From Novosphingobium sp. (GTDB taxonomy: Bacteria; Pseudomonadota; Alphaproteobacteria; Sphingomonadales; Sphingomonadaceae): a stretch of DNA of 64,000 nt. The stretch covers positions 795,501-859,500 of the forward strand of contig JACKKX010000001.1 of assembly GCA_024236215.1 (NCBI GenBank). Reading direction: 5' to 3'. Position numbers and translations under genes: made by a program. Of the stretch, positions 1 through 64,000 are shown one piece after another. The notes beneath the pieces were generated by a model, which was not told where the DNA came from, did no database searches, and saw nothing but the letters and a program-made list of their open reading frames with translations. Positions within the stretch are counted from its first letter, which is position 1; every line of letters starts with the position of its first letter.

Positions 1-54
1 CAGGAAGTTGATTTTGGTCAGTTCCGCGCCCAGCTCGATATCAGCTTGGTTCAT
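1..54 (-). CDS. N-terminal end of an unknown phage-type protein (cut by window edge)
   Basis: A minus-strand reading frame starts with ATG at position 54 and runs out of the window. The visible peptide is MNQADIELGAELTKINFL. An AAGGAG Shine-Dalgarno sequence lies seven bases before the ATG, which is why this start was chosen. The gene points away from the plus-strand phage genes. No family can be assigned from 18 residues. The same frame is open upstream of this ATG as far as a stop near 345, so an earlier start cannot be excluded. Confidence 0.5.
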   Translation of the reverse strand, partial: MNQADIELGAELTKINFL

Positions 55-296
55 GGCATTACTCCTTCGGTCAGTGTCAGCAACTTGACCGTAGCGGAAA
101 CCGGCAGGCGGCGCGAGCTGCCTGCCGGTGGAAGCGGGCTTGGTTGCAGTTACGCTGAAGCCGCCTTCTTCGATCGCGCGCCGGTTGCCCATTGCGCTGC
201 CTGGGACGAAGTTCAGCGCCTGTCCCGGCTTGACCGGCAGGGCCGCTCCTTTGCCCGCCAGCGGCCCCAGCCGCACGCCATGCGGCGGGGTGCAGC
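55..296. other. Leader region with two competing open frames, no gene assigned
   Basis: This stretch separates the minus-strand gene starting at 54 from the plus-strand genes. Two frames are open. A minus-strand frame continuous with the 1-54 gene has very GC-rich third positions (for example a possible ATG in MGNRRAIEEGG) but no good ribosome site. A plus-strand frame ends with TGA at 298-300, overlapping the next start as ATGA, which is the usual junction in this gene block, but it has no convincing start and only moderate GC3. One of them may be a real gene; the sequence alone does not decide. Confidence 0.35.
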
Positions 297-608
297 ATGA
301 CGACCTATCCCGCCACTGGGCGCCAGCTGGACGCGCTTCGGTTCATTGTCGGCTACCAGGACGCGCATGACGGCATTTCGCCGACGACGGAAGAAATCGG
401 CGCTGCGATCGGGCTGACCTCTCGATCTGGCGCTTCGCGCTTGCTGACCTGTCTGGAAGAACGCGGACGCATTCGCCGCCTGCCTAATCGGGCCCGCGCG
501 ATCGAAGTCCTGGTCGGTGTCCCGGTGCCGCGCGCGCCAGACGGTGCGCCGCTTTACGCCGTCCCTCTCCCCTTTGACCTGGCCGAAAGGATCCCCGCTC
601 ATGACTGA
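297..608 (+). CDS. LexA-type winged-helix DNA-binding protein (phage)
   Basis: A 103-residue protein resembling the N-terminal DNA-binding domain of LexA. It begins with the typical TGRQLDALRFIVGYQDAHDG segment, followed by a wing-helix region (PTTEEIGAAIGLTSRSGASRL) and a short tail. There is no S24 peptidase domain or Ser-Lys dyad, so it cannot self-cleave. LexA-like small proteins are common in phage early regions and probably act as regulators. The next gene starts inside its 3' end (601), suggesting translational coupling. Its exact DNA target is unknown. Confidence 0.7.
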   Translation: MTTYPATGRQLDALRFIVGYQDAHDGISPTTEEIGAAIGLTSRSGASRLLTCLEERGRIRRLPNRARAIEVLVGVPVPRAPDGAPLYAVPLPFDLAERIPAHD

Positions 609-870
609 AGACCGCGACCAGCTGGCCCGGATCTATGCCGCCAGCCTGTTGAACCGATCGGCCGGCGAAGCGTTTGACTATCGCGACGTCGCCGTTCTGG
701 CCCGCGTTCTGCCCCTGATCGAAGCCGATCTGGCCGACTGGCTGGAAAGCCAGCTTCGCGGCGTCGTCTCGCGCGGGCAGATCGTCGCCGCTGTCCGTGG
801 CGGACAGGCCCGTCCCGCTCTGCCCCAGCCGCACCCGGCTTCGGCTTCCCTGGAAGGGAACCTGAAGTGA
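601..870 (+). CDS. Hypothetical phage protein, 89 aa
   Basis: The protein starts MTEDRDQLARIYAASLLN, is mostly helical and acidic, and shows no family that I recognise. The ATG at 601 was chosen because it overlaps the previous gene by eight bases, the pattern seen throughout this block; the frame is open further upstream but there it lies inside the LexA-like gene. Glu is encoded only by GAA, as in its neighbours. It is probably a small early phage protein of unknown role. Confidence 0.6.
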   Translation: MTEDRDQLARIYAASLLNRSAGEAFDYRDVAVLARVLPLIEADLADWLESQLRGVVSRGQIVAAVRGGQARPALPQPHPASASLEGNLK

Positions 871-905
871 CGCGGCAATCCCGTTCACAACTGAAGGAAA
901 GTGCA

Positions 906-1172
906 ATGAAAGTTCTGATCACGACGAAACATCGCGGCGTCTTCGCCGGGGAAATTGCCGAAGACCAGGATCTGGCGGCAACTGCCATGCCGGTTCGCGG
1001 AGCGCGCATGGCGATCTATTTTGGCACCACGCGGGGCCTTATGGAACTCGCAGAAACTGGCCCAACTTCGAAAAGCCGGATCAGCGCTCCTGCCGACATT
1101 CCCATGCTGCATGACATTACCGCAGTGTTCTCGATCACGGACAAGGCTTGGGAAAAATGGCAGGCGGCCTGA
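906..1172 (+). CDS. DUF6948-like phage protein, 88 aa
   Basis: The protein begins MKVLITTKHRGVFAGEI and contains a stretch with a conserved-looking ARMAIYFGTTRGLMELAETG core. This pattern resembles the small phage family DUF6948, whose function is not known. The start at 906 follows a GGAAAG ribosome site; an upstream ATG-like start at 867 would add a basic extension without a ribosome site. Its stop overlaps the start of the next gene (1157). Family assignment is by recognition only. Confidence 0.6.
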   Translation: MKVLITTKHRGVFAGEIAEDQDLAATAMPVRGARMAIYFGTTRGLMELAETGPTSKSRISAPADIPMLHDITAVFSITDKAWEKWQAA

Positions 1173-1639
1173 CCCTTCCCCCGCCGCCGCCAGAGGTTTT
1201 GACCTGTGACGACATTATCCGCGCTGGGGCTTGCACTGGGGGCGTTGCGAAGCGCCTTGGGCGTGTCCTGCGCACGATGCAGGTCGCCGCCGCTGAACCG
1301 CCTGCCAGGCTGCTGAAAATCGTTCCGGAAGAAGAACACCAGCATATCCTTGCTGCGATCGACCAAAGCACCAGCGGCGGTTCGGCATCCAGCAACGGCG
1401 ACGGCTACGGCGACGGCTACGGCTACGGCGACGGCAACGGCAACGGCTACGGCTACGGCGACGGCGACGGCGACGGCTACGGCAACGGCTACGGCGACGG
1501 CTACGGCAACGGCTACGGCAACGGCGACGGCTACGGCGACGGCTACGGCAACGGCAACGGCTACGGCAACGGCGACGGCTACGGCGACGGCTACGGCGAC
1601 GGCGACGGAACCTCTTATGGGGTGGAAATCTATGTCTGA
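1157..1639 (+). CDS. Phage protein with 36-unit (Asn/Asp/Tyr)-Gly repeat tail
   Basis: A 160-residue protein in two parts. Residues 1-79 are ordinary: a proline run (PPPPPEV), an IIRAGACTGGVAKRLGRVLRTM helix region and EEEHQHILAAID. Residues 80-151 are a pure alternation of Gly with Asn, Asp or Tyr, encoded by a hexanucleotide array. The gene ends with an eight-residue tail that overlaps the start of the HD-hydrolase gene. Similar Gly/Tyr/Asp-rich tails occur in other phage hypothetical proteins; the function is unknown. A low-complexity, flexible or self-associating tail is an inference. Confidence 0.7.
   Translation: MAGGLTLPPPPPEVLTCDDIIRAGACTGGVAKRLGRVLRTMQVAAAEPPARLLKIVPEEEHQHILAAIDQSTSGGSASSNGDGYGDGYGYGDGNGNGYGYGDGDGDGYGNGYGDGYGNGYGNGDGYGDGYGNGNGYGNGDGYGDGYGDGDGTSYGVEIYV
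1394..1609 (+). repeat. Coding hexanucleotide array, 36 units of DAC-GGC
   Basis: The array consists of 36 tandem 6-bp units, each made of a codon AAC, GAC or TAC followed by GGC. Only the first base of each unit varies and it is never C, so His (CAC) is absent. Gain or loss of whole units keeps the reading frame of the gene that contains it. Nothing else in the window resembles it. Confidence 0.95.
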
Positions 1640-2225
1640 AACGCGGATTATGCTGGCGTCTGGCGCGCTGTTCGACCTGACGGCCCCGGAAGGCTCTGAT
1701 TTCACCCTTCAGGACATTGCCCACGGCCTTGGCCGCGTCTGTCGCTTTGCCGGGCAGACGAACCGCTTCTATTCGGTCGCGGAACATTGCTTCCACGTCG
1801 CCCGCCTGGTCCCGGTGGAACTGGCCCGGGTTGCCTTGCTCCATGACGCCAGCGAAGCCTTTATCGGCGACGTCACCCGTCCGCTGAAGGCGCTCCTGCC
1901 AGACTATCAGGCGATCGAAGCCCGGATCGAAGCGGCCATTGCCGCGCGCTTCCTGACCCCGGCCGAACAGGAACTGGGCGGGTTCAAGGCCCCGGCGGTG
2001 AAGTCCGCGGATCTTGCCATGTGCCTGGTCGAAGCGCGCGAACTCATGCCGACGTCGCCGGGTTACTGGTCCAGCCTTCCGGTCGATCCAGCCGCCTGGG
2101 ACAAGGCAAAGGGAACCCGGCTGAACTTCGATCGGCCCGAATACGCGACCGCCGCCTGGCTCCGCGCCTGGCATCGCTACGGCCACTGGCTGGAAGACCT
2201 TCAGACACAAGGGGAAGCGGCATGA
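1632..2225 (+). CDS. HD-domain phosphohydrolase (phage, YfbR-like)
   Basis: A 197-residue metal-dependent phosphohydrolase of the HD superfamily. Residues around 45-75 carry the family signature: a first metal His in SVAEHCFHVA and the HD pair in ALLHDASEAFIGD. A further Asp lies in the KSADLAMCLVEARELM helix. Phage and YfbR-like relatives dephosphorylate nucleotides, so a role in nucleotide pool control is likely but not proven here. The ATG at 1632 overlaps the repeat protein by eight bases, and the stop overlaps the next start as ATGA. Confidence 0.85.
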   Translation: MSETRIMLASGALFDLTAPEGSDFTLQDIAHGLGRVCRFAGQTNRFYSVAEHCFHVARLVPVELARVALLHDASEAFIGDVTRPLKALLPDYQAIEARIEAAIAARFLTPAEQELGGFKAPAVKSADLAMCLVEARELMPTSPGYWSSLPVDPAAWDKAKGTRLNFDRPEYATAAWLRAWHRYGHWLEDLQTQGEAA

Positions 2226-2545
2226 CTGACCATCGCTGTTTTACCGTCGCGACGACGAACTATCTCCGCAATCTTGACCGCGAAGACCTGAATGGACGTT
2301 GCGTCGCTGTCCACTATCAGAAGCCGCCGAAGAAGACTGAACAGGGGACGTCCTTCGGTCTACGCATTCCCGCGCTGATCGTGACGGACTATCTGGTGGA
2401 CCCTGACGTCGTCGCCCAGCGTGTCGCGGATATTCTGGAACGGCACTGGGACGACGAACCCGTCGTCCGGCTGGACGACGCGGCCCGCTTCCCTGACCAG
2501 CCGCTTCCCGACAGCCAGCTTCAAAACGGGGGTGCCTGTTCATGA
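2222..2545 (+). CDS. Hypothetical phage protein, 107 aa
   Basis: The start overlaps the HD hydrolase stop as ATGA, and the stop overlaps the next start. The protein opens MTDHRCFTVATTNYLRNLD and has a central segment (IPALIVTDYLVDPDVVAQRV) followed by an acidic tail. I do not recognise a domain. It uses GAA for Glu and high GC3 elsewhere, so coding status is well supported by both composition and its place in the coupled gene string. Confidence 0.65.
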   Translation: MTDHRCFTVATTNYLRNLDREDLNGRCVAVHYQKPPKKTEQGTSFGLRIPALIVTDYLVDPDVVAQRVADILERHWDDEPVVRLDDAARFPDQPLPDSQLQNGGACS

Positions 2546-2826
2546 GCGCCCAGCCGGTCAGGATACAGCTTCGCCGGACGAAGGGCTGGCGAATGCCACC
2601 GAACACGGTGAAGGTCGCCCGGCCCAGTCCGTTCGGGAACTATGCCGGTCCGACAAAGAAGGACTTCGACGACGATCTGGCGGCTATGTCGAACGCCGAC
2701 CGGGCCTTCTTCATGGATAAGGTGAAAGAATTGCAGGGAAAGAACCTTGCCTGCTTTTGCCCTCTGGACAGGCCCTGTCATGCCGACACGTTGCTAGAGC
2801 TGGCGAACGAAGGGTTAGCCCCATGA
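2542..2826 (+). CDS. DUF4326 domain protein (phage)
   Basis: A 94-residue protein that matches the DUF4326 pattern well: RIQLRRTKGWRMPPNTVKVA near the start, an SPFGNY segment, and the closing signature GKNLACFCPLDRPCHADTLL. The family is widespread in phages and has an unknown function; the conserved Cys and His suggest metal binding (inference). It is coupled by ATGA overlaps on both sides. Confidence 0.85.
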   Translation: MSAQPVRIQLRRTKGWRMPPNTVKVARPSPFGNYAGPTKKDFDDDLAAMSNADRAFFMDKVKELQGKNLACFCPLDRPCHADTLLELANEGLAP

Positions 2827-3392
2827 CCGTCCCCGGGCACACCGCACTTCGCGCCTTCCTGGCGCTGGGCAAGGCCGACGGCTTTCATGTCGATCGCGGC
2901 CGGAAGCTGGGCGACGGTGCCGCGCTAAGCCGGTGCTGGCGCTATCGCTATTTGCTGTGGCGGATCTGGGATCCGGCCTTGCCGATCTGGTCCTTCGGAA
3001 TGCTGAACCCGTCGACGGCCGATCACTTGAAGCTGGACCCTACCGTTAGCCGCTGTTGCAACCGGGCCCAGCGTGGCGGCGCGGGCGGCCTTGTCGTCTG
3101 GAACCTGTTCGCCTGGCGCGACACGGATCCGCGCAACATGAAGCTGGCCCAGGAACCCGTCGGCGCGCAGAACGATCAGGCAATCCGGATCGCGGTTGAA
3201 CACAGCGCGGTCAACGTCGCCGCCTGGGGCTCTCATGGCGCGCACAAGGGCCGTGAATACCAGGTCCGGCAAATGCTGGCCGGTCAGGGAACGCCGCTTC
3301 ACGCGCTTGCCTTCACCAGCGCCGGCCATCCCCGTCACCCGCTCTATCTGGCCGCCGGGCTTCAGCCCCAGCCGTGGACGTACTGGGACTGA
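2823..3392 (+). CDS. DUF1643 domain protein (phage)
   Basis: A 189-residue protein of the DUF1643 family. It shows the typical core: YLLWRIW, FGMLNPSTAD, and LVVWNLFAWRDTDP, with a late WGSHG motif. The family is found in phages and mobile elements; its biochemical function is not established. The ATG at 2823 overlaps the preceding stop, matching the coupled layout of the block. This is the last full-length gene before the recombinase. Confidence 0.88.
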   Translation: MTVPGHTALRAFLALGKADGFHVDRGRKLGDGAALSRCWRYRYLLWRIWDPALPIWSFGMLNPSTADHLKLDPTVSRCCNRAQRGGAGGLVVWNLFAWRDTDPRNMKLAQEPVGAQNDQAIRIAVEHSAVNVAAWGSHGAHKGREYQVRQMLAGQGTPLHALAFTSAGHPRHPLYLAAGLQPQPWTYWD

Positions 3393-3397
3393 TCGGC

Positions 3398-3544
3398 ATG
3401 AAGCGGCCGCTGGACCCTGACGTCGTCGATTTCGTCAAGGCGCTTGCGCGTGCCAATGCCGCGCGCGATATTGCGCGCCGTCAGCAGATGGAAGGAAGCC
3501 GCCATGAACAGCCTGAAGGGAAGCGCGCGGCTTCTTCCCGTTGA
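3398..3544 (+). CDS. Small basic phage protein, 48 aa
   Basis: A short reading frame begins five bases after the DUF1643 stop: MKRPLDPDVVDFVKALARAN and then an Arg-rich helix. It is helical and strongly basic at its C-terminus. Codon use matches the neighbouring phage genes. A short SD-like GATCGGC precedes the start. The role is unknown; small basic proteins beside recombinases can be directionality factors, but nothing in the sequence proves that here. Confidence 0.5.
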   Translation: MKRPLDPDVVDFVKALARANAARDIARRQQMEGSRHEQPEGKRAASSR

Positions 3545-3561
3545 TCGGATCGCCTGAAGCC

Positions 3562-5289
3562 ATGCGGACAGTGATCTACGCCCGCTTCAGCTCGACACTG
3601 CAGAACGCCCGGTCGATCGAAGACCAGGTCGCCTTGTGCCGCGAACGCTGCGATCGCGAAGGCTGGGAAGTTGTCGACGTCTTCACCGATTTCGCGATCA
3701 GCGGCGCGGCCGGGATCGACGAAGGGGCCCGGCCTGGCCTGAATGCTTTGCTGGCGCGCGTCGAAGCGACCAATCACCCGGGCGGCCGCGTTGAACAGGT
3801 TCTGGCCGAAGCGACAGACCGGATCGCGCGTCACCAGGGCGACGCCTTCACGATCCGCGAACGTCTGACCTTTGCGGGTGCGCGCCTGTTCACCCTGTCC
3901 GACGGGGAAGTGACCGAAATCACTGCGACCTTCCGGGGCCTTATGGACGCCCAGTTCAGGAAGGATCTGGCCGCCAAGGTCAAGCGCGGCCAGCGCGGGA
4001 CTATCTCGCAAAAGCGCGCTGCCGCCGGGATCGCCTATGGCTATCGCAAGGCGAACCGTCTGGACGATCGGGGCGAGCTGATCCGCGGCCTTCGCGAAAT
4101 CGACGAAGACCAGGCCGAAGTCGTCCGTCGGATCTTCCGCGAATACGCCGCCGGGGTCAGTCCGCGCGCGATCGCCGAACGGCTGAACGCGGAAGGTGTG
4201 CCCGCCCCCCAGCCGCGATCGGGCGGGAACAGCTTCTGGCGCGCTTCCACCCTTTACGGTGATCGCAAGCGCCGGAATGGGATCCTGCAAAACCAGCTCT
4301 ATATCGGGAAGCTGATCTTCAACCGCACGCGCAAGCTGGTCGATCCGCGCACGCGCAAGGCGCTGATCCGGCCTAACCCGGAAAGTGAATGGCTGGTCGA
4401 AGACGTGCCCGAATTGCGGATCGTCAGCGATCAGGACTGGGAAGCCGCCCAGGCGGTCCTGGGGATGGTCCAGACACGCCGTCCGGAACAATCCCGCCGG
4501 CCGAAGCACATGCTGTCCGGGATCGCCCGCTGTGGCGTCTGTGGCGGCGCCTGGACGATCATCGGGACCGAACGCTGGGGCTGTTCCCGTCACCGCGAAG
4601 GCGGGGCGGCGGCGTGCGGCAACAACCGCACGATTTCGACCGCGCAAATGGAAGCGCGCGTCCTGTCGGGCCTTCAGGAACACATGCTGGATCCGGACCT
4701 GATCGAAATCTATGTCCGCGAATATCACCTGGAACATGCCCGGCGGGCAAAGGAACTGGCGAAGACCAGTGAACGCCTGAAGAAACGTCACCGCGAAGCC
4801 GTCGCCAAGGTCGAACGCCTGGTCCTGGCCGTCGCTGACGGCGCGGACGAATTCGTCGAAATCAGGGAAGTCCTGGGCAAGGCCCGCGCTGAACGCGACG
4901 CGCTGGCGGCCGAACTGGAACAGCTCGATCAGCTGCCTGTTGTCGCCCTTCACCCGACGATCGTGGCGGACTATCGCGCCCAGGTCGCCAAGCTGAACGC
5001 TGCCCTGGCCGAAAACCCCGACGCGCGCCTTGAAGCGATCCCGAAATTGCGCCGGTTGATCAACAGCGTCCAGCTGGTCCCAAAGGCGAACAGCCCGAAA
5101 GGCGTGACGATCGAAGTCACGGGCCGACTGAATTCCATGCTGGCGCTGGCGCTGGGAACGGACGCTGCCGCGCCCTTGTATGGTAACGATGGAGCGGGCG
5201 AAGGGATTCGAACCCTCGACCCCAACCTTGGCAAAGTTGCCAAACCCGATTATCCAACCTACGCCAGAGAACGCCAGAATACCCCATAA
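3562..5289 (+). CDS. Large serine recombinase (phage-type integrase)
   Basis: A 575-residue site-specific recombinase. Residues 1-150 form the resolvase catalytic domain, with the nucleophile Ser in YARFSS near residue 9 and the YGYRKANR linker after it. A recombinase domain follows (RAIAERLNAEGVPAP), then a zinc ribbon (CGVCGGAW ... CSRHREGG), then a long coiled coil (about residues 390-500). The ATG at 3562 fits the domain start. The last residues (GAGEGIRTLDPNLGK) are translation through a tRNA-Gly fragment, so the natural C-terminus was set by an attachment-site junction. Only one Glu codon before that point is GAG (at 4074). Confidence 0.92.
   Translation: MRTVIYARFSSTLQNARSIEDQVALCRERCDREGWEVVDVFTDFAISGAAGIDEGARPGLNALLARVEATNHPGGRVEQVLAEATDRIARHQGDAFTIRERLTFAGARLFTLSDGEVTEITATFRGLMDAQFRKDLAAKVKRGQRGTISQKRAAAGIAYGYRKANRLDDRGELIRGLREIDEDQAEVVRRIFREYAAGVSPRAIAERLNAEGVPAPQPRSGGNSFWRASTLYGDRKRRNGILQNQLYIGKLIFNRTRKLVDPRTRKALIRPNPESEWLVEDVPELRIVSDQDWEAAQAVLGMVQTRRPEQSRRPKHMLSGIARCGVCGGAWTIIGTERWGCSRHREGGAAACGNNRTISTAQMEARVLSGLQEHMLDPDLIEIYVREYHLEHARRAKELAKTSERLKKRHREAVAKVERLVLAVADGADEFVEIREVLGKARAERDALAAELEQLDQLPVVALHPTIVADYRAQVAKLNAALAENPDARLEAIPKLRRLINSVQLVPKANSPKGVTIEVTGRLNSMLALALGTDAAAPLYGNDGAGEGIRTLDPNLGKVAKPDYPTYARERQNTP
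5190..5239 (-). pseudogene. 3' half of tRNA-Gly(GCC), element attachment-site core
   Basis: Read on the minus strand, this fragment has a full anticodon arm with GCC in the loop, a variable loop, a T-arm with GGTTCGAATCC, the 3' acceptor strand CGCCCGC and encoded TCCA. The sequence that should form the D-arm and the 5' acceptor strand (GCGGGCG) is missing; the bases at 5240 onward do not pair. It is therefore the duplicated 3' end left by integration into a tRNA-Gly gene, the usual att core for tyrosine integrases. It sits between two recombinase genes. The intact tRNA must lie outside the window. Confidence 0.88.
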
Positions 5290-5330
5290 TGCATTGATTT
5301 GTATTTGCAATTTCTGGCAAAATACGCCAT
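5261..5330. repeat. Repeated ACGCCA motifs beside the att core (possible integrase arm sites)
   Basis: Between the tRNA fragment and the integrase lie two direct copies of ACGCCAGA at 5261-5268 and 5271-5278, a related ACGCCAT at 5324-5330, and an inverted TCTGGC at 5313-5318. The region is AT-rich compared with its surroundings. Short repeats at this place are typical of arm-type binding sites for the integrase or an excisionase; that role is inferred from position. Confidence 0.5.
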
Positions 5331-5410
5331 AACCTTCCTGCGTGCAACCGGCAGTTACCGATCACGGTGCTGACCAGGTGTTGACCATCGAAATTGAGGT
5401 TGAGGCGGTA

Positions 5411-6709
5411 ATGACGAAGGGAAAGCAGGTCCGATTGACCAAGCGGGTGGTCGATGCCTCCGAGCCGACGGACAAGCGCTACATCGTATGGGACAGTGAA
5501 CTGAACGGTTTCGGCCTGCGTGTCGAGACCAGCGGTTCGAAGACCTTCGTCGTTCGTTATCGGGCCGATGGCGGCGGTCGAGGTGCCCCGCAGAGATTTG
5601 TGACGATCGGACGTTTCGGCAACCTCACTGTCGAGGAAGCTCGCAAGCAGGCCAAAGTCGTACTGGGCGGTGTGGCCGTGGGCGAAGATCCCGCAGATGA
5701 GCGGCGAGCAAAACGCGCGGAAATGAAGATGGCCGGCCTGATCGACCTCTACGAGGAGGAGGGTTGCTTCATCCAGCGCGGCAAGCGCCAAGGCGCGCCA
5801 ATGAAGCCGCTCACCAAAAAATACACGGTCGCTCGTCTTCGCCACCACGTCGTGCCCCTGCTTGGGCACAAGCGGGTCAATGATGTCGGTGTCGCGGACA
5901 TCGAGCGCTTCTTTCGCGACGTGTCATCCGGCAAAAGCGCGTCGGATGAAAAGATCGGGCCGCGCAAGCGGATCATCGTGCGCGGCGGCGAAGGCGCGGC
6001 ACGCAAGGTGTTTCGCGATTTGTCGGCAGTGTTCAGCTTTGCCTGCCGTCATGGTGTTGCCCAAGGCAACCCATGCGAGAAGGCTGTCGTCCAGAAGACC
6101 GACAACCACCGGACCCGCTTCCTGACGCTTGAGGAGGTCCAGCTACTTGGCGCGGCCTGCGACGCGCTTCAGGAAGAAGGCGTGAATGCCAAGGCGCTCA
6201 ACATCACGCGCCTTTGGGCACTGACCGGTTGCCGCCGCCAGGAGATTGCCGAACTCAAGTGGCACGAGGTCGATTTCGATCGCGGTCTTCTGGCCCTTGA
6301 CGATAGCAAGACCGGTAAGTCGCTGCGTCCGCTGGCGGATGCGGCGATGGCCTTGCTCAAGGGTATCGAGCAGACCGAAGACAGCGATTTCGTCTTCCCG
6401 GCAGACCGCGGCGAGGCGCATTTCCAGGGCACCAAGTCGATCTGGCCGAAGATCGTCAAGAAAGCTGGCCTGGTCGATGTAACGCCTCATACGCTTCGGC
6501 ACACGATGGGGGCGACAGCCACCTCGGCAGGCGAGGCGCTTGCCCTGACCGGCGCGATCCTTGGTCATGCGAACATTCGCTCGACCATGATCTATGCCCA
6601 TGTCCAGCATGATCCTTCGCGCCGCGCTGCCAATCGCGTGGGCAAGACAATCGCCGCGGCTCTGGCCGGCCAGACGAAACGGGCGCCAAAGCGGAAGAAA
6701 GTCGCATGA
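5411..6709 (+). CDS. int: Tyrosine-type integrase of the conjugative element
   Basis: A 432-residue integrase with an N-terminal arm-binding DUF4102-like domain (about 1-95, with YIVWDSELNGFGLRV), a core-binding SAM-like domain (about 100-240) and a C-terminal catalytic domain. Catalytic residues visible are Arg in TGCRRQEI, His-x-x-Arg in HTLRHTMG, His in LGHANIRSTM and the Tyr of YAHV. The ATG at 5411 follows a GAGG site; the frame is open upstream but without support. It lies 172 bases from the tRNA-Gly att core and should mediate integration and excision of the element to its right. Its Glu codons are mostly GAG, unlike the left element. Confidence 0.92.
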   Translation: MTKGKQVRLTKRVVDASEPTDKRYIVWDSELNGFGLRVETSGSKTFVVRYRADGGGRGAPQRFVTIGRFGNLTVEEARKQAKVVLGGVAVGEDPADERRAKRAEMKMAGLIDLYEEEGCFIQRGKRQGAPMKPLTKKYTVARLRHHVVPLLGHKRVNDVGVADIERFFRDVSSGKSASDEKIGPRKRIIVRGGEGAARKVFRDLSAVFSFACRHGVAQGNPCEKAVVQKTDNHRTRFLTLEEVQLLGAACDALQEEGVNAKALNITRLWALTGCRRQEIAELKWHEVDFDRGLLALDDSKTGKSLRPLADAAMALLKGIEQTEDSDFVFPADRGEAHFQGTKSIWPKIVKKAGLVDVTPHTLRHTMGATATSAGEALALTGAILGHANIRSTMIYAHVQHDPSRRAANRVGKTIAAALAGQTKRAPKRKKVA

Positions 6710-6827
6710 ACTTCAATTCAGCCTGGCCCAGAATCCCACTTATCCGCGCGATCGCGCGGCCGGTGACACCTTTGGTTGTAATCGCGACTCGCCGACTGTA
6801 CGTCCCGTTTTCGAAGGGAGTATGCTG

Positions 6828-7838
6828 ATGTCGACCAAACAGATCGTCGCCCTGCTGAACTCCCACGTCGATGGGGACGAGGAACAGTTCCTGTCGATCG
6901 CACTTCAGGTCGCGGCGCAGGAAGCTAGGCAGGGCAATGTCGAGGAGGCCGATCGGCTCAAGCGGCTCGTCCAGAAGGCGCGTGATCGCGGTACTGTCGG
7001 CGTGCCCAAGGGGCAGACGCCGATCCCGCTCGCGCGGCCGCGCGGTGAACTGCAGGGCCTGGTCGAAAGCGCCTATCCCAAGACCACTCTGGACAGCATG
7101 GTCCTGTCGGATGATTTGCGCCGGCGACTGTCACGCATTGTCCGCCAGCAATCTGACCGGGCGACGCTGCGCGATCACGGCCAGGTTCCGGCGACGCATA
7201 TCCTGCTCGTCGGGCCGCCGGGGACAGGCAAGACGATGACGGCTGCCGCGCTCGCCGGCGAGCTGCGCCTTCCACTCTTTACGGTCCGGCTTGAATCCCT
7301 GTTCAGCCGCTTCTTCGGCGAGACAGCCGGCAAGCTGCGCCTCCTGTTCGATCAGATCGCACAGACGCGCGCCGTCTATCTGCTCGACGAATTCGACGCG
7401 ATCGGCTCGCGGCGCGGCGATCCAAACGATGTCGGCGAGATCCGCCGCGTTCTCAATTCGGTGCTGGCGTTCATGGAGGAGCCCAACTCGACAGATAGCG
7501 TCGTGATCGCGGCAACCAACCATTCGGAGATGCTGGATAACGCGCTCGCCCGGCGCTTCGACGAGGTTGTCGAGTATTCTCTTCCCGATGACCAGGCTGC
7601 GTCCCTCCTGCTCAATCGCAGGCTTGGCAAGTTCAAGCCTGCGGCAAAGTCATGGTCGAAGGTCAAGCCGTTGCTGAATGGCCTCAGCCAGGGCGAACTG
7701 GTGCGAGCCGCCGATGCAGTCGTTCGCGATGCCATCCTTGCGGATGCGGCAAGAGTAACGATCGACAACCTCTGCGCGGCACTGTCCGACAGGCAGGCCT
7801 TCAGGGTAAGATTCCACCCGGAACCTAGCGCAAAATGA
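6828..7838 (+). CDS. ietA: AAA ATPase partner of a subtilase (IetA-like)
   Basis: A 336-residue AAA ATPase. Walker A (GPPGTGKT) is at about residue 129, Walker B (VYLLDEFDAI) at about 183-190, followed by sensor 1 (AATNH) and an arginine finger region (ALARRFDEV). The ATG at 6828 is preferred over 6822 because GGGAG at 6816-6820 is then properly spaced. It is 47 bases upstream of a subtilisin-like protease gene. The same pair, ietA-ietS, stabilises Ti plasmids as an ATPase-antitoxin/protease-toxin system and has been reported as anti-phage. Assignment to ietA rests on this arrangement and domain type. Confidence 0.75.
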   Translation: MSTKQIVALLNSHVDGDEEQFLSIALQVAAQEARQGNVEEADRLKRLVQKARDRGTVGVPKGQTPIPLARPRGELQGLVESAYPKTTLDSMVLSDDLRRRLSRIVRQQSDRATLRDHGQVPATHILLVGPPGTGKTMTAAALAGELRLPLFTVRLESLFSRFFGETAGKLRLLFDQIAQTRAVYLLDEFDAIGSRRGDPNDVGEIRRVLNSVLAFMEEPNSTDSVVIAATNHSEMLDNALARRFDEVVEYSLPDDQAASLLLNRRLGKFKPAAKSWSKVKPLLNGLSQGELVRAADAVVRDAILADAARVTIDNLCAALSDRQAFRVRFHPEPSAK

Positions 7839-7885
7839 CCGACAGGCTGAGCGGCACGGGGCAATCACGACGAAATGGGGTGTGA

Positions 7886-10441
7886 ATGCCCGAAGGTGAT
7901 GATTTCGCGGCCAGGAACGTGCCGCATGTTCTGATCGATGCCTTCCGGGATCCGGCGCAATATCGCTATCCCAGCAGGCCGCAGGACAACAAGCCGAAGC
8001 GCGACGACTATCACGCCCATGCGGAGCAATTGCTTGCCCAGCTGGCGGCAGCACTGAATCAGGCTCCCGATCCCGATAATCGCATAGCTATCGCTGGCCA
8101 GCAGCCGGGCACCATCGTCGAGGTCGAGACACTTGCACCCGAGGGTGCGCGGGCCAAGGCCGCCAAGATCCCCACGGGTCTAGATTTTCCCGGGCAGGAC
8201 ATCGTCGTGCTCCGGTCACGGCGAAATGCCGATCGGACCGAAAGCGCAGTTCTGTTCATTCCGGACAATGCTCAGGCCTTTCTGCGCGACCGGATCACGC
8301 GCTACGGCGAGGAGAATCTCGGCAATCGGGCCAGGCCCGATGTTCCCCGGTTCGAAACCATCGAAGCCATCCGGGCCGCAGTCATCCAGGTTCTGTTCGC
8401 GGGGCCGGTCGACTTCGACGATCCAGTCCCCGCCTGGTGGGAGCTGTGGGTCCGCCAGCCCGTCGAGCGCGCAGAAAGCATCGCTGCGGCCGCACGGGGT
8501 GAACATCTCGATGTCCATGCCGACCGCCTGATCTTCCCCGATACGGTCGTTCTGTTCATTCACGCGACCGTTGCCCAACTGCTCGATCTCGCACAGCGCG
8601 CGCCGGGCGCCATAAGCGAAATCAGGCCGGCGACCGGGACGATCGAACCCTTCCTCGATCAGGGTCCGCTCGCGCTCGGCCAGGCCGCGGTCGTCGCCGA
8701 TCTTGCCGCCCGCGTTACGCCCCCTGGCGATGGCGCGCCCGCCATCTGCGTACTCGATACCGGCATCGCCGGTGCGCATCCGCTCGTTGCGCCGGCATTG
8801 GCCGGAGCCTGGGCGGTCGATGACCGCTGGGGTACTGACGATCACGAGCCGCATGGCGGCCATGGCACGGCAATGGCCGGCCTCGTCCTCTATGGCGATC
8901 TGGAGGGCGCGGCCAACGATCAGAGGCCGCTGGCACTCTCGCATGCAGTCGAGTCCATGAAGTTCCTGCCACCGCGCGGGTTCGATGCAACGGAGCCGAC
9001 GCGATACGGCTTCGTGACCCAGGGCGCGGTTGCGCTGGCGGAGGTCGAAAGACCGAACGCCGCGCGCAGCTTTTGCATCGCCACATCCTCACCGGATTTT
9101 TCTCCCTCCCGGCCTTCGAGCTGGAGCGGAGCGATTGACCAGCTGAGTGCCGGCGCGATGCCTGGCGAGCGCCAGGATGGGCAGTCGGCGACTGATCACC
9201 CAAAACGCCTCGTCCTCATTGCCGCCGGCAATGTCCTTGGGGGCCAGCGCGAGGATGTCGAGACGCACAAGTCGCTCGAAGACCCCGCGCAGAGCTGGAA
9301 CGCAATCACCATCGGCGGCTTCACGGCCAAGGACGCAATCCCAATCGACCCTCCCGGCCTCACGCCCCTCGTTCCGGCCAACCATCGCAGCCCGTTCAGT
9401 CGAGGGTCGCAGGACTTGCCGAGCGACCTGACACCGATCAAACCCGAAGTGCTGTTCGAAGCGGGCAATATGCTCGTGGACGGCGCCGATTATTGCGGGA
9501 TCCACCCAGCGGTTTCTCTGCTGGCTCTTTCATCCGACGTCGAGAATGAGCCCCTGATGCCGTTCAACGCGACCAGCGCCGCTGCCGGAGTGGCAGGGAA
9601 CTTCACCGGGCAGTTGCAGGCCGAACTCCCCGACCTGTGGCCCGAGACATACCGGGCGCTCATGGTCGATTCCGCGACCTGGCCGCAGCCCATCCGTTCA
9701 CAACTGGTCGGCCGCGGGGCGCACTGGAAGTCGATCTCCAAGGGCAAGCGCCAGCTCATCCTGCGGGATGTCGGCTACGGTGTCCCCGATCTGGAACGCG
9801 CTTTCCGTTCCGCACGGAACGACGTGACACTGATCGCTCAGGCCGAAATCCAGCCATTCGCGGCAGGCCCCAACGGACAGGCGCCGGTGTTCAACGAAAT
9901 GCATTTCTACGACCTGCCATGGCCGTCCGCGTTGCTGCAGGAACTCGAGAACGAGACGGTCACGCTCAAGGTGACGTTGTCCTACTTCATCGAGCCCAAT
10001 CTGTCCGGAAGGGCCGCGACCCGCCCCGACACCTACCGGTCATTTGGCCTGCGTTTCGAAATGAAGAAGCGGACGGAAACGGCGGCGGCATTCCGCAGGC
10101 GACTCACTCAACCGCGCGATCACGACGAGCCGACGGCAAATGAAGGCAGTCACTGGTTGCTTGGTCCGAACGCCTTCCAGGCCGGCTCGCTTCATTGCGA
10201 CCTCTGGCGCGGTGCAGCCGTCGATCTCGCGTCCCATGATGAAATCGCGGTCTATCCCGTGGGCGGTTGGTGGAAGTCGCACACCGGTCAGCAACGCATG
10301 AACGACAAGGGGCGCTATGCCCTGATCCTTTCGATTGATGCCCCGGGCCAGGCAGTTGACTTGCATGCCCGGATCGCTGCGATGGTGGAGGCCAAACAAG
10401 CCGAGATTCAGGCAGCCTTGGTCGATGCCACCGGGTTGTGA
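7886..10441 (+). CDS. ietS: Cytoplasmic S8 subtilisin-like serine protease (IetS-like)
   Basis: An 851-residue protease with an intact S8 triad: Asp in VLDTGI (about residue 291), His in GHGTAMAG (about 326), oxyanion Asn in AAGN, and Ser in NATSAAAG (about 564). There is no signal peptide, so it acts in the cytoplasm. A roughly 280-residue N-terminal region and a 250-residue C-terminal region of unknown fold flank the catalytic domain. The AAA gene upstream is expected to restrain or direct it, as in the ietAS toxin-antitoxin/defence pair. The gene ends before a cobalamin riboswitch. Confidence 0.82.
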   Translation: MPEGDDFAARNVPHVLIDAFRDPAQYRYPSRPQDNKPKRDDYHAHAEQLLAQLAAALNQAPDPDNRIAIAGQQPGTIVEVETLAPEGARAKAAKIPTGLDFPGQDIVVLRSRRNADRTESAVLFIPDNAQAFLRDRITRYGEENLGNRARPDVPRFETIEAIRAAVIQVLFAGPVDFDDPVPAWWELWVRQPVERAESIAAAARGEHLDVHADRLIFPDTVVLFIHATVAQLLDLAQRAPGAISEIRPATGTIEPFLDQGPLALGQAAVVADLAARVTPPGDGAPAICVLDTGIAGAHPLVAPALAGAWAVDDRWGTDDHEPHGGHGTAMAGLVLYGDLEGAANDQRPLALSHAVESMKFLPPRGFDATEPTRYGFVTQGAVALAEVERPNAARSFCIATSSPDFSPSRPSSWSGAIDQLSAGAMPGERQDGQSATDHPKRLVLIAAGNVLGGQREDVETHKSLEDPAQSWNAITIGGFTAKDAIPIDPPGLTPLVPANHRSPFSRGSQDLPSDLTPIKPEVLFEAGNMLVDGADYCGIHPAVSLLALSSDVENEPLMPFNATSAAAGVAGNFTGQLQAELPDLWPETYRALMVDSATWPQPIRSQLVGRGAHWKSISKGKRQLILRDVGYGVPDLERAFRSARNDVTLIAQAEIQPFAAGPNGQAPVFNEMHFYDLPWPSALLQELENETVTLKVTLSYFIEPNLSGRAATRPDTYRSFGLRFEMKKRTETAAAFRRRLTQPRDHDEPTANEGSHWLLGPNAFQAGSLHCDLWRGAAVDLASHDEIAVYPVGGWWKSHTGQQRMNDKGRYALILSIDAPGQAVDLHARIAAMVEAKQAEIQAALVDATGL

Positions 10442-10564
10442 TCAATACCGCACTGCGCAGTATAGGTATTCATCGCAATAAAGATTCTCTGTCCGGCTCA
10501 CTGGAGAACCGCTTCGTCGGCAAGCCGTTTCCAACCTTATGAATAGCCAATAGTAAATTCAGCG

Positions 10565-10760
10565 CGTTGGTGTCCGAGAGGACTTAATCGGGAATGCGGT
10601 GAGGAGCCTCGGCACCGAAGCCGCAGCTGTCCCTGCAACTGTAATCGGCTAGCGCTGCGTTCATAGCACAGGCAACGACGTCTGTGCCGCCACTGGGGTC
10701 GAGACTCCGGGAAGGCGCGAATTCCGCGTGATGATCCGTGAGCCAGGAAACCGGCCTTCG
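10565..10760 (+). promoter_or_regulatory. Cobalamin (B12) riboswitch
   Basis: The conserved core elements occur in order: the P2/P3-type segment GGAATGCGGTGAGGAGCC (about 10590), GCAGCTGTCCCTGCAACTGT (10623-10642), the CACTGGG loop element (10690), and the B12 box AGCCAGGAAACCGGCC at 10741-10756. Such elements bind adenosyl- or methylcobalamin and repress downstream B12 uptake or synthesis genes. Here the next gene is a LysR regulator starting at 10950, not a recognisable B12 gene. Confidence 0.9.
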
Positions 10761-10834
10761 CACGTCGCTGATGCGTGGTTCAGGGGTTGGCCTGCGCGCG
10801 GGGTTCCGTTTCGGGCGACATGGAAAGAGCGACG

Positions 10835-10862
10835 CAGCGCCAGGCAGATTGCCCTGGTGCTG
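10835..10862 (+). promoter_or_regulatory. Stable hairpin downstream of the riboswitch (expression platform)
   Basis: CAGCGCCAGGCA pairs with TGCCCTGGTGCTG across a three-base loop, with one bulge and one G-T pair. No T-run follows, so it is not a classical terminator. Its place after the B12 box suits a translational or Rho-linked expression platform, which is an inference. Confidence 0.55.
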
Positions 10863-10949
10863 TCGAACTCGCTGGCGCGCGGCTTTTGCGGCCGCGCTCG
10901 CATGGGCGGAGGTGATGGTGGGGGCAGTACAGACCGGACGGGGGCAGCC

Positions 10950-11858
10950 GTGATCGAGCTGCGGCAACTGCGCTATCTGGTGCTTGCCGCCGAATCCGGC
11001 AGTTTCAGCAGGGCCGCCAAACGTCTTGGCATCAAACAGTCGACATTGAGCCGTCAGCTGCTCGCGCTCGAAAAGCGCCTCGGCATTGAGATGTTCGAGC
11101 GCATGTCACGCGGCGCGGTCCTGACGCCCGCGGGGGAGACCTATCTCAGGACCGCCCAACGTGTCGTCCGCGAATTCGCCGAGTTGAATTCTTGGCTGCA
11201 CGACACGCGCAAAGGCCAATCGGGCCGCCTCGCCGTAGGGTTCTATACTTCCTTCTCGGCCGGCAACCTGCGCGCCACGCTGGAAGCCTTCACCGGCGGC
11301 AGTGAGGCGATCCGCATCGAGCGCTTCGAACGTGACCGCGATCATTTGCTGAGCGGTCTCGAAAGCGGTCTGATTGACATCGCGATCATGCCCGGTGAAG
11401 GCCGAGAACCTCTGCTCAGCCGCCGGTCGCTGTGGAGCGAGCGGATTCACGTCGCCCTGCCAGCCAACAATGCCCTCGGGTTGGCCGACCGCATTTACTG
11501 GACCGACCTGCGAGGCGAACGATTCCGGCTGACTCAGCGTGATCCTGGCCCGCAATTTCGGCAGCTGATTCTGGGCAAGCTGGCCGATGCGTCGCACCAT
11601 CCTGACATCGAACTGGAAGACATCAGCAGGGAGACGCTGCTGGCCTCGGTCGGCATTGGCGAGCACATCACCATCGTTGTCGAAGCGGCTCTGGGGCTCG
11701 GCATCGTCGGCATGGTGTTTCGCGAAATCCATGATCGCGACGGACCGACGCGCGTAGGATTTTCCGCCTATTGGCGAGAGGACAACGCAAACCCGGTGCT
11801 CAAGGCATTCCTGGCCTTCGTGGAAGCGCGGTTTTCCATACCGGTGTTCAACTTCTAG
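10950..11858 (+). CDS. LysR-family transcriptional regulator
   Basis: A 302-residue regulator. Residues 1-65 form the LysR winged helix (ELRQLRYLVLAAESGSFSRA, then KQSTLSRQLLALEKRLG and TPAGE), and the remainder is the substrate-binding effector domain. The GTG at 10950 was chosen because the conserved N-terminus starts there and GGGGG precedes it; the frame stays open upstream to 10728 across the riboswitch end but that part is not protein-like. Its ligand and targets are unknown. The leader suggests cobalamin may influence its expression. Confidence 0.85.
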   Translation: MIELRQLRYLVLAAESGSFSRAAKRLGIKQSTLSRQLLALEKRLGIEMFERMSRGAVLTPAGETYLRTAQRVVREFAELNSWLHDTRKGQSGRLAVGFYTSFSAGNLRATLEAFTGGSEAIRIERFERDRDHLLSGLESGLIDIAIMPGEGREPLLSRRSLWSERIHVALPANNALGLADRIYWTDLRGERFRLTQRDPGPQFRQLILGKLADASHHPDIELEDISRETLLASVGIGEHITIVVEAALGLGIVGMVFREIHDRDGPTRVGFSAYWREDNANPVLKAFLAFVEARFSIPVFNF

Positions 11859-11871
11859 GGATGGTCCGAAC

Positions 11872-13704
11872 TCATCGTGCAATCTTTCGCCAAGCCGCCT
11901 CATGGCGCGCAATTGCATCGGATCCATTCAGGACCAGCAAGCTAGTCGCCGCTTCCCGGTCGAGCACCTTAGAAAAGTGATAGCCCTGGCCCAGTTCACA
12001 ACCCAGCCGCATGAGTTGGACGGCCTGCGCCTCATTCTCGATACCTTCGGCCACCACGCCGATCTTCAAATCGCGGGCCGTGTGGAGCAGCCCTCCGATG
12101 ACTGCCGCGCCGGCGCCGTCTACTGCCAGTCTATCGACCAGCACCTTGTCGATTTTGATCATATCGACTGGCATCGACAGCAGCGGCATGAGCAGACCCC
12201 CGCCAGTTCCGAAATCGTCGAGCGCTACCCGCAGACCTCGCGACCGAAGCGCTTCGATCGCCTCGATCAATGACTTGTCCCGCAGCATCGGATAGGCACT
12301 TTCGGCGATCTCAATGACCAGATGCTCAAGCGACAGACCCTGCCCGGCAAATGCGGCCGCAATCTGCTGATCCAGCCTGCCGCCGTGAAAATCGGCCAGC
12401 GAAACATTGATGCCGATGTGCTGGAGTGGAATGGCCATATCCAGCCAAGCCCGGACATCGGCCGAAACGATGGCCAGCATGCGCTGGGTCAATTCCGACG
12501 CGATGCGGGCATCCGTGGTCGCTTCCCTGAACGCCGCCGCTGCCAGGAGCTTCCCATCGGCCATGCGAAGTCGGCAGAGTGCCTCCAGAGCAACTATCTC
12601 GCGAGTATCGAGTCGGACTATCGGCTGATAATGTGCCTCGATACGCCCTTCTCGCAACGCGGCATCAACATCGCGGATGGCCGCGATGCGGTGGGTTATC
12701 CTCGTGTCGAGCCCGGGCCAATAACGGATAAACCCGCCCCGGCCGGTCTCCTTGGCGTGATACAGCGCAAAGTCCGCATTCTGCCGGACCACGTCAGCGC
12801 TGAGATCGCCGTGCGACAGGATAGCACCGCCGATCGTTGCCTTGGGCATGATCGCGTGGCCGTTGAAGTTGATCGGCTCGCAGAGGCCTTCAAGTAGCGA
12901 TGCGGCAAAGCTGTCGAGTTCGTGAAGCGCATCAGGCGACTGAACCAGTATCGCGAATTCATCGCCGCCGATACGGAATGTCCGGTTGGGCAAGGCGGCC
13001 GCAGTGATCCGTTCGGCGGCAGCCTGAAGCAGCATGTCGCCGGCGTGATGCCCGAAGCTGTCGTTGATCACCTTGAGATTGTCGAGATCGAGGACGAAAA
13101 TCCCCCAGGCTCCTGGCTCCGTGCAAATGAGACGGGAAAGCGCGACCCCGAAGGAAGCCCGGTTGGCGATCTGGGTCAAGGCATCGACATTGGCCTGCCG
13201 TTCGCGCTCCAGCACGCGATCATGGCGTGCGAGCGCAATCGAGCAAAGGGGAATGCAGGCATCGACGATCTCCTGCTCGGCACTGGTCGGCTCTCGGGCC
13301 ACCCGGTAGTAGAAAGCGAATGTGCCGATCACCCGCTCGTTCTCATCGAAGATCGGCGTCGACCAGCAAGCCCTGAGACCCAGCGACAATGCAGCTGGGC
13401 TATATTCGGCCCAGCGCGGATCATGGGCAATGTCCGCCACGATGACCGGCTTGCGCAGGTAGGCGGCGCTACCGCATGATCCCAACTCCGGACCGATCAT
13501 GAGGCCGTCGAACGCCGCCGAGTAGTCGTCTGGCAAGCTGGGGGCGGCGAGTGGGTGAATGATCCCGTCATGATCGACGGTCAGCACCGAACAGACCAGG
13601 TCCGGCACCAGGCTCTCGATTTCCTGACACAGGCGATCGATGGTCGCCTTGAGGTCGGCTCCCTTTGCAATCATCTCAAGTATTATGTTGCGCAGGCTGA
13701 GCAC
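11872..13704 (-). CDS. GAF-GGDEF-EAL cyclic-di-GMP enzyme
   Basis: A 610-residue protein converging with the LysR gene. An N-terminal GAF domain (about 1-160, containing GSCGSAAYLRKPVIV) should sense a small ligand. A GGDEF domain follows with an intact IGGDEFAIL active site, then an EAL domain with EAL (LEALCRL), DDFGTG, IKIDK and VVAEGIENEAQ motifs. Both synthesis and degradation of c-di-GMP are possible; which dominates cannot be read from sequence. There is no membrane segment. A GTG start at 13704 follows GGAGAATTC. It probably alters host biofilm or motility from within the element. Confidence 0.9.
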   Translation of the reverse strand: MLSLRNIILEMIAKGADLKATIDRLCQEIESLVPDLVCSVLTVDHDGIIHPLAAPSLPDDYSAAFDGLMIGPELGSCGSAAYLRKPVIVADIAHDPRWAEYSPAALSLGLRACWSTPIFDENERVIGTFAFYYRVAREPTSAEQEIVDACIPLCSIALARHDRVLERERQANVDALTQIANRASFGVALSRLICTEPGAWGIFVLDLDNLKVINDSFGHHAGDMLLQAAAERITAAALPNRTFRIGGDEFAILVQSPDALHELDSFAASLLEGLCEPINFNGHAIMPKATIGGAILSHGDLSADVVRQNADFALYHAKETGRGGFIRYWPGLDTRITHRIAAIRDVDAALREGRIEAHYQPIVRLDTREIVALEALCRLRMADGKLLAAAAFREATTDARIASELTQRMLAIVSADVRAWLDMAIPLQHIGINVSLADFHGGRLDQQIAAAFAGQGLSLEHLVIEIAESAYPMLRDKSLIEAIEALRSRGLRVALDDFGTGGGLLMPLLSMPVDMIKIDKVLVDRLAVDGAGAAVIGGLLHTARDLKIGVVAEGIENEAQAVQLMRLGCELGQGYHFSKVLDREAATSLLVLNGSDAIARHEAAWRKIAR

Positions 13705-13791
13705 GAATTCTCCAATTTATGAAATAGTATACTCCGGTGTGATCGCGGCCCGTTTTTCTTGGCGACATAATGTCTTGTGATTAAACCTTCG

Positions 13792-13980
13792 CTAATCGCG
13801 CGCTCGATTAGCTCCGTATTGGCCCGATCTAGCCGGACCCGGTTTTGCCGCAATGTCGATGGCAAACTGGAGATGGGCAGCGGCGACCTTCTCCCCCGCG
13901 CCGTCAAGCAGGCGAAGCGCCCTGCGCATCAGCGCGACCGCATTCTTCCGCATCTGAGAAGGATCTGTCATACTACCCAT
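13792..13980 (-). CDS. Small conserved-looking helical protein, about 62 aa
   Basis: A short minus-strand gene starting MGSMTDPSQMRKNAVALMRR. Its core (ALRLLDGAGEKVAAAHLQFA) resembles a small protein I have seen annotated as hypothetical in sphingomonads, often near regulatory genes. Codon third positions are GC-rich. Either Met1 or Met4 (13971) could be the start. The function is unknown. Confidence 0.55.
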   Translation of the reverse strand: MGSMTDPSQMRKNAVALMRRALRLLDGAGEKVAAAHLQFAIDIAAKPGPARSGQYGANRARD

Positions 13981-14094
13981 GTCCCACGGTGCCCCCGTGC
14001 AGAGACCGGGTTGCCGTGAACTATTTAGGCCCCAGACCTTAAATGATACTTAAAGTCCGTCGCCTTATAACCATCTCGGGTGGGATGATGGGCT

Positions 14095-14325
14095 GTGAAA
14101 CGCACACACCCAGGCACACTTCGGATGATACTGGCGAACAATATCCGCCAGCACCGAAAGGCGCGCGGTGTCAGCCAGCAGGATTTCGCACTCGAGATCG
14201 AGATGGACCGCACCTACATCGGCGGGGTCGAGCGCGGGGAGCGCAATGTTTCAATCGACAACATCGAGCGAATTGCAAAGGGCCTTGAGGTTAAACCCCA
14301 CCTGCTTCTGACAGAGCCGGAATAG
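14095..14325 (+). CDS. XRE-type helix-turn-helix regulator
   Basis: A 76-residue (or 66 from the ATG at 14125) single-domain HTH_3 protein. The helix-turn-helix is RKARGVSQQDFALEIEMDRT with the following GVERGERNVSIDNIERIAKG, a classical Cro/CI-type core. The GTG at 14095 was kept because homology to the second XRE protein of this window (40430) begins at TLR, before the internal ATG. It stands alone between a small minus-strand gene and the ApbE operon. The target operator is not known. Confidence 0.8.
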   Translation: MKRTHPGTLRMILANNIRQHRKARGVSQQDFALEIEMDRTYIGGVERGERNVSIDNIERIAKGLEVKPHLLLTEPE

Positions 14326-14341
14326 ACCCGTGCCATGCGTC

Positions 14342-14803
14342 CTAGGAGCGCCGAGCCCTTCGACGCTCGTATAGGCCGCTGATGTAGTGCCACAGGAAAA
14401 TCCCGGGAAGGGCCAGCCCGATCACCCAGTGGATCAGCCCTGTCCAGTCGCGCAAGGCCTCATCGCCGGCGTAGTAGAGCAGATAGCCACTGCCGACGAG
14501 GACGGCGAGTACCGCGCAAAGTGCGATGCCCGCTACGCGCTGGCGAACATGCGACCAACCCTTGGGAATATGCGCCACGAACATACTGCCGATGCCCAGC
14601 AGGACTGGGATGAGGAAGAGGCCGTGCGCGGTCATCATCCATGGCTCGGCCGGGTTCATCTCCGGCCCGTACTCGCCTGCCTTCTGCCCGTAGTAATGCA
14701 GCAAGAGCCAGCCGGCTCCGGAAAGCCACAGCCCGCTGCCGCTCAGGGTGAGCAGCCAGACCTGCCAGGAAGCAAGCCTTGCGGATTTGCGGTGGGGCAT
14801 CAA
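14342..14803 (-). CDS. Four-helix membrane protein, cytochrome b561/DUF4405-like
   Basis: A 153-residue inner-membrane protein with four hydrophobic helices (about 12-38, 58-80, 90-112 and 122-142). Paired His residues in helices 2 and 4 (AHGLFLIPVLL and IHWVIGLALP...WHYI) could bind heme b, as in cytochrome b561-like or DUF4405 proteins. It is the last gene of the operon with apbE and an FMN-binding protein and overlaps apbE by four bases, so it may pass electrons from the quinone pool to the flavoprotein. The heme role is inferred. Confidence 0.65.
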   Translation of the reverse strand: MMPHRKSARLASWQVWLLTLSGSGLWLSGAGWLLLHYYGQKAGEYGPEMNPAEPWMMTAHGLFLIPVLLGIGSMFVAHIPKGWSHVRQRVAGIALCAVLAVLVGSGYLLYYAGDEALRDWTGLIHWVIGLALPGIFLWHYISGLYERRRARRS

Positions 14804-15627
14804 CTGGGAACTCCGGTGTCTGGCGCATCGAGAAGGCGGGCGCCGAAATTGAGTGCCACCCGCTCGGCAAGGTCATGATCGGCTAGCGCCACCTTGGTCA
14901 GCGCGTCGGCAATGATGCAGGTTGGCGCAATCACGGTGACGCGATGATCGGCGAGCACGCTCTTGCCACCGCGTCCGACGTGCGGAGATTCCTCGCGGCC
15001 TCGAACCCGGCGGCGATTGTCGAGATTGGACGAACTGGCGACGGCACAGTTGCGCGCCGGAACCATGAAGCGGACTTTGCCATGGGCGTCGCGCAGGCCA
15101 ACGGGCCAGGCCCGCGCGCCGAAGGCGCGCAGGTCACCGCCGGCATTGACCAGCGCCTCGCCCACCCCGCGTTCCGTCAGAACCTCCACGGCACGATCGA
15201 CAGCGTAGCCTTTGGCGATGCCGCCCAGGTCGATCAGCATGCCGCGATGGGTGCGGACATGGCGGTCATCGACAATCTCGATGTCGCCGCTCGTCCCGCA
15301 ATAGCCATCGAGGCGCGCAATGCGCTCACGCGGCAGAAAGCCGCTGCGAACCAGGCTGCGCCCCACGCCCACGTCGAACAGCCCGCCGGTATCCCGGTAA
15401 AGCGCGACCGCGGTGCGCAGGACGGCAACCGTCTCCTCGTCCACCTCGAGCGTGGTCCCTGGCGGCGCCTCACGCAGGCGGGCCAGGTCGCTGTCGGAAT
15501 CGTGGAACGACATCCGCCGGTGCACATGGGCAATGGCGGCGAAGGCTTGCTCCGCCGCCTGCTCATATCCTTGAGGTACGGTGATCTCGACGAACGTCCC
15601 CAGCAATGGTCGGCAGCGCGTGATCAC
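14800..15627 (-). CDS. apbE: FAD:protein FMN transferase (ApbE)
   Basis: A 275-residue ApbE-family flavin transferase, which attaches FMN to a Thr or Ser of extracytoplasmic flavoproteins. Visible family features are MITRCRPLLGTFVEI at the start, an FDVGVG motif, the IDLGGIAKGYAVD signature near the middle and VNAGGDLRAFG. No clear lipobox or signal peptide is seen in this start, so export is uncertain. It overlaps the FMN-binding substrate gene by four bases, so the two are co-translated and probably work as modifier and target. Confidence 0.92.
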   Translation of the reverse strand: MITRCRPLLGTFVEITVPQGYEQAAEQAFAAIAHVHRRMSFHDSDSDLARLREAPPGTTLEVDEETVAVLRTAVALYRDTGGLFDVGVGRSLVRSGFLPRERIARLDGYCGTSGDIEIVDDRHVRTHRGMLIDLGGIAKGYAVDRAVEVLTERGVGEALVNAGGDLRAFGARAWPVGLRDAHGKVRFMVPARNCAVASSSNLDNRRRVRGREESPHVGRGGKSVLADHRVTVIAPTCIIADALTKVALADHDLAERVALNFGARLLDAPDTGVPS

Positions 15628-16172
15628 CCGTGCGGCAAGGCCACGCTGTGGATCGCCAGCAATCGCTTCACTCCGTCGGTGATGTTGCGGCTCGACAGCG
15701 TAGCGCCCGAGATATTGGGAATATCCTGGTTCAGGCGAAACGGATCGGCCAGTGTCTTGCCGCGGAATCGGCCGCGCCAGTTCGGATCGCGCACCTGCCC
15801 GCCCTTGGATTCGCGGTAGCTGAGGATCTCGACGCCGAGGACATGGCCATCGGGCGAGATGCCGGCGGCGTAGGTAATAAACTCGTGCTTGCCGATGACC
15901 TCATCGACGATCACCCAGCCTACCACCGTGTTGCCGCGCATCGCCCGCCAGACCCGAGGCTGGTTGGTACGCTGAGGAACGCCGGACAACCGCCGGATCT
16001 GCTGCAATTGAGCCGGATTGAGCGTGACAGGAAACACAGCGAACGTCTGCGCCTGCGGAATCAACGCCCGCTGGGCCTGTTCGACCGTGAGATAATCCGT
16101 AGCCCATGCCGGTGCCGAAATGACCGCCAGCACCGGAAGTGCGGTAATATGCGCCCAATGACGATGTGACAT
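15624..16172 (-). CDS. Periplasmic FMN-binding domain protein (ApbE substrate)
   Basis: A 182-residue exported protein. A signal peptide (about 1-24, ending ISAPAWA) is followed by an FMN_bind domain. The C-terminal motif NISGATLSSRNITDG is the classic S/T-G-A-T flavinylation site, with the Thr expected to carry covalent FMN. It lies directly before apbE and after a DUF6662 gene in one operon. A role as an extracytoplasmic electron carrier follows from the family; the acceptor is not known. Confidence 0.9.
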   Translation of the reverse strand: MSHRHWAHITALPVLAVISAPAWATDYLTVEQAQRALIPQAQTFAVFPVTLNPAQLQQIRRLSGVPQRTNQPRVWRAMRGNTVVGWVIVDEVIGKHEFITYAAGISPDGHVLGVEILSYRESKGGQVRDPNWRGRFRGKTLADPFRLNQDIPNISGATLSSRNITDGVKRLLAIHSVALPHG

Positions 16173-16183
16173 CGCGACTGCTC

Positions 16184-17080
16184 CTAGAAGTTATAGCCCA
16201 GCTTGACGCGGAATTCGTTCCGGGTCTTTTCGATCAGGTGCAGATTTGTGTCGGTCTGCCCCGCATAACGCTCGCCGCCGCCCTTAATCTGCGGGAACCA
16301 GGTGAGCGTCGCCCAGAACTTCTGGCCGCCATAGTGGATCGTCGGGCCGGCGAAGAGCGACCAGCGCTCCTGCCCGACTTCGGTCTCATATTCCGAAGTG
16401 TACTGGGCTTCAGCGCCGATGAACCAGTTGGGCGCGACGCGATAGGTGAGGCCGGTCCCCGCGCTCAGCTCGATTTCCATTTCGGGCGTGGTCGGCCAGT
16501 CGAAACCGGCCGGCAGATTGGCGATCGCCTTGCGGGTTTCGTGGCCGGCTTTCAGCCCGAGATTGCCGACCCAGACGATCTGTCCCTGCCGGAAATACTT
16601 CTGGGCGGCGAGGACGACATGGGCCTCATATTCGGTCTTGTCCTGACCGCTGTGCGGATCGAGCGTCTTGAACTCGGCCGAGGTGATCACCGCCAGCCCG
16701 AAATTGTCGAGCGCCGGGCTGAGCACGTTGAACTTGGCCTTGAGCTCAAGTCCGTTGAAACGCGGCCCCTTGTCGATGTCTGCGGGCAGATAGCCGTCGA
16801 TCAGCAGCCCTTGGCTCTTGATCGTCAGGAAGCTCGCGGCGGCGGAGAGGGTGATCCGGTCCGTGACGCCATACTCGCCCTCGATCTCGGTATCGATCGC
16901 CCGGTAGGTGCCCTGACCCTTGTCCGAGCGCAGCGTATTAAACACATAGATCTCGCCCGAGCCTTTGGGCAGTGTTTCCGCGCCGGTATTGTATCCGAAC
17001 AGATTCTCGTCGGCGTGTGCGACACCGGGCAGTGCGGCGCTGGACAGCAGGACAGCCAGTCTCATGGCTTTGATCTTCAC
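16184..17080 (-). CDS. DUF6662-like outer-membrane/periplasmic protein
   Basis: A 298-residue protein with a signal peptide (RLAVLLSSAALPGVAHA) and a body rich in amphipathic beta strands ending in Phe (KLGYNF), as for outer-membrane beta barrels. It resembles the DUF6662 family. The GTG at 17080 follows GGGGG and is preferred to the ATG at 17065. It is first in the operon with the FMN-binding protein and ApbE, 11 bases before the next gene. A palindrome at 17120-17146 lies in its promoter region. A role in metal or electron exchange across the outer membrane is a guess. Confidence 0.72.
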   Translation of the reverse strand: MKIKAMRLAVLLSSAALPGVAHADENLFGYNTGAETLPKGSGEIYVFNTLRSDKGQGTYRAIDTEIEGEYGVTDRITLSAAASFLTIKSQGLLIDGYLPADIDKGPRFNGLELKAKFNVLSPALDNFGLAVITSAEFKTLDPHSGQDKTEYEAHVVLAAQKYFRQGQIVWVGNLGLKAGHETRKAIANLPAGFDWPTTPEMEIELSAGTGLTYRVAPNWFIGAEAQYTSEYETEVGQERWSLFAGPTIHYGGQKFWATLTWFPQIKGGGERYAGQTDTNLHLIEKTRNEFRVKLGYNF

Positions 17081-17119
17081 TCGAAACCCCCTTGTTGCTG
17101 AATTGTTGCTGGCCCGTAT

Positions 17120-17146
17120 CGCTAATGCGACTAGTTCGCAATAGCG
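17120..17146. promoter_or_regulatory. Fur-box-like inverted repeat before the flavin operon
   Basis: CGCTAATGCGA at 17120-17130 is repeated in inverted form as TCGCAATAGCG at 17136-17146 with one mismatch. The centre contains TGCGACTAGTTCGCA, similar in shape to iron-response (Fur) sites seen before TonB receptor genes. It lies 40-66 bases upstream of the DUF6662 start. Regulation by iron is inferred. Confidence 0.5.
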
Positions 17147-17204
17147 ATTGTAATATTTATTGTGTGCGGGCTTAGCGGTGATCGAGCAGTCAAGGTGGCC
17201 TGCG

Positions 17205-17423
17205 CTACCGGGTGCGTCTGGCCTTGGCGAACGCCCTGTCGGTGGACATGAATCGCGCAAGCATCGGCGCCACGAGACGTTCCGGCGGCAGTTGCGATTG
17301 CCCCGATGTCTCGGCGAGAATGGCCGCATAGGCGACGAGATCGCGGTGGACCGACGCCGGCAATTCGACAGCCAGCCTGACCGGCTTGTCATCGCTTAAC
17401 GTCCCGAGTTTGAGCCTAGTCAT
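17205..17423 (-). CDS. DUF2274 protein of the conjugation operon
   Basis: A 72-residue protein starting MTRLKLGTLSDDKPVRLAVE and containing LPASVHRDLVAYAAILAE, the pattern of DUF2274, a small ribbon-helix-helix-like family that routinely follows trbI in alphaproteobacterial conjugative elements. It overlaps trbI by four bases and ends the trb operon. Its role is unknown; DNA binding is plausible from the N-terminal beta-strand plus two helices. Confidence 0.82.
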   Translation of the reverse strand: MTRLKLGTLSDDKPVRLAVELPASVHRDLVAYAAILAETSGQSQLPPERLVAPMLARFMSTDRAFAKARRTR

Positions 17424-18610
17424 GGCCGCTGATCCTGACCTAGCGGTTCGAGGATGATGTCGCGCGTCACCATGACGCGCAGCGCAAAGCCAGGCCGGAT
17501 CGTCAATGTCGGCTTCACGTTCAGTTCGCGCCCTACAATCTGCTGCCCGGTCTGGCTGATCGTGTCCTGCGTACCGCGCCGGACGGCACGCACGAGATCG
17601 CTGTCTCCGCCTGCCCCCAGTTCCGAACCCACACCCAGCAAGGTCGAGATGAATGCTGCCCTCGCCATGTTGCCCCAGTGATAATTGACGCCGTCCTGGA
17701 GGCCCGCGAACCCGCGTGCGTCTGCACCGGGCAAGCGGTCGAGCAGAATTGACCTGCCGTCGGGCATGATCAGCCGGTCCCAGGCCAGTAGGACACGATT
17801 CTGGCCTTGCGACACTTCGGAATCATATTCACCGATAAGGCGCGAGCCCTGCGGGATTAGGAGTGTGCGCCCGGTCAGGCTGTCATAGACATTTGCGGTC
17901 ACTTGCGCGGTGATCTGACCGGGAAGGTCGGATCGAATGCCGGTGATAAGCGCTGCCGGTATGATGCTGCCCGCCTGCAAAGTTGCGGGCGAGACCATGC
18001 CTGTAAGCCTGGCGGCACTGGTCGTGGCGGTGTTCGTGGGCTTCAGAAAGGCACGCTTTCCTGCCTGGTCGGACGGATTGGCAGGCGCATCGGCCAATGG
18101 AGATACCACGCCAGCGGCCGGCACTTCGGCAAAAGCAGGACCGCCCGCTCCCTTTCCTTCGCCGCCGCCCAGAAACAAGCGGCTTGTCCGTGCCGCATCG
18201 CGCTCCTGCGCAATGCGCTGGCGCAGGGCCTCTTCCGGATCCGGGCCACGCGCTGTCTGCGGTGGCCCTGGCGGGATCGGCACCACGTCGCCCCGCTTCT
18301 GCGCGGCCAGGATCGGGCCTCCGAGATCGCCGGGAAGCGGCGGACCGAGCTTGGGGACCTGAGTATAGTCCTTCGGCGCCGATGCCAGCGCATCGGCGGC
18401 TGCCTCGCTACCCGTGCCGATGAGGTTTTCCGGGGGCGTTCTGGTGCCGCTCGACAGGGCATAATACAACGATCCCCCGATCCCAGCAGATGCCGCGAGG
18501 CAAAGGCCGATGATCGCCTTGCGGGAAAGCCGCATGACGCGCGGCAAGGGCGGCCGCAGCGAAAGATCAGGTGCCTGTGCAGTCGGGGCCTGGGTCACCT
18601 GCGCATTCAT
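17420..18610 (-). CDS. trbI: TrbI/VirB10 type IV secretion channel protein
   Basis: A 396-residue VirB10 homologue. A single inner-membrane helix (about 32-52, AIIGLCLAASAGIGG) follows a short cytoplasmic tail. A Pro-rich periplasmic linker spans about 60-190, and the conserved C-terminal domain has GSRLIGEYDSEVSQGQNRVL and LDRLPGADARGFAGL. It spans both membranes and transmits energy from the ATPases to the outer-membrane core formed with TrbG. It overlaps trbG and DUF2274 by four bases each. Confidence 0.93.
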   Translation of the reverse strand: MNAQVTQAPTAQAPDLSLRPPLPRVMRLSRKAIIGLCLAASAGIGGSLYYALSSGTRTPPENLIGTGSEAAADALASAPKDYTQVPKLGPPLPGDLGGPILAAQKRGDVVPIPPGPPQTARGPDPEEALRQRIAQERDAARTSRLFLGGGEGKGAGGPAFAEVPAAGVVSPLADAPANPSDQAGKRAFLKPTNTATTSAARLTGMVSPATLQAGSIIPAALITGIRSDLPGQITAQVTANVYDSLTGRTLLIPQGSRLIGEYDSEVSQGQNRVLLAWDRLIMPDGRSILLDRLPGADARGFAGLQDGVNYHWGNMARAAFISTLLGVGSELGAGGDSDLVRAVRRGTQDTISQTGQQIVGRELNVKPTLTIRPGFALRVMVTRDIILEPLGQDQRP

Positions 18611-19620
18611 CGGGAAGCACTCCGTCGGCGGCCGTCACGCACGATCCGCACGCGCTGCTCGCTCTTGCGGTTGCCAAGCCGAAGCTCGGCGGCGTCGAAC
18701 AGCCGATCGACGACCATGTAGGCGCCGCGCACCCGGTAGTTGACCAGTTCGCCCGCGCCGGATGCGCCGATCACGAAGAGCGGGGGCATATCGCCCTGCG
18801 CGATGGAACCCGGGAAGGCGATGAACACCTGACGGCCGTCGTCGAACACGCGGGTCGGCCGCCACCGCGGCTTGTCACCCTCGATCCGGTATCCGAACTC
18901 GAGCGCGCCCACATCGATCCCCGATGACACTGGCGCCATGGCCTGAGCGTCCGCTGCTTGGCCCCGGAGTGCGATCAGCTCATCCTGCGGATAGATCCAT
19001 GAGAGCGACGCCAGATAGGTTGCCGGCGTGCTCCGCAGTTCGAGGTGATATGTCCGCCGATCGGTGTTGATGATCAGATTGGTCACGAGACCACTGCGCG
19101 TGGGCTTCACCAGAATGTGAACCCGCTGCAGCGGACCGGAGCCGCTCTGGGTGTCGCCGATGATCCAGCGCACCGTGTCACCGGCCGCGACAGGCCCCGC
19201 TCCCACCAGCTGCTCGCCTTCCTGCAGCGCGATGTCGGTCACTTGGCCGGGCGCCGTATAGACTTGGTAGAGGGCTCCGTCGGCATAGGGATATTGCTGG
19301 ATCGCATTGATGAAGCCGTCGCGCACGGGCTGCACCCGCGCGGCAGCGTTGGCTACGCCGATCCGGGACTGCGGGTCACTCGCGCCTCCGCGCTTCGGCA
19401 TCGGCAGCGGCTTCAACTGTCCGGGAAGCGGCAATGGTTGGGGAATGGCGACCACCAGAGGCGGCGCAGTCTCTTCCGCCTTCACGGCGGGTTGGGCCAT
19501 CTCGGTAACGGCCTTGCGGACCCGCGCCTCGACGGGACCCGTCGCAGCCAGAGCAGCAGTAGCCAGCAGCACGGCCATGGCCGTGCCGCCGGGCGATTTG
19601 ATGAGATTGAAAGCGGTCAC
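18607..19620 (-). CDS. trbG: TrbG/VirB9 outer-membrane core protein
   Basis: A 337-residue protein with an N-terminal signal (AMAVLLATAALAATGPVEA), a Pro-rich spacer, and a VirB9/CagX domain ending in RGAYMVVDRLFDAAELRLG. It forms the outer-membrane part of the mating channel together with TrbI. The start overlaps the trbF stop by four bases, in keeping with the canonical trb gene order. Confidence 0.92.
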   Translation of the reverse strand: MTAFNLIKSPGGTAMAVLLATAALAATGPVEARVRKAVTEMAQPAVKAEETAPPLVVAIPQPLPLPGQLKPLPMPKRGGASDPQSRIGVANAAARVQPVRDGFINAIQQYPYADGALYQVYTAPGQVTDIALQEGEQLVGAGPVAAGDTVRWIIGDTQSGSGPLQRVHILVKPTRSGLVTNLIINTDRRTYHLELRSTPATYLASLSWIYPQDELIALRGQAADAQAMAPVSSGIDVGALEFGYRIEGDKPRWRPTRVFDDGRQVFIAFPGSIAQGDMPPLFVIGASGAGELVNYRVRGAYMVVDRLFDAAELRLGNRKSEQRVRIVRDGRRRSASR

Positions 19621-20300
19621 TGGGCAAGCTCCTTCGACCAGTTGATGGAATGCACGAAGAGGCCGAGCGGATTCTTGCGCAGGGCGTCGGGAGTGCGCGG
19701 CGTCTGGGTGACGATGCCGAGGATCGCCGACCAGCGTTCGGTCGCAGCGAGGCTACCATCGCGGTAGTGCCGCTCGACCCAGGCAACGCGGAAGCTATTG
19801 CCGGAGGCCCGGATAACGCTCGACACATCGACTGCGACCTGGAGCTTGCCGATCTGCGCGAAGGGGTCGTTGCTGCGAGCGTAGTCGTTGAGCGCCAGCG
19901 CGCCCTTGTCGGTGGTGAAGTCGTAGGCGTGAAGCCAGTTCTCCCGCACGATTACGGCGTCCGCAGGGATACTGCGCACCTGCTCGATGAACTGGGCGAG
20001 GTGATAGGCGATCTGCGGGTCGGTCGGACGGAAGTCGGCATCCGCAGGCGCCACCGCCTGCGCCGCACCCAGCTTGTCGACCTCGACCACCCAAGGCGTG
20101 ATCGTGCCGCGCGCGGACAGCCAGACCAGCCCGGCGGCAAGGCTGCCCGACAGGGCCAGCGTGCCGAAGAAGGCAAGCCGCCAGTTCTTTGCCTGCACCC
20201 GCGCCGAACCGATGCGATCGTCCCAGGCCTGCGCGGCGCGCTGATAGGGCGTCACCGGCTCGGGCGTCTGCCCGTACCGGATGGAGGGTCGTTTGAACAT
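19617..20300 (-). CDS. trbF: TrbF/VirB8 inner-membrane assembly protein
   Basis: A 227-residue VirB8-like protein: a cytoplasmic N-terminus (TPYQRAAQAWDDRIG), one transmembrane helix (about 42-65) and a periplasmic NTF2-like domain with VRENWLHAYDFTTDKG and the closing WSAILGIVTQTP segment. VirB8 proteins nucleate assembly of the type IV secretion channel. It is followed after six bases by the trbL end on the operon, in the usual order. Confidence 0.92.
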   Translation of the reverse strand: MFKRPSIRYGQTPEPVTPYQRAAQAWDDRIGSARVQAKNWRLAFFGTLALSGSLAAGLVWLSARGTITPWVVEVDKLGAAQAVAPADADFRPTDPQIAYHLAQFIEQVRSIPADAVIVRENWLHAYDFTTDKGALALNDYARSNDPFAQIGKLQVAVDVSSVIRASGNSFRVAWVERHYRDGSLAATERWSAILGIVTQTPRTPDALRKNPLGLFVHSINWSKELAQ

Positions 20301-20306
20301 TGCTGG

Positions 20307-21620
20307 CTAGTCCTTTTCGCTGAGATTGACGGCATTCCCGGCCCCGCCGCCGTCGCCGGACCGCAAGGCATGGGCGGCGGTCGAAACGCCATGATTGAGA
20401 GCCTGACGGCGCTGCATCGCGCTGGCCCAGGCGGGCCGGTCGGACGCTTCGGTCGCAGGAGCGCCGCCATCGGGTTTGCCGCCGGAAATCGTGCCACCCG
20501 TCGCGCTGACTGCGCCCCGCGCGCCCTCCCGGAAATCCTGCTTCACCGATGCGGACGCCTTGCGAAGCGGCGACATGGCCGCGCCGCCCGCCGCCTGGCC
20601 GACCGCACCCAGGCCCGATGCCACTCCAGATGCTCCGCTCTTTCCGGCCGAACCCAGAGCGTAGGCCATGCTGGCGCCGCCAGCGGCCTGCGCGCCCTTG
20701 TGCGTAACACCTGCCACGGCGCTGGCGGCGGCTCCGCCGGCGAGCCGGGCGCCGGCAACACCGGCAGCAAAGGTGCCGCCTGCGGCAAGCGCGGTTCCGA
20801 CCGCGGATCCCGCGCCGAGCTGTGGTCCACCGGAGACGATGCCATTGGCAATACCGGGACCGAAAATGCCCAGGCCGAGCAATGAAAGGCTCGCCAGCAT
20901 GATCGCCAGTGCATCCTCGATGGTCGGTTCGGCCGGGACTGCGGTGGTGAACTCGGAGAAGATAGTCGAGCCGATGCCGACGATGACCGCGAGCACCAAC
21001 ACCTTGATGCCGGACGACACCACGTTTCCGAGCACACGCTCGGCCATGAAGGCGGTCTTGCCGAACAGCCCGAAGGGAACGAGCACGAACCCACACAGCG
21101 TGGTCAGCTTGAACTCGATCAGTGTTATGAAGAGCTGGATCGCTAGAATGAAGAAGGCGATGATGACGATTGCCCAGGCGACCAGCAGAATGACGATTTG
21201 CAGGAAATTCTCGAAGAAACTGACGAACCCCATGAGGTCAGAGATTGAGTCGAGCAACGGTCGAGCCGCATCCAGCCCGACCTGCGCGACCCGACCGGGC
21301 TGGAGCAGTTCAGCAGTTGAAAACCCGGTGCCGCTTGCCTTGAGACCAAGGCCGGCAAAGCTCTCGAAAACGATGCGGGCGAGATTGTTCCAGTTGCCGA
21401 TGATGTAGGCGAATACGCCGACAAACAGCGTCTTCTTGACGAGGTTGGCGACAATGTTGTCGTTCTCGCCCCAGGTCCAGAACAGGGCTGCCAGCGTCAC
21501 GTCGATGACGATCAGGGTGGTCGCAATGAACGCCACCTCGCCGTGCAACAGGCCAAACCCGCTGTCGATGTAGCGCGAGAAAATGTCGAGGAAGTGGTCG
21601 ACGACGCCAGTGCCCCCCAT
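20307..21620 (-). CDS. trbL: TrbL/VirB6 polytopic membrane protein
   Basis: A 437-residue protein with at least five hydrophobic helices in residues 30-270 (for example VAFIATTLIVIDVTLAALF, FLQIVILLVAWAIVIIAFF, ALAIMLASLSLLGLGIFG) followed by a Gly/Ala/Ser-rich C-terminal tail of about 160 residues. This layout is typical of TrbL, the inner-membrane pore component through which the DNA passes. It lies one base after trbK-alt. Confidence 0.92.
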   Translation of the reverse strand: MGGTGVVDHFLDIFSRYIDSGFGLLHGEVAFIATTLIVIDVTLAALFWTWGENDNIVANLVKKTLFVGVFAYIIGNWNNLARIVFESFAGLGLKASGTGFSTAELLQPGRVAQVGLDAARPLLDSISDLMGFVSFFENFLQIVILLVAWAIVIIAFFILAIQLFITLIEFKLTTLCGFVLVPFGLFGKTAFMAERVLGNVVSSGIKVLVLAVIVGIGSTIFSEFTTAVPAEPTIEDALAIMLASLSLLGLGIFGPGIANGIVSGGPQLGAGSAVGTALAAGGTFAAGVAGARLAGGAAASAVAGVTHKGAQAAGGASMAYALGSAGKSGASGVASGLGAVGQAAGGAAMSPLRKASASVKQDFREGARGAVSATGGTISGGKPDGGAPATEASDRPAWASAMQRRQALNHGVSTAAHALRSGDGGGAGNAVNLSEKD

Positions 21621-21621
21621 A

Positions 21622-21978
21622 TCACTGACCTCCGGAACTGGACGGCGCGGTGACTCGCGGCGATCCGGATGGTAGGCCCGAATTGTCGATCACGGGGTTG
21701 GGCCGCGGAAATCGTTCCATGGGCCGCGCGCCCGGAGCCAGGAATCGGCGCCGGTTCTCGGCCCAGGCTTGGCTGCATTCGTTCGTCGTTTCGGCGACCT
21801 GTCCGAGTTCGGAGCAAAGCCGGAGCATTTCCGGTAGGGGATCGCCATCGGGCTCCACCACGGTGACGACCTCGGGGGGCTCGGGTTTGCGCTCTTCGCG
21901 CAGCTGGAGCGCGGTCATCGTGATCGCGACCGCCACGAACCCGATGGCTCCGATCCGCGCGAAGAGCTTGCTGTTCAT
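21622..21978 (-). CDS. trbK: TrbK-alt, putative entry-exclusion protein
   Basis: A 118-residue protein with a single N-terminal membrane anchor (ARIGAIGFVAVAITMTALQL) and a periplasmic domain with two Cys (RLCSELGQ ... TNECSQAWAENRRRFL). This matches the short family called TrbK-alt that sits between trbJ and trbL in alphaproteobacterial elements. By analogy with TrbK of RP4 it would block entry of a second copy of the element. That role is inferred from position. Confidence 0.8.
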   Translation of the reverse strand: MNSKLFARIGAIGFVAVAITMTALQLREERKPEPPEVVTVVEPDGDPLPEMLRLCSELGQVAETTNECSQAWAENRRRFLAPGARPMERFPRPNPVIDNSGLPSGSPRVTAPSSSGGQ

Positions 21979-21989
21979 CGCAGGCGCCC

Positions 21990-22730
21990 TCAGTTGTGGA
22001 ACAACTGGGTATTGCCGGGGACATAGCCCCGCCCGGGCGCTAGGAAGCGGCGCAACTGCTCACGCGCCTGCGCCTTGGCCGCAGCGGCGTTGGCGGCATC
22101 GAGCGTCTGGGCACGGCCGAGCGAAGCGATAGTGGCGGTGAGGTCAGCCAGTTGCTGCGACTGGACGGCGAGCAATTGGTTGCCGGCTTGTGCCGCCTGC
22201 AGGGCGCCGGTTGCCGACTGGCTGGCGGTCAACAGGCTCTCCACTGCCGCGCGGGAACCTTCGATATTGCCGACGGCCCCGGCCTGGACCTTGAGCGCGT
22301 CCTCGAAGGCCGCGACGCTGTTCTGCCAGCGGGTCTCGGCGCCCTGCACCAGCGCTCGGTCCGAGGCGGTGAGGTCGATCGACTTGTACTGCTGCGCGAA
22401 CTTGGTCTGGATGTCCTGGACATCGTAGGCCATGCGCTGGGCTTGCTGGATCAACTGCTGGGTCTGCCTGATCTGCTGCTGGATCGGCTGCAGCATGTCG
22501 AGCGGCAGTTTTTCGAGGTTGCGCGCTTCGTTGAGCAGCGATGTCGCCTGGTTCTGGAGCTGGCGGATCTGGTTGTTGATCTGCTCCAGCGTCCGGGCGG
22601 CGGTCAGCACGTTCTGCGCGTAATTGCTCGGATCATAGACGATGATCGCGCTGGCCGGCTGCGCGCTGGCGAGCGTCATTACGCTGGCGATGCTCGCCAT
22701 CAGGGCGAGATGGATGGGGGCCTTCTTCAC
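21990..22730 (-). CDS. trbJ: TrbJ/VirB5 pilus-associated protein
   Basis: A 246-residue exported protein. A signal peptide (about 1-28, ending ASAQPASA) is followed by IIVYDPSNYAQNVLTAARTL, the hallmark start of mature TrbJ, and a long helical region (residues 40-150) like VirB5. It is likely a minor pilus-tip or channel component. The start overlaps the trbE stop by four bases. Confidence 0.92.
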   Translation of the reverse strand: MKKAPIHLALMASIASVMTLASAQPASAIIVYDPSNYAQNVLTAARTLEQINNQIRQLQNQATSLLNEARNLEKLPLDMLQPIQQQIRQTQQLIQQAQRMAYDVQDIQTKFAQQYKSIDLTASDRALVQGAETRWQNSVAAFEDALKVQAGAVGNIEGSRAAVESLLTASQSATGALQAAQAGNQLLAVQSQQLADLTATIASLGRAQTLDAANAAAAKAQAREQLRRFLAPGRGYVPGNTQLFHN

Positions 22731-25162
22731 GGGGCAATCTCCTCGTTGGGGGGTGGAAGCAGTTCGGCGGCCCAGGGCAGGCCGCGCGATGTGAGCCAGG
22801 CGCGGGCAAAGCCGTGCTGCCCGTGCTCCGCGACCAGTTCGGTGATGCGCAGCTGGTCAGTTTTGGAAGAGGCGGCGGTGAATGCGAGCGCTACTTCACC
22901 CAGCCCCAGCTCGAACAGCCGGTTGCCGCGTGCCGACTGACAGTAATAGTCCCGCTTGGGCGCGGCGCGTGCGAGGATTTCGATCTGGCGGGCGTTGAGC
23001 CCGAACCGCTCGTAGATCGCGGTGATCTGCGGCTCGATCGCGCGCTCGTTGGGCAGGAAGATGCGGGTCGGGCAGCTTTCGATGATCGCCGGCGCAATCG
23101 CGCTCGATTCCACGTCAGCCAGGCTCTGCGTGGCGAAGACGACGCTGGCGTTCTTCTTGCGCAGCGTCTTCAGCCATTCGCGCAGTTGCGCGGCGAACGC
23201 GGGGCTGTCGAGCACCAGCCAGCCCTCGTCGATGATGATAAGGGTGGGCGAGCCGTCGAGCCGGCCTTCGATCCGGTGGAACAGGTAGGACAGCACCGCA
23301 GGCGTGGCAGCCGATCCGGTCAGTCCCTCGGTCTCGAATGCCTGGAAACTGGTCTCGCCCAGATGTTCGGCTTCGGCATCGAGCAGCCGGCCATAGGGAC
23401 CGCCGAGGCAATAGGGCGCAAGCGCCTGCTTCAATTCCTGCGACTGTAGCAGGACCGCCAGCCCGGTAAGTGTTCGCTCAGGCACCGGCGCGCTCGCCAG
23501 CGATCCCAGCGCTGACCAGATATGGTCCTTCGCTTGTGGATCGATGATCACGCCTTCGCTGCCAAGGATCGCGGCCAGCCATTCGGCCGCCCAATTGCGT
23601 TCAGACGCCTCGTCGATCCGCGCGAGCGGTTGCAGGGAGACGCACGCCGCCGCGCCGTCGTAGAGGCTGGTGCCGAGATCCTGCCAGTCGCCGCCGCACG
23701 CGATAGCGGCGGCCCGGATCGAGCCGCCAAAATCGAACGCGAAAATCCGGGCGTCAGCGTAGCGCCGGAACTGCATGGCCATCAGCGCCAGCAGTACCGA
23801 CTTGCCTGCCCCGGTCGGCCCGACAATTAGCGTATGGCCAACATCGCCGACGTGAAGAGAAAACCGGAACGGGGTAGAGCCTTCGGTCTTGCCGAAGAGC
23901 AAGGGGGCAGCTTGCAAGTGCTCGTCCCGTTCCGGACCGGCCCATACGGCGGACAGGGGGACCATATGGGCCAGGTTCAAAGTCGAAATCGGAGGCTGAC
24001 GGACGTTGGCGTAAACCTGCCCCGGCAGGGAGCCGAGCCATGCCTCGATTGCGTTCATGCCTTCGGGAATGCAGGTGAAGTCACGGCCCTGGATGACCTT
24101 CTCAACCAGGCGGAGCTTCTCGTCGGCAAGCGCCGGATCAGTATCCCACACTGTCACGGTCGCGGTCACCAATGCCTGCCCGACATGATCGCCGCCCAGC
24201 TCCTGCAGGGCGAGATCGGCATCGATCGCCTTGTTCGAAGCATCCGAATCCACGAGCACCGAGGCCTCGTTGGTCATCACCTCCTTGAGGATCGCGGCGA
24301 CGGACTTGCGCTTGGCGAACCACTGGCGCCGGATTCTGGTCAGCAGCCTGGTGGCGTCGGTCTTGTCGAGCATGACCGCGCGGGTCGACCAGCGATACCC
24401 GAAGGCGAGCCGGTTCAATTCGTCGAGCAGCCCCGGAAAGGTGATGGTCGGGAAGCCAGTGATGGTGAGAGTGCGCAGGTGATGCTCGCCCAGGCGCGGC
24501 TCGAGCCCGCCGGTCAACGGCTCGTCGGCGAGCAGCGAATCGAGATGCATCGGCGTTGTCGGCACCCGCACCCGCTGCCGCCGGGTCGAGACCGTGCTGT
24601 GCAGATAGGTCAGCGTCTCAGCGTCATCGAGCCAGGCCGCCTCGGGCATGAACCCTTCGACCAAGTTCAGCACGCGGTCGGTGCGATCGGTGAAATTCTT
24701 GACCAGTTCCCACGGATCGATGCCGGCCTGGGCACGGCCTTCGTAGAGCCAGTTCTCGGCCCGCGCCGCTTCTTCGGCAGGCGGCATCCACAGGAAGGTC
24801 AAGTAATATGCGCTTTCGAAATGCGCGCCTTCCTCCCGGAACTGCTCGCGTCGCTCGGCTTCGACCAGCGCCGAGACGGGATCGGGAAACACATCTTCGG
24901 GATAGTCGAGTGCGGGAACGCGCTGGGATTCGACGAAGATCGACCAGCCCGAGCCCAGACGCCGCATTGCATTGTTGAGACGCGCCGTGGTCGAGACCAG
25001 TTCGGCAGGCGTCGCGCTGTCGAGGTCCGGTCCCCGAAAACGCGCGCTGCGCTGGAAGCTGCCATCCTTATTCAGGATGATCCCATCCGCAACCAGCGCC
25101 GCCCAGGGCAGGTAATCGGCCAGATGGGCCTGCTTGCTGCGATATTCGCGGAGCGACATCAT
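22727..25162 (-). CDS. trbE: TrbE/VirB4 ATPase of conjugative transfer
   Basis: An 811-residue VirB4-type ATPase. It starts MMSLREYRSKQAHLADYLPW, has the CagE/TrbE N-terminal domain, a Walker A (GPTGAGKSVLLALMA, about residue 445) and a Walker B region (PTLIIIDEGWLVLDSP). It powers pilus assembly and substrate transfer at the inner membrane. The ATG at 25162 overlaps the trbD stop as ATGA; the frame is open upstream, but that part is trbD coding sequence in another frame. Confidence 0.95.
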   Translation of the reverse strand: MMSLREYRSKQAHLADYLPWAALVADGIILNKDGSFQRSARFRGPDLDSATPAELVSTTARLNNAMRRLGSGWSIFVESQRVPALDYPEDVFPDPVSALVEAERREQFREEGAHFESAYYLTFLWMPPAEEAARAENWLYEGRAQAGIDPWELVKNFTDRTDRVLNLVEGFMPEAAWLDDAETLTYLHSTVSTRRQRVRVPTTPMHLDSLLADEPLTGGLEPRLGEHHLRTLTITGFPTITFPGLLDELNRLAFGYRWSTRAVMLDKTDATRLLTRIRRQWFAKRKSVAAILKEVMTNEASVLVDSDASNKAIDADLALQELGGDHVGQALVTATVTVWDTDPALADEKLRLVEKVIQGRDFTCIPEGMNAIEAWLGSLPGQVYANVRQPPISTLNLAHMVPLSAVWAGPERDEHLQAAPLLFGKTEGSTPFRFSLHVGDVGHTLIVGPTGAGKSVLLALMAMQFRRYADARIFAFDFGGSIRAAAIACGGDWQDLGTSLYDGAAACVSLQPLARIDEASERNWAAEWLAAILGSEGVIIDPQAKDHIWSALGSLASAPVPERTLTGLAVLLQSQELKQALAPYCLGGPYGRLLDAEAEHLGETSFQAFETEGLTGSAATPAVLSYLFHRIEGRLDGSPTLIIIDEGWLVLDSPAFAAQLREWLKTLRKKNASVVFATQSLADVESSAIAPAIIESCPTRIFLPNERAIEPQITAIYERFGLNARQIEILARAAPKRDYYCQSARGNRLFELGLGEVALAFTAASSKTDQLRITELVAEHGQHGFARAWLTSRGLPWAAELLPPPNEEIAP

Positions 25163-25431
25163 GCCCGCATCCAGTTCGGGTAGCGCAGGTGCCGACGGGC
25201 GACATCGACGAAGTGGGGATCGCGCCGCGCGGCCCAGACTGCGAGCATGTGGCCAAAGGCCCAGATGACGACCCCCGCGATCCATAGGCGCAGGCCGAGG
25301 CCGATGGCGCCGGCGAGCGTGCCATTGACGATTGCAAGTGTGCGGGGCGCACCGCCGAGCAGGATCGGCTCGGTCAGCGCGCGATGCACCGGGGCGTGAA
25401 AGCCGGGAACCGGTTCGGCCACGTCGAGCAT
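25159..25431 (-). CDS. trbD: TrbD/VirB3 small membrane protein
   Basis: A 90-residue protein starting MLDVAEPVPGFHAPVHRALT, with the conserved PILLGGAPR motif and two hydrophobic helices. VirB3/TrbD proteins associate with the VirB4 ATPase at the inner membrane. The ATG at 25431 shares its A with the trbC TGA stop, so the two genes are coupled. The following gene overlaps it again. Confidence 0.92.
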   Translation of the reverse strand: MLDVAEPVPGFHAPVHRALTEPILLGGAPRTLAIVNGTLAGAIGLGLRLWIAGVVIWAFGHMLAVWAARRDPHFVDVARRHLRYPNWMRA

Positions 25432-25763
25432 CAGACCAGGGCTCCGCCGCCGAAGCTGAAGAAGGAGAGGAAGAAGGACGAAGCGGCAAAGGCGATCGAC
25501 AAGCCGAAGACGATCTGGATCAGCCGCCGGAACCCGCCGCTGGTATCGCCGAAGGCGAGCGTCAGCCCGGTGGTAATGATGATGATTACCGCGATGATCT
25601 TGGCGACCGGGCCTTCGATCGATTCCAGGATCGACTGCAGCGGCGCTTCCCACGGCATCGACGAGCCGCCGGCATAGGCAGGCGTTGTCGCCGCAAGCGC
25701 AATCAGCGGAAGGGATGCAGCGGCAGCGAGGCGCTGCACTCGGCGCGAAAGGCGAAGGGTCAT
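25431..25763 (-). CDS. trbC: TrbC/VirB2 conjugative pilin
   Basis: A 110-residue prepilin: a long signal (about 1-31, ending TTPAYA), then GGSSMPWEAPLQSILESIEG and two hydrophobic helices (VAKIIAVIIIITTGLTLAFG and LIQIVFGLSIAFAASSFF). This is the standard TrbC/VirB2 architecture. The TraF-like S26 peptidase at 36331 is the likely maturation enzyme, since RP4 TraF cyclises TrbC. It overlaps trbB by four bases. Confidence 0.93.
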   Translation of the reverse strand: MTLRLSRRVQRLAAAASLPLIALAATTPAYAGGSSMPWEAPLQSILESIEGPVAKIIAVIIIITTGLTLAFGDTSGGFRRLIQIVFGLSIAFAASSFFLSFFSFGGGALV

Positions 25764-26746
25764 GAGAGTTCTCCAGTTTTGGGTTGGTCGGAAGGAAAGC
25801 TGAACCGGTAGTCACCGCTCGCAGTGAGGCCGTCGACACAGGCGAGTTCGGCCAGGCGCCGTCCCGCTCCATCGCGTACCAGCACGGCGAGCACGTCGAT
25901 GGTCTCGGCGATCAGGGCGCGTGGCACGGTGACCACGGCCTCCTGGATGAGTTGCTCCATGCGCCGGAGCGCGCCGAGCGCGGTGCCAGCGTGGATCGTA
26001 CCGATGCCGCCGGGATGGCCGGTGCCCCATGCCTTCAGCAGGTCGAGCGCTTCCGCGCCGCGGACCTCGCCGATGGGAATGCGATCAGGGCGAAGCCGCA
26101 GCGACGAGCGGACGAGGTCCGACAACGAGGCGACCCCGTCCTTGGTCCGCATGGTGACCAGATTGGGTGCGGCGCATTGCAGCTCGCGGGTATCTTCGAT
26201 CAGCACCACGCGGTCGCCCGTCTTGGCGACCTCGGCCAGAAGGGCATTGGCGAGCGTGGTCTTGCCGGTCCCCGTGCCGCCGACGACCAGGATATTGGCG
26301 CGCCGGGCTACGGCATCGCGGAGCATCTCAGCCTGGGCGCGGGACATGATGCCGACAGCGGCATAATCGTCCAGCGTGAAGACGGCGACCGCCGGCTTGC
26401 GGATCGCGAAGGCGGGCGCGGCGACGACCGGCGGCAGCAGTCCTTCGAAGCGCTCGCCGGTCTCGGGAAGTTCGGCGGAGACACGCGGTCGGCGGGCATG
26501 GACCTCGACACCAACATGGTGAGCGACAAGCCGGACGATCCGTTCGCCATCAGCTGGAGAAAGCCGCTCCCCCGTATCGGCGATCCCCACTCCCAACCGA
26601 TCGACCCAAAGCCGCCCATCGGGATTCAGCATCACCTCGATGACCTGGGGATCGTCGAGCCATGCCTGGATGGACGATCCCAGCGCCGTGCGCAGCATAC
26701 GATTGCCACGCTGACCGGCCTCGGATTGAAGAGCATGAACGCTCAT
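25760..26746 (-). CDS. trbB: TrbB/VirB11 traffic ATPase
   Basis: A 328-residue hexameric AAA-like ATPase. Walker A is [15 protein letters not shown] (about residue 150), followed by the Asp box ([12 protein letters not shown]) and the conserved [18 protein letters not shown] and [10 protein letters not shown] segments. VirB11 proteins energise pilus biogenesis and transfer on the cytoplasmic face. It is the first gene of the trbBCDEJKLFGI operon; tandem repeats at 26844-26885 lie in its leader. Confidence 0.95.
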
Positions 26747-26843
26747 GAAAATCCCCTGACGGGGCCGGACGATGATCCGCCCGGCGCCGTGGGGATGAGG
26801 AAGAGAGCCAGAAACTGCCTGGATTCAACAACCGATTTTGCCG

Positions 26844-26885
26844 GGCGTAGTCAGGCGTAAAAAGACAGGCTGCGGCGTAGTCAGG
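26844..26885. promoter_or_regulatory. Two direct repeats in the trbB leader (putative operator)
   Basis: GGCGTAGTCAGG occurs at 26844-26855 and again at 26874-26885, exactly 30 bases apart, about three helical turns. A partial copy (AGGCGTAA) follows the first. They lie between the copG stop and the trbB start. Repeats on one face of the helix fit a transfer-gene regulator site, which is an inference. Confidence 0.55.
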
Positions 26886-26886
26886 A

Positions 26887-27306
26887 CTAATCGCCGGCTG
26901 CCGGAATCTCCTCGACAATCTCCTGCCGGACCTTGAGACCTTTCGCGAGTCTACGCCCCAGTGCCGACATGAACGCATCATAGCGGTCACCGCCCTGCCG
27001 GCGCAGCGCAGCGCGTTCTGGTTCGGGCGGAGGCGGACTGTTCGACAGCCAGAAGCGGACGAACATAGCAATCATCTCGACGCCGATGCCGGTATCGCGC
27101 TCAAGCCGGGTCAGCCGCCGATCAATCTGATCGAGACGTTTGATCAGCGCAGCCTCGCGCTGCTCGTCGCCGTCGGGTGAGAGAAATGAGGCAATGGCGG
27201 CCTCTGCGACCAGCGAGCGCGATCGATCACGTCGATCGGCAAAGCTGGCGAGCGCCTCCATGATGTCGTGATCGAGATAGACCGAAAGTCTCGCCTTGGT
27301 CGGCAT
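26887..27306 (-). CDS. CopG-type ribbon-helix-helix protein
   Basis: A 139-residue protein whose first 45 residues form a ribbon-helix-helix domain (KARLSVYLDHDIMEALASFA), followed by a coiled-coil (ALIKRLDQIDRRLTRLERD) and a hydrophobic segment (VEMIAMFVRFWL). A CopG-like protein between traG and trbB is a constant feature of this type of conjugative element. It may regulate the trb operon, possibly through the repeats just downstream, or serve as a TraG accessory. Confidence 0.82.
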   Translation of the reverse strand: MPTKARLSVYLDHDIMEALASFADRRDRSRSLVAEAAIASFLSPDGDEQREAALIKRLDQIDRRLTRLERDTGIGVEMIAMFVRFWLSNSPPPPEPERAALRRQGGDRYDAFMSALGRRLAKGLKVRQEIVEEIPAAGD

Positions 27307-27307
27307 G

Positions 27308-29341
27308 TCAAAGCTCGATCCCGTCGGCAGGATCGAGGCTGGCGCGCCGCGCAGCAGCGCGTTGTTCCAGATCGATTACTCGTCGCTGCGCGCTGGTCGC
27401 CGCCGAAGTGTCGGGCTCATCGGGATCGAATTCATTGGCAGGCAGCATCGCCGGGGGCGGCGCAATATCGACATGACGCTCAATCGCTGGCTCGCGGCGA
27501 ACGCCGTCGCTCTCCGCCTCACCATCAGCCTGACTTCCCTCGCCCTTTCCGGCCTCCTCGGCTGCCGCATCTTCGCCATCGAAATCGGGAATTGGCCCTC
27601 CTCGGGGTTCGATGGGTGCAAGGTGACTCCAGTCATCGGGCCGAGGGTCCGACGATGCCTTTCCCGCAATCGGCGCAGGTAGGACGCGATCGGCCAGTCT
27701 GCGATCTTGATAGTACCTCGCCTTCTTCGCACGGACGGGATGCACGCCCGCCACCATGACGATTTCATCATCCGGCGGCAGTTGCATGATCTCGCCCGGC
27801 GTCAGCAAAGCGCGGGCGGTTTCCGAGCGGGACACCATGAGGTGGCCCAGCCATGGGCTGAGCCTGTGTCCGGCGTAGTTCTTCATCGCCCGCATTTCGG
27901 TGGCGGTGCCGAGCGCATCCGAGACCCGCTTGGCGGTGCGTTCGTCATTGGTCGCAAAGCTGACCCGGACATGGCAGTTGTCGAGGATCGAGTTGTTCTG
28001 CCCATAGGCCTTCTCGATCTGGTTGAGGCTTTGCGCGATCAGAAAGGCCTTGATCCCGTAGCCCGCCATGAAGGCCAGCGCGCTTTCGAAGAAATCGAGC
28101 CGGCCCAAAGCCGGGAACTCGTCGAGCATCAGCAGCAGGCGCTGGCGTGAGTGCCCAGCATCGAGATCCTCAGTCAATCGCCGACCGATCTGGTTGAGCA
28201 CAAGCCGGATCAGCGGCTTGGTACGGCTGATGTCCGATGGCGGCACCACCAGGTAGAGCGTCACGGGGAATGGACCGTCGACCAGGTCCGCTATCCGCCA
28301 GTCGCAGCGGCTCGTGACGCGGGCAACGACCGGGTCGCGGTAGAGGCCCAGGAACGACATCGCCGTCGACAGTACGCCCGATCGTTCGTTCGCCGATTTG
28401 TTGAGCAACTCGCGCGCGGCCGACGCGACCACGGGATGCACGCCATCATCGCCCAGGTGCGGGGTGGTCATCATCGCCTGCAGCGTGGATTCGATCGGTC
28501 GTCGGGGATCGGACAGGAAAGCCGCGACGCCCGCCAGCGTTTTGTCTGCCTCGGCGTAGAGTACATGAAGAATTGCGCCGACGAGCAGCGAATGGCTGGT
28601 CTTCTCCCAATGGTTGCGCTTCTCGAGACTTCCTTCGGGATCGACCAGCACGTCCGCGACATTCTGGACATCGCGCACTTCCCATTCACCGCGGCGGATT
28701 TCGAGCAGGGGGTTGTAGGCAGCCGATGCGGCATTGGTCGGGTCGAACAGCAGGACCGTTCCGAAAGTCTCCCGGAAACCCGCCGTCAGCCCCCAGTTCT
28801 CGCCTTTGATGTCATGGACGATACAACTGCCCGGCCAGCTCAACAGCGTCGGCACGACGAGGCCGACACCCTTGCCGCTGCGTGTGGGAGCATAGCACAG
28901 CACATGTTCGGCCCCGTCATGCCGCAGATAGCTGTTAAGCTGCTTGCCCAGCACCACGCCCTTGTCGTCGAGCAGCCCGGCGCTGCAAATTTCGGAACGT
29001 GTCGCCCAGCGCGCCGACCCGAAGGTTTCTGCCTTCCGCGCCTCCTTCGCGCGCCAGATAGACAGGGCGATGGCCGTGATTATTGCCGCGAAAGCGCCCG
29101 ATACGGCGATGTAGGCACCATGCTGGAAGACCTGCGGCGCATAGGCGTCGAACGAGAACCACCACCAGAAGAAGGCTGGCGGCGGATAGATATATTGACC
29201 GCCAAGCGTGAACCACGGCCTCCCCAACTCGGGCTGATAGGCCAAAGCTGCGGCTGTCCACTGCGTTGCAGACCATATGCCCGCCAGAACCATCGCCAAA
29301 ACGACTACGATCTGACCCCATAAAACGCGCGATGCCGACAT
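27308..29341 (-). CDS. traG: TraG/VirD4 type IV coupling protein
   Basis: A 677-residue coupling protein. Two N-terminal membrane helices (about 8-28 and 72-95) are followed by the ATPase domain with Walker A APTRSGKGVGLVVPTLL (about residue 152) and Walker B LLLMLDEFPALGRL. A Pro/Glu-rich tail follows from about residue 560. It brings the relaxase-DNA complex to the Trb channel. It ends one base before copG. Immediately upstream (29342-29528) I see no gene. Confidence 0.94.
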   Translation of the reverse strand: MSASRVLWGQIVVVLAMVLAGIWSATQWTAAALAYQPELGRPWFTLGGQYIYPPPAFFWWWFSFDAYAPQVFQHGAYIAVSGAFAAIITAIALSIWRAKEARKAETFGSARWATRSEICSAGLLDDKGVVLGKQLNSYLRHDGAEHVLCYAPTRSGKGVGLVVPTLLSWPGSCIVHDIKGENWGLTAGFRETFGTVLLFDPTNAASAAYNPLLEIRRGEWEVRDVQNVADVLVDPEGSLEKRNHWEKTSHSLLVGAILHVLYAEADKTLAGVAAFLSDPRRPIESTLQAMMTTPHLGDDGVHPVVASAARELLNKSANERSGVLSTAMSFLGLYRDPVVARVTSRCDWRIADLVDGPFPVTLYLVVPPSDISRTKPLIRLVLNQIGRRLTEDLDAGHSRQRLLLMLDEFPALGRLDFFESALAFMAGYGIKAFLIAQSLNQIEKAYGQNNSILDNCHVRVSFATNDERTAKRVSDALGTATEMRAMKNYAGHRLSPWLGHLMVSRSETARALLTPGEIMQLPPDDEIVMVAGVHPVRAKKARYYQDRRLADRVLPAPIAGKASSDPRPDDWSHLAPIEPRGGPIPDFDGEDAAAEEAGKGEGSQADGEAESDGVRREPAIERHVDIAPPPAMLPANEFDPDEPDTSAATSAQRRVIDLEQRAAARRASLDPADGIEL

Positions 29342-29528
29342 GATGTGCTCCTCCGTTTGGGAGGCAGTCGGACTGCTTGAGGTCGGGATTCAAGCGGCCA
29401 GTACCGATCGTCGCAGGCCAGCGCGGAAAAACAGGGAACGGCGTAGATGGCAGCTCTGCCAGCCCTTTACGCCGATCGAGTCCAAAACCTTATGGATGGA
29501 GTTGTGGTCAATCGTGTAAGGCTTCGGG

Positions 29529-30662
29529 ATGTTTATCGAGCGCCGTATCAATCAGTCGAATGGGAAAGTCGAACTCTGGAAGTGCCAGTGGGAGAATGCC
29601 GAAGGGCAGGCAGCAAAGAAAGTCTATCTATCAAAAATTTGCGACGAGCAGGCGATCGATAAGGATGCAGAAGGGGGATTGAAGGAAGAGGCTGCGATTT
29701 GCTGGTCCTACGGCCGCACCTTGGGCAACATCGCAGTCACAGCGCCTGCTCTGTTGGGCCATTTTCCTGCAAAGTCTGGCAACGATGCTCAATTGCCCTG
29801 TGACTTCGCGCATGCCGGGAAATTCCGTCACGGCGCCGAGCGTCTGTGGTGCAGGACCCATCAGACCCATTGGGGAATCAAGGCGGATATCGAGGCGCTG
29901 GAGATTCACGGCGAAATGCGCTGCGCCAACTATCAGCAGGCCATGAACTATGTGGTCTCGCCGCTGACGGTAAATGTCACGGAACATGCGGAGGTCGGGA
30001 TTTGGTGCTCAATGCCAGCAGCGCTTTCAACTTTGCCGATCACGCCGAGACCGCCTAAGATCCACGTGCATGTGCGTGATGATGTTGGCGGCAAGAAGTC
30101 CATCGATCGTGATTTCAGTGCAATCTCGACTCTGTACAGCAGCGGGTTAGGCCTCTTCCAAAATCAGGAAATCACGCGGGTCAACATCACGCCACCGGCA
30201 GCCTATGACTTCGTTCGCGCAATCGAAGCGAACAACGAAATGAGCTGCATCAGTTGCAGCAGTTGCGGCTACCCACACCTCGACCTAGCTGATTTCGCCG
30301 ACACACCACATCGGAAGCATTTCTGCGGAAATTGCGGGCGGGACAGTACGTGGAGCAAAGAGCCGATCATCTCGACGCCGTTGAAGCCGCTTCACGACAG
30401 TTTTGCGCGGACCCTGAAATACGAAACGCCGAATCGCACGCTCAATCTCGACGACTATGCCGGTTGTGATTTTGCGGTCTGGGCTTCGACGCCGGCAATC
30501 GTGTGGACGGCGGAGCGCCCGCAGGAATTCGGCATCCATGTTCATGTCCAGAATTCCAAGGGGCGAATTGTTGACGATACGTTTGGGGAGGTAATTTATC
30601 AGGGCGCACTGCTTGAAAGATCGGCCCTGATCAGCGCCATGATGGCTCGCACTGTCGTCTAA
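29529..30662 (+). CDS. Unknown protein with zinc-binding clusters (cargo)
   Basis: A 377-residue protein of no family that I recognise. Two probable zinc sites are visible: a Cys/His-rich stretch with ERLWCRTHQTHWG near residue 120, and a zinc ribbon CISCSSCGYP ... FCGNCGRD around residues 240-275. Two similar beta segments, PPKIHVHVRDD and FGIHVHVQNS, each followed by an acidic turn, suggest an internal duplication. The ATG follows AAGG by seven bases. The strand is opposite to the transfer genes and GC3 is lower, so it is cargo. It may act with the following wHTH, nuclease-like and HEPN genes. Confidence 0.7.
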   Translation: MFIERRINQSNGKVELWKCQWENAEGQAAKKVYLSKICDEQAIDKDAEGGLKEEAAICWSYGRTLGNIAVTAPALLGHFPAKSGNDAQLPCDFAHAGKFRHGAERLWCRTHQTHWGIKADIEALEIHGEMRCANYQQAMNYVVSPLTVNVTEHAEVGIWCSMPAALSTLPITPRPPKIHVHVRDDVGGKKSIDRDFSAISTLYSSGLGLFQNQEITRVNITPPAAYDFVRAIEANNEMSCISCSSCGYPHLDLADFADTPHRKHFCGNCGRDSTWSKEPIISTPLKPLHDSFARTLKYETPNRTLNLDDYAGCDFAVWASTPAIVWTAERPQEFGIHVHVQNSKGRIVDDTFGEVIYQGALLERSALISAMMARTVV

Positions 30663-30744
30663 ACAAACTCGGAAACATCGTCGAAATTGGGGAAGTTCGT
30701 TCCTGTTATGTTTACTGCCTGGGGCGATCGAGTAGGGTTGAGGC

Positions 30745-31059
30745 ATGAGTAGTCGACCGAACGCCCCCCAGCATTTTGAAGCAATACGCTCTGCCCTACA
30801 GGCCAGGGCAATTCTCGACGTCCTCGCGAAGGAATCGACCGCGAACAGTCGGCTATTGGAGACATGGCTTGCCAGCATCGGCCTCGCGGCTTCGAACCGA
30901 GTCATGATCGACCTTCTCGAACGATTGGAAAAGGACGGACTCGTTCGAATGGAAAAGATCGATGCGTACCGCGTGGTTCGAATCCGGCGTTTTGGGGGTG
31001 AGGTGGCATCCGGGCTGGAGCACGTGGATTGGATTGCCAAGCCCGAAATGCCAGAATGA
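30745..31059 (+). CDS. Winged-helix DNA-binding protein (cargo)
   Basis: A 104-residue protein with a winged-helix pattern: RAILDVLAKESTANSRLLET, a second helix pair (NRVMIDLLERLEKDGLV) and a strand wing (RMEKIDAYRVVRIRR). The general layout resembles the small phage family VpaChn25_0724, which has a similar tail-end KDGLV-type wing. It sits 82 bases after the zinc-motif gene and seven bases before the nuclease-like gene, so it is probably the regulator or DNA-binding subunit of the cassette. Confidence 0.65.
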   Translation: MSSRPNAPQHFEAIRSALQARAILDVLAKESTANSRLLETWLASIGLAASNRVMIDLLERLEKDGLVRMEKIDAYRVVRIRRFGGEVASGLEHVDWIAKPEMPE

Positions 31060-31066
31060 TTTGATC

Positions 31067-32497
31067 ATGGGCAGCCACCAGCGCACCATCCTGATCGCGG
31101 ATTTCGAGATGCCACGAGGTGCGGTCGATATCGAACAGTTGATGTCGATGCCGCGCGCAGGGTGGGAGCATCTGCGCGCGCAGATCAATGTGCGGCGGCG
31201 ACAGGATCGTTCCAAGCCAATAGCCAAGTGCAGGCTTTGCGAAGGCAGTGTTTTTATCAGGGCGCAGGCAACTGAGGATAGCCACGTCCCGATGTACGCG
31301 CACTATCCGGAGGCGAGCAAAGATTGCCCTTGGTACGAGGGCAACAATCTTCACCCTGATGATGCGCGGGCAGCACAATATCAGGGACATCAGGAATCGG
31401 CGCTGCACCGCCGACTGTGTTCGACGATCGAGCAGTTAGTTAAGGCCGATCCGCGTTGCACAGGCACCACGGTGAACACCTATCTTCGGTCCGAAATCCA
31501 CAAGCGTGGCCGCTGGCCTGATGTGTATGCCGAGTTGTTGGGACTCGGCCGCTTCGCTCTCGAGGTGCAATTGTCGAAGCCATTCGCTCCAGAGATCGCG
31601 GCCCGTCACTTGCATTATGATGCCGAGGGGATCGCCTTAGTGTGGATCTTCAGTACACTTGAAGATCCCATGCCCCAGGGGTTTCATGATGTCGTGGCGA
31701 TGCAACGAGGCAACGCTTTCGTCTTCGATGACGAGGCCGAGGCGGCCTCGATCGAGCGCGGTACACTTGTCCTAAAATGTTTCATGGAAAACGGTGAGGG
31801 CGGCTGGCGTGAGTCCAAGCTGATCGTGCTCGATGATTTGCAGACGGGCGTGGGACGATCGGCATTTGTCGAGGATTGTCGTTCGGAGGCTTTGAAACTG
31901 CGCTGCAAGCAGGATCGATCGCGCTGGTGGGACGCGATGAAGAAGGCCCGCGAGGAGCGACCGAACTCGCCAGAGTACAGCGAGCACTATGAGGATGCCT
32001 GGGCCGATATGAAGGCAGGTGTCCCCGGCCTATGGGAATGGGAGCGGGATTTCTGGACGGAGCGGTCCAACCGTGCCCGTGCGCACACCGCGATGCTTTA
32101 CGCGATCCTATGCTCGGTCGCTCACAGCGCCGACGCTGGTCGGCCGGTCCTCCACATTACGAAGTTTTCCGGCGACAGTGCTGTATTGTCGATGCTGAAC
32201 AGCAAGCTGAACGGGACTGATTTCAAGCATTGCGCCAGCCTGATAGAGCTCTTCGTTCGAGCGACGCCATTGTCGGATTTGCTCGAAAAGGTCTCGCTCA
32301 AACGGATAATCGCAGAGGCCAAGAAGACAGACGTCCAGATCAATAACGCCCACCCGTTGTGGCTGGTCATGGCTCGCCTTTTCCCGGAGGTGCTGGACGG
32401 CCTGGTCAGGGCTGAGCTCGCAGACCTTGGACAGTTACCTCGCTGGGCATCGACGCGGTCAGAAATTCAAATCTACAATCTCGGGACTGCGGAATGA
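31067..32497 (+). CDS. DUF6035/CoiA-like putative nuclease (cargo)
   Basis: A 476-residue protein. Residues 45-95 contain a zinc-finger-like set (KCRLCEGSVFIR ... YAHYPEASKDCPWY). A nuclease-like core follows with HKRGRWPDVYAELLGLGRFA and LEVQLSKPF; the Asp and Glu-x-Gln pattern is that of PD-(D/E)xK enzymes of the CoiA group, and the whole resembles DUF6035. The C-terminal half is helical with no motif I know. The ATG at 31067 is the first after the wHTH stop. It overlaps the HEPN gene by four bases, so both are co-translated. Nuclease activity is inferred. Confidence 0.7.
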   Translation: MGSHQRTILIADFEMPRGAVDIEQLMSMPRAGWEHLRAQINVRRRQDRSKPIAKCRLCEGSVFIRAQATEDSHVPMYAHYPEASKDCPWYEGNNLHPDDARAAQYQGHQESALHRRLCSTIEQLVKADPRCTGTTVNTYLRSEIHKRGRWPDVYAELLGLGRFALEVQLSKPFAPEIAARHLHYDAEGIALVWIFSTLEDPMPQGFHDVVAMQRGNAFVFDDEAEAASIERGTLVLKCFMENGEGGWRESKLIVLDDLQTGVGRSAFVEDCRSEALKLRCKQDRSRWWDAMKKAREERPNSPEYSEHYEDAWADMKAGVPGLWEWERDFWTERSNRARAHTAMLYAILCSVAHSADAGRPVLHITKFSGDSAVLSMLNSKLNGTDFKHCASLIELFVRATPLSDLLEKVSLKRIIAEAKKTDVQINNAHPLWLVMARLFPEVLDGLVRAELADLGQLPRWASTRSEIQIYNLGTAE

Positions 32498-33294
32498 AGC
32501 CGTTGTTCTCCCAGGCGGAGCTCGAAGCGATTGCCAGCGCCCTCGGCGATACCGAAGCAGGCTTGAAGGGCACCGAGATCGAACTGCTGATTTCAACATG
32601 CGGCATGACGGATCCCGGCCCCATCACCAAGCGCACAAGGATCTACAACGCTTTCGCACAAAGTCAGAACCAGAGGCGTGATCGCACCCGCGTGCTCGGG
32701 TTCATTCGACACGCCATGAAGCCCGCACGGTACGTTCGCGAACCTGGGCGCTACGAACCCATGCGGACCAATCTGAATTTTGCACTGGCGTTTGCTGGGC
32801 TAGTCGTGACCGAAGCCGGCGATATCGAGTCCGTTCCTGTCGCAACAACGCTTTCGGAGGCTCAGCGGCGCGCAAGCGAATTGCGTGCCGATCTGGAAAC
32901 GCGCGGCGTGCATCCAGATGTCCTGGAATTTTGCCGGGCGGAGCTCGTAGCCGACGACTATTTTCATGCCGTCCAAGAGGCCGTGAAGAGCGTCGCGGCA
33001 AAAATGCGGGCGAAGACGGGATTGACCGATGATGGCTCGACACTCGTGGACCGTGCCTTGGTCGGCAACCCGCCGATGATCGCGATCAACTCACTTGCAA
33101 GCGTGAGTGAACAAGGCGAGCAACGGGGCTTCGCCAACCTTGTACGTGGGACTTTTGGCATGTTCCGCAATCCGACAGCCCATGAGCCCCGCATTCATTG
33201 GCCGATGTCAAAGGGCGATGCACAAGATCTGTTGACGCTGGTTTCACTGATCCATCGCCGTCTTGATGCCAGCTACATGCCTGCAAGAGGATAG
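32494..33294 (+). CDS. TIGR02391/Hypoth_Ymh HEPN-type protein (cargo)
   Basis: A 266-residue protein. Its second half has the TIGR02391 pattern: DYFHAVQEAVKSVAAKMRAK, then GFANLVRGTFGMFRNPTAHE and LLTLVSLIHRRLD. The FRNPTAHE segment supplies the R-x4-H motif of HEPN ribonucleases. The N-terminal half is unassigned. HEPN proteins of this kind are common in abortive-infection and toxin systems, where they cleave RNA. Coupling to the nuclease-like gene by ATGA overlap suggests one functional unit. Confidence 0.75.
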   Translation: MKPLFSQAELEAIASALGDTEAGLKGTEIELLISTCGMTDPGPITKRTRIYNAFAQSQNQRRDRTRVLGFIRHAMKPARYVREPGRYEPMRTNLNFALAFAGLVVTEAGDIESVPVATTLSEAQRRASELRADLETRGVHPDVLEFCRAELVADDYFHAVQEAVKSVAAKMRAKTGLTDDGSTLVDRALVGNPPMIAINSLASVSEQGEQRGFANLVRGTFGMFRNPTAHEPRIHWPMSKGDAQDLLTLVSLIHRRLDASYMPARG

Positions 33295-33338
33295 CGCCAG
33301 GCAGAAGGCCAGGGACCGTTAAAGCCCTTACCATTGTT

Positions 33339-35072
33339 TTAGAGCCCAATGCCCCGCCCCCTGCCCATCGACCAATCCACCCCGCCGTCCCCACGCATCA
33401 CACCCGAAACGTACTTGCCCAACCGATTGTCGAGTGCCGGTGTCCAGGGGACCAACGCGAAGCCCAACCCATTGTCGATCATGGCGAAGCGGCCCGATGC
33501 CAGTTGCACCTGCCGCCGCACCGATCCCGCAACAAATTCCCCGGACTTGGCGGGGGTGTAGGGGAGCCCGAACTCCCTCACCATTTTCTCGCCGATGGCG
33601 TCCAGTTCGCGCCGATTGAGCGTATCCAGCAGGTTGCGGGCAAAGGCGAAGCGTTGGGCATCGTGGCGGGCCAGACCCTGACCAACAAGATGCTCGGCGC
33701 GAGCCTGCATTGCATCCGCCACCTCGGCGCCGAACCCGCCGCCCAAGTCTATCTTCTGTTGGTCGAGATTGCGCCGGTCAAGCCAGGTTGCTCCGGGTGC
33801 CTCGATCTGGGCTGCGATGTCGAGATCGGAGCGGACTGCCAATGCCACTCGCGCTCGGCCACGGCGGTCGTCGAACTGGCGCAGCTCAACGATCGCGCCG
33901 GGCCGACAATCGCCGGTTTCCTCAAGTCCGGGCAAGGTGAGGTGATGGGTTCGACCATCGATCCCATCGACGATCGCATAGGCAGCGCCGGTCAGCTCAT
34001 CATGCAAGCCGCGCTCGACCAGGCGCCCGATGATTGGCTGGGCAGTTTCGCCTGCAAGGTAGTAGCTCGACACGCCCCGCTCGATGCCACGCTCCTGCAT
34101 GGCGCGATGCATCCGTTTGATGATGTCCCCGCGCATGCCAAGTTCATGTAGAGCTGGCTCGGCATTGTCGGCGATGACCCAGAGGCCGGGCTTGACCTGT
34201 TCGGCCAGAGTCAGTCGTTCGAGCTTGCGCAAACGTCCGAGTTTCAGGGCATGATCTGAATCGGGGCGGGCTTCAGGATCGGGGGCCGTGTCGATCATGC
34301 CGTGCCGCTGCTGGTGGCGAACGAGGTCACGGTCGATTTGCGTCCAGCGTTCCGCCTCGACCTGCCGCTCCAGAGATCGCCGGACGTCCAGTTCGGTCTT
34401 CGGCCCCAGCTCACGGGTGATCAGCTCGCCCGCTCGCCCGCGCATACCTTCGCGGATGTAATCACGCGAGATGACAAGGTTCTGCCCGTCATCGCCAACG
34501 CCGCGCACGATGACGTGAACATGGGGGTGCTCCGTGTTCCAATGATCGATCGCCGCCCAGTCGAGCTTGGTGCCGAGATCCTTCTCGACCTGGACCATGA
34601 GCGCGCCGGTGAACTCCCTCAGGTCGGTCATTTCCAATGCGTCGTCCGGTGAGACGATGAAGCGGAAATGATGACGGTCCTGCTGGCAGTGTTCGGCAAA
34701 CGCATCGCGATCGACCTCGGCACCGTCTGGGCCAAACAGCTTGCCGGGAGCGTCGTCTCGAGTGACGCCATCGCGCTGTAGATATTTCAGGTGGGCGGCG
34801 AGCGATAGCGAACGGGCATGACGCACGACACGCGCCTTGATCACCGCCATCCGTGCGCGGCTCCCCAGCCTGTGCCCCGCACGCAGACTTGCCGCGCGCC
34901 CCCTTCCGAAGGTCGAGTTACGGGGGCTCCGGACTTGGCCGCTTGCTGAAACGATGCCGCCCGCACGCCGCGCGGACGTAAGCGCCTGGGCTATGGCCGG
35001 GCGTGATCGTTCGTCACCGCGAGACCTGATGCGCCCTGGGCGAATGCGAATATCGCTATCGTCCCGCGTCAC
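33339..35072 (-). CDS. traI: Relaxase (MOBP-type, DUF3363) of conjugative transfer
   Basis: A 577-residue relaxase. The N-terminal part is basic and low in complexity, followed by MAVIKARVVRHARSL. The metal-binding His cluster is HWNTEHPHVHVIVRG (about residue 190) with upstream DRHHFRFIVSPDD. A DUF3363 region occupies the C-terminal half. The GTG at 35072 (VTRDDSDIRIRPGRIRSRG) matches the usual family start; the frame remains open to 35219. It should nick the oriT candidate just upstream and lead DNA to TraG. Gene name by analogy with RP4. Confidence 0.88.
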   Translation of the reverse strand: MTRDDSDIRIRPGRIRSRGDERSRPAIAQALTSARRAGGIVSASGQVRSPRNSTFGRGRAASLRAGHRLGSRARMAVIKARVVRHARSLSLAAHLKYLQRDGVTRDDAPGKLFGPDGAEVDRDAFAEHCQQDRHHFRFIVSPDDALEMTDLREFTGALMVQVEKDLGTKLDWAAIDHWNTEHPHVHVIVRGVGDDGQNLVISRDYIREGMRGRAGELITRELGPKTELDVRRSLERQVEAERWTQIDRDLVRHQQRHGMIDTAPDPEARPDSDHALKLGRLRKLERLTLAEQVKPGLWVIADNAEPALHELGMRGDIIKRMHRAMQERGIERGVSSYYLAGETAQPIIGRLVERGLHDELTGAAYAIVDGIDGRTHHLTLPGLEETGDCRPGAIVELRQFDDRRGRARVALAVRSDLDIAAQIEAPGATWLDRRNLDQQKIDLGGGFGAEVADAMQARAEHLVGQGLARHDAQRFAFARNLLDTLNRRELDAIGEKMVREFGLPYTPAKSGEFVAGSVRRQVQLASGRFAMIDNGLGFALVPWTPALDNRLGKYVSGVMRGDGGVDWSMGRGRGIGL

Positions 35073-35173
35073 GATCTTGCCCGCGATGTGCGCCTGAGCT
35101 GCGGAAAACCGGCAATTCCGAGAAGCGGGAACATCGCGGCATTTCTCCGCACATCGTAATTTAGTCCAGAAAA

Positions 35174-35239
35174 GCCTTGTGAAACAAGGCACCGACCGGG
35201 CGAAAAGGGCACCGCACATCGCCGCTCTTTATCCTGCCC
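35174..35239 (+). other. oriT: Candidate origin of transfer (oriT) with IncP-like nic site
   Basis: A perfect inverted repeat GCCTTGT-GAA-ACAAGGC at 35174-35190 lies 39 bases before TATCCTGCCC at 35230-35239. The latter equals the nic core of RP4/IncP origins (YATCCTG followed by a pyrimidine). The site lies about 100-160 bases upstream of the relaxase start, where oriT is normally found. There is no gene between 35073 and 35328. Confidence 0.65.
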
Positions 35240-35328
35240 TCCCTCCTTTCCCTTCCGGTCACTTGACCCATTCCTTCGCAACTCAACGATATTGTACGCT
35301 GCGATGTTCTTGGAAGTATAAGGCAGGC

Positions 35329-36060
35329 TCATCGCGGGCTTTGCCTGGAAACGGCGACAAAGAGTGATGCTGAAGCACGAGGCGGGGCTGCATATGCGGT
35401 GTCAGACGATGTACGCGAAGCCACCGAAGCGCGTTCAACGAAAAGCGACGCATCGGTCCAGGTCGGCACGACATTTGGCGGTCGCACCGCTATAGCCGTT
35501 GCGGGTCCATCACCGATCATCGGCATCAGCTTTGCGGCGTAGGCGACGGTTTCAGACGGTAGCGGACGACCGCGCGTGCGATAGTCCTCATAGCGTCCGG
35601 GGCCGGCGTTGTAGGCCGCCAGCATACCATATTCCCCGTAGCGGTCGTGCATCTCGCGCAGATATGCAGCACCGGCCATGATGTTATCGCGCGGATCATA
35701 GGGGTCCGAACCCAGACCATATCGTGCGCGAAGCGTTTGCCAGGTGCCGGGCATGATCTGCATCAGCCCCATGGCGCCGGCTGACGAGCGCGCCTGCACT
35801 CGGCCAGCACTCTCGACGCGCATGACGGCCCAGATCCACTGCTCGGGAACACCGAAGCGGCGCGCGGCTTCCCCTACATATCGTTGGCTGGCTGACAGAG
35901 CGCTGGCGCCGGTTTCGGTGGGCGCGTTCGCGCACACGGGATTGGCAACGGCCAGCAAGAGGGCGGCGAGCGATGTGCAAAGCAAGCGCACCGGATCAAC
36001 CCTGCCCAGCGCTGCGCGATGGCCGATTCCAGACGAGAACATGGTCCCCGGTATCGTCAT
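35329..36060 (-). CDS. Lytic transglycosylase (VirB1-like)
   Basis: A 243-residue SLT-type peptidoglycan lyase. A signal peptide (about 22-45, ending PVCANA) precedes the catalytic domain with Glu in VMRVESAG, then AMGLMQIMPGTWQ, DNIMAGAAYLREM and LAAYNAGPGRYEDY. It opens the cell wall for the mating apparatus. Its 5' end overlaps the DUF736 gene by 65 bases; an internal ATG at 36042 is also possible. It lies in the traF-to-relaxase block, as in related elements. Confidence 0.9.
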   Translation of the reverse strand: MTIPGTMFSSGIGHRAALGRVDPVRLLCTSLAALLLAVANPVCANAPTETGASALSASQRYVGEAARRFGVPEQWIWAVMRVESAGRVQARSSAGAMGLMQIMPGTWQTLRARYGLGSDPYDPRDNIMAGAAYLREMHDRYGEYGMLAAYNAGPGRYEDYRTRGRPLPSETVAYAAKLMPMIGDGPATAIAVRPPNVVPTWTDASLFVERASVASRTSSDTAYAAPPRASASLFVAVSRQSPR

Positions 36061-36334
36061 GGGCCGGGAACAGGTTGGCGCGGATCGGCTGAGTGAGCGA
36101 CGGGCAGTCGATCACCAGCGAGAGGTATGCGCCTGCCTTCTCGCCGATGCGGTTCCATGCCGCACCGATCTCCAGTCCGGCAGCGCTGTCCCCAGCAACA
36201 ATGCGCCATGCCGGTGCATGTTCGCTGTCCGATTCACTGCACGGGACGATGTGCAATTCCACGTCGAGGATCAGGGTATGCAGGCGGCCTTCGAAGCCGT
36301 CTCCTGCGCGGCGGAATCTGCTAATATTACTCAT
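35996..36334 (-). CDS. DUF736 family protein, copy 1
   Basis: A 112-residue protein starting MSNISRFRRAGDGFEGRL. It has the DUF736 features of an ILDVELHIVP strand, an EIGAAWNRIGEKAGAYLSLV core and LTQPIRANLFP. The family is nearly confined to alphaproteobacterial conjugative elements; its function is unknown. A second, better conserved copy is at 40703. The gene overlaps traF by four bases and the transglycosylase by 65. Confidence 0.85.
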   Translation of the reverse strand: MSNISRFRRAGDGFEGRLHTLILDVELHIVPCSESDSEHAPAWRIVAGDSAAGLEIGAAWNRIGEKAGAYLSLVIDCPSLTQPIRANLFPAHDDTGDHVLVWNRPSRSAGQG

Positions 36335-36921
36335 GGGTCGGTCCTTTCATAGGTTGGCTGAAGGGTGATCGGGCGGGCTGTTTCGCGCCAGATGAATGGC
36401 CTGCCGAGCGCAGCCCGCGTGTAGATTGGCGACGCGGCACCGATCACCGAACGGGCAGGCAGCGGCCCGAAATACCGACTGTCGAAGCTGTCCGGGACGG
36501 CGGTATTGACGGCGAAAATCTCGCCGTCTCGGAGTTGGCGGCAGCCCTTCCAGACTGGGAGCGGACGCCCTCGTCGGTCGCGCGCAAGGGCGAATGCCAC
36601 AACCGCCCCATCCACACTCAGGGCGCGGCCCGTCCGGCAGGCATGTTGCCCCGGAAGCGCGGCAACATGTTTGAGGAGCGGCACGCCGAGCGGCAGGTAA
36701 TGCCGCTCGGCCATCCACCGCGCCCAGTAAGGCGGGGGTGTGATAGCCACCAACTGACCGGCAGTCGGCCGACCGATGGGGCTGACGGAGTAAAGGCCGA
36801 TCGGAGCACTGGCGCTGGCGTTCCATATGAGGCGCGGTGACGGATGGATGGCGGCGGTTACGCCAATCGTTCCGCAGGCGGCCAGCATCAGCGCGATGCA
36901 AGACTTGCGCTTCATTGCCAC
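36331..36921 (-). CDS. traF: TraF-like S26 signal peptidase
   Basis: A 196-residue membrane-anchored serine peptidase. An N-terminal helix (SCIALMLAACGTIGVTAAI) is followed by NASASAPIGLY, whose Ser is the nucleophile position in this family, and by a LKHVAALPGQHACR segment with the catalytic Lys. FDSRYFGPLPARSVIGAA closes the domain. RP4 TraF cyclises the TrbC pilin, so this enzyme probably matures TrbC at 25431. It overlaps the DUF2840 gene by ten bases. Confidence 0.9.
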   Translation of the reverse strand: MAMKRKSCIALMLAACGTIGVTAAIHPSPRLIWNASASAPIGLYSVSPIGRPTAGQLVAITPPPYWARWMAERHYLPLGVPLLKHVAALPGQHACRTGRALSVDGAVVAFALARDRRGRPLPVWKGCRQLRDGEIFAVNTAVPDSFDSRYFGPLPARSVIGAASPIYTRAALGRPFIWRETARPITLQPTYERTDP

Positions 36922-37454
36922 ACCGCCTTGCGCTTGAGCCAGGCGCGGTGACGGCAGGACGAATATTCCGATGGCAGTTGTCCGGCTGCGATCCGGTGAT
37001 GGACCTGCCGCCAGTGATCGGGGTCCGCGACGTGGGCGTCGATCCCGATGGCTTCAACGGTGTCGATCGCGTGCAGCACCTGGCTAACCTTTGGCCAGCC
37101 AGCTACATGCAGCAGTAGTTCCCCGCCGGGATCGATGCAGGGCAATGTCGTGCAGGCTTCGTAACGGCCCATTGCCCGCACGATGTCGATGTGCGAAGCG
37201 ATGGTTCCGAAGTCGTTCGCCGCCCAGCGCACCAGCGCGAAGATCGCGCCTGGACGGAACGATGCGATGCGCGTTCGGCGGTTGACGATACGGTCCCGGA
37301 CGGGCGCACCGAAGCGCAGCCACTCTTCCCTCTTTCCGGCAATCCAGGTGAGCGACACATGCGTCAGGTCAGGCGGGTTATCGCCCTTGTCCTGTACAGC
37401 CGGTTTGAACAGCGAACTGGCGGTATGATCGCGCCTGTCTCGCGCTTCATCCAC
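36912..37454 (-). CDS. DUF2840 protein of the conjugative element
   Basis: The conserved part reads LTHVSLTWIAGKREEWLRFG ... RTRIASFRPGAIFALVRWAA ... HIDIVRAMGRYEA and matches DUF2840, an element-specific family of unknown function placed before traF. The start is uncertain: relatives begin near DLTHV, but no ATG exists there. GTG at 37454 (given here) or GTG at 37358 are possible. The frame stays open through the iteron-like repeats to 37622, but that part does not look coding. Confidence 0.75.
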   Translation of the reverse strand: MDEARDRRDHTASSLFKPAVQDKGDNPPDLTHVSLTWIAGKREEWLRFGAPVRDRIVNRRTRIASFRPGAIFALVRWAANDFGTIASHIDIVRAMGRYEACTTLPCIDPGGELLLHVAGWPKVSQVLHAIDTVEAIGIDAHVADPDHWRQVHHRIAAGQLPSEYSSCRHRAWLKRKAVWQ

Positions 37455-37551
37455 AGCCTGCCGGTGCGTTAGAAAGAATCCGTAGGATTCATTGTTAGTA
37501 TAGTTAGAGCCGCGAAATGGCGAGGAGTTCTGCGGCTTTCGAGAGGTTTTC

Positions 37552-37618
37552 GGTTCCCGATAGCACGACTCCCGGGTTCCTGATGGCACGACTCCGCCGG
37601 TTCCTGATAGCACGAGTC
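37552..37618 (+). repeat. Three iteron-like direct repeats after repA
   Basis: GGTTCCYGATRGCACGA followed by STC occurs at 37552, 37575 and 37599, spaced 23 and 24 bases. The three copies lie directly after the repA stop (37622, minus strand) and before the DUF2840 gene. Spacing of about two helical turns is typical of plasmid iterons bound by replication initiators. An origin role is inferred from the neighbour. Confidence 0.75.
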
Positions 37619-37621
37619 GCA

Positions 37622-38515
37622 TCAGCGCTTGTCCACAGGCCGAAGGCCGGCACGGCGCATGGCGACATCGAACAGATCGGGCGGTGTCGGCGTGAAGATC
37701 AGGCGCTCTCGCCCGAACATGGTTTCAAGCGTGAGTCTGTATCCGGGCAGTGACTGGCGTTGCACGATGTCGCGCAGTTCGAATGCGAAGCGCTTGAGCG
37801 GCGATAGCGCGCCGGATTTCAGGTGCAGGTGCGGGACGTCGAAGCTCCAGCCCCCGCGCTGCCGCCCGCCATGCTTGCGCACGATCCGGTAGAGCCACCG
37901 CTCGATCCCGCCGGTCAGCCCGAAATAGGCCCGGTCGATGGTGAGCACCAAGGCCTGGTCGACCACACCGGCATAGAACCAGTCCGGAATGATCAACTCC
38001 ACGCCGAGTGGGCGGCCATTGCCGTCGAGCCGCTCCTTCCACTCATTGATCCACGAAAAGCGATGGCGGCGGCGTTGATGTGGCTGCCGGATCGAAGTTG
38101 CGATCGTCGTCGATTGCAGCCGGTCGAGTGCGGCTTTGAGGCGATCATAATCTCGGGCGGACGTGCCCCGGCCAATGAAGGTCAGCACTTCATGCGGCGT
38201 GGTCGCCATGAGGCGCGACGTGGGGCGCCCAGCGTCCCGGGCTTCCACGATCTGGCTGGCCGCCCAGATAAGGATGTCGGCATCCCAGATGCTCGCCATG
38301 CCATGCTCCGGTGTCGCCTCAACCTTGATCCAGGTGTCGCCCATGCGGAAGTCGATGGGCTGGAGGCGTTTGGTTTTGGCGAGGCTGAAGAACGGCCATG
38401 CCATGAGATCCTGCGCATCGCGAGGCGCGAGATCGCCCGGAATCGATCGAAACAGTTCGAGCTGCGGGCGCTCCGGCCCGGTGTCGAGGTGGTTGGACGG
38501 CTGGGGCACGGGCAA
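37622..38515 (-). CDS. repA: Replication initiator protein A (RepA/RPA family)
   Basis: A 297-residue protein of the alphaproteobacterial RepA family. It shows ERPQLELFRSIPGDLAPRDA, MAWPFFSLAKTKRLQPIDF, FIGRGTSARDYDRLKAALDR, and the FGLTGGIERWLYRIVRKHGG helix near the end. It would initiate replication of the excised element, probably at the iterons just downstream. The TTG at 38515 directly follows the stop of the HTH gene (TGATTG); GTG at 38509 is the alternative. No parA follows it here, unlike in many relatives. Confidence 0.92.
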   Translation of the reverse strand: MPVPQPSNHLDTGPERPQLELFRSIPGDLAPRDAQDLMAWPFFSLAKTKRLQPIDFRMGDTWIKVEATPEHGMASIWDADILIWAASQIVEARDAGRPTSRLMATTPHEVLTFIGRGTSARDYDRLKAALDRLQSTTIATSIRQPHQRRRHRFSWINEWKERLDGNGRPLGVELIIPDWFYAGVVDQALVLTIDRAYFGLTGGIERWLYRIVRKHGGRQRGGWSFDVPHLHLKSGALSPLKRFAFELRDIVQRQSLPGYRLTLETMFGRERLIFTPTPPDLFDVAMRRAGLRPVDKR

Positions 38516-38782
38516 TCAGCGCCGCACAACGTCGGAGGGCAGGCGCTTGGCCGGGTGGACTACGCCCTTGCCCGGATCGGAAGTCGAGCGGCGCAGCCCG
38601 AGTTCCGCCCAAGCGTCGAGATCGTCGATGGCATAGACGATCCTTCCGCCCAGCTTGCGATAGATGGGGCCAGTTCCGAAGCAGCGATGCTTCTCGAGCG
38701 TGCGGGCGGAAAGGCCGAGATGGACTGCGGCATCCGGGGTCTTGAGGTAGCGCGGCGTAGCAGCGGCAAGGGCAAGTGACAC
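38516..38782 (-). CDS. AlpA/MerR-like helix-turn-helix protein
   Basis: An 88-residue single-domain DNA-binding protein: PRYLKTPDAAVHLGLSARTL is the helix-turn-helix and GPIYRKLGGRIVYAIDDLDA the wing, as in AlpA and excisionase-type proteins. The GTG at 38782 has a strong GGAGG site seven bases upstream. It is directly upstream of repA and constant in these elements. It may regulate repA or act in excision. Confidence 0.85.
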   Translation of the reverse strand: MSLALAAATPRYLKTPDAAVHLGLSARTLEKHRCFGTGPIYRKLGGRIVYAIDDLDAWAELGLRRSTSDPGKGVVHPAKRLPSDVVRR

Positions 38783-38903
38783 GGGTGATCCTCCGGTAAA
38801 CACCGGCCGCTTGCGTGCGGCTGCGGCGAACAGGAGGGCAGAATGGGAGTGTGACGAACGTCCCGGAATGGACACCCCTGAGGGGGTCAGCCGGTGTCCC
38901 GGA

Positions 38904-39683
38904 TCAGCGTTCGCAGAGAAGCCGCAGATAGCCGCCCGTCATCAGCTTCGTGGCTGCGGCGCTCCATCGGCTGATCTTTCGGCGTTCGCGGGAGTCGCAC
39001 CATTCGGCCGCATTGAAGCCGCGGACATGTTCCCCGATCATGATCGCGGCCATTTCGCGCGGCTTTGCCCCGGCGAGCCGGGCATCGAGCGCCCGCAGCA
39101 ACCAGCGATGGTGCTCTCGCGCCTTGTCGCTGAGCAGGAGGGGCGGCAATCCTGAGAGAACCCCGCGAAGATGGCGATGCAGCCGCTGGGCGGCGGCAAG
39201 GCGAATTCCGCGGTACGGTCCGTTCGGAATGACGAGCGCCAATGGTCTGCCAGGTGGTGCGAGTTGCCAGACATGATGATCACCCTGAGGATCGGCCAGG
39301 ACCGTGTAGCTCCCGCATGAAAGATTGAGCTGCGTGCTGATCGTTCCCGCTTCATTCAGGTTGATCGGACATGCTTCAGGAAGCGTGGCAGGCGCCTCGA
39401 TCAGGACGACATTGGCAGGGGCAACGTCTGGGCGGGCAATGACCGCCTGCGGATCATAGGGTTTCGCGGGCGCTACGACGAAGCTCAACCCCCAGGTCTC
39501 GATCAGGGCTTCGGTTGCGGCTTCAGCCGAGTTGTCCCCTCTGCCGACAGCCTCCAGAGCAGTGTCATAATCGCGGCAATATCGGGGATTACGGCTGAGA
39601 TAGCCGATTGCGATATCGCAGCTTTGCAGCGCGGCACCCTCATCACCGACGACGGGATCGCGCCAATCCCTCGCCGTTGGCAT
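38904..39683 (-). CDS. DUF2285 domain protein
   Basis: A 259-residue protein starting MPTARDWRDPVVGDEGAALQ after an AGGAG site at proper distance. The N-terminal part (RNPRYCRDYDTALEAVGRGD) and C-terminal DUF2285 region (LPPLLLSDKAREHHRWLLRA ... IGEHVRGFNAAEWCDS) are typical for conjugative elements of sphingomonads and rhizobia. The C-terminal segment looks like a DNA-binding helical bundle. It is probably a regulator; the function is unproven. Confidence 0.85.
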   Translation of the reverse strand: MPTARDWRDPVVGDEGAALQSCDIAIGYLSRNPRYCRDYDTALEAVGRGDNSAEAATEALIETWGLSFVVAPAKPYDPQAVIARPDVAPANVVLIEAPATLPEACPINLNEAGTISTQLNLSCGSYTVLADPQGDHHVWQLAPPGRPLALVIPNGPYRGIRLAAAQRLHRHLRGVLSGLPPLLLSDKAREHHRWLLRALDARLAGAKPREMAAIMIGEHVRGFNAAEWCDSRERRKISRWSAAATKLMTGGYLRLLCER

Positions 39684-39832
39684 GGATAGACTCCTGCGCT
39701 CGCCGTGGGAGAATGCGGCAAGCGGCGAAGTGTTACGAATCGCGTGAAATCGTTGGGAACTGCCGCCGTGCTGCGGGCGGCATAGCAATCACGGCATAGT
39801 TCAATTGCCCGATTGCTCGGGTTTGGCGATGG

Positions 39833-40081
39833 TCAGAGCAACTGCCGATATCCGGATTCACTCATCCATCGCGCCCGGGCGAGGTGCGTCTCATACACGG
39901 TTCGGGCACGGTCGGGTTCCGCCGCCGCATCGATGCCGAAGATGACCGAGACAATCTCGCGCCAATCCGCCTGCTCGGCCTCGGCGTCCAGAATGCGCCA
40001 GTAGGTCCGGTGGTGCTGTCGGTCGTAGTCCGTCACCTGGTCACCATCCGGAGGCCGGTCTTCGAACGCAGAATTGGCCAT
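39833..40081 (-). CDS. Small DUF2285-associated conserved protein
   Basis: An 82-residue acidic protein. The segment TYWRILDAEAEQADWREIVS and the closing LARARWMSESGYRQLL recur in small proteins encoded beside DUF2285 genes in similar elements; I am not certain of the family name. A GGAGTG site precedes the ATG. It likely takes part in the same regulatory group as its neighbour. Confidence 0.75.
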   Translation of the reverse strand: MANSAFEDRPPDGDQVTDYDRQHHRTYWRILDAEAEQADWREIVSVIFGIDAAAEPDRARTVYETHLARARWMSESGYRQLL

Positions 40082-40168
40082 GGGCAGTCACTCCATTCAA
40101 GGATGTGCCTCGCTCAATCTGGCGAGAGTATACACCACAATGGCCTGAATGCTCATACCCGCTTGGCT

Positions 40169-40375
40169 ATGGCTGGCGGCGCATCATGGGATGATGCCTG
40201 GCGGCAGCATCTCAGCGCGCACGGTATTCAAACAGACCCGCTTGCGGTGATCTGGATCGAACTGGCGGCAACGTGCCAGTTGTTCTCCGCCACCTTGTCT
40301 TTTCAATTACCTCGCAATGCTTGCAGATTTGTTAGCCAGGCAAAGGGTCGCCAATGTCCCAGGCGGTCACGGTGA
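40169..40375 (+). CDS. Possible small protein, 68 aa
   Basis: A short plus-strand frame starting MAGGASWDDAWRQHLSAHGI in the gap between the DUF2285-associated gene and the XRE regulator. It contains a helical DPLAVIWIELAATCQLFSAT segment. Codons are plausible but no clear ribosome site precedes it and it ends two bases before the palindrome at 40377. It may be real or chance; no family recognised. Confidence 0.35.
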   Translation: MAGGASWDDAWRQHLSAHGIQTDPLAVIWIELAATCQLFSATLSFQLPRNACRFVSQAKGRQCPRRSR

Positions 40376-40376
40376 A

Positions 40377-40411
40377 TTGTAGAGAATACTCCGTGGTTGA
40401 ATTCTCTACAA
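40377..40411. promoter_or_regulatory. Perfect 11-bp inverted repeat, likely XRE operator
   Basis: TTGTAGAGAAT at 40377-40387 is repeated as ATTCTCTACAA at 40401-40411 with a 13-base spacer. It lies 19-53 bases before the start of the XRE regulator gene, where an autoregulatory operator would be expected. The AT-rich arms stand out from the surrounding GC-rich sequence. Confidence 0.7.
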
Positions 40412-40429
40412 GGTCGCTTTCTCCCGAGG

Positions 40430-40645
40430 ATGACACTTCGAGAGGTTCTGGCTCATAATCTGAAGGCATTCCGGCAGGCTCAGGGGCTGTCGCAGGAGGA
40501 ACTCGCGCACCGGGCAGACATCGATCGCACCTATGTCAGTTCACTCGAACGCTGCGTCTATGGCGCTACGGTCGACGTGATCGAGAAGATTGCGGAAGTT
40601 TTCGGCGTCGATCCGGTCGAACTCCTGCAGAAACCGGCACCCTGA
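40430..40645 (+). CDS. XRE-type helix-turn-helix regulator
   Basis: A 71-residue HTH_3 protein: MTLREVLAHNLKAFRQAQGL, then SQEELAHRADIDRTYVSSLE as the helix-turn-helix, and VIEKIAEVFGVDPVELL as the closing helices. It resembles the one at 14095. The ATG at 40430 is preferred to the TTG at 40397, because the latter lies inside the palindrome. It probably controls its own promoter and divergent element genes. Confidence 0.88.
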   Translation: MTLREVLAHNLKAFRQAQGLSQEELAHRADIDRTYVSSLERCVYGATVDVIEKIAEVFGVDPVELLQKPAP

Positions 40646-40702
40646 ACACTACCGGCACGCCGATGCCCCGCCCGGCAGCGCCGGGCGGGGTGTGGGGCTG
40701 GA

Positions 40703-41029
40703 TCAGTCGTTGTTCTGGCGGCGCGCGCGCGACCAGATGAGGTTGAAGGTCTTGCCATCTTCGTCGTCGAAGAGGTTGGCGAAGATCGGAGCGGTGAAGC
40801 TGGGATCGTCGAGCTTGACCGACAGATAGTCGCGGCCTTCGTTCGAGCGCTTGGTCCAGGCGGCACCGATTTCCGCGCGGCCGACGAAGACCCGGTGCGA
40901 AGGGGCGTTCTCGTTCGCCATGCCGTCTTCGGGCTGGATGCGGACGTTCTTGGTCTGGACGCTCATCGTGACGATTTCGCCCTGGTAGCTGCCGTCCGTC
41001 GCCTTCTTGAAAGTGCCGATGTTTGCCAT
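40703..41029 (-). CDS. DUF736 family protein, copy 2
   Basis: A 108-residue protein of the canonical DUF736 type: MANIGTFKKATDGSYQGEIV, VRIQPEDGMANENAPSHRVF, EIGAAWTKRSNEGRDYLSVK and FTAPIFANLFDDEDGKTFNL. The family occurs almost only on conjugative elements and has no known function. A GGAG site (AAGGAGATACGAC) precedes the ATG. It converges with the XRE gene. Confidence 0.92.
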   Translation of the reverse strand: MANIGTFKKATDGSYQGEIVTMSVQTKNVRIQPEDGMANENAPSHRVFVGRAEIGAAWTKRSNEGRDYLSVKLDDPSFTAPIFANLFDDEDGKTFNLIWSRARRQNND

Positions 41030-41638
41030 GTCGTATCTCCTTGATGTTGGGTCGAGCCCGCGCCCATCGCGGCCTCGATGGCTGACGACCGGCGGGGGGA
41101 TGGCCCCGACGCACCTGCAAGGCCGGAGCGATCAGCGGAGGACGGTGCAGCGACGGCTTTCTTGTCTCGCGAGGAATGCGGGGAACCCGCAGGGGAAGAA
41201 AGTTGGCGCGGAGCCGTTGCGGATAGGGGAAATGAGGCGAAGCCGTCCCCTGCCAGACAAGCCATTGGAGAGGACGCATGGGCGTGGGCATTCCGCAACA
41301 TCGCCCAGGAACCGCCATGCATCGGCGAATCTCGATAGGCTGACTGACGGCACATGCCTGCGGCATCGTGAACGGTGCTGTTCCAGCGGGCTGTCCCAAC
41401 CACCCGATGCTTTGACCGAATGAGACCACTGTACCGGGGTGATGTGGCTGGCAAATAACGGTGCAGCGACAGGTCAGCTGAACAGGGCGCGCGTAAAATG
41501 TTGGTCAGGCCGAACCCGTCACCCGCCCGTCATGGCAATCTTCGTCGCGGAAAACTGGCAGGTAGAACTGCCTGACCAAGTCCGCCATCTTTTTAACAGA
41601 TCCCGCCCACATCCGCCGGGTGCTGCCGAACGGGGCAT
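41030..41638. other. About 600 bases with no supported gene
   Basis: Several open frames exist on both strands but none has a good ribosome site, a recognisable motif or matching codon bias. The leader of the DUF736 gene must lie at the left end. The GC-rich centre (about 41150-41350) could hold an RNA or a remnant gene, but I see no structure that proves it. Confidence 0.4.
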
Positions 41639-42070
41639 CTACGCCAACTCGTGCGTGCGCCCGAACTGTGGAACCTTGATCCAGGCCGCGATACCAAAGG
41701 CAAGCGCGCCGACACCGGCGAGGACATTGGGGAACGCTGCATCTGGGGTAAACAGCCGGAGCAGACCGAGCAGGAAATGATAGCCGGCAAAGGCTGCCGG
41801 GGCGGCGATGAGCATGCCAATCATTGCGAGGAGGACCGACGATCTGGTTGCTCCGAGTGCGAACTGCAGAAGTACGAGGGTAGCGATTGCTCCGAGTGCT
41901 CCCAGGAAAAGTGATGCGGGTATGCCATATCCGGCAGAATGCAGGGCCAAGCCCAGCGCGGCCCCCGCAGTCAGCGGCAGAGCAAAGATGACGATGTTGA
42001 GCATCAGGCCGCATAGCGCGACGACGGCGACCAAGGTGATGACAAAAGCAAGAATCACGGCGTCCTCCAT
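41639..42070 (-). CDS. Small polytopic membrane protein, 143 aa
   Basis: A very hydrophobic protein starting MEDAVILAFVITLVAVVALC with about five membrane helices and few charged residues before its basic end (FGRTHELA). I do not recognise a family. It lies between the element backbone and the copper genes. A weak GGAT site precedes the ATG; an upstream GTG at 42109 is possible. The function is unknown; a role with the metal cluster is only suggested by position. Confidence 0.6.
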   Translation of the reverse strand: MEDAVILAFVITLVAVVALCGLMLNIVIFALPLTAGAALGLALHSAGYGIPASLFLGALGAIATLVLLQFALGATRSSVLLAMIGMLIAAPAAFAGYHFLLGLLRLFTPDAAFPNVLAGVGALAFGIAAWIKVPQFGRTHELA

Positions 42071-42205
42071 GTGAATGGATCCATCGGACGCGCTCTCCAC
42101 CTCCACCACAGCGCAATCTGCCTGGGCGTAATAGCGTGAGCATGACGAAGCCGGAAGGCGTCTGACGCCTTCCGGTATTGCCGTTTCGCCGATGCGGTGC
42201 GGATG

Positions 42206-42367
42206 TCAGCCGAACGGATCATATTCAGCCAGAACATTGACTGGATCGCCGTCATATTCGGCGCTGGGCATGACGCCGAAGGCATCGCCGCTACGGAACA
42301 AGGTTATGCAGACCATCAGGGTTTTTGCGAGGCTCCAGGCGTGACGTTGTGCGATCGGGAGGGGCAT
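42206..42367 (-). CDS. Small protein, 53 aa, with strong ribosome site
   Basis: A short frame starting MPLPIAQRHAWSLAKTLMVC and ending DPVNVLAEYDPFG. AGGAG lies seven bases before the ATG, unusually good for a frame of this size. It has one hydrophobic segment in the middle and an acidic tail. No family is recognised. It stands alone before the copper cluster. Confidence 0.55.
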   Translation of the reverse strand: MPLPIAQRHAWSLAKTLMVCITLFRSGDAFGVMPSAEYDGDPVNVLAEYDPFG

Positions 42368-42581
42368 GTTGGGTCTCCTGCCTTGCGGCGGGGACCATCC
42401 CCGCTCGACAGGTGCCCGATGTGTCGGAACGACGACCGCAATCACCGCGAGCGCACAGCGCTGCGGCCGCACGCGAATGCGTAGCGGACCCTTTACGGGT
42501 TGATGGCGTCAGGTCGTCGTTCGGACCAAGGATAGCACCGGCAAAGAGCGGGGTGATCTCCGCAGCAGGAGACGGGTCGTG

Positions 42582-42950
42582 TCACTCCTTCCGGATGGAC
42601 GTCACTTCGTAATTCTCGCCCGATCCCTTGATTTCGAATGCCACCTTGTCACCCGCGGCAATGCCTTTGAGCAGTTCTGGCTTTGCGGTGAACCCCATGG
42701 TCATGGCGGGCCAGTCGATTTGCTGGATCGGCCCGTGCTCGATTGTGATCGCGCCGGTCGAGGCGTTGACCGAGACGACCTTGCCCTCGCCGCTGCCAGT
42801 CTTGGGGGCGGCAGGCGCCGCCATCGCGTCCATGGCCTGCTTGTCCATCGCTTGTGTTGCGACAGGTGCGGGTTGCTCCGTCTTCTTGCCACAGGCGGAT
42901 AAGGTAAGTGGCACCGCCATCAGCGTGGCAATCATCAAAGTCTTCTTCAC
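42582..42950 (-). CDS. cusF: CusF-like periplasmic Cu/Ag-binding lipoprotein
   Basis: A 122-residue protein. A lipobox-type signal ([18 protein letters not shown]) is followed by a Met-rich linker and a CusF domain: [20 protein letters not shown] and [14 protein letters not shown], with the Trp and the Met pair that hold Cu(I)/Ag(I) in CusF. It hands metal to the CusCBA pump. The GTG at 42950 follows AAGGAG and overlaps the cusA stop by four bases, so it is the last gene of the operon. Confidence 0.9.
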
Positions 42951-45900
42951 TCTACTTCTCCTTCGGGTTGAACGCGGGAACGGGATTTGCGGCGCATCAG
43001 CAGATAGGCCGCGGGAATGATCAGCATCGAAAGTAAGGGTGCGGTCAGCATGCCGCCGACCATGGGTGCGGCAATCCGGCTCATAACCTCGGAGCCGGCT
43101 CCACCACCCACCAGGACCGGAAACAGGCCTGCGAGGATCACCGCTACTGTCATCGCCTTGGGCCGCACGCGCAGCAGCGCGCCTTCGCGCACGGCTGCGG
43201 CGACATCGCCGTCGTCGCGGGCCTCCAATGCCTGCTTCAGGTAGATCAGCATGACCACGCCGAACTCGGCGGCGACACCGGCGAGTGCGATGAACCCGAC
43301 CGCGCTCGCAACCGACTGATTGTATCCTAGCAGGTAGAGCAGCCACAGGCCGCCAGTAAGCGCGAACGGCAGCGTACCCATGATGAGCAGCGCCTCGTCC
43401 CAGCGGCGGAAAGTGAGGTAAAGCAGCGCGAAGATGATCGCGAGCGTCACGGGGATGACGAGCTTCATCCGCTCCTTGGCGCGAACGAAAAACTCGTACT
43501 GGCCGGTGTAGGAGACGCTGACGCCGGGCGGGAGCTGGACCTTGCTGGCGATGGTCTGCTGAATGTCGCTGACCAGCGTCTGCATGTCGCGGTCGCGCCC
43601 GTCGATATAGATCCAGGTGACTGGCCGCCCGTTTTCGCTCCGCAGCATCGGCGGGCCGTCACTGACCCGGATAGAGGCGACGGTGCCGAGCGTGATCTGC
43701 TGGCCGGATGGCGTCAGCACTGGTAGAGCAGCAAGCTTGTCCGGGCTATCGCGCAACTCGCGGGGATAGCGCAGGTTGATCGGGTAACGGGCAAGACCTT
43801 CGACGGTCTGACCGACATTCTCGCCGCCGATGGCGCCCGACACCACTGCCTGCACATCAGCGACGTTCAGCGCGTAGCGGCCTGCCGCAGCGCGATTCAC
43901 ATCGACGTCGATGTAGCGCCCGCCCGTCAGCCGTTCGGCGAGCGCCGAAGCGACACCGGGCACAGTCTTGACCACCTGCTCGATCTGCTTCGCGGTGCGG
44001 TCGATCTCGGCAAGGTTGGAGCCAGCGACCTTGATGCCGACCGGGCTCTTGATGCCGGTCGCCAGCATGTCGATGCGGTTGCGGATCGGCGGGATCCAGA
44101 AATTGGCAAGGCCCGGAACCTTCACCCGCGCGTCCAGCTCATCGACCAGCTTTTCAGGTGTCATCCCGGAGCGCCATGACCCGCGCGGTTTGAACCGGAT
44201 CGTCGTTTCGAACATTTCCAATGGCGCGGGATCAGTCGCGCTATCCGCGCGGCCGGCCTTGCCGAAGACGCTTTCTACCTCGGGCACGGTCTTGATCAAC
44301 CGATCGGTCTGCTGGAGCAATTTCCCCGCTTCGGCGGTCGAGAGGCCCGGCAATGCAGAGGGCATGTAGAGCAAGTCGCCCTCGTTCATCTGCGGCATGA
44401 ACTCACCGCCGATCCGGGACATCGGCCACAAGGTAGTGGCGAAAATCAGGACGGCGATCAGCAAGGCCTGCTTGGGTCGCCCCAGAACCCAGTCGATTGC
44501 CGGACGATAGATGCGCGCCAGCCAGCGGTTGATCGGATTGGCTTCCTCGCTTGGGATTTCCCCCCGGATCAGCAGCCCCATCAGAACTGGGATAAGTGTG
44601 ATCGACAGGAACGCGGCAGCGGCCATCGCGTAAGTCTTGGTGAAGGCGAGCGGCGCGAACAGCCGCCCCTCCTGCCCCTGCAAGGTGAAGATCGGCAGGA
44701 ACGAGAAGGTGATGATCAGCAAGCTGAGGAACAGCGCGGGTCCGACTTCCGCAGCGGCCTCTGTGACGAGCCGCCAGCGCGTCACCGTATCGGGTTCGGC
44801 ATCGGGGTTCTCGTGATGCCAGCGTTCGAGATGCTTGTGGGCATTCTCAATCATCACCACCGCTGCATCGACCATCGCGCCGATAGCGATGGCGATGCCG
44901 CCCAAGGAGAGGATATTGGCGTTAAGTCCCTGCAAGCGCATGACGATGAAGGCGATCAGGATGCCGAGCGGCAGGGTCAGGATCGCCACAAGCGCCGAGC
45001 GCGCGTGCCAGAGGAACAGGCCGCAGACCAGTGCGACGATGATGAATTCCTCGATCAGCTTGTGATTGAGGTTCTCGACCGCGCGGTCGATCAGCCCTGA
45101 ACGGTCGTAGGTCGGGACGATCTCGACGCCCGGCGGCAGGCTCTTCTTCAGTTCATCGAGCTTTGCCCTGACACCCTCGATCACCGTGCGGGCATTCTGC
45201 CCCTGGCGCATGACGATGACGCCGCCCGCCACTTCGCCCTCGCCGTTCAATTCGGCGATGCCGCGCCGCATCTCCGGGCCTATCTGGACCGTGGCGACAT
45301 CGCCCAACGTGACGGGAATACCGCCCGCAGCGGTGCGGAGCGGCACGGCGCGGAAGTCGTCCAGCGTTTTCAGATACCCGCTGGCGCGCACCGTGTATTC
45401 GGCGCCGGCCATCTCGACGCTCGCGCCGCCGGTCTCCTGATTGGCGCGCTTGAGCGCTTCGCCGACTTCGTTCGCGGTGACGCCATAGGCCGCGAGTTTC
45501 TGCGGATCGACGACGACCTGATACTGCTTGACCATGCCGCCGATGCTGGCGACCTCGGCAACGCCGGGGACGGTCTTCAGCTCGAAGCGTAGGAACCAGT
45601 CCTGGATCGAACGGAGCTGCGCGAGATCGTGCCCGCCGGTCTTGTCGACCAGCGCATATTCGTAGATCCACCCTACCCCGGTTGCATCGGGACCGAGCGA
45701 AGCCTTCGCCCCCTCGGGCAGGCGGCTCTGCACCTGGCTCAGATATTCGAGCACACGGCTGCGCGCCCAGTAGAGATCCGTGCTGTCGTCGAACAGCACA
45801 TAAACGAAGCTGTCGCCGACAAAGGAATAGCCGCGCACCACTCGCGCGCCCGGGACTGAAAGCATGGTCGAGGTGATCGGATAAGTGACCTGGTTCTCGA

Positions 45901-46081
45901 CGATTTGCGGTGCCTGACCGGGCCAGCTCGTGCGGATGATGACCTGCACGTCGGAGAGATCAGGCAGCGCATCGACCGGTGTGGTCCGCACGGCAAAGAC
46001 TCCGATTGCGGTCAGCACCAGCGCCGCCGCAATCACCAGATTGCGCGCTCTGACGGAGGCGCGAATGATGGAAGCGATCAC
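42947..46081 (-). CDS. cusA: CusA-type heavy-metal RND efflux pump
   Basis: A 1044-residue inner-membrane RND transporter of the heavy-metal group. The first helix ([18 protein letters not shown]) is followed by [20 protein letters not shown], typical of CusA/CzcA. The proton-relay motif [17 protein letters not shown] is in the TM4 region. Met residues in the periplasmic cleft fit Cu/Ag, and the adjacent cusF and copA support this over Zn/Co. It is flanked by cusB (four-base overlap) and cusF (four-base overlap). Confidence 0.93.
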
Positions 46082-47304
46082 TTGCCAGCCTCCACAGGTC
46101 GCGCCGGGATGCCCGTCAGGCTCGCCTCGGAATCGAGCAGGAACTGGCCCGACGCGACGACCTTCTCGCCGGGTGCAAGTCCGGCAATGATCTCCGTCTT
46201 GCCGCCACCCTCGCGGCCCGTGCGAACCTCCGCCGGGCGATACCGGCCATCGGCCAGCGCCAGCATGACAAGGGTGCGAACGCCCGTGTGGATCACCGCC
46301 TCACTCGGAACCAACAGCGCCTGAGCGCCACCGTCGCCCAGCATGACATTACCGAACATGCCCGGCCGCAAACGCCCGCTGCGATTGGCAAGCTCGATGC
46401 GGACAGTCAGCGTGCGGCTGTCGGTCTGCGCGGTGGGCAGGATCGCGATTACACGCCCCATGAAGTTCTCGCCCGGGAATGCAGACAGCGCCGCCTGCGC
46501 GCTCTGGCCTATCTTGACCATGCCAGCCTGCGTTTCGGGAACGGCTGCATTGAGCCAAACCGTGCCGATGCCGGTCACCTGCGCCAGTGTCTGGCCCTGC
46601 GCCAATGTGACGCCTTGCCGGGCATCGAGCGACTGGATCACACCCGCGATCGGCGAGGTGATCGTAACCGTGCCGTTGGTTCGGCCCGACCGCTCGACTT
46701 GCGCAATCAGGCCGTCCGACATGCCGAGCAGCCGCAAGCGTTGCCTTGCGGCTGCGGTAAGGTCGGAGTTACCGAGCCGTTTGACCGCGAGGAACTCACC
46801 CTGTGCACCGCCCCATTCGGGTAGCTGGATGTCGGCAATCGGTGCGCCTGCCCCAATCACATCGCCCGGTGCCCGGCCATAGACGCGCGTCACGAAACCG
46901 CCCGAACGCGCCTGGACGATCGCCACATTGCGTTGGTTGAAGTCGATGGTCCCGGTGACCGAGAAAGTCGAAGGCAGACTGCCGACCTCCGCTGCGACGA
47001 CCCGCAGCCCGAGGTTCTGCCGGGCGGTAGGATCGATGGTGATCCCAGGCGCTGCGCTCGCGGCAGGCGCTTCATCCGCGTATTTGGGCTGGGTCTTCAT
47101 CCCCATCGACGAGAGCGAGTTAGGATTGTCGTAGTGCTCTGTCGGCACCATCGGATCGTACCAGTAGAGCACCTTGCGGGCCGGTTGGGCCTCGCTCGCG
47201 GCTCCCTCGCGCTGGCCTATCCAATAGCCCCCGCCGCCTGCAACCAGAGCGATTGCCAATACACCTGCGCCCCAGCGCACAACCTGTTTCGCGTCCAAGC
47301 TCAT
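46078..47304 (-). CDS. cusB: CusB-type periplasmic adaptor
   Basis: A 408-residue membrane-fusion protein. An N-terminal anchor ([18 protein letters not shown]) precedes a heavy-metal-binding domain variant ([10 protein letters not shown] ... [11 protein letters not shown]). The lipoyl/barrel-sandwich region ([20 protein letters not shown]) and beta-barrel part ([20 protein letters not shown]) follow. It links CusA to the outer-membrane channel and binds Cu/Ag. It overlaps cusC and cusA by four bases each. Confidence 0.92.
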
Positions 47305-48530
47305 GGCCGCACCTCCCCATAGGTAAAATTGATCCGGATGGCGTCGCGCGCGACATCGGCCTCGCGCGACAGCGCATCGACCTCGGCTTCGGCCAGCGCC
47401 AGTGTCGAGAGCAGAGCGCTACCGAGATCGAGCTTGCCCGCAGCATAGCTCGCCATGTCGAGCTCGGCGCGGCGCTTGGCGAGCGGCACCAGGGTATTGC
47501 GCGCATTCATCAGCCGCTGATGGTGCATGACATGATCGGCAAGATCGCCGTCGAGCGCGGCAATGATCTGTTGCTCTCCCGCCGTTCGCAGCAGCCGGGC
47601 GCGTTCCGCCTCGCTCGCGCGTGCCGCGATCTTTGGATCCTGCCGCCGTTTGGAGAAGAAGGGCAAGTCGATGCTGATGCCGACCGAGACCATGTCGCCA
47701 TAGGCGGGATCGCGGCGCCCGTATGAGGTACTGACACGCCAATCGGGGCGCTTGTCTGCGCGGGCGAGTTCGGTCTCCGCGTCCGCCGCGCCGACACCGG
47801 CATCCAGTGCCTGCAAGCTCGGAAGCGAAGCAAGTCCGGCAATCAGTCGGGCGCGATCGACTTCAAGGGTGGGCGGATCACCTGAGACGTCGGCTTGGGG
47901 ATCGCCGGTAAAGCGCGCCAGCCTCGCCTGCGCCTTGGCGACATCTGCCGTGAGTTCGCTACGCCGATCATTGACCGCAGCACGCAGCTGGTCAGGTTCG
48001 AGTGCCGCACTGGGCCGGGCCGAGCCCGAGGCGAGCCTTGCTGAAACGGTCTCCTGAAGTTCACCGAGGCTTTGATCCAGAACCTGCAACTGCGCGAGCC
48101 GTCGCTTGGCATAATAAAGATCAACCCAGGCGAGCGCGGTCTCAAGCCGGACGTTCTGTGTTTCAACGGCAAGGTCTGCCTCCGCCACGCCAATACCAGC
48201 CTGTGCGCGGGACCGTTGGGCCCGGCGCTTGGCGGGATTGGGGAACGGCTGTTCGACCCCGATCCGTGCCATCGTCATGCTCTCGCCCGTGAAGCTGAAG
48301 GCGGGCGGTCCCGAGACGGGGAAATTGTCGATGCCGACCGACAGCGTCGGGTCGGGAAGCCGGCCTGCAGCAACAGAGTCCGCACGCGTGGCTTCGACCC
48401 CGGCCACACCGGCCTTGAGCGACGGCGCCTCGCGAGCAGCGTGTTGGAGCGCGGCATCGAACGTCAACGGTTCGGCCAGTGCAACTCCAGGGATCGCCGC
48501 AAGCAGCGGCGCCAGAACAATCATTCGCAT
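47301..48530 (-). CDS. cusC: CusC-type TolC-family outer-membrane efflux protein
   Basis: A 409-residue TolC-like channel. A signal peptide (VLAPLLAAIPGVALA) precedes two repeats of the outer-membrane efflux domain, with RLPDPTLSVGIDNFP and FPNPAKRRAQRSRAQAGIGV near the start and long coiled helices after. It forms the outer-membrane exit of CusCBA. First gene of the cusCBAF group, 138 bases after a small Met/Cys-rich protein gene. Confidence 0.92.
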   Translation of the reverse strand: MRMIVLAPLLAAIPGVALAEPLTFDAALQHAAREAPSLKAGVAGVEATRADSVAAGRLPDPTLSVGIDNFPVSGPPAFSFTGESMTMARIGVEQPFPNPAKRRAQRSRAQAGIGVAEADLAVETQNVRLETALAWVDLYYAKRRLAQLQVLDQSLGELQETVSARLASGSARPSAALEPDQLRAAVNDRRSELTADVAKAQARLARFTGDPQADVSGDPPTLEVDRARLIAGLASLPSLQALDAGVGAADAETELARADKRPDWRVSTSYGRRDPAYGDMVSVGISIDLPFFSKRRQDPKIAARASEAERARLLRTAGEQQIIAALDGDLADHVMHHQRLMNARNTLVPLAKRRAELDMASYAAGKLDLGSALLSTLALAEAEVDALSREADVARDAIRINFTYGEVRP

Positions 48531-48667
48531 GGGGATCTCCTGATCGGCAGAACCCGGACGGCAACGCTAGGGAGGCTCCGGATAAACGGGCGCCGGCGAA
48601 GGGGGCATTCTCCGCCGGCGCCACGCGCCCGGCCACCGTGTTTATCGTTATCGGCCAGGCAATCGCC

Positions 48668-48937
48668 TTAGCCGGCCGAAGGCGCTGCACCCTTGCCACG
48701 CATGTCCATCATGCAATCGGCTGCGCTCATCTTCATCATGTCGCAGTTGCAATCCGCCACTTCGGAACTGCGGTCCTTGACCCAGACGCGAACCTGCGAA
48801 GGCAGGTTGGACTTGTTCGGTCCGAAAGTGGGCCGGGATTGCCATTCCCAATGACCACCGGCGTTTTCGTGGGCCGAGGCCACGGATGCGCCTGCAAGTG
48901 CCGCTGCAACGGCAGCGAGCGTGAAAATCGTTTTCAT
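48668..48937 (-). CDS. Periplasmic small metal-binding protein, 89 aa
   Basis: A short exported protein: signal MKTIFTLAAVAAALAGASVA followed by SAHENAGGHWEWQSRPTFG and a C-terminal Cys/Met-rich stretch, VADCNCDMMKMSAADCMMDM. The CxC and Met clusters suit Cu(I) binding. It lies between cueR and cusC in the copper operon and is probably a periplasmic copper trap; no named family is recognised. Confidence 0.75.
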   Translation of the reverse strand: MKTIFTLAAVAAALAGASVASAHENAGGHWEWQSRPTFGPNKSNLPSQVRVWVKDRSSEVADCNCDMMKMSAADCMMDMRGKGAAPSAG

Positions 48938-49005
48938 GTTGAAAATCCTTGATTGAACTATGAGGTGACGCACGACGAACGCGAGTTCGCCTGCGCCGCT
49001 TGGGT

Positions 49006-49377
49006 TCAGCCAAGGTGTGTGGGCGGCTCGGGCTCCGGGCCAGTATTGCGCCCGACAAGCGGCGCGACCGGCATTTGCGGCGGAGTTGCCGCGCGAAATT
49101 CTCGCGATACGCCGGGAGCGATCGGAGGCAGCAGCGCCACAGGCACGGCGCAGCCCATCTTGGCGACGCAGTCCGGTGTCATGCCTTGGCAGGGTTTCTC
49201 AGGCTGCGGCTTCTGCTTCGCGAGACCCATCATCTCGGCACATTCCGCGCTCATTTGAGATGCGGCCACCGTCTGCTCGGCTTTCGCGACCGGCATGACA
49301 TGCGCAAACGCGGCTTCCTGGCCCAAGAGGCCAAGAATTGCTCCCAAGAGGAGCAGCAGGGAGAACCAGCGCTTCAC
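49006..49377 (-). CDS. Exported Cys/Met-containing protein of the copper operon
   Basis: A 123-residue protein with a signal peptide (FSLLLLLGAILGLLGQEAAFA), a Met/Cys segment (MSAECAEMMGLAKQKPQ ... CQGMTPDCVAKMGCAVP) and a Pro-rich tail. It overlaps cueR by four bases. Cys pairs and Met residues point to periplasmic copper handling, inferred from context. No known family. Confidence 0.7.
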   Translation of the reverse strand: MKRWFSLLLLLGAILGLLGQEAAFAHVMPVAKAEQTVAASQMSAECAEMMGLAKQKPQPEKPCQGMTPDCVAKMGCAVPVALLPPIAPGVSREFRAATPPQMPVAPLVGRNTGPEPEPPTHLG

Positions 49378-49820
49378 GCTACTCTTCTCGGCTTGGTCTT
49401 GGCTGCTGTCAATTCCCGGGCCGGACGTTGTCGGGTTTCAGCAAGCCCGGCAAGGATCGGGCAATCGGGTCGTGCATCGCCGCTACATCCTTCGGCCAGA
49501 TCAAGCAGCGTGCGCCGCATGGCTTCGAGCGCTGCCGACTTGCGGGCTAGGTCCTCGGCATGACCAAGTGCAATGGCCTTGACCTCGCTGCTCGCCCGTT
49601 CGCGATCGTCCCAAAGGCTCAGAAGAGCCGATATTTCGTCCACCGAAAAGCCAAGATCGCGGGCGTTGGCAATGAAGCGCAGGCGCTCGATCGAGCGTGG
49701 TGGATAATCACGATAGCCATTGTCGCGCCGGTCTGGTGACGGCATCAGTCCGATGCCCTCGTAGTGGCGGATCATCCGCAGCGACACGCCCGTCGCCTTC
49801 GATACCTGTCCGATGTTCAT
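49374..49820 (-). CDS. cueR: CueR-type Cu(I)/Ag(I)-responsive MerR regulator
   Basis: A 148-residue MerR-family activator. The N-terminal winged helix is MNIGQVSKATGVSLRMIRHY with EGIGLMPSPDRRDNGYRDY; a dimer helix follows, and the metal loop is CSGDARPDCPIL, with two Cys spaced as in CueR and lacking the Cys used by divalent-metal sensors. It should detect cytoplasmic Cu/Ag and activate copA. It sits inside the operon it probably controls, downstream of copA and DUF2933. Confidence 0.92.
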   Translation of the reverse strand: MNIGQVSKATGVSLRMIRHYEGIGLMPSPDRRDNGYRDYPPRSIERLRFIANARDLGFSVDEISALLSLWDDRERASSEVKAIALGHAEDLARKSAALEAMRRTLLDLAEGCSGDARPDCPILAGLAETRQRPARELTAAKTKPRRVA

Positions 49821-50020
49821 GGATGTTGCTCGTCGGATTGACGGCGCTGGCCATGATGATGGCCACCGTGAAAGAAGTGCAGCAGGGGGCAGGCGAACAG
49901 GAAGGCATACGGGATCAGGCCGAACAGATGCTGCCGATGCTCCGGATAGATCAGAAATATTGCGATCAGCACGGCTGATACCGCCGCCAGAAACCAGGCC
50001 CGTTTGCTGGAGAAGTTCAT
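49817..50020 (-). CDS. DUF2933 small membrane protein
   Basis: A 67-residue protein with one or two membrane helices (AWFLAAVSAVLIAIFLIYPE and IPYAFLFACPLLHFF) and a His-rich tail (HGGHHHGQRR). The pattern fits DUF2933, which regularly accompanies copper ATPases. The His/Cys cluster may bind copper near the membrane. It overlaps copA and cueR by four bases. Confidence 0.88.
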   Translation of the reverse strand: MNFSSKRAWFLAAVSAVLIAIFLIYPEHRQHLFGLIPYAFLFACPLLHFFHGGHHHGQRRQSDEQHP

Positions 50021-52362
50021 AATGCGATCCTCCTTAAGCGCAGCGAATTGCCAATAACGCTGACCGAAGACAGCGCCATCGCCGCCGCTGCGATGATCGG
50101 CGAGAGCATGATGCCGAACAGCGGGTAAAGCGCGCCCGCCGCCACCGGTATGCCCGCGACATTATAGGCAAAGGCGAAGAACAGGTTCTGGCGGATGTTG
50201 CCCATGGTCGCATGGCTGAGGTGGCGGGCACGGGCAATGCCGGTAAGATCGCCCTTGAGCAGCGTGACGCCAGCGCTCTCGATCGCGACATCGGTGCCCG
50301 AGCCCATGGCGATGCCGACATCGGCGGCGGCGAGCGCAGGGGCATCGTTCACGCCGTCGCCGGCCATGGCGACAATCCGGCCCTGCTCGCGCAGTCGCTT
50401 CACAATCTCGCTTTTCTGATCAGGCAGCACATCGGCCTCGATATCGGTGATGCCCAACCGGCGGGCGATTGCCTCTGCGGTGACATGATTGTCCCCGGTC
50501 AACATGATGACATGGATGCCGGCCTCACTGAGCGCCCGAAGCGCGGCAGGCGTCGTTTCCTTGATTGGATCGGCGATGCCGATCACGCCCGCGATCTTGC
50601 CGTCAATGCCAAGAAAAATTGCGGTTGCGCCTTCGCTGCGCAGACGGTCGGCTCGCTCGCCAAGCTCGGCAGTCGGCATATTCTGCTCGCCCATGAAGCG
50701 GGCATTCCCAGCCACAATGCGGCGTCCGTCAATCGAACCGGTAATCCCTTTGCCGACAGGCTGGTCGACCTCGCTCGGCTCGCTGATTGCGAGACCTTTC
50801 GCTTCGGCGGCCTTCACCACGGCGAGGGCCAGGGGATGCTCGCTGCTGCGTTCGAGACTGGCGGCAAGGCGCAACACCTCTTCTGCGTCGAACCCTTGGG
50901 CAGCCTCGATGGCAATCACAGCCGGTTTGCCCTGGGTGAGCGTGCCGGTCTTGTCGACAACAAGCGTATCGATCTTTTCCATGCGCTCGAGACTTTCGGC
51001 ATTCTTGATGAGAATGCCCGCCTGCGCGCCGCGACCGACGCCGACCATGATCGACATCGGCGTCGCAAGACCCAGCGCGCAAGGGCAGGCGATGATCAGC
51101 ACCGCGACCGCTGCGATCAGGCCATAGCCCATTGCCGGCGACGGGCCGACGAGCGACCAGACGATGAAGGCCAGGACCGCGACAGCGATCACGGCAGGTA
51201 CGAACCAGGCGGAAACCGTATCGGCAAGCCGCTGGATCGGTGCGCGGCTGCGCTGTGCCTCGGCGACCATCTGGACGATACGCGAGAGCATGGTGTCGCG
51301 CCCGATCTTCTCGGCGCGCATGACCAGCCCGCCGGTTTGATTGATCGTGCCGCCGATCAATTTCGACTTTGCTTCCTTGGTGACGGGCATGGACTCGCCG
51401 GTCACCATCGATTCATCGACCGTGCCGCGGCCATCGACAACCACACCATCAACCGGCACCTTCTCGCCGGGGCGGACGCGCAGAGTATCGCCGACCAGAA
51501 CCTCGTCGAGCGTGACTTCCTCATCCGATCCGTCGGCACGGACCCGGCGGGCGAGTTTGGGCGAGAGATCGAGCAAAGCCCGGATCGCGCCGCTGGTAGT
51601 CTCGCGGGCGCGCAGTTCGAGTAGCTGCCCGAGCAGGACCAGCACGGTGATCACCGCCGCCGCCTCGAAATAGGCCGGGACTGCACCGTGCGCCGTCCGG
51701 AACGCCATCGGGAAAACACCGGGCAGGAGTGCAGCCACCATGCTGTAAGTCCAGGCAACGCCTGTTCCCATCGCAATCAGCGTGAACATATTGAGATGAC
51801 GGCTCTTCACCGAGGCCCAGCCACGTTCGAAGAACGGCCATCCCGCCCACAGAACCACTGGCGTCGCGAGCACCATTTGCACCCAGTTCGACATTTGCTG
51901 GCCGATCAACCGGCCCATTCCCAGCAGGTGCCCGCCCATTTCGAGTACGACGACCGGCAGGCTGAGGGCGAGTCCGATCACGAAGCGCCGCTTCATGTCG
52001 GCATATTCCGGGGAAGGGCCATCACCGAGGGTCGGGGTCATCGGCTCCAGCGCCATGCCGCAGATCGGGCAGCTTCCCGGACCCGGACGCTGGACCTCGG
52101 GATGCATCGGGCAGGTCCAGATTGCGCCTTCGGGTACAGGCTCGGAGCGGGGAGGAGCATCGTTCGCATAGCGTGCCGGATTGGCGCTGAACTTCGCCAG
52201 GCAGCCCTCGCTGCAGAAGTAATGATGCACGCCGCCATGCGTGGCGACATACGGCGTGGCTCTGGGATCGACGCTCATTCCGCAGACGGGGTCGGTTGCC
52301 TTTTCCATCATCGAAGATGCGGAATCGGCCCCGTGGGTGTGATCGTGATGCGACTCGGCCAT
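50017..52362 (-). CDS. copA: Cu(I)-exporting P1B-type ATPase with YHS and metal-binding domains
   Basis: A 781-residue P-type ATPase. The His-rich start (SHHDHTHG) precedes a YHS domain (DPVCGMSVDPRATPY) and a heavy-metal-binding domain (TCPMHPEVQRPGPGSCPICG), in place of the usual HMA domains. Then come the membrane core with CPCALGLATP, phosphorylation site VVDKTGTLTQGK, actuator GESMPVTKE and hinge GDGVNDAPAL. CPC with ALGLATP indicates Cu(I)/Ag(I) export to the periplasm. The ATG at 52362 lies downstream of a MerR-type operator (52394-52414). Confidence 0.94.
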   Translation of the reverse strand: MAESHHDHTHGADSASSMMEKATDPVCGMSVDPRATPYVATHGGVHHYFCSEGCLAKFSANPARYANDAPPRSEPVPEGAIWTCPMHPEVQRPGPGSCPICGMALEPMTPTLGDGPSPEYADMKRRFVIGLALSLPVVVLEMGGHLLGMGRLIGQQMSNWVQMVLATPVVLWAGWPFFERGWASVKSRHLNMFTLIAMGTGVAWTYSMVAALLPGVFPMAFRTAHGAVPAYFEAAAVITVLVLLGQLLELRARETTSGAIRALLDLSPKLARRVRADGSDEEVTLDEVLVGDTLRVRPGEKVPVDGVVVDGRGTVDESMVTGESMPVTKEAKSKLIGGTINQTGGLVMRAEKIGRDTMLSRIVQMVAEAQRSRAPIQRLADTVSAWFVPAVIAVAVLAFIVWSLVGPSPAMGYGLIAAVAVLIIACPCALGLATPMSIMVGVGRGAQAGILIKNAESLERMEKIDTLVVDKTGTLTQGKPAVIAIEAAQGFDAEEVLRLAASLERSSEHPLALAVVKAAEAKGLAISEPSEVDQPVGKGITGSIDGRRIVAGNARFMGEQNMPTAELGERADRLRSEGATAIFLGIDGKIAGVIGIADPIKETTPAALRALSEAGIHVIMLTGDNHVTAEAIARRLGITDIEADVLPDQKSEIVKRLREQGRIVAMAGDGVNDAPALAAADVGIAMGSGTDVAIESAGVTLLKGDLTGIARARHLSHATMGNIRQNLFFAFAYNVAGIPVAAGALYPLFGIMLSPIIAAAAMALSSVSVIGNSLRLRRIAL

Positions 52363-52393
52363 GCCAAATGTTCCTTCAGTCGCCACTTCATGA

Positions 52394-52414
52394 ACCCTGA
52401 CATCATGTCAGGGT
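52394..52414 (-). promoter_or_regulatory. MerR/CueR-type operator-promoter of copA
   Basis: A perfect dyad, ACCCTGACAT with its complement ATGTCAGGGT around one central base. On the minus strand it overlaps TTGACC as the -35 element with an unusually long spacer to a -10-like CATGAA, as in promoters that MerR proteins twist open. It lies 32 bases upstream of the copA start; CueR at 49374 is the likely regulator. Confidence 0.8.
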
Positions 52415-52478
52415 CAAGCGGTAAACCAACTAGGCACTTTGGTCAGGGAACCATGGACGCAGCCTTAGCCGGCCTGCC

Positions 52479-52865
52479 TCAGAGGCACTCGACCGCCCTG
52501 CGCAATTTCTCGCGCACCTGTTCGGCGGCCCGTGTAAGTTGTGGATTGTCGATCGCCATCATCGAGGCGACCGGATCAATCGCCGCGATTTCGACCTTGC
52601 CGCTACCGAGATCCTGAACGACGACATTGCATGGCAGCATTGTGCCAACCTTGTCCTCGATCTGGAGCGCCTCATGCGCCAATTGCGGATTGCAGGCACC
52701 GAGGATGCGATAATCTCGAAAATCGACGCCGATCTTGTTCTTGAAGGTCTCCCTGACGTCGATCTGGGTGATGATGCCGAAACCCTCCTGTTTCAGCGCC
52801 TCAGTCGCGCGTCGCACCGCACTCTCGAAATCCGTCTCCAGCGTCTTGGCGCAATAATAGCTCAT
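52479..52865 (-). CDS. DUF302 domain protein
   Basis: A 128-residue protein with the DUF302 pattern: MSYYCAKTLETDFESAVRRA, an EALKQEGFGIITQIDV strand, and YRILGACNPQLAHEALQIED with the conserved Cys-Asn. DUF302 proteins appear near metal-resistance and redox genes; the biochemical role is not settled. A GGGAG site precedes the ATG. It follows the cytochrome c gene and precedes the copA promoter. Confidence 0.88.
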   Translation of the reverse strand: MSYYCAKTLETDFESAVRRATEALKQEGFGIITQIDVRETFKNKIGVDFRDYRILGACNPQLAHEALQIEDKVGTMLPCNVVVQDLGSGKVEIAAIDPVASMMAIDNPQLTRAAEQVREKLRRAVECL

Positions 52866-52889
52866 CGTGTTCTCCCTACTGCCCACCAT

Positions 52890-53657
52890 TCAGGGTATGC
52901 TCGACAGGAAATCGGCGACTGCCTGTTTGTCCGCTTCGCCAAGGCTCGCGGCCATGCGATTCATAACCGTGCCCCGGCGCTCGCCGGTGGCGAAGCGGTT
53001 CAACTGGTCGACGATATAGGCGGCGTGCTGGCCCTCAAGTCTGGGGACGTTGGCCGCTCCCGAGCCGATCATACCCCTGCCCATCATGCCTCCTCCCATC
53101 ATTCCCATCATGGGCATGCCGCGCCTGCCGCCGGAGCTGTGACACATCGCGCACGAGGGCATGCGGGAATAGAACAGGCTTTCACCCCACGCAGCCCGAC
53201 TTTGCGCCTTCACGACATCGGGCTTGCGGATCTGCTGGCTGAAGTAAGTCGCAACATCGGTGATGTCGTCATAGGCGAGCGCAGTCGCATTCGGCGTCAT
53301 GAGGTCCGATTTGCGGACACCTTCCTTGAACGCGCGGAATTCCCAATAGAGGTATGGAAGGCTCTGTCCGGCCAGTTTCGGAACATGGGGATCGGGACCA
53401 CCATTCCCATCGAGGCCGTGACAGGCACTGCATTTTTCCTGAGCGATTTGTCGGCCTCGGACAGGATCGCCGGAGATTGAGTTCGCAGCTTGTGTATTGG
53501 CCCATGTCTGGCTTTCGACCGACGCTTGGGCGGTCCCCTGGCGGGAGTCGCAGCCGGCCAGGACTGCTCCCACCGCCAACAAGAGCCAGAGCGACCTGAC
53601 CCTGGGACGAGCGACCTTAATCGTCAGATTTCTGTCACTGATCGGCCATCCTGCCAT
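52890..53657 (-). CDS. Di-heme c-type cytochrome lipoprotein
   Basis: A 255-residue protein with a lipobox (LLLAVGAVLAGCDSRQG) and two heme sites: CSACHGLDGNGG and CAMCHSSGGRRG. The second site is followed by a Met/Gly-rich loop (GMPMMGMMGGGMMGRGM) that may bind copper. It should be anchored in the membrane facing the periplasm and carry electrons. A Met at 53657 was used as the start, since the lipoprotein signal needs only a short lead. It is in the copper operon, before DUF302. Confidence 0.85.
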   Translation of the reverse strand: MAGWPISDRNLTIKVARPRVRSLWLLLAVGAVLAGCDSRQGTAQASVESQTWANTQAANSISGDPVRGRQIAQEKCSACHGLDGNGGPDPHVPKLAGQSLPYLYWEFRAFKEGVRKSDLMTPNATALAYDDITDVATYFSQQIRKPDVVKAQSRAAWGESLFYSRMPSCAMCHSSGGRRGMPMMGMMGGGMMGRGMIGSGAANVPRLEGQHAAYIVDQLNRFATGERRGTVMNRMAASLGEADKQAVADFLSSIP

Positions 53658-53682
53658 TACGATCACCGGAGCCCTAAAATGC

Positions 53683-53940
53683 CTAGCCCCCGAGATCGGC
53701 TTTCTTCTGCAGATATTCTTCCCGATCGATCTCTCCGCCGGCGTAGCGCCGTTCGAGCACATCGAATCCGGCTGGTTTGGTGCCAGCGTCCCCGGCATTT
53801 GGGCGAGGTTTCAAACCCAGGCGGAAGAGGGCGACGATACCGGCAATCGCCAACAGAAAAAGCAGCAGAGAGAAGATGCCGTGAAACAGCATCCAGTTCC
53901 CCCAGCCCACATTCTGGCAGGCGCTATTCGCCCACATCAT
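53683..53940 (-). CDS. SHOCT-domain membrane protein
   Basis: An 85-residue protein with one strong membrane helix (MLFHGIFSLLLFLLAIAGIV) and a C-terminal SHOCT domain (VLERRYAGGEIDREEYLQKK). SHOCT proteins are small and often lie in metal or envelope stress operons; the domain is thought to mediate oligomerisation. It overlaps the Met-rich gene by four bases. Confidence 0.85.
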   Translation of the reverse strand: MMWANSACQNVGWGNWMLFHGIFSLLLFLLAIAGIVALFRLGLKPRPNAGDAGTKPAGFDVLERRYAGGEIDREEYLQKKADLGG

Positions 53941-54359
53941 GGCACTTGCTGCCAGTAACCGGTGTGGCGGTTGACCGCGAACCGCTGCACGAGCGCTTCC
54001 TTGTCCACCGTCACGATTTCCGCGGTAATCGTGTCGTCATTGGTCGCCACGATCCGGCCGGGCTTGAGGCGCGGATTGCCCATCATCGCAATCGAGCGCT
54101 CGACGGAGCCCCTGACATCATCGACCGACAGGTTGAGATTGGCCTGCGGCTGCCCATACCAGCCCATCATGCCACCGCCCATCATGGGCATCATGCCACC
54201 TCCCATCATGACAGGTCCCATCATTGGCCCCATCATCCCAGGTCCCATGGGGCACGGACCGGGCGTGGGGGCCGTCTGAGCAATGGCGACACTGGCCAGA
54301 AGCGCCGAGCCAGTGGCAATCGCAAGGCCGATTCGACCAATCATTCCTGCTCGCGGCAT
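53937..54359 (-). CDS. Periplasmic Met-rich copper-binding protein
   Basis: A 140-residue exported protein: signal (LAIATGSALLASVAIA), then a Met/Gly/Pro block (CPMGPGMMGPMMGPVMMG and more), then a compact domain (LSVDDVRGSVERSIAMMGN ... VNRHTGYWQQVP). Met clusters bind Cu(I) in the periplasm in several resistance proteins. TAGGAG precedes the ATG at 54359. First gene of the long minus-strand copper block. Confidence 0.85.
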   Translation of the reverse strand: MPRAGMIGRIGLAIATGSALLASVAIAQTAPTPGPCPMGPGMMGPMMGPVMMGGGMMPMMGGGMMGWYGQPQANLNLSVDDVRGSVERSIAMMGNPRLKPGRIVATNDDTITAEIVTVDKEALVQRFAVNRHTGYWQQVP

Positions 54360-54443
54360 GGCATCGCTCCTAGGCCAAGACCCACCGAAATTGGCGGTCC
54401 TCCACACATTCGTGCCTTACGGAAGCAGGAGAAACATGCATTG

Positions 54444-54462
54444 ACGGCAATCAAATTGCCGT
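54444..54462. promoter_or_regulatory. Perfect 8-bp inverted repeat before the copper block
   Basis: ACGGCAAT at 54444-54451 and ATTGCCGT at 54455-54462 are separated by CAA. The repeat lies 85-103 bases upstream of the first gene of the copper block and after the MFS gene's end. It could be an operator or a terminator hairpin; no T-run follows on either strand, which favours an operator. Confidence 0.5.
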
Positions 54463-54544
54463 AATCAAATTCGGCCTCCAAACGCGCGGCGGTAGCGGCT
54501 TTCCGCGCCAAATTGGCGCCACCGTGCCGTGCCTTGCGGAAGGG

Positions 54545-55741
54545 TTAAGTGCCGGGCGCCTCCTGCAAATTCTGGCCCGACTTCGATCTGCTCAGCAGAA
54601 GCGCGCATGCGGCAATCGCCGCAAAGCCGGCACCGGCAAGGAACGTCGAACGCACGCCAGCCAAGTCCCAAAGCAATCCAGCAAGGACACTCGCGGCAAG
54701 CATCGCCACGCCGCTCGCAAGGTTGAACAGGCCGAATGCCGAGCCGCGCAGTTCGCTCGGCGCTCGATCGGCGACGAGCTTTGCCATCAGCCCCTGGGTC
54801 AAGGCCATGTGCAACCCCCAGAACGCGATCCCGGTGAATGCACCGACCAATCCGGGCCATAGAGCCAGGGCGAGATCGGCGAGGATCAGGAATGCCAGGC
54901 CCCACGCCAGCAGCAAGTGCGCGGGATATTTGTCGGAGGCGATCCCGGCGGGGTAAGCGCCAAGGGCATAGACGACATTCATGACGACGAGCACGGCAGG
55001 CGCAAAGGTCAGCGGCAAGCCTTCGCCGGACGCCCTGAGGATGAGAAAGGCTTCGCTGAACCGGGCAAGCGCGAACACCACGCCGATCGCCACCACAATC
55101 CAGAACGGGCGGTCAAGCCGCTTGAGATCGGCAAACACAATGGGCGCACGCGCCGCGCTTTGTTGTCCATGATCGCGAGGCTCTTCGACGCCGAAGATCA
55201 CGCACAGGACGGCAAGAATTGCCGGGATGACAGCTATCCAGAACACCTGGCGCATGTCGTCGGCAAAAGCTGCCATCAGAACCATCGCCAAAAGCGGGCC
55301 GGCGAACGCGCCAACCGTATCGAGCGACTGACGCAGTCCGAAGGCCCGCCCGCGGATAGCTTTTGGCGTGACATCGGCAACCAGCGCATCGCGCGGGGCG
55401 CCGCGCAAACCCTTGCCGATCCTGTCTGCAAACCGTGCGCCAAGCACCACTGGTGCGGAACCAGCAAGGGCGAAGAGCGGCTTGCTCAAGGCGCCAAGCC
55501 CATAGCCAATCAGGATTAGCGGTTTGCGCCGCCCGATCCGGTCCGACACATAGCCAGAGAACACCTTGCTGATCGAGGCGGTCGCCTCCGCTATGCCATC
55601 GATCAGCCCGACAAATGCGACGCTCACGCCCAGCGTGGTCGTGAGGAACAGCGGCAGCAGTGCGTGGATGATCTCGGACGACAGGTCCATGAACAGGCTG
55701 ACGATGCCCAGCGCCCAGACAGTTCTGGGAATCCTATTCAT
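54545..55741 (-). CDS. MFS transporter
   Basis: A 398-residue major facilitator with about twelve helices. It starts MNRIPRTVWALGIVSLFMDL and has the MFS loop motif GYVSDRIGRRKPLILIGYG plus a second DRIGKGLRGAPRDALV. Related transporters near metal-resistance genes have been linked to metal or antibiotic efflux, but the substrate cannot be told from sequence. The 5' end overlaps the pbrR stop by eight bases, so the two are co-transcribed. Confidence 0.88.
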   Translation of the reverse strand: MNRIPRTVWALGIVSLFMDLSSEIIHALLPLFLTTTLGVSVAFVGLIDGIAEATASISKVFSGYVSDRIGRRKPLILIGYGLGALSKPLFALAGSAPVVLGARFADRIGKGLRGAPRDALVADVTPKAIRGRAFGLRQSLDTVGAFAGPLLAMVLMAAFADDMRQVFWIAVIPAILAVLCVIFGVEEPRDHGQQSAARAPIVFADLKRLDRPFWIVVAIGVVFALARFSEAFLILRASGEGLPLTFAPAVLVVMNVVYALGAYPAGIASDKYPAHLLLAWGLAFLILADLALALWPGLVGAFTGIAFWGLHMALTQGLMAKLVADRAPSELRGSAFGLFNLASGVAMLAASVLAGLLWDLAGVRSTFLAGAGFAAIAACALLLSRSKSGQNLQEAPGT

Positions 55742-56150
55742 GGGCGCGCGGCGCAAGCGTTTCGATGATCTTGCAATCGGCGACCGTGCCGTGGCTGCAG
55801 GAGCCGATTACCCGGTCGAGCTCAGTGCGAAGTGCCGAGAGATCGGCAATCTTGCGATCGATTTCAGCCAGATGGACGCGCGCGATCCGGTCAATCGCTT
55901 CGCAGGGCTGGTTTGCATCGTCGGCAAGGGTGAGCAGTTCGCGCACGGCATCGAGTGGGAAGCCCAGGTTCCGGCTCTGGCGAATGAATGCCAAGCGCCT
56001 CGTATCGGCGTCACGGTAGACGCGCCGTCCCGACGCCGTGCGCTCCGCCTGGGGCAGCAATCCACTCTCTTCGTAGAAGCGGATCGTATTGACCTTGGTT
56101 CCGGTCTGCCGGGCCAGGTCGCCGATCGTCAAATGCGCCGCCTCTGCCAT
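55734..56150 (-). CDS. pbrR: PbrR/CadR/ZntR-type MerR regulator
   Basis: A 138-residue MerR activator. The winged helix is LTIGDLARQTGTKVNTIRFY and EESGLLPQAERTASGRRVY. Cys in NQPCEAID, and the metal loop GSCSHGTVADCKII, give the three-Cys arrangement of Pb/Cd/Zn sensors rather than the two-Cys CueR loop. A GGAG site precedes the ATG at 56150. It is divergent from pbrT-pbrA-pbrB across a MerR-type promoter. Pb preference is inferred from the neighbours. Confidence 0.88.
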   Translation of the reverse strand: MAEAAHLTIGDLARQTGTKVNTIRFYEESGLLPQAERTASGRRVYRDADTRRLAFIRQSRNLGFPLDAVRELLTLADDANQPCEAIDRIARVHLAEIDRKIADLSALRTELDRVIGSCSHGTVADCKIIETLAPRAHE

Positions 56151-56189
56151 TGTCAAACTCCATGTTGCGATTGATTCGCAAGAAACTGC

Positions 56190-56220
56190 TTGCTCCTACA
56201 GTAACTGGAGGTTGTATCGG
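56190..56220 (+). promoter_or_regulatory. MerR-type operator-promoter of the pbr genes
   Basis: TTGCTC (56190-56195) as -35 and TATCGG (56215-56220) as -10 are 19 bases apart, the abnormal spacing of MerR promoters. A dyad with CTCC at 56193 and GGAG at 56207-56210 fills the spacer. It is positioned in the divergent gap between pbrR and pbrT, so PbrR should bind here. Confidence 0.82.
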
Positions 56221-56226
56221 AAGTCC

Positions 56227-58203
56227 ATGAGCAATCCCGAATCACAAAATTCCGAGAACAATCTGGCTATTGCAGCGTTTGGCAAACTGCTGGCCGCCCT
56301 GTCCTTCCTTGTGCTGGCCATTGGATTGGCAACACCCGCTCTTGCCGCTGCCGGCGACGACGATGTGCAGACGGCGTGGCGGCTGCTCGATTATGTCGCG
56401 GTCGATTACCGGGGTGCGGTCGCCGACGGACAGGTCAAGAGCGCCCAGGAATATGCGGAGATGACCGAGTTTTCGGCGGCCGTCGAAACCAAGATTACCG
56501 CACTCCCAGCGTCCACCAATCGCGCTTCACTCGTTGCTGAAGCCAAGGCATTCCGGGCAATGGTTGCCGCAAAGGCCGCGCCCGACGATGTTGCGAAGGC
56601 AGCACGGACGCTGGCCGGCCATTTGCTTGGCGCCTATCCCGTTCCGCTGGCCCCTAGCAAAGCTCCCGACCTTGCGCGCGGTGCGGCGCTCTACGCCCAG
56701 AATTGCGCGGGCTGTCACGGCGCGAATGGCGACGGCCACGGCCCCGATGCCGCGAAGCTCAATCCTCCACCAGTCGCGTTCCGCGACGCGGCCCGCGCCC
56801 GCGAACGCAGTCCCTTCGCCTTGTATCAGGTGATCGGTCAGGGGCTGGACGGCACCGCGATGCGCAGCTTTTCGGAGCTGCCTTCGCAGGACCGCTGGGC
56901 ATTGGCCTTCTACGCCAGCCGTTTTGCCTTTGCCGACAGCGACGATGGGGAACGGCTTTGGAAGACCGATTCTGCCTTGAGGAGCCGAATTCCCAATCTG
57001 GCCGCGCTTGCGGGCTTGACCCCGGCGGCACTTGGGCGGGAGATCGGGCCGGACAAGGCCGAGAAGGTCCTGGCCTATTTGCGCGCGCATCCCGAAGCCG
57101 TGACGGAAGTCAGGGCTGGATCGCTGAGCCTGGCCCATGACAAGTTGAGGGCGAGCCTCGCAGCCTATGAAGCAGGCGACCGGGAAGGGGCCAAGAAGCA
57201 GGCGCTTTCCGCCTATCTCGACGGATTCGAGCCGGTCGAACCCGCTCTGGCCGCGCGTGATGCAACACTGATGGGCCGGATCGAAGCCGAGATGGGCAAT
57301 CTGCGCGCGATGATCGGTCGCGGCGAGCCTGTTGCTGCCGTCAAGGACCAGGTCGCGGTGCTCGATACGCTGTTCGGCGATGCCGAAGAGGTGCTGTCGC
57401 CCGACGCCGCCAGCACGGTATCGACCTTCATCGGCGCCTTCACGATCCTCCTGCGCGAGGGCCTGGAGGCGCTGCTGATTGTGGTTGCGATGATCGCGTT
57501 CCTGCGAAAGGCCGATCGCGGCGAAATGGTTCGCCATGTTCATAGTGGATGGGTGGCTGCGCTGGCGACCGGCGGCGTCACCTGGGCCATCGCCACCTTC
57601 TTCATCGGTGTCAGCGGTGCGAGCCGGGAACTGACCGAAGGGTTCGGCTCCTTGTTCGCCGCCGTCGTATTGCTGTCCGTCGGCATCTGGATGCACGGCA
57701 AGTCGCGAGCGGGTGAATGGCAGCGTTATATTGACGTGACGCTGGGCAAAGCCTTGTCGCGCAGTTCGGCCTGGTTCCTGTTCGGCCTCGCCTTCATCGT
57801 CGTTTACCGCGAAGTGTTCGAGACGATCCTGTTCTATGCCGCGCTCACGGCGCAGGGGAGTGGGGCCGTCATTCTCGCCGGCGCGGGCTCCGCAGTTTTC
57901 CTGCTCGGGGTCATAGCCTGGGTGATGTTGCGGTTCAGCGCCAAACTCCCGGTCAGCGAGTTCTTCAAATATAGCTCCGCGCTCATAGCCGTCCTCGCGG
58001 TCGTGCTGGCGGGCAAGGGTGTGGCGGCCCTGCAAGAGGCCGGGATGATCGACATCGCGCCACTGGCTCAGATCCCGCGTATTCCGGTGTTGGGGCTGTT
58101 TCCGACCTGGGAGTCCGTGGGAGCACAGCTCCTGACCGTGGCGGTCGTGGCCGTGGGTGCCTGGTACAATGGCAGGCTAGCACACAAGTCGGCGACCGCG
58201 TGA
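56227..58203 (+). CDS. pbrT: FTR1-family metal permease with cytochrome c domain (PbrT-like)
   Basis: A 658-residue fusion. A signal helix (about 18-45) is followed by a periplasmic part with one c-type heme site CAGCHG (about residue 160) and a long helical region. The C-terminal third is an FTR1 permease with the two metal motifs REGLEALL (about 410) and REVFETIL (about 528), and about seven membrane helices. PbrT of lead-resistance operons imports Pb(II); iron uptake relatives share the fold. It follows the MerR promoter and precedes pbrA, which supports a lead role. Confidence 0.88.
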   Translation: MSNPESQNSENNLAIAAFGKLLAALSFLVLAIGLATPALAAAGDDDVQTAWRLLDYVAVDYRGAVADGQVKSAQEYAEMTEFSAAVETKITALPASTNRASLVAEAKAFRAMVAAKAAPDDVAKAARTLAGHLLGAYPVPLAPSKAPDLARGAALYAQNCAGCHGANGDGHGPDAAKLNPPPVAFRDAARARERSPFALYQVIGQGLDGTAMRSFSELPSQDRWALAFYASRFAFADSDDGERLWKTDSALRSRIPNLAALAGLTPAALGREIGPDKAEKVLAYLRAHPEAVTEVRAGSLSLAHDKLRASLAAYEAGDREGAKKQALSAYLDGFEPVEPALAARDATLMGRIEAEMGNLRAMIGRGEPVAAVKDQVAVLDTLFGDAEEVLSPDAASTVSTFIGAFTILLREGLEALLIVVAMIAFLRKADRGEMVRHVHSGWVAALATGGVTWAIATFFIGVSGASRELTEGFGSLFAAVVLLSVGIWMHGKSRAGEWQRYIDVTLGKALSRSSAWFLFGLAFIVVYREVFETILFYAALTAQGSGAVILAGAGSAVFLLGVIAWVMLRFSAKLPVSEFFKYSSALIAVLAVVLAGKGVAALQEAGMIDIAPLAQIPRIPVLGLFPTWESVGAQLLTVAVVAVGAWYNGRLAHKSATA

Positions 58204-58218
58204 ACGGGAAAGCAGGAC

Positions 58219-60402
58219 ATGGCTGACCATTGCTGTGAAACGACGCCGGCACCGGATTTAGCCGTCCCACTTCCCGATGGCGTGGTCCCGGCTGTGCCGG
58301 ATGGCAGCCGTCTTACCCGGCTCCGGATCGCGCAGATGGATTGTCCGACCGAGGAAGCGCTCATCCGCAAGAAGCTCGGCGGAATGGGCGAGGTTCGCTC
58401 ACTCGACTTCAACCTGATGCAGCGGGTTCTGACCGTCGTTCACACGGCCGACACGCTCCCGGTAATTCAGGCTGCAATCCGCGAACTCGGTATGGAATCC
58501 GAGAATGTCGATGGTGCGGTCGACAAGGCGCCGGACCGCACGGACGCGGCCAAGCCGTGGTGGCCGCTGGCCCTTGGCGGCTGTGCGGCAGTGATTGCCG
58601 AAATCATCCATTGGGCTGGATTGCCCGAATGGGCGGCGGCGCTTCTGGCATTGTCGGCGATCGCTGTCAGCGGGATCGATACCTACCGAAGGGGCTGGAT
58701 CGCGCTCCGGAACGGCAATCTCAACATCAATGCACTGATGAGCATTGCGGTAACCGGCGCGCTGGTGCTGCGGCAGTGGCCCGAAGCCGCCATGGTCATG
58801 GTGCTGTTCTCGATAGCCGAACTGATCGAGGCGCAATCGCTCGACCGTGCCCGCAATGCCATTCGCAGCCTGGTTCAGCTTGCGCCCGAACATGCCACTG
58901 TGCGGCAACCGGACGGTTCCTGGGTCGATCGACCCGCCGTGGATGTCGGCATTGGCGATGTCGTCCGGATCAAACCGGGCCAGCGCATCGCGCTCGATGG
59001 CACCGTTGCCGACGGCCATTCGACCGTCAACCAGGCGGCGATAACCGGGGAGAGCATGCCCATCGAAAAGATGCCAGGCGATCCGGTATTCGCGGGCACC
59101 CTGAACGAGTCCGGGTCTTTCGAATATGCGGTCACCGCCGACACCGGACATTCGACACTGTCGCGGATCATCCAGGCCGTGGAATCCGCGCAAGGTGCGC
59201 GGGCGCCGACGCAGCGTTTCGTCGATCGGTTCGCACGGATATACACACCTGTCGTATTCCTGTTCGCGGTGGCAATCGCCATCATTCCGCCCCTTGCGCT
59301 TGGTGCAAACTGGCATGACTGGGTCTACAAGGCGCTGGTCCTCCTCGTCATAGCCTGTCCCTGCGCGCTGGTGATCTCCACGCCGGTCACGATCGTCAGC
59401 GGTCTGGCAGCGGCGGCACGGCGCGGCATTCTGATCAAGGGAGGGGTCTATCTCGAAGAGGGCCACAAGCTTGTGATGCTCGCCCTCGACAAGACCGGGA
59501 CCATCACCCACGGCAAACCGGCTCTGACCGACACGGTGCAACTCGATCAGGTGGACGGTATCGACAGCCTCAGCATTGCCACAAGCCTCGCCGCGCGTTC
59601 CGACCATCCAGTCTCATTCGCTATCGCCGAAGCCGGCCGCAAAAGCGGCACGGCGCTGCTCGACGTGACCGGCTTTGCCGCCCTGGCGGGCCGCGGTGTG
59701 AAGGGCAAAGTCGGCGGTGTGGAATATCTGCTCGGCAATCACCGGTTGATCCACGAGACCGGCGTCTGTTCGCCAGCGATAGAAAAGCAGCTCGAGGAGC
59801 TGGAAGAGCAGGCCAAGACCGTCATCGTTCTGACCGACGGACAGCGGCCCCTGATCCTCTTCGCCGTTGCCGATACGGTCAAAGACAGCAGCGTCATGGC
59901 TATCAAGGCGTTGCGGAGCCTCGGTATCGAGACGGTCATGCTCACCGGCGACAATGTGCGAACCGCTCGCGCCATCGCCCGGCAGGTCGGGATCGACGAG
60001 GCGCTGGGCGATCAGCTTCCCGAGGACAAGCTCCAGGCGATCGAGCGCTATATCCGCGAGGGCCGGTTTGTCGGCATGGTCGGGGACGGCATCAACGATG
60101 CGCCCGCGCTCGCGCGCGCCGATATCGGTTTTGCGATGGGCGCTGCCGGCTCGGATACCGCCATCGAAACTGCCGACGTCGCCTTGATGGACGACGATCT
60201 GGGCAAAATCGCCCGCTTTGTGCAGCTATCGCGCACGACCCGGACGGTGCTGATCCAGAACATCACCTTGGCGCTCGGCATCAAGGCGGTCTTTCTGGGA
60301 CTGACGATGATCGGCTACGGAACCATGTGGATGGCAGTGTTCGCCGACATGGGAGCCAGCTTTCTTGTCGTCGGCAATGGCCTCAGGCTGGTCCGTCAAT
60401 AA
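58219..60402 (+). CDS. pbrA: P1B-type ATPase for Pb/Zn/Cd (PbrA/ZntA-like)
   Basis: A 727-residue P-type ATPase. The start has a CC pair (MADHCCETT) and a degenerate metal-binding domain (RIAQMDCPTEEALIRKKLG) with only one Cys where CxxC is usual. The membrane motif CPCALVIS, phosphorylation site LDKTGTITHGK, actuator ITGESMPIEK and hinge GDGINDAPAL are present. The last helix motif ADMGASFLVV has the Asp typical of Zn/Cd/Pb pumps. It exports divalent metal from the cytoplasm. It starts 15 bases after pbrT. Confidence 0.93.
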   Translation: MADHCCETTPAPDLAVPLPDGVVPAVPDGSRLTRLRIAQMDCPTEEALIRKKLGGMGEVRSLDFNLMQRVLTVVHTADTLPVIQAAIRELGMESENVDGAVDKAPDRTDAAKPWWPLALGGCAAVIAEIIHWAGLPEWAAALLALSAIAVSGIDTYRRGWIALRNGNLNINALMSIAVTGALVLRQWPEAAMVMVLFSIAELIEAQSLDRARNAIRSLVQLAPEHATVRQPDGSWVDRPAVDVGIGDVVRIKPGQRIALDGTVADGHSTVNQAAITGESMPIEKMPGDPVFAGTLNESGSFEYAVTADTGHSTLSRIIQAVESAQGARAPTQRFVDRFARIYTPVVFLFAVAIAIIPPLALGANWHDWVYKALVLLVIACPCALVISTPVTIVSGLAAAARRGILIKGGVYLEEGHKLVMLALDKTGTITHGKPALTDTVQLDQVDGIDSLSIATSLAARSDHPVSFAIAEAGRKSGTALLDVTGFAALAGRGVKGKVGGVEYLLGNHRLIHETGVCSPAIEKQLEELEEQAKTVIVLTDGQRPLILFAVADTVKDSSVMAIKALRSLGIETVMLTGDNVRTARAIARQVGIDEALGDQLPEDKLQAIERYIREGRFVGMVGDGINDAPALARADIGFAMGAAGSDTAIETADVALMDDDLGKIARFVQLSRTTRTVLIQNITLALGIKAVFLGLTMIGYGTMWMAVFADMGASFLVVGNGLRLVRQ

Positions 60403-60459
60403 TGCGAGCTGTTGCACCGCTCCTGGCTTGGCCACCTGAGGCAGCGGAACAGCACTGAC

Positions 60460-61332
60460 ATGACTGTGCCTTGTGCTACCGGTATCGATACCGGCTTCGT
60501 GACACTAGGCTACGCCAAGGTCGCAATATTGGGGGTGGTGCAGGGCATCACCGAGCTGCTGCCGATTTCCTCGACAGCCCATATGCGTATCGTCCCGGCC
60601 CTGTTGGGTTGGCGGGATCCCGGCTCGGCCTTTTCGGCCGCGATGCAACTCGCTGCGCTCGCCGCCGTTATCAGCTATTTTTGGCAGGATGTGCGCCGCC
60701 TCGCGGTCGGTTCCGTGTCGGCAATTGGCCGTCGCCAGTTCGCCGATCCCGATCTCCGCATGGCGATCTGGATCGCGCTCGCCACGATTCCGATCATGCT
60801 GGCGGGTGTTCTTCTGTCGGATGGCCTCAATGCCTGCCACTCGCCATTTCGTGCCTTGCCGGTGATTGGCTGGGCTTGTGTCGCAATGGCATTGCTGATG
60901 GCTCTCACAGAAATTTTGGCACGCCACCGCCGTAGCGTTGAGAATGCAACGCTGCTCGATGCGCTGCTGGTCGGGCTTGCGCAGGTAGGCGCGCTTGTTC
61001 CCGGTGTCTCGCGCTCCGGATCAACCCTTACCGCAGCGCTCGCGCTCGGTTTCAGGCGCGAGGAAGCGGCACGCTTCTCATTCTTGCTGGGCATCCCGGC
61101 TATTACCCTCGCCGGATCGAAGGAATTGTGGGAGCTGCACAAGGCCAATCTCGACATGCACGGTTGGTCGGTCTTGGCGCTCGGCCTTGTCGTTGCATCG
61201 GTTTCGGCATTCGCCGCGATCTGGACTCTCATGCACGTCCTTGAACGGTATTCTGCCTGGCCGTTCGTCATTTACCGCGGCACGCTCGGTATCCTTCTGC
61301 TCGTTGCCGCAGCCAACCTGTGGCTGGTCTAA
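60460..61332 (+). CDS. pbrB: Undecaprenyl-diphosphatase of the pbr cluster (PbrB-like, UppP family)
   Basis: A 290-residue membrane phosphatase of the BacA/UppP family with about eight helices. Signatures are VVQGITELLPISSTAHMRIV and LVPGVSRSGSTLTAALALGF. The TELLPISSTAHM form (instead of EWLPISSTGHL) is the PbrB type. In Cupriavidus PbrB, phosphate released in the periplasm precipitates Pb exported by PbrA. The ATG at 60460 fits the family start. It follows pbrA by 57 bases. Confidence 0.88.
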   Translation: MTVPCATGIDTGFVTLGYAKVAILGVVQGITELLPISSTAHMRIVPALLGWRDPGSAFSAAMQLAALAAVISYFWQDVRRLAVGSVSAIGRRQFADPDLRMAIWIALATIPIMLAGVLLSDGLNACHSPFRALPVIGWACVAMALLMALTEILARHRRSVENATLLDALLVGLAQVGALVPGVSRSGSTLTAALALGFRREEAARFSFLLGIPAITLAGSKELWELHKANLDMHGWSVLALGLVVASVSAFAAIWTLMHVLERYSAWPFVIYRGTLGILLLVAAANLWLV

Positions 61333-61432
61333 CATGCCTGCTGGATATCGTGACTGCCACCGGAAGCCAATTTTTGCGACGATTGCTTACCGCCTGCTGC
61401 AAAGGGCCTGTCTTCAAAGTTTTACTGTGCCG

Positions 61433-61822
61433 ATGACACCGCAGTTGCCCAAATTTCTTGGCGCTGCTAGGCGGCTGCCGGTGCGGATGCGACTTCTTTC
61501 CTTTCTGGTGCTGGTGAGCATCCTGTCTGGCGGCGTCCTGTCACCGGCGATCGCGCACGCGCGTGAGGTCGGCGTCGAACATGTCGGCGAGGTTCTCGAC
61601 GTCCATGAAGCGGCATCGACCGCGGCGCACGATTCTTCGGAAAAGGCGCCCGATATGCCGGGGCAACCGGCAGCGCATCACCACTGCACGATCGCGCTCG
61701 AAGCCGAAGCGCCGCTGGTCGTGTCGCCGGCACCTTTGCGCGCTGTGCCGCCGGTTCCGGCATTGAGCCGGACGCTCGTCTCTTCTGCGCAGGCTCCGCC
61801 AACCGAGCCACCTGCCGCCTGA
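61433..61822 (+). CDS. Small exported His-containing protein before czcC
   Basis: A 129-residue protein with a signal (LLSFLVLVSILSGGVLSPAIA) and a mature part with scattered His (VEHVGEVLDVHEAASTAAHD, AAHHHCTIALEAEAP) and a Pro-rich tail. The His cluster might bind metal in the periplasm. The ATG at 61433 is chosen; 61487 would still retain the signal. It is the first gene of the Czc-type set. No named family recognised. Confidence 0.65.
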   Translation: MTPQLPKFLGAARRLPVRMRLLSFLVLVSILSGGVLSPAIAHAREVGVEHVGEVLDVHEAASTAAHDSSEKAPDMPGQPAAHHHCTIALEAEAPLVVSPAPLRAVPPVPALSRTLVSSAQAPPTEPPAA

Positions 61823-61889
61823 ACCTTTGCCGCCGCGCGCGATCGATCCGATCGCGCGCGCATGACGTTGGTTCAGGAGCTTAATCGAC

Positions 61890-63101
61890 ATGACAGGATA
61901 TTTGCGCGCCGCCTTGCTGGCGGGCGCACTGATTGCAGGCAGCGGCGCGGCATGGGCCGGGCCCGTGACATTGCCCGACGCCTTGTCACAAGCCGCAGCG
62001 GGCTCGCCGCGGCTTGCCCAGGCCCGCGCGCAGGCCGAGGCCGCCGAAGCGCGCGCACGGCAGGCGGGTGCATCGCCCAATCCCGAGATCTCGCTTCAGG
62101 TCGAGAACTTCGCGGGTACCGGCCCCTATCGCAACGTGCGCAGCGCCGAGACGACGCTGGCGCTCAGCCAGCGGCTCGAATTGGGCGGCAAGCGCGGCGC
62201 GCGGGTGGCGGTGGCGAGCGCCGAGCGCGATGTTGCCTTGCTCAACTACAAGCGTGCTGAGGCCGATCTCGAGCGCGACATTCGCATTGCCTACGCCGAC
62301 CTTCGCGCTGCCGAAGATCGCGCGGTGCTCGCGCGCGACAATGTTGCGCAGGCCGAGGAACTCGCGCGCTCGGCGGGACTGTTCGTCGAGGTCGGGCGCG
62401 ACCCGCCGCTGCGCAAGCTGCGCGCAGATGCCTTGCTCGCCGAAGCAAAGGCCGAACAGGCAAGGACCTTCGGCGAACTGCTGACGGCGCGCCGCGCGCT
62501 GGCCGACCTGATCGGCAGCGAGGATCCCGAACTGTCGGCGGTGGGCTTCGATGACGGAGCTGTGCCGCGGTTGCTGCCGCCTGCAACTCCGACACTCGAC
62601 GAGCAAGTGGCGGCAGCCGAACGCGATGCCGCCCGTGCCCGCATCCGGGTGGCCCAGGCCGATGCGGTGCCTGATCTTACCGCCAGTGCAGGGGTTCGCC
62701 GGATCAGCGACGGGCGTGAAACCGCCTTCGTCGCCGGGATCGCGCTGCCGCTGCCGATCCGCGACCGCAACCGGGGCGGCATCGCTGCTGCTGGTTCCGA
62801 CAGCCTGGCCGCCGAGGCAGCACTGACCCAGGCCAGGCTCGATGCGAATCGCGCGCAGCACGACGCGCGCATGTTGCTTGGCGCCGCAGACGAGCGTGTC
62901 GCGGCCCTGTCCGGACCCGGCCTCGCCCAGGCCGAAGAGGCGCTCCGGCTTGCGCGCATCGGCTATTCGGCGGGCAAGTTCGGCCTGATCGATGTGCTCG
63001 ATGCACATGCGGCGCTCAATACCGCTCGCGAAGCTCTCATCACGGCACGGCTCGACCGCGCCCGCGCGCTTGCCGCGCTCATCCGCGCGACCGCGCAGTG
63101 A
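61890..63101 (+). CDS. czcC: CzcC-type TolC-family outer-membrane efflux protein
   Basis: A 403-residue channel protein. A signal peptide (LLAGALIAGSGAAWA) precedes two outer-membrane efflux repeats: GASPNPEISLQVENFAGTG, then long helices with LALSQRLELGGKRGARVAVA, and RLARIGYSAGKFGLIDVLDA near the end. It resembles CzcC/CusC. It pairs with the adaptor gene 11 bases downstream, so it is the exit duct of a second RND pump distinct from the Cus pump at 42947-48530. Confidence 0.9.
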   Translation: MTGYLRAALLAGALIAGSGAAWAGPVTLPDALSQAAAGSPRLAQARAQAEAAEARARQAGASPNPEISLQVENFAGTGPYRNVRSAETTLALSQRLELGGKRGARVAVASAERDVALLNYKRAEADLERDIRIAYADLRAAEDRAVLARDNVAQAEELARSAGLFVEVGRDPPLRKLRADALLAEAKAEQARTFGELLTARRALADLIGSEDPELSAVGFDDGAVPRLLPPATPTLDEQVAAAERDAARARIRVAQADAVPDLTASAGVRRISDGRETAFVAGIALPLPIRDRNRGGIAAAGSDSLAAEAALTQARLDANRAQHDARMLLGAADERVAALSGPGLAQAEEALRLARIGYSAGKFGLIDVLDAHAALNTAREALITARLDRARALAALIRATAQ

Positions 63102-63112
63102 AGGACACCACC

Positions 63113-64000
63113 ATGGACATCGACAACATCCCCGAAGGCAAGCGGCTGATCGCCGGATTCGCTGTAATTCTGCTTCTGGTTGCCGGCGGCGGCATCATGA
63201 TCGGGCGCACCTTGCTGGCGCCTGCAGATACCGTCGCCACCGAAAGCGGAGGCGGGGAGGCCGGGAAGGAGGAAGGCCACGTTGAGGGTTTCGTCGCGAT
63301 GGATGCGGCGCGGGCCGGGTCGGCCGGGATCGTCACCGAGGAGGTCCAGTCGGGCACGTTAGGGGCAGAGATCATTGCCCAGGGCGTGGTCGCGTCCGCG
63401 CACGACGGTGAGGCCGTCCTGACCGCGCGCGCCGATGGTGCGGTGGTGCGGCTGACCAAACGGCTCGGAGATCCGGTGCGTGCGGGCGAACCGATCGCCT
63501 GGCTCGAAAGCCGCGACGCCGCGCAATTTGCCGCCGAGCGCAGCAGTGCCCAGGCCCGGGTGACGCTCGCCCGCTCGACCTTCGAGCGCGAGCAGCGCCT
63601 GTTTAATGCCAAGGTGACAGCGCGCCAGGATCTCGACGCAGCGCGCGCCGCGCTGGCCGAAGCCGAAGTCGAGCTGCGGCGCAGCCAATCGGCCGCGAGC
63701 GCCTCGATGGTGTCGGGCGACGGCCGCACGCTGGCGGTCACCAGCCTGATCTCGGGCCGTGTCACCAAGGCCGATGCCCGGCTCGGTGCCTATGTCTCTG
63801 CCGGAACCGAACTGTTCCGCGTTGCCGACCCGAGCAAGATCCAGATCAACGCTTCGGTGCTTCCCGCCGATGCCCGGCGTGTATCTTCGGGCGACCGTGC
63901 GGTGATCGAACTGCTCGGCGGCGAGACCGTGGGTGCGACTGTGCGCTCGGCCACACCCAGCCTCGATCCCGAGAGCAAGGCGGCGACCATCGTGCTGGTT
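63113..64000 (+). CDS. czcB: CzcB-type periplasmic adaptor (cut at window end)
   Basis: The first 296 codons of a membrane-fusion protein. The ATG at 63113 follows GAAGGA. An N-terminal anchor (GFAVILLLVAGGGIMIGRTL) is followed by a lipoyl half (VLTARADGAVVRLTKRLGDP), a helical hairpin (RSSAQARVTLARSTFEREQR) and the returning lipoyl half (VTSLISGRVTKADARLGAYV). The protein continues beyond position 64000. The RND pump gene (czcA-type) is expected next. Substrate is probably Zn/Co/Cd. Confidence 0.88.
   Translation, partial: MDIDNIPEGKRLIAGFAVILLLVAGGGIMIGRTLLAPADTVATESGGGEAGKEEGHVEGFVAMDAARAGSAGIVTEEVQSGTLGAEIIAQGVVASAHDGEAVLTARADGAVVRLTKRLGDPVRAGEPIAWLESRDAAQFAAERSSAQARVTLARSTFEREQRLFNAKVTARQDLDAARAALAEAEVELRRSQSAASASMVSGDGRTLAVTSLISGRVTKADARLGAYVSAGTELFRVADPSKIQINASVLPADARRVSSGDRAVIELLGGETVGATVRSATPSLDPESKAATIVLV

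Follow-up and report, generated by a model that had tools for sequence, protein, structure and literature searches.

The segment 30687-33312 of a Novosphingobium sp. contig is probably an anti-phage module, complete in itself and spread by horizontal transfer, which acts by abortive infection much as PD-lambda-3 does, with a different protein as its sensor half. Coordinates are those of the window, the whole 64,000-nucleotide stretch of DNA that was analysed (contig JACKKX010000001.1, positions 795,501 to 859,500, forward strand). The function proposed for the module is inferred from its sequence, the families of its proteins, a structure model and the behaviour of PD-lambda-3. The module and its surroundings comprise the following features.

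27308..29341, minus strand: TraG/VirD4-type coupling protein (T4SS-DNA_transf; PF02534, 1e-100), left border of the cargo
29529..30662, plus strand: gene 1, 377-aa cysteine/histidine-rich protein, judged to lie outside the module
30687..30744, plus strand: promoter/operator region of the module, aligned across 10 loci
30699-30713, plus strand: GTTC-CTGTTAT-GTTT element, 46 bases ahead of the gene 2 ATG
30745..31059, plus strand: gene 2 (the small gene), 104-aa winged-helix-like protein, proposed regulator
31067..32497, plus strand: gene 3, 476-aa zinc-finger/CoiA-like PD-(D/E)XK-type protein, proposed sensor nuclease
32494..33294, plus strand: gene 4 (the HEPN gene), 266-aa TIGR02391/Ymh HEPN protein, proposed RNase effector
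33339..35219, minus strand: relaxase-type protein (DUF3363; PF11843, 3.8e-90; PF03432 (Relaxase), 6.8e-5, just under the cut-off), right border of the cargo

Genomic setting and limits of the module

Four plus-strand open reading frames are inserted between the minus-strand traG and relaxase genes of a conjugative element, exactly as an earlier note on this DNA had described, and the spacing it gave is also correct: gene 3 starts seven bases past the stop of gene 2, and genes 3 and 4 overlap as ATGA. Genes for TrbL, a T2SSE/TrbB-like protein, P-loop_TraG, SLT, peptidase S26 and RPA are found farther out from the cargo, which is lower in G+C (0.551 and 0.581) than its flanks (0.649 and 0.630). 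The reading of genes 2, 3 and 4 as coding is supported by low dN/dS against relatives (0.114-0.207 in five comparisons for gene 2, 0.065-0.087 in four for gene 3 and 0.044-0.067 in six for gene 4), ratios that rest on high dS values of 0.8-2.6; in three more comparisons of genes 2 and 3 dS was saturated.

That the four genes form one set, as the earlier note had supposed, is not confirmed. Gene 1 was seen in just 2 of the 56 loci that have a relative of gene 3, on which ground a four-gene unit is rejected, and its own relatives occur in 5 of 297 related genomes (the window's own counted) and in one plasmid record. The segment 29529-30662 is accordingly judged to be separate cargo and not a member of the module.

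Gene order and spread among relatives

Across the same 56 loci the small gene stands directly upstream of the gene 3 relative in 13 and the HEPN gene directly downstream in 10, while 46 have no HEPN gene. Nine of the ten HEPN loci hold both the HEPN gene and the small gene, and the tenth starts at a contig end. Of the 11 loci in the window's clade, 10 have the HEPN gene beside gene 3; the exception is L051 (gene 3 83% identical), where the small gene is present and the HEPN gene absent. Matches to the HEPN protein of at least 74% identity number eight in the 297 related genomes; six adjoin gene 3, and two (78% and 74% identity), both in genome G005, stand apart from it.

DNA similarity to the window stops at the module edges (30687-30799 to 33294-33312) in 7 of 13 compared loci; of the remainder, one starts at a contig end, four are without the HEPN gene and one reaches left across gene 1. 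Two types of right-hand flank are common to the relatives, neither of which is found in the window. The relatives mostly sit outside traG-relaxase sites, and 5 of 10 scanned flank proteins match PADLOC families (PD-Lambda-2_B and _C, RmrA, AbiEii and PDC-S06). In seven loci the three proteins have evolved congruently (Mantel p 0.0008-0.008). Conserved co-occurrence with a variable backbone, a check named beforehand, is thus seen for genes 2, 3 and 4. The three-gene set has been found in sphingomonads only, in one group of close relatives, and may therefore reflect one joining event. The idea of a cassette shaped like an abortive-infection system stands in so far as a transferable unit of a nuclease-like and a HEPN protein keeps its order, varies in its flanks and has defence genes as neighbours; gene 1 has to be taken out of it.

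Both halves of the unit are met with other partners. In another sphingomonad clade the CoiA-like gene 3 family is coupled with a DUF6088/AbiEii toxin pair (three loci), and Ymh-HEPN proteins elsewhere are partnered with PD-lambda-3_A, HSDR_N-AAA or ABC-three-component proteins and are also found beside Shedu.

The HEPN protein and the candidate sensor

The TIGR02391 HEPN label given to gene 4 in the earlier note is confirmed by profile matches to PF09509 (137.5 bits against 25; 2.5e-40) and TIGR02391 (137.2 against 39.45). Its R-x4-H motif is R225-N-P-T-A-H230 and was at the matching place in all nine sequences examined. In PADLOC the protein is assigned to PD-Lambda-3_B (1.2e-80 and 1.2e-54), and its identity with PD-lambda-3_B from E. 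coli (copy L125) is 47% across 259 residues. The structure model of the HEPN protein is poor (pLDDT 64), a PDB sequence search gave no match to it, and a single-protein search of IMG/VR gave no relative.

Gene 3 encodes a zinc-finger-like N-terminal part (C55, C58, H79 and C87), a PD-(D/E)XK-type core and a helical C-terminal part. The core motif P151-D152-x13-E166-x-Q168 and the zinc-finger-like residues are identical in 35 of 35 aligned relatives, and the model of the protein (pLDDT 87.4, pTM 0.85) places the core elements in the order helix-strand-strand-strand-helix-strand expected of PD-(D/E)XK proteins. Most PD-(D/E)XK enzymes have a lysine at the position of Q168, so that catalysis by gene 3 is uncertain. 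Gene 3, described in the earlier note as a DUF6035/CoiA-like putative nuclease, scores below the cut-off for both CoiA (PF06054, CoiA_nuc; 17.5 bits against 20.3) and DUF6035 (PF19500; 16.1 against 22.6), and likewise for DUF7830. Among the 35 relatives, matches at E<=0.01 were obtained to CoiA_nuc in 32 (best 4.7e-8), to DUF7830 in 19 and to DUF6035 in 18.

Foldseek with the gene 3 model returned no match at E<=0.001; five of the highest-probability entries among the 50 listed (0.35-0.60) are 3dnx, 6qnz, 1rzn, 7edb and 4qbn, which are nucleases or have the PD-(D/E)XK fold. A PDB sequence search with gene 3 gave nothing usable (seven matches at E 0.22-0.94), and IMG/VR yielded no relative by single-protein search and two when searched with the gene 3 alignment. 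PADLOC 2.0.0 holds no family that matches gene 3 at E<=1, and among the 35 relatives one gave a single weak match (0.0095). The earlier note had not recognised the combination of proteins; this applies to the sensor half, which is without a PADLOC 2.0.0 family, but not to the HEPN half, a homologue of PD-lambda-3_B.

The small gene and its promoter element

Gene 2 has 35 invariant columns out of 104 in 12 copies. The family that it matches best is that of the phage proteins NF050184 (1.6e-13; 50.6 bits, under the cut-off of 65), it matches phrog_436 at 1.6e-9, and no Pfam match was found below E 0.08. The term 'wHTH' for gene 2 is therefore a label by sequence appearance.

The pattern GTTC-N7-GTTT is present 46-49 bases before the start codon in all 13 loci that carry the small gene, where 0.0086 occurrences per 150 bases would be expected. 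The available text of PMC12700426 gives GTTC-N7-GTTC as the LexA/SOS box of Alphaproteobacteria, and in the window's genome both recA and lexA are preceded by exact boxes of this kind. The module's element differs from that box by one base in 13 of 13 loci, none of which has the exact box, and the invariance of the last T weakens its reading as a plain LexA box. Nor does it behave as a genome-wide motif: GTTCNNNTTATGTTT has one copy in the window's genome and two in 20 relatives, as against six for a reversed control pattern. A generic promoter scan found nothing at 30687-30744, a region without excess over shuffles.

Comparison with PD-lambda-3 and other systems

PD-lambda-3 of E. coli serves as an abortive-infection control in the available text of PMC13190303. 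Its component B is homologous to gene 4 along the whole length, and in both systems a protein with a PD-(D/E)XK motif directly precedes the HEPN protein, with FPD...LEFKK in PD-lambda-3_A and P-D-x13-E-x-Q in gene 3. In contrast, PD-lambda-3_A has 159 aa, whereas gene 3 is three times longer and carries a zinc-finger-like part, and the operon of the module is led by an extra small gene. The two sensor halves showed no profile relation (hhalign probability 0.3% for gene 3 against E. coli PD-lambda-3_A). No match to PD-lambda-3_A was seen in the window's genome at E<=10, in a search where 4 of 14 controls gave a signal; a search of that genome and 10 relatives did not find it, and since the control genomes there were likewise without signal its absence is not proven.

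Gene 4 is a member of the Ymh family of HEPN proteins, with the R-x4-H motif of that family. The available text of PMC3710099 describes Ymh HEPN proteins as solo forms, as fusions to pMORC, AbiJ-NTD1 and AbiTii, and in operons with R-M systems, whereas the partner in the module is a CoiA-like protein. Gene 3 resembles CoiA/DUF6035 nuclease-like proteins by weak family matches and the P-D...E-x-Q core pattern. A further parallel is the HSDR_N-AAA and TIGR02391 pair of Agrobacterium Ti and Rhizobium plasmids, which has the same HEPN protein, its gene overlapping the preceding gene with a restriction-type nuclease domain by four bases; there, however, the partner is a 778-782-aa HSDR_N/AAA protein and not a CoiA-like one. 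The available text of PMC9519451 mentions a CoiA-domain defence system but does not state a pairing with this HEPN protein, and the available text of PMC13092281 does not describe one between a CoiA-like protein and HEPN. No description of the pairing was found in the literature covered, which takes in little of the subscription journals.

Proposed mechanism and alternative explanations

Motif, family and model suggest that the zinc-finger-like part and the PD-(D/E)XK-type core would enable the 476-aa protein to bind, and probably to cut, invading or damaged DNA. That protein would then hand a signal to the HEPN protein, a putative interaction between proteins whose genes are translationally coupled through the ATGA overlap. 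The HEPN protein, to judge from its R-x4-H motif, its family and the reported behaviour of PD-lambda-3, would cleave RNA and so halt or kill the infected cell. The 104-aa protein, LexA or both may act at the conserved element over the promoter to keep expression of the operon low, and with such repression DNA damage could raise expression of the module.

Gene 3 might instead degrade invading DNA alone, like a restriction nuclease, with the HEPN gene as a fallback or a separate passenger. The 46 loci that lack the HEPN gene and the invariance of the zinc-finger-like and D/E/Q residues (35 of 35) would fit such direct defence; it is nevertheless unlikely, given that purifying selection is strong and that 10 of the 11 loci in the window's clade retain the HEPN gene beside gene 3, the two genes overlapping or closely spaced. 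Somewhat less probable again is a toxin-antitoxin pair in which a HEPN toxin is held inactive by the 476-aa or the small protein and defence is a by-product. HEPN families are known as toxins according to the available text of PMC3710099, the ATGA coupling suits the idea, and a small regulator-like gene leads the operon; against this, a 476-aa zinc/PD-(D/E)XK-type protein would be an unusual antitoxin, the two HEPN copies in G005 do without gene 3, and in other places the HEPN gene is paired with different partners.

The site within a transfer region, together with the CoiA_nuc similarity of 32 of 35 relatives, might point to a CoiA-like device for control of DNA uptake or transfer, aimed at plasmid or ICE DNA and not at phages. 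We consider this improbable, as most relatives are located away from traG-relaxase sites and, where their flanks were scanned, next to phage-defence genes, and the HEPN partner is a PD-lambda-3_B homologue. Marginally more improbable still is the view that unrelated cargo genes were stacked by chance at a site prone to insertion. Gene 1 is just such a stacked gene and the surroundings in relatives are rich in cargo, yet nine complete loci share order, spacing and edges despite differing flanks, and this explanation is already disfavoured.

Implications

Beyond the PD-lambda-3-like module favoured here, a wider scheme may be put forward tentatively, and we hold it to be doubtful: a modular, damage-responsive immunity with interchangeable sensors and killers. 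In it, a CoiA-like sensor under LexA-type control would report DNA ends arising from phage entry or replication and be coupled either to Ymh-HEPN or to DUF6088/AbiEii, and Ymh-HEPN would be a general-purpose killer also plugged into unrelated sensors. If the interpretation of the module is correct, it would provide a compact and testable case of abortive-infection effectors common to unrelated sensors, the HEPN half being constant between the module and PD-lambda-3 and the sensor half a different protein. Such exchangeable halves would bear on whether the sensor determines which phages are detected. It would also give a first function to CoiA-like/DUF6035 proteins, which are mostly annotated here as hypothetical.

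Genes of the cargo region

The four plus-strand ORFs of the earlier note were confirmed in their positions, spacing and ATGA overlap, and they lie as cargo between two minus-strand genes:

27308–29341, minus: TraG/VirD4 coupling protein
29529–30662, plus: first ORF (377 aa)
30745–31059, plus: small gene, or gene 2 (104 aa)
31067–32497, plus: gene 3 (476 aa), CoiA-like
32494–33294, plus: gene 4, the HEPN gene (266 aa)
33339–35219, minus: DUF3363/relaxase-type protein

More T4SS genes and a replication initiator are encountered in the same region, and the G+C content of the cargo is lower than that of its surroundings. A dN/dS well below 1 supports the genes as real and maintained, although synonymous sites are near saturation. 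A LexA-type N-terminal domain is matched at 315–515, close to the window's left end (1.8e-9, below the cut-off).

A unit of three genes

When a gene-3 alignment of 13 sequences (A1) was run against genome contigs and viral contigs, it yielded 49 and two loci, respectively. Plasmid loci L029, L033 and L034, a further locus from a genome (L045) and the window itself bring the comparison to 56 loci, among them near-duplicates (L058–L061; L078/L093; L079/L096). The small gene is present in 13 of the 56, always directly upstream of gene 3, and the HEPN gene in 10, always directly downstream. Of the HEPN loci only L053, which begins at a contig end, lacks the small gene. In L029 (Sphingobium plasmid; 6001–9329) an IS21-type element splits the HEPN gene and leaves the remaining module intact, and in L068 gene 3 is split into two frames beside an intact HEPN gene. 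The three genes give congruent protein distances across seven loci, as expected for a linked unit. The conserved co-occurrence that the earlier note had named as a check on the four-gene set holds for these three genes but not for the first ORF, which is found in two of the 56 loci (the window and L068).

Comparison of window positions 20001–45000 with 13 loci by blastn gave one block in most of them. The block starts at 30687–30799 and ends at 33294–33312 in seven (L029, in two pieces, L036, L037, L038, L048, L049 and L052). Similarity in L039 starts where its contig ends; L040, L051, L055 and L057, all without the HEPN gene, match part of genes 2–3 only; and the match of L044 (same contig as L068) reaches left to 29472, covering the first ORF. 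Two short matches fall elsewhere in the window (L038 to 42334–42504; L055 to 40721–41269). When 4-kb flanks were compared between the 10 loci with the HEPN gene (four flanks being shorter or empty), a left flank with DUF932, ParB-like and strawberry-notch-type genes proved common to six, about 440 bases of it being kept in L068, while one type of right flank is common to five loci and another to two. The window has neither flank in common with its relatives, except for the first ORF with L068. These edges and differing flanks single out the trio as the smallest unit that recurs in different surroundings, and the comparisons show three genes that are maintained, co-inherited and moving as one unit. 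Five of ten flank proteins scanned match PADLOC defence-gene models: PD-Lambda-2_B with PD-Lambda-2_C (both L050), RmrA with AbiEii (both L047) and PDC-S06 (L055).

Relatives of the first ORF occur in genome G164 (L113, 59%) and Azospirillum (L035, 33%), in both cases with an ImmA/IrrE-type gene and another small gene nearby. As these neighbours of L113 and L035 also resemble each other (51% and 39% identity), the first ORF appears to come from a cassette of its own that is represented in the window by this one gene.

Among 297 related genomes, with the own genome and weak matches counted, gene 3 is found in 21, the HEPN gene in 13, the small gene in nine and the first ORF in five. Six of the eight HEPN matches with at least 74% identity adjoin gene 3; the other two are both in G005, where the survey gave no gene-3 match, so that the HEPN protein also exists apart from gene 3. 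One G005 copy adjoins a ParB-type gene and the other a 183-aa ORF.

The HEPN protein and its partners

Gene 4 belongs to PF09509/TIGR02391, a HEPN family (PMC3710099). Checked against PADLOC, the proposed cassette was recognized in part: gene 4 matches PD-Lambda-3_B (1.2e-80) but gene 3 has no match, and among its 35 aligned relatives there is one, at 0.0095. The reference for PD-lambda-3, which serves as an abortive-infection control in PMC13190303, was an E. coli chromosome locus (L125), where a 159-aa gene matches PD-Lambda-3_A over the full model (2.3e-100) and the TIGR02391 gene matches PD-Lambda-3_B (1.2e-179). The A protein carries FPD and later LEFKK, a PD-(D/E)XK pattern, consistent with a table of PMC10952713 that gives the label PD(D/E)XK. 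Similar DNA was detected in 57 of the 5426 complete E. coli genomes, and in 34 of these the similarity extends over at least 80% of the query. In L125 (3312–6070) an Mrr_cat restriction-endonuclease gene comes after the pair, and a ydeT fimbrial pseudogene adjoins. The module thus shares a component B homologue with PD-lambda-3, but component A was looked for in it and not found, and for this reason it is not filed as PD-lambda-3.

TIGR02391 relatives are found in 120 plasmid records, of which 12 were inspected (one without gene annotation); one is the Sphingobium plasmid that carries the present module. Partners immediately next to the HEPN gene in the others include an HSDR_N-AAA gene with a 4-base overlap (L032, L137) and the genes of an ABC-three-component DUF2326 protein (L031, L134), a 520-aa TIR-operon protein (L135) and an uncharacterized 285-aa protein (L138). 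On its downstream side they include Shedu (L139), Hachiman (L030) and an AbiJ_NTD3/Abi_C protein (L140). On the Agrobacterium Ti and Rhizobium plasmids (L032 2659–5792; L137 1147–4292) AbiEii is near the HSDR_N-AAA/HEPN pair, as is a three-component ABC set on the Ti plasmid.

Gene 3 as a putative nuclease

Gene 3 itself scores below the cut-off for CoiA_nuc, DUF6035 and DUF7830. Its alignment comprises 35 relatives (34 of the 55 other loci, fragments and near-duplicates omitted), and at E<=0.01 these match CoiA_nuc in 32, DUF6035 in 18 and DUF7830 in 19. Residues C55, C58, H79, C87, P151, D152, E166, Q168 and S170 are identical in all 35. The predicted model (pLDDT 87.4) consists of a helix (112–126), strands (131–136, 153–157 and 161–168), a helix (174–186) and a strand (190–195), followed by a helical C-terminal part. 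In this model the order of elements is that of a PD-(D/E)XK core, with D152 preceding the second strand and E166/Q168 inside the third. Foldseek gave no significant match; the highest probabilities among the 50 matches listed were 3dnx (0.60), N.BspD6I (0.47), 1rzn (0.44) and EcoT38I (0.41), which are nucleases or have the PD-(D/E)XK fold. Profile comparison of gene 3 with PD-lambda-3_A detects no relation.

Other genes can follow gene 3. L055–L057 have the small gene and a gene 3 66–69% identical, and the latter precedes a DUF6088 gene and AbiEii in L055, and relatives of these two in L056 and L057. A VRR_NUC/TPR gene comes next (its product has 554 aa in L055, 8001–12874, and L057, 7938–12845). 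The DUF6088 gene lies 56 bases after gene 3 in L056 and L057, and overlaps it by 4 bases in L055 given a TTG start. In L051 (7860–14165; gene 3 83% identical), which lacks the HEPN gene, a gene pair 175 bases downstream encodes a 317-aa protein with weak similarity to HamA and a HamB-like one of 1209 aa. The DUF6088/AbiEii loci are possibly a second variant of the module with another toxin; these genes and the HamA/HamB-like pair may be neighbours rather than partners of gene 3.

Regulation and proposed mechanism

In all 13 loci with the small gene, the element GTTC-N7-GTTT is placed 46–49 bases ahead of it (30699–30713 in the window), where a generic promoter scan found nothing. Among 27 scanned loci that lack the small gene (150 bases each; 16 others, including fragments and near-duplicates, left out), five have GTTC-N7-GTTC or GTTC-N7-GTTT, four of them the exact GTTC-N7-GTTC at 33–38 bases (L058, L078, L079, L097). 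The background per 150 bases is 0.0086 for both forms and 0.0044 for the exact form. In the own genome recA and lexA carry GTTC-N7-GTTC, which is the motif given for Caulobacter in PMC12700426. The element with its invariant final T may be bound by LexA or by the small protein, and SOS control of the gene-3 family is possible from the elements in 13 of 13 and the exact boxes in four of 27 loci.

We infer that the module works like PD-lambda-3. Here, gene 3 would sense DNA, an RNase would be activated and the outcome would be abortive, and control of the module may respond to damage.
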